Shown here piece by piece: positions 1 through 5,053 of a DNA stretch of 5,053 nt (the first letter of the stretch is position 1; the number at the start of each line of letters is the position of its first letter). Source of the DNA: Aquimarina sp. GTDB lineage: Bacteria > Bacteroidota > Bacteroidia > Flavobacteriales > Flavobacteriaceae. Below the pieces are notes generated by a model. It searched no databases. It saw only the letters and a program-made list of their open reading frames with translations, and was not told the DNA's origin. The position numbers and the translations under genes were made by a program. Where the stretch lies: positions 1 through 5,053 of the forward strand of contig WTKB01000244.1 of the NCBI GenBank assembly GCA_011524575.1, in the 5' to 3' direction.

Positions 1-392
1 CCTGGAATATCATCTAACATAAAAATAATATCCTTGGCGTGTCCTGTATTTTTAGCTCTAATTTTACAGTAGATATTGAATTTACCTGTAGTAATGTGTG
101 CTACAGTAACATAAGGAATATCATTGATACGTTTAAGTACCGACGCTGTTTGAGAAGTTTTCTCTAGATAAATACCTACGTAGGCTATAAAAGAATAGCC
201 TAACTTTTTATAATTTAAAGTTAATGACGATCCTTTAATAATACCTGCTTCTTCCATTTTCTTAACACGAACATGAACAGTTCCTGCAGAAATCAAAAGC
301 TTTTTGGCAATGTCTGTAAATGGAGTTCGAGTATTTTCAATTAACATGTCTAAAATTTGATGATCTACATCATCTAACTTAAATTTAGGCAT
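1..392 (-). CDS. Lrp/AsnC-family transcriptional regulator (partial, C-terminus beyond the left edge)
   Basis: Read on the minus strand from the ATG at 392-390, this frame stays open to the window edge and gives 130 complete residues; the family is usually about 150-160, so only the last 20-30 are missing. Residues about 5-52 form the N-terminal winged helix-turn-helix (LDDVDHQILDMLIENTRTPF, then DIAKKLLISAGTVHVRVKKM, where the recognition helix lies). From about residue 66 the alpha/beta RAM (Lrp effector-binding) domain begins, with the typical stretch AHITTGKFNIYCKIRAK at about 98-114. Proteins of this family act as dimers or octamers in the cytoplasm and often sense amino acids; the ligand cannot be read here. 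The start follows an A-rich leader without a Shine-Dalgarno, as usual in Bacteroidota. The gene lies 61 bases downstream of the M14 peptidase in the same direction, so the two may be co-transcribed; a link between peptide breakdown and amino-acid sensing is inference. Confidence 0.93.
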   Translation of the reverse strand, partial: MPKFKLDDVDHQILDMLIENTRTPFTDIAKKLLISAGTVHVRVKKMEEAGIIKGSSLTLNYKKLGYSFIAYVGIYLEKTSQTASVLKRINDIPYVTVAHITTGKFNIYCKIRAKNTGHAKDIIFMLDDIP

Positions 393-426
393 AAATACGT
401 ATTTTTAATTTTACAAATAACAACTT

Positions 427-445
427 CAAAAATACTAGATTTTTG
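427..445. other. Small AT-only stem-loop between the M14 peptidase and lrp-like genes
   Basis: CAAAAAT (427-433) and ATTTTTG (439-445) form a perfect 7-bp inverted repeat with a 5-base loop, in the 61-base gap after the peptidase stop codon. The stem has one G-C pair and no following T-run in the minus-strand direction, so it is at best a weak attenuator or processing site and may be chance in such AT-rich DNA. Confidence 0.3.
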
Positions 446-453
446 TTGAACAT

Positions 454-1626
454 TTAATTATTTACAGGGTTTTTTAATGGAAAAATTGAGAATTTATTAG
501 TATTAATACTTAAGTATTTTACTTCTTCTCCTATATTCATTACATTGTTGTGTGTTGAAATCACAATTTGATCTTTAAGGGCATCCCATTCCATATGTCC
601 AATTTCAGGAATACTTTTAGAAATAGTATCTATTAGAGGTACAAATGCCAATTTACCATCTCGTAATTCTTCTTTGTAATGAATAGCAATATCTTGTTTT
701 TGCCCATTTATTTCAAAATTACGAATGATAATATCTTTGAATTGTTTTCCGTTTTCAGGAATTTTAAAATAATCTTCAAACCCATCCATAACGAGTCCTT
801 GATTACTTACTGTTTCTATACATTTAAGTAGTGCAATAAAAATTAATTTTCGAGTAATTTCTCTATCATAATCATGGGTATAATGCCCTGCTTCAAATAA
901 AATTCCTGGTATTTTATTGTATTCAAAAGTATCCCCAGTGCAATTGATGTTAAATTGGTCGTCATAACGCCCTACTCCATCTGGAATAAATTCTTGCAAT
1001 GTAGTATTCATATTAGCAATTAATTTCATTGCTTTTCTACGAGAATCTGTTAGCGAACGCTCCGAATCACCAGCTGCAGACAAGAAAGAAACAGTGGCTT
1101 TTTTGTCTGTTTGCTCTACACTAAAAATGGTACGCTGACCGTGTAGATTCAAAACTAAGTCAGGCTTGATTTCCTCAACTAAATCAAAGAAAACCTGCAT
1201 TTCTTTCTGAGACTTATTTTGTGCGTCTCTGTTTAAATCTATGTTATTAAAATTTGCACGTGTATACAAACGTGAACCATCAGGATTAAGCATAGGAATG
1301 AAATGTAACGTGCAATTTTTTAGAATTATTTTAGCTATTGAAGCGTTTTTATCTAATTGTATCCAGTTCAAAAAATCAAACAAAGCACGTGTTGTTGTAC
1401 TTTCATTACCATGCATTTGTGACCAACCTAAAACTTTTAATGGACCTGTACCCAAAGTTATTACGTGGATAGGTTCTTTATTTTCTGAAACTCCAATCTG
1501 ACGGATAGTACAAAAATCATTATGTTTCTCTAATAGTGGAGCAATATCTGTTTGTGTGATATACCGACCAAATAGAGATGCTTCTTTGAATTCTTGATAG
1601 TTATCAAATAGGGAACTGTAATTCAT
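454..1626 (-). CDS. M14-family zinc carboxypeptidase-like metallopeptidase, cytoplasmic
   Basis: The 390-residue product has the full catalytic set of peptidase family M14 (carboxypeptidase A-type). The zinc ligands are H72 and E75 in QMHGNEST and H162 in NLHGQR. NPDGSRLYTRAN at about 114-125 and N132-R133 in NIDLNRDA match the substrate-carboxylate binding region. The general-base glutamate is E245 in ILFEAGHYTHD. The M14 domain covers about residues 40-275; the remaining 115 residues form a C-terminal extension of unknown role. The N-terminus (MNYSSLFDNYQEFKEASLFG) is polar with no signal peptide or lipobox, so the enzyme should be cytoplasmic, working on peptides or an amino-acid conjugate rather than secreted protein; the substrate cannot be read. 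The ATG at 1626 is preceded by the A-rich leader TAAAAATACATT. The gene is followed by the Lrp-type regulator and is divergent from the XRE gene. Confidence 0.92.
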   Translation of the reverse strand: MNYSSLFDNYQEFKEASLFGRYITQTDIAPLLEKHNDFCTIRQIGVSENKEPIHVITLGTGPLKVLGWSQMHGNESTTTRALFDFLNWIQLDKNASIAKIILKNCTLHFIPMLNPDGSRLYTRANFNNIDLNRDAQNKSQKEMQVFFDLVEEIKPDLVLNLHGQRTIFSVEQTDKKATVSFLSAAGDSERSLTDSRRKAMKLIANMNTTLQEFIPDGVGRYDDQFNINCTGDTFEYNKIPGILFEAGHYTHDYDREITRKLIFIALLKCIETVSNQGLVMDGFEDYFKIPENGKQFKDIIIRNFEINGQKQDIAIHYKEELRDGKLAFVPLIDTISKSIPEIGHMEWDALKDQIVISTHNNVMNIGEEVKYLSINTNKFSIFPLKNPVNN

Positions 1627-1663
1627 AGTAATGTATTTTTAAAGCTTATTTATTAGCTAATCA

Positions 1664-1671
1664 CAAATATA
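1664..1671 (-). promoter_or_regulatory. Candidate Bacteroidota -7 promoter box of the M14 peptidase gene
   Basis: On the minus strand this reads TATATTTG, an exact match to the TAnnTTTG consensus of the Bacteroidota primary sigma factor. It lies 37 bases upstream of the ATG, implying a leader of roughly 30 bases. No clean TTG-type -33 box is seen at the expected spacing, although GTTTAC (minus strand, 1695-1700) lies close to that position. Confidence 0.5.
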
Positions 1672-1693
1672 TAAATTAAAAGACTTACACAGA

Positions 1694-1710
1694 TGTAAAC
1701 AATTGTAAAC
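1694..1710. repeat. Tandem TGTAAAC direct repeat in the peptidase promoter
   Basis: TGTAAAC occurs at 1694-1700 and again at 1704-1710, exactly 10 bases apart and so on the same face of the helix; both copies are followed by A. The pair overlaps the expected -33 region of the peptidase promoter, a position suited to a regulator binding site. No regulator is identified. Confidence 0.4.
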
Positions 1711-1876
1711 AGTTGGTTTGTATTATTTGGTTTTGAGACTTGTATCCATTTGTGAATATTGTTGTTTTTTATGAAAGTCTATATATTAGTTGTTAGAGTT
1801 CATAGGAACTGAATGATCACTGTTAATTAATGTTTTAAACCCTTTAATTGCTTTTTAAATGAAACATTAAAGTGTG

Positions 1877-1927
1877 TAATGTGTTTACTTATGTGTATAA
1901 AATAATTCGCATTTTTTACACATAAGT
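1877..1927. promoter_or_regulatory. Candidate operator of the XRE regulator: inverted and direct TATGTGTA-type sites
   Basis: ACTTATGTGTA (1887-1897) and TACACATAAGT (1917-1927) form a perfect 11-bp inverted repeat. After one T/T mismatch the symmetry continues inward through AAAAT/ATTTT, leaving a 7-base loop at 1904-1910. A related copy, TAATGTGTTTA, lies at 1877-1887, 12 bases before the left arm. A fourth copy lies in reverse at 1971-1981, just inside the start of the gene. The dyad covers the region where the -33 contact of the 1944-1951 promoter would be. XRE-type regulators commonly repress their own promoter through such sites; assigning these sites to this protein is inference. Confidence 0.55.
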
Positions 1928-1943
1928 GAATTTATCGTATATT

Positions 1944-1951
1944 TACATTTG
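1944..1951 (+). promoter_or_regulatory. Candidate Bacteroidota -7 promoter box of the XRE regulator gene
   Basis: TACATTTG matches TAnnTTTG exactly and ends 16 bases before the ATG at 1968, so transcription would begin about 8-12 bases before that codon. A leader this short excludes the GTG at 1926 as the start when this promoter is used. The -33 region falls in the right arm of the large dyad, and no good TTG box is visible there. Confidence 0.5.
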
Positions 1952-1967
1952 TAACTTATATAATTCT

Positions 1968-2456
1968 ATGTATACACATATAAACAATTCGGAATTTATT
2001 CAAAGGCTTGATATTTTAATGGATTATTACAGTATTCATGCTTCAGCTCTTGCTAATCGTATAGATGTAGGTAGATCAACTATTTCGCATATTTTATCAG
2101 GAAGAAATAAACCTAGTTTAGAAGTAATTTTAAATATTCTTAACGCCTTTGAGGAAGTAACTTTTGAATGGCTCGTTCAAGGGAAAGGAAGTTTTCCTGT
2201 ACTAAACAATGAAAATCCTGTAAACTCAGCTCCTGTTCCAAACAAAAATGTAGCTCCTGATGAAAATATTATTTCTTCTAAATCTGAGGATACTTCTACG
2301 GCTTGCAATGAATCAATAGTCCCTTCTTCTACTTCTACCTCAACCACAGAAGATTTAGATATTATAGAAAAGATGGTAAAGCCTTCTAAAAAGCTTAAGA
2401 GGATTCTTTTATTTTTTGAAGATGGGAGTTTTGAAAGCTATGAAAATGGTATTTAG
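1968..2456 (+). CDS. XRE-family helix-turn-helix transcriptional regulator
   Basis: The product from ATG 1968 has 162 residues. Residues about 8-72 form a Cro/C1-type (XRE) DNA-binding domain: ASALANRIDVGRSTISHILS supplies the helix-turn-helix, followed by GRNKPSLEVILNILNAF and TFEWLVQGKGSF, the usual end of this domain in Bacteroidota. Residues about 76-130 are a Ser/Thr/Pro/Asn-rich, probably disordered linker. The last 25 (KKLKRILLFFEDGSFESYEN) form a short beta-rich tail of a type I associate with flavobacterial XRE proteins; its role is not known to me. There is no peptidase or toxin-like domain. An in-frame GTG at 1926 would add 14 residues (MNLSYIYICNLYNS), but it lies in the dyad and upstream of the -7 box, and the HTH domain is complete without it. 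The gene appears to be monocistronic, with a repeat element 29 bases after its stop codon. Its targets other than its own promoter are unknown. Confidence 0.88.
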   Translation: MYTHINNSEFIQRLDILMDYYSIHASALANRIDVGRSTISHILSGRNKPSLEVILNILNAFEEVTFEWLVQGKGSFPVLNNENPVNSAPVPNKNVAPDENIISSKSEDTSTACNESIVPSSTSTSTTEDLDIIEKMVKPSKKLKRILLFFEDGSFESYENGI

Positions 2457-2485
2457 AACTTATTTGTTTGTTTGAAAAGGTACTA

Positions 2486-2642
2486 AGAGCTTGTTTAAAG
2501 GCACTACTTCCTGTAATCCAAAATTTTAAGAACTAAGATCACTTTAAAAAGACTTACATATCTCGATATGCACATCATTTAAAAGTAACCCACTAACGGT
2601 AAACTTTTGAATCACAGTTTGTATTTAGTTTAAACATGCTCT
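2486..2642. repeat. Palindromic MITE-like repeat, copy A (complete, 157 bp)
   Basis: The ends are AGAGCTTGTTTAAA (2486-2499) and TTTAAACATGCTCT (2629-2642), inverted repeats with one mismatch. The two arms stay imperfectly complementary to the centre, where CATATCTCGATATG (2557-2570) is a near-perfect palindrome, so the whole unit can fold into one long hairpin or cruciform. If the element is taken as GAGC...GCTC, both flanks read TAA (2484-2486 and 2642-2644), a possible 3-bp TNA target duplication of the kind used by some IS5-family elements. There is no open reading frame, so it would be non-autonomous. Lying 29 bases after the XRE stop codon, it could also act as a transcription barrier. 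Its right half matches copy B (inverted) with a single mismatch over about 60 bases. Confidence 0.82.
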
Positions 2643-2859
2643 AAATCTCTTTAAATTTTCCTATTATCTGTTCATTTAGGGGTATTTATACCTCCATTAA
2701 TCTTCGAAATTGCTCTAAAATAAATTGGTAGTATTTAAAATACACACCTATAATTTATACAGAAAATAATTATTTAAATTAATATTAACGAAATCATTAT
2801 ATCACCAACAGTGATATTACGAATATTGTGCTTTATTTATTAAATTATAAAATAATTTT
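2643..2859. other. AT-rich spacer between inverted repeat copies A and B
   Basis: These 217 bases contain no plausible gene. The visible structures are a 12-base GGTATTTATACC palindrome at 2681-2692 and a clear 19-bp dyad at 2799-2817. The segment may be the original upstream region of the aminotransferase gene, now separated from it by repeat copy B. No convincing -33/-7 pair was found. Confidence 0.6.
2799..2817. promoter_or_regulatory. Operator-like dyad ATATCAC-N5-GTGATAT
   Basis: A perfect 7-bp inverted repeat is separated by CAACA. Neither strand has a T-run after it, so it is not an intrinsic terminator; its size and spacing fit a dimeric regulator site. It is the most distinctive element in the spacer and lies about 220 bases upstream of the aminotransferase start codon, with repeat B in between. 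Confidence 0.4.
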
Positions 2860-3014
2860 AGAGCTTGTTTAAACTGAATTACAGAAAGTAGTGCCTTTAA
2901 ACAAGCTCTAAATACAAACTGTAATTCAAAAGTTTACCGTTAGTGGGTTACTTTTAAATGATGTGCATATCAAGGATATGTAAGTCACTTTTAAGTGATC
3001 CAAGTTCTTATAAT
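2860..3014. repeat. Palindromic MITE-like repeat, copy B (inverted relative to A, rearranged and truncated)
   Basis: Read on the minus strand, 2909-3010 follows copy A closely, with one mismatch over about 60 bases in one half and several in the other; the centre is CATATCAAGGATATG at 2966-2980. The left portion, 2860-2909, is a complete 50-bp mini-unit bounded by AGAGCTTGTTTAAA and TTTAAACAAGCTCT, which joins the outer 30-odd bases of one arm directly to the other terminus. On the gene side similarity fades after about 3010 and no terminal repeat is left. A second internal palindrome, TCACTTTTAAGTGA, lies at 2985-2998. The repeat ends about 22-25 bases before the aminotransferase start codon, so it makes up most of that gene's proximal upstream region. 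Confidence 0.8.
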
Positions 3015-3035
3015 CTAATTTCTAATTCAATAAAA

Positions 3036-4226
3036 ATGGCTCAAAACAGCAAAATTCACCCCGCTCTCACAGGTTGTTTAAATTCTACTGCACCTGTAGA
3101 AAAAAGAATTAATTTCAGTCCTGGACCTACAAGTTTACCAAAAGAAGTTGAAAAGGAAATTGCGGAAAGCTTTCATAAACTGGGTTTCACTTCACTTGCA
3201 ATATCTCACCGATCTCCTCAATTTGAAGAAATTCTTGAAGATACAATTACCTCTATAAGAGAAGTGCTTAATGTCCCTGATACTTATGAAGTATTATTTA
3301 CCCATGGTGGTGGACACGCTCAGTTTGCTGCAGTTCCTTTAAACCTATGTGTGAATCCATCCGATATTGCAACTTATATAGTAAATGGAACTTGGTCACA
3401 AAAAGGTAGAGATGAAGCTATGAAATATTGTGATGTACATACCATTGAAGCAAAAGACGAAAATGGTAAGTTCACTGTTTTTCCTAAACTAAAAGAAGAA
3501 GATATTCACCCTGAAAGTAAATACGTTTACTTATGTTCGAATGAAACTGTAAATGGTATAGAATTACACCGATTACCAAAGCTGCCTGAAAATCGAAAAC
3601 ATATCCCTCTTATAGTTGATGCCAGTTCTGATGCTTGTACAAAACCCATAGACTGGGAAGGTGCAAATATTGGTGTATATTTTGCATGTGCTTCTAAAAA
3701 TATTGGCCATCCTGGAGTAACCATGACTATAGTACGTAAAGATTTATTTAGAGGAAAAGAACCTTCTAAGTTATGTCCTGTAGTAATGAGTTACAAAGGA
3801 GATGGTAGACCAGAAAAACCGCTAAATACACCTGCAACTTTTAATATCGAAGTTATTGGTATGACCATGAAATGGCTTTTGAGAAATGGAGGAATTGACG
3901 CATGTGAAAAACGTTCTATTAATAAAGCAAGAGCTATATATGATGTTATTGAGGCTTCAAATGGATTTTACGCAACCCCTATTAAGGATAAAAACTTACG
4001 TAGTAGAATGAATGTTCCATTTAATGTAATGGGCGGAGATGAACAAATGACTAATAAATTCCTTATTGAAAGTTGGGAAAAAGGTTTTGTAGGTTTTGCC
4101 ACATTAACTCCATTTGGGACAAGAGAATACCTTAGAGCAAGTTTATATAATGGGGTTACTGAAGAAGAGGCTCAAATTTTAGCAAATTTTATGACTAATT
4201 TTATAAAACAAAACTCAAAAAAATAA
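3036..4226 (+). CDS. SerC-like PLP-dependent aminotransferase (class V) with an altered substrate pocket
   Basis: From ATG 3036 the product has 396 residues and is recognisably related to phosphoserine aminotransferase along its length: INFSPGPTSLP (25-35), SHRSPQF (57-63), THGGGHAQFAAVPLNL (89-104), SNET (168-171), VDASSD with the pyridine-contacting Asp D195, and SKNIG with the PLP lysine K221. The terminal arginine of the family, E. coli R335, is R367 in LRASLYNGV. The substrate loop that reads GHR(S/V)VGG in the E. coli and human enzymes is replaced by PFGTREY, so E. coli H328 becomes F360 and R329 becomes G361; E. coli R77 is H94. The N-terminus is about 20 residues longer than in E. coli SerC. 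An ATG at 2958 would add 26 residues encoded inside repeat B and is rejected; the chosen start has an A-rich leader (TTCAATAAAA). The stop codon abuts the transporter start. It could be an ordinary SerC, but the pocket change favours another acidic substrate. Confidence 0.85.
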   Translation: MAQNSKIHPALTGCLNSTAPVEKRINFSPGPTSLPKEVEKEIAESFHKLGFTSLAISHRSPQFEEILEDTITSIREVLNVPDTYEVLFTHGGGHAQFAAVPLNLCVNPSDIATYIVNGTWSQKGRDEAMKYCDVHTIEAKDENGKFTVFPKLKEEDIHPESKYVYLCSNETVNGIELHRLPKLPENRKHIPLIVDASSDACTKPIDWEGANIGVYFACASKNIGHPGVTMTIVRKDLFRGKEPSKLCPVVMSYKGDGRPEKPLNTPATFNIEVIGMTMKWLLRNGGIDACEKRSINKARAIYDVIEASNGFYATPIKDKNLRSRMNVPFNVMGGDEQMTNKFLIESWEKGFVGFATLTPFGTREYLRASLYNGVTEEEAQILANFMTNFIKQNSKK

Positions 4227-4964
4227 ATGGATCATTTATTGTTTGTAATTCCTATATTAGTATTTGCTGGTATTGTTAGAGGGTATAGTGGCTTTGGCTT
4301 TACAGCAATAGCTGTTGTAGGTATGAATATGGTTTTTAAGCCCCAAGATAGTGTAATTATTATGCTGGCTCTAGACCTTATATGTAGTATCGGAATTTGG
4401 AAATCTGCAATAAAAGATGCAGAATATAGTGTGCTTAAAAAACTATTATTAGGATCAATTATAGGTATTCCTATCGGTCATTTGTGTTTACTATTTATTC
4501 CTGCAGTAGTTTTAAAATTTTTAATTTGTGTACTACTACTACTATTATGTATTCTTTTATTTAAAGAATATAGATTTATAAAATCAGAGAAAAATAGTGC
4601 CATTATTGGTTGTGGGATCACCTCAGGAATTTGTACCTCAAGTGCATCTGTTGGAGGCCCTATTATTGTGTACTATATGCTAACAAGTAAGTTATCTACA
4701 TCCATACAACGATCTACTATGATTCTGTATTTCGTCATTAGTGAATTTATAGCTTTAGGATCACTTGTTGCACGTGGAAATATAGAAATCTCAATAATAA
4801 AAACAATTGGAATTGTACTTTTACCTACTTTAATAGCGGTACGTTATGGGCAAAAATTATTTCTTAAAAAGCCACCAAAATCTCTCAAAAGTTTTGCATT
4901 ACCTGTTCTTTTAGTGGTATCTATTCTAGGAATAATTAAAACATCCTATGATTTATTTTTATAG
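4227..4964 (+). CDS. TauE/SafE-family (sulfite exporter-like) membrane transporter
   Basis: The 245-residue product is almost entirely hydrophobic, with about eight membrane segments (roughly residues 3-35, 42-60, 71-92, 95-113, 124-150, 163-182, 187-206 and 222-241). It carries the two paired signatures of the TauE/SafE (formerly DUF81) family: GIVRGYSGFGFTAIAV (15-30) in the first half, and GITSGICTSSASVGGPIIVY (130-149) in the second, which reflects the family's internal duplication. Known members export sulfite, sulfoacetate or related organic anions from the cytoplasm, but most are uncharacterised and the substrate here is not shown by sequence. The length is typical and there is no signal peptide beyond the first membrane segment. 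The ATG directly follows the TAA of the aminotransferase (TAAATG), so the two must be co-transcribed and probably translationally coupled. This coupling suggests that the transporter handles a product or by-product of the aminotransferase pathway. Confidence 0.88.
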   Translation: MDHLLFVIPILVFAGIVRGYSGFGFTAIAVVGMNMVFKPQDSVIIMLALDLICSIGIWKSAIKDAEYSVLKKLLLGSIIGIPIGHLCLLFIPAVVLKFLICVLLLLLCILLFKEYRFIKSEKNSAIIGCGITSGICTSSASVGGPIIVYYMLTSKLSTSIQRSTMILYFVISEFIALGSLVARGNIEISIIKTIGIVLLPTLIAVRYGQKLFLKKPPKSLKSFALPVLLVVSILGIIKTSYDLFL

Positions 4965-4981
4965 AAAAAATTAAACTATTC

Positions 4982-5053
4982 AGAGCTTGTTTAAACTAAA
5001 TACAAACTGTAATCCAAAATTTTAAGAACTTGGATCACTTTAAAAAGATTTAC
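4982..5053. repeat. Palindromic MITE-like repeat, copy C (cut by the right edge)
   Basis: It starts 17 bases after the transporter stop codon with AGAGCTTGTTTAAA, the same terminal repeat as copies A and B. The next 11 bases (CTAAATACAAA) match the right-end subterminal sequence of copy A, while the following CTGTAATCCAAAATTTTAAG and onward match the left arm of copy A almost exactly to the window edge. TCA at 4980-4982 fits a TNA-type target. The other end lies outside the window, so completeness and target duplication cannot be judged. Confidence 0.78.

Follow-up and report, generated by a model that had tools for sequence, protein, structure and literature searches.

The locus studied here raises the question of what a gene resembling serC is doing directly against a gene for a TauE/SafE-family transporter in a marine flavobacterium. 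The window, that is, the whole stretch of DNA analysed (5,053 nucleotides), corresponds to contig C346 in a draft assembly of Aquimarina sp. (2.09 Mb, about 89% complete). Its minus strand encodes an AsnC/Lrp-type regulator and an M14 peptidase; the gene of an HTH regulator lies on the plus strand, followed by the gene pair. The first member of the pair (3036..4226, plus strand) encodes a SerC-like class V aminotransferase of 396 amino acids, with its ATG at 3036 and its stop codon within the range; a longer ATG frame from 2958 is also available, and the start at 3036 is favoured because it fits the conserved N-terminus of the relatives (HPAL..GSL). The second member (4227..4964, plus strand) encodes a TauE/SafE-family transporter of 245 amino acids. 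The TAA of the former (4224-4226) directly meets the ATG of the latter, so that both ORFs and the TAAATG junction are as originally described, except that the genes are not fused in translation, being separate ORFs that abut.

The SerC-like protein scored 120.9 bits with Aminotran_5 (Pfam) and 320.6 bits with PRK05355 (NCBIfam), above the cut-off of 253, and its best solved-structure matches are PSAT; its structure model, of moderate confidence (mean pLDDT 75.9, residues 357-362 below 50), is likewise consistent with a PSAT fold. Fold, PLP lysine and the equivalents of H41/R42, W102 and R335 are shared with SerC/PSAT1 (class V; human 8a5v/3e77, E. coli 1bjn), W120 of the window protein being aligned within the class V aminotransferase core. 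Window residues T171, D195, K221 (codon 3696..3698, plus strand, by alignment) and R367 correspond to E. coli T153, D174, K198 and R335, and the PLP site and the terminal arginine are intact, as originally described. Among the relatives, H41, R42, W102, T153, D174, K198 and R335 (E. coli numbering) are invariant in all rows reaching the site, with the PLP lysine found in 41/41 clade rows and 43/43 canonical rows.

The differences are concentrated in the substrate loop. Residues 356-367 read TLTPFGTREYLR, and codons 355-367 (4098..4136, plus strand, by alignment) cover A355, the remodelled loop TLTPFGTREYL and R367. L357 and T358 occupy the positions of E. coli H328 and R329. The loss of H328, on which the original prediction was built, is therefore real and extends to R329, but it belongs to the whole clade (40/40 rows reaching the site) and not to the window copy alone: the H328 position carries L in 39 clade rows and P in one, and the R329 position T in 40, one of the 41 rows being cut short. 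Canonical rows, in contrast, present H328 in 42/43 and R or K at 329 in 42/43, with one gap each. Of the two residues thought to be added by the loop, R363 is private to the window copy, all 39 other clade rows with this position having G, whereas E364 is not: among 40 clade rows, position 364 shows D (24 rows), K (8), E (7) or S (1). Position 355 is R in 39/40 clade rows reaching the site, A in the window copy and K in most canonical rows. A three-residue loop insertion and the changes G195C, Q197S, P202H, P242A and Y247E are also fixed in the clade and set it apart from SerC/PSAT1.

Phosphate in human PSAT is described as being held by His44, Arg45, His335 and Arg336 and the carboxylate by Arg342, with a sulfate ion occupying the same place as phosphate (PMC10031235). 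The window protein keeps the first two of these phosphate residues as H58 and R59 and has L357 and T358 for the others; the clade thus retains two of four phosphate ligands plus the carboxylate arginine. As judged from the alignment, this half-lost phosphate site would favour a singly charged sulfonate. The window copy is itself divergent, changed at 23 of the 193 sites conserved in the other clade rows, the next being L029 with 11, and these changes cluster at 249-263 (codons 3780..3824, plus strand: G249V, T254K, N256D, N261K, L262P, W263L) and at 354-363. They may reflect drift after transfer or a change of substrate, two options that present evidence does not distinguish.

The same genome contains a second serC, on contig C51, whose product is only 33% identical to the SerC-like protein and carries NGHRSVGGYRAS (GHRSVGG), the canonical loop that the original prediction had proposed to look for; the window gene is thus not the sole serC of its genome. 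This canonical SerC scored 462.9 bits with PRK05355, and 153 bases after its gene lies a serA-type frame with phosphoglycerate dehydrogenase as its best NCBIfam match (304.6 bits, under the model's cut-off). Duplication of the genome's own serC as the origin of the window gene was ruled out by the 33% identity and the different clade. With E. coli SerC as query, 30 of the 34 genomes carrying a clade member yielded a separate intact canonical SerC, and one more, G116 (a MAG), yielded a broken copy. Exceptions are G099, G104 and G108, all Rhodobacterales, where the same query at 1e-20 returned no second SerC, only the clade member.

In the tree of 83 rows the SerC-like protein falls outside canonical SerC, as the original prediction had implied, and the 40 clade rows are split from all others by a branch of length 1.31 with 100/100 support. 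Fifty loci came from the alignment scan: 39 (L007-L045) belong to the clade, and the other 11 (L046-L056) served as canonical rows; the plasmid locus L006 brings the clade to 40, and L045, cut by its own contig end, was left out of the tree. A first locus scan with the single protein gave no related loci, and the scan used here is biased to close kin because it relied on the peptide patterns CSNETVNG and FACASKNI. The clade spans marine Gammaproteobacteria, Rhodobacterales, Desulfobacterota and Burkholderiales, with relatives at 62-70% identity in Psychromonas, Vibrio, Marinomonas, Leucothrix and others. By path length the nearest rows to the window copy are two from Psychromonas (L007, L008); its placement inside the clade appears loose, and these sequences do not fix a donor. 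One locus titled Cytophagales (L043) sits in the Burkholderiales group of the tree, carries a Burkholderiales-type operon and is probably misbinned. Public databases probably misannotate the clade, since those members for which a source name was shown are all called phosphoserine transaminase or aminotransferase and PRK05355 accepts the window protein.

Gene neighbourhoods were compared with profiles built from the loci and run on the 40 clade loci (6.7-25 kb), which are related by descent and not independent, and on 20 canonical serC loci taken from the same set of genomes (14-20 kb each, from 31 separate SerC places). A sulfonate link was counted as TauE, a strong HpsN/O/P homologue or taurine-type transport/Xsc. 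By this count, tallied by eye, 34/40 clade loci have sulfonate-linked neighbours: 15 with TauE, 15 with DHPS-dehydrogenase homologues and 4 other. When the SDRs of five Desulfobacterota loci are not taken as HpsO, L027 and L033 drop and the total becomes 32/40. The six loci without a link are L007, L008, L016, L018, L022 and L028, the first two being the window's nearest rows. The 20 canonical loci showed no sulfonate-linked neighbours apart from weak matches. A sulfonate role for the non-canonical SerC, as first proposed, is thus well supported by clade and neighbourhood together.

The TauE profile identified 14 clade loci and no canonical one; L031 (by Pfam) makes 15, and an 18-bit match in L044 was left out (15/40 against 0/20, Fisher's test 7.6e-4, ignoring shared descent). 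TauA was found in 18 clade loci (8 at at least 496 bits, 2 near 190, 8 at 54-60), TauC in 18, DctM in 12, HpsN in 10 and HpsP in 9, in each case against no canonical locus. The HpsO-like SDR was found in 19 clade and 5 canonical loci, 14 of the clade matches reaching at least 421 bits and the rest, with all the controls, 71-87. TauE is present in 13/17 gammaproteobacterial, 1/5 Rhodobacterales, 1/9 Desulfobacterota and 0/9 Burkholderiales-type loci, and Hps homologues in 9/9 Burkholderiales-type and 6/9 Desulfobacterota loci; the TauE and Hps loci do not overlap, a pattern confounded by ancestry. TauE adjoins the SerC-like gene in 13 loci: ten have it upstream, and L012, L021 and L031 share the downstream arrangement of the window. 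In five Burkholderiales-type loci (L036, L037, L038, L041, L043) the SerC-like gene lies between hpsO-like and hpsP-like genes.

Other neighbours were seen in smaller groups. In the Rhodobacterales L006, L021 and L026 the SerC-like gene follows a FAD/GcvT-type demethylase, with ETF, folD and purU also annotated in L006. In the Desulfobacterota L024 and L031 it stands by MttB-type methyltransferase genes, accompanied in L031 by a corrinoid protein and a MtaA-like protein. The demethylation genes of these five loci hint at N-methylated forms from which the methyls are removed first. A DegT/DnrJ-family aminotransferase gene lies directly 3' of the SerC-like gene in L025, L027, L030 and L044 (Desulfofustis).

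The partner enzymes were identified with different degrees of certainty. HpsN of the clade loci scored 788 bits to 8v35, a solved sulfopropanediol dehydrogenase. For the HpsP-like protein the scores to 8wwd were 300 and 322 bits; that entry is filed as a zinc alcohol dehydrogenase and, going by the neighbouring entries 8wwe and 8wwf, would be HpsP. The HpsO identity of the SDR is less certain, as HpsO 8wwf is hardly closer to it than gluconate 5-dehydrogenase 6le3 (273 against 267 bits in L041; 267 against 263 in L030, of the Desulfobacterota), and the best match of the L041 protein is 9pvq (354 bits), which has a generic name only. HpsN- and HpsP-type enzymes and the HpsO-like SDR are shared by the relatives' loci with the DHPS cluster hpsNOP; the cluster of C. 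pinatubonensis, given as hpsRNOUPsuyAB (PMC11382572), lists no aminotransferase, and the window is without any hps gene.

SafE and IsfE are TauE/SafE-family exporters of organic sulfonates. The assignment of the window transporter to this family (PF01925) stood, with 93.2 bits to TauE (Pfam) against a cut-off of 32.6. Within the general family it belongs to a narrow subfamily of 57 homologues at E<=1e-30, 13 of which, its own included, lie on contigs matching in size one with a SerC-like gene. Its identity is 47-56% with the 13 gammaproteobacterial TauE partners and drops to 26-31% with those of L021 and L031. The window pair has no importer, regulator or dehydrogenase beside it as far as the contig reaches, which is 89 bases after TauE. 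In the whole genome, at about 89% completeness, there was no match to DctM or to the SuyB family (PF20629); the best Xsc match has 24% identity and an acetolactate-synthase-like length, and the best HpsN match (35% identity) is probably HisD. NMT1 gave two weak matches, at 23.8 and 21.0 bits against a cut-off of 20.5. In taurine regulons TauE has been described as exporting sulfite (PMC5320631). As no desulfonating enzyme was found, an organic product is the likelier cargo here, and its export in place of sulfite is somewhat favoured. The genome has a second TauE-family gene on contig C119 (L123, 3744-6973). It is accompanied by an ArsR-type regulator scoring above its cut-off, a Blh/hydrolase-rhodanese-like protein scoring below its own and two membrane proteins, YeeE-like by eye.

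Cysteinolate is 2-amino-3-hydroxypropane-1-sulfonate, which can be described as taurine with an added hydroxymethyl group or as DHPS with an amino group in place of the C2 hydroxyl. The reading preferred here, held tentatively and at slightly below even chances, is that the pair is a two-gene organosulfonate unit in which a SerC-derived aminotransferase deaminates a small sulfonated amine, most likely cysteinolate, and TauE exports the product. That the substrate is some sulfonated amine is, on the sequence evidence, probable; that it is cysteinolate in particular is a candidate assignment with a little less than an even chance. Cysteinolate is preferred because one compound would explain both the taurine-type importers and the DHPS enzymes beside the same gene. 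The aminotransferase would remove the amino group of cysteinolate to give 2-oxo-3-hydroxypropane-1-sulfonate, the nitrogen presumably passing to 2-oxoglutarate or pyruvate, and the TauE/SafE protein would export the sulfonated product. H58 and R59 (human His44, Arg45) and R367 (Arg342) would hold the singly charged sulfonate and the co-substrate carboxylate, and the missing His335/Arg336 equivalents would work against a phosphate with two charges. Other lineages would channel the deaminated product into DHPS/sulfolactate breakdown rather than export it. Cysteinolic acid is reported as widespread in marine microalgae (PMC8703288), and PMC11131964 reports it together with the expected ketone from diatoms and coccolithophores that produce DHPS. 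HpsO and HpsP are reported in the same paper to oxidise C3, giving sulfolactaldehyde, so that their intermediate may be other than the ketone; an older proposal was of C2 dehydrogenases (PMC11382572). Further points against the cysteinolate reading are the six loci without a sulfonate link, the three Rhodobacterales genomes with no second SerC at 1e-20, the taurine-type gene set of L020 and the lack, in the window's own genome, of detected importers of the kinds seen in relatives' loci.

Three other readings were weighed against this one. A second transaminase of phosphoserine or phosphohydroxythreonine, its loop change being harmless, would suit the PSAT fold, the solved-structure matches and the PRK05355 score, and the failure to reach the TIGR01364 cut-off of 443.6 (318 bits) is weak evidence against it, as the genome's own canonical SerC also misses (437.9). 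It is nevertheless highly improbable given that both loop phosphate ligands are absent throughout the clade, that 30/34 genomes hold a separate canonical SerC and that TauE, TauA, TauC, DctM, HpsN and HpsP neighbours occur in 0/20 canonical loci. Cysteate (or homocysteate), near the choice of the original prediction, would be converted to sulfopyruvate, which would then leave by export or undergo reduction by ComC/SlcC and cleavage by SuyAB. It resembles phosphoserine, and the retained carboxylate arginine (R367) suits it as well as it suits a co-substrate, a point against cysteinolate. ComC-like genes are present in 4/40 clade loci (0 canonical), SuyB-like in 5 (0 canonical) and SlcC in 5 (1 canonical), and the Ruegeria pomeroyi aminotransferase joining sulfopyruvate and cysteate is stated as unknown in PMC11382572. 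However, genes of the ComC/SlcC type are far rarer than TauE or HpsN/O/P, and cysteate is a dianion, for which taurine-type importers would not be expected. In our judgement the importers together with the DHPS-dehydrogenase genes fit cysteinolate better than cysteate/sulfopyruvate, and the cysteate reading is considered unlikely.

An aminotransferase of the taurine or N-methyltaurine family, replacing Tpa, would produce sulfoacetaldehyde for reduction or desulfonation and export, and is given the same low standing as cysteate. Consistent with it are the strong TauA-like genes in 8/40 loci, the TRAP genes, the MocR regulators (13/40 loci against 2 canonical ones, these at 113 and 168 bits), the demethylation genes in five loci and a Vibrio-type SDR, whose family occurs in five loci, with 298 bits to sulfoacetaldehyde reductase 6ixj, its best match being an unnamed dehydrogenase, 2nwq (318). 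Against it, Xsc was identified in only 1/40 loci, L020 (909 to TIGR03457, cut-off 676), where Xsc and a class III aminotransferase form a taurine-type set beside the SerC-like gene and that aminotransferase could itself serve taurine. Class III aminotransferase genes occur in 9/40 clade and no canonical loci, and the HpsN/HpsP loci are left unexplained by taurine. Taurine was retained as an alternative substrate but not preferred.

The presence of such a unit in an Aquimarina-like flavobacterium is an exception. In the window's phylum sample the SerC-like gene was found in 1/395 genomes, its own, and in 0/394 others at E<=1e-70; in a set of 91 relatives only its own genome matched at 1e-60. 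The original prediction had asked whether serC-like/tauE pairs recur across flavobacteria; they do recur, in 15/40 relatives' loci, but not as a trait of flavobacteria, the pair being mainly found in marine Gammaproteobacteria. The pair is flanked on each side by a high-copy genomic repeat, with a copy upstream at 2850..3014, related copies at 2480-2660, and one downstream at 4977..5053, truncated by the contig end; 86 matches to the repeat are listed in the genome (not all candidates scored), 43 of them to a unit of about 100 bases. Matches to the M14 gene were found in 10/10 other same-genus genomes. The relative L121 shares the gene order HTH, M14, AsnC, and its 9 kb contain neither a SerC-like nor a TauE frame. 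From the repeat matches, the M14 match and the L121 order, the contig belongs to the genome, and bin contamination was ruled out on the same grounds. Acquisition of the pair by gene transfer is likely, as only this genome in the phylum sample has the gene although the neighbouring genes are native, and we infer that the flavobacterium received it from a marine proteobacterium.

Cysteinolic acid can reportedly exceed DMSP in some phytoplankton (PMC8703288). Within the open-licence literature searched, no paper was seen to assign a bacterial gene to cysteinolate deamination. A wider and more doubtful proposal is that the clade is the missing cysteinolate aminotransferase of the ocean sulfonate cycle, feeding DHPS breakdown in some lineages and forming a portable export cassette with TauE in others, the Aquimarina-like copy (R355 lost, R363 gained) having begun to shift to a further substrate. 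The loop signature TLTPFGVG(D/E/K)Y separates the clade genes from SerC annotations. If the reading is right, a flavobacterium would here have gained a small gene pair for harvesting nitrogen, and a conserved clade filed as phosphoserine transaminase would be an entry point for amino-sulfonates.
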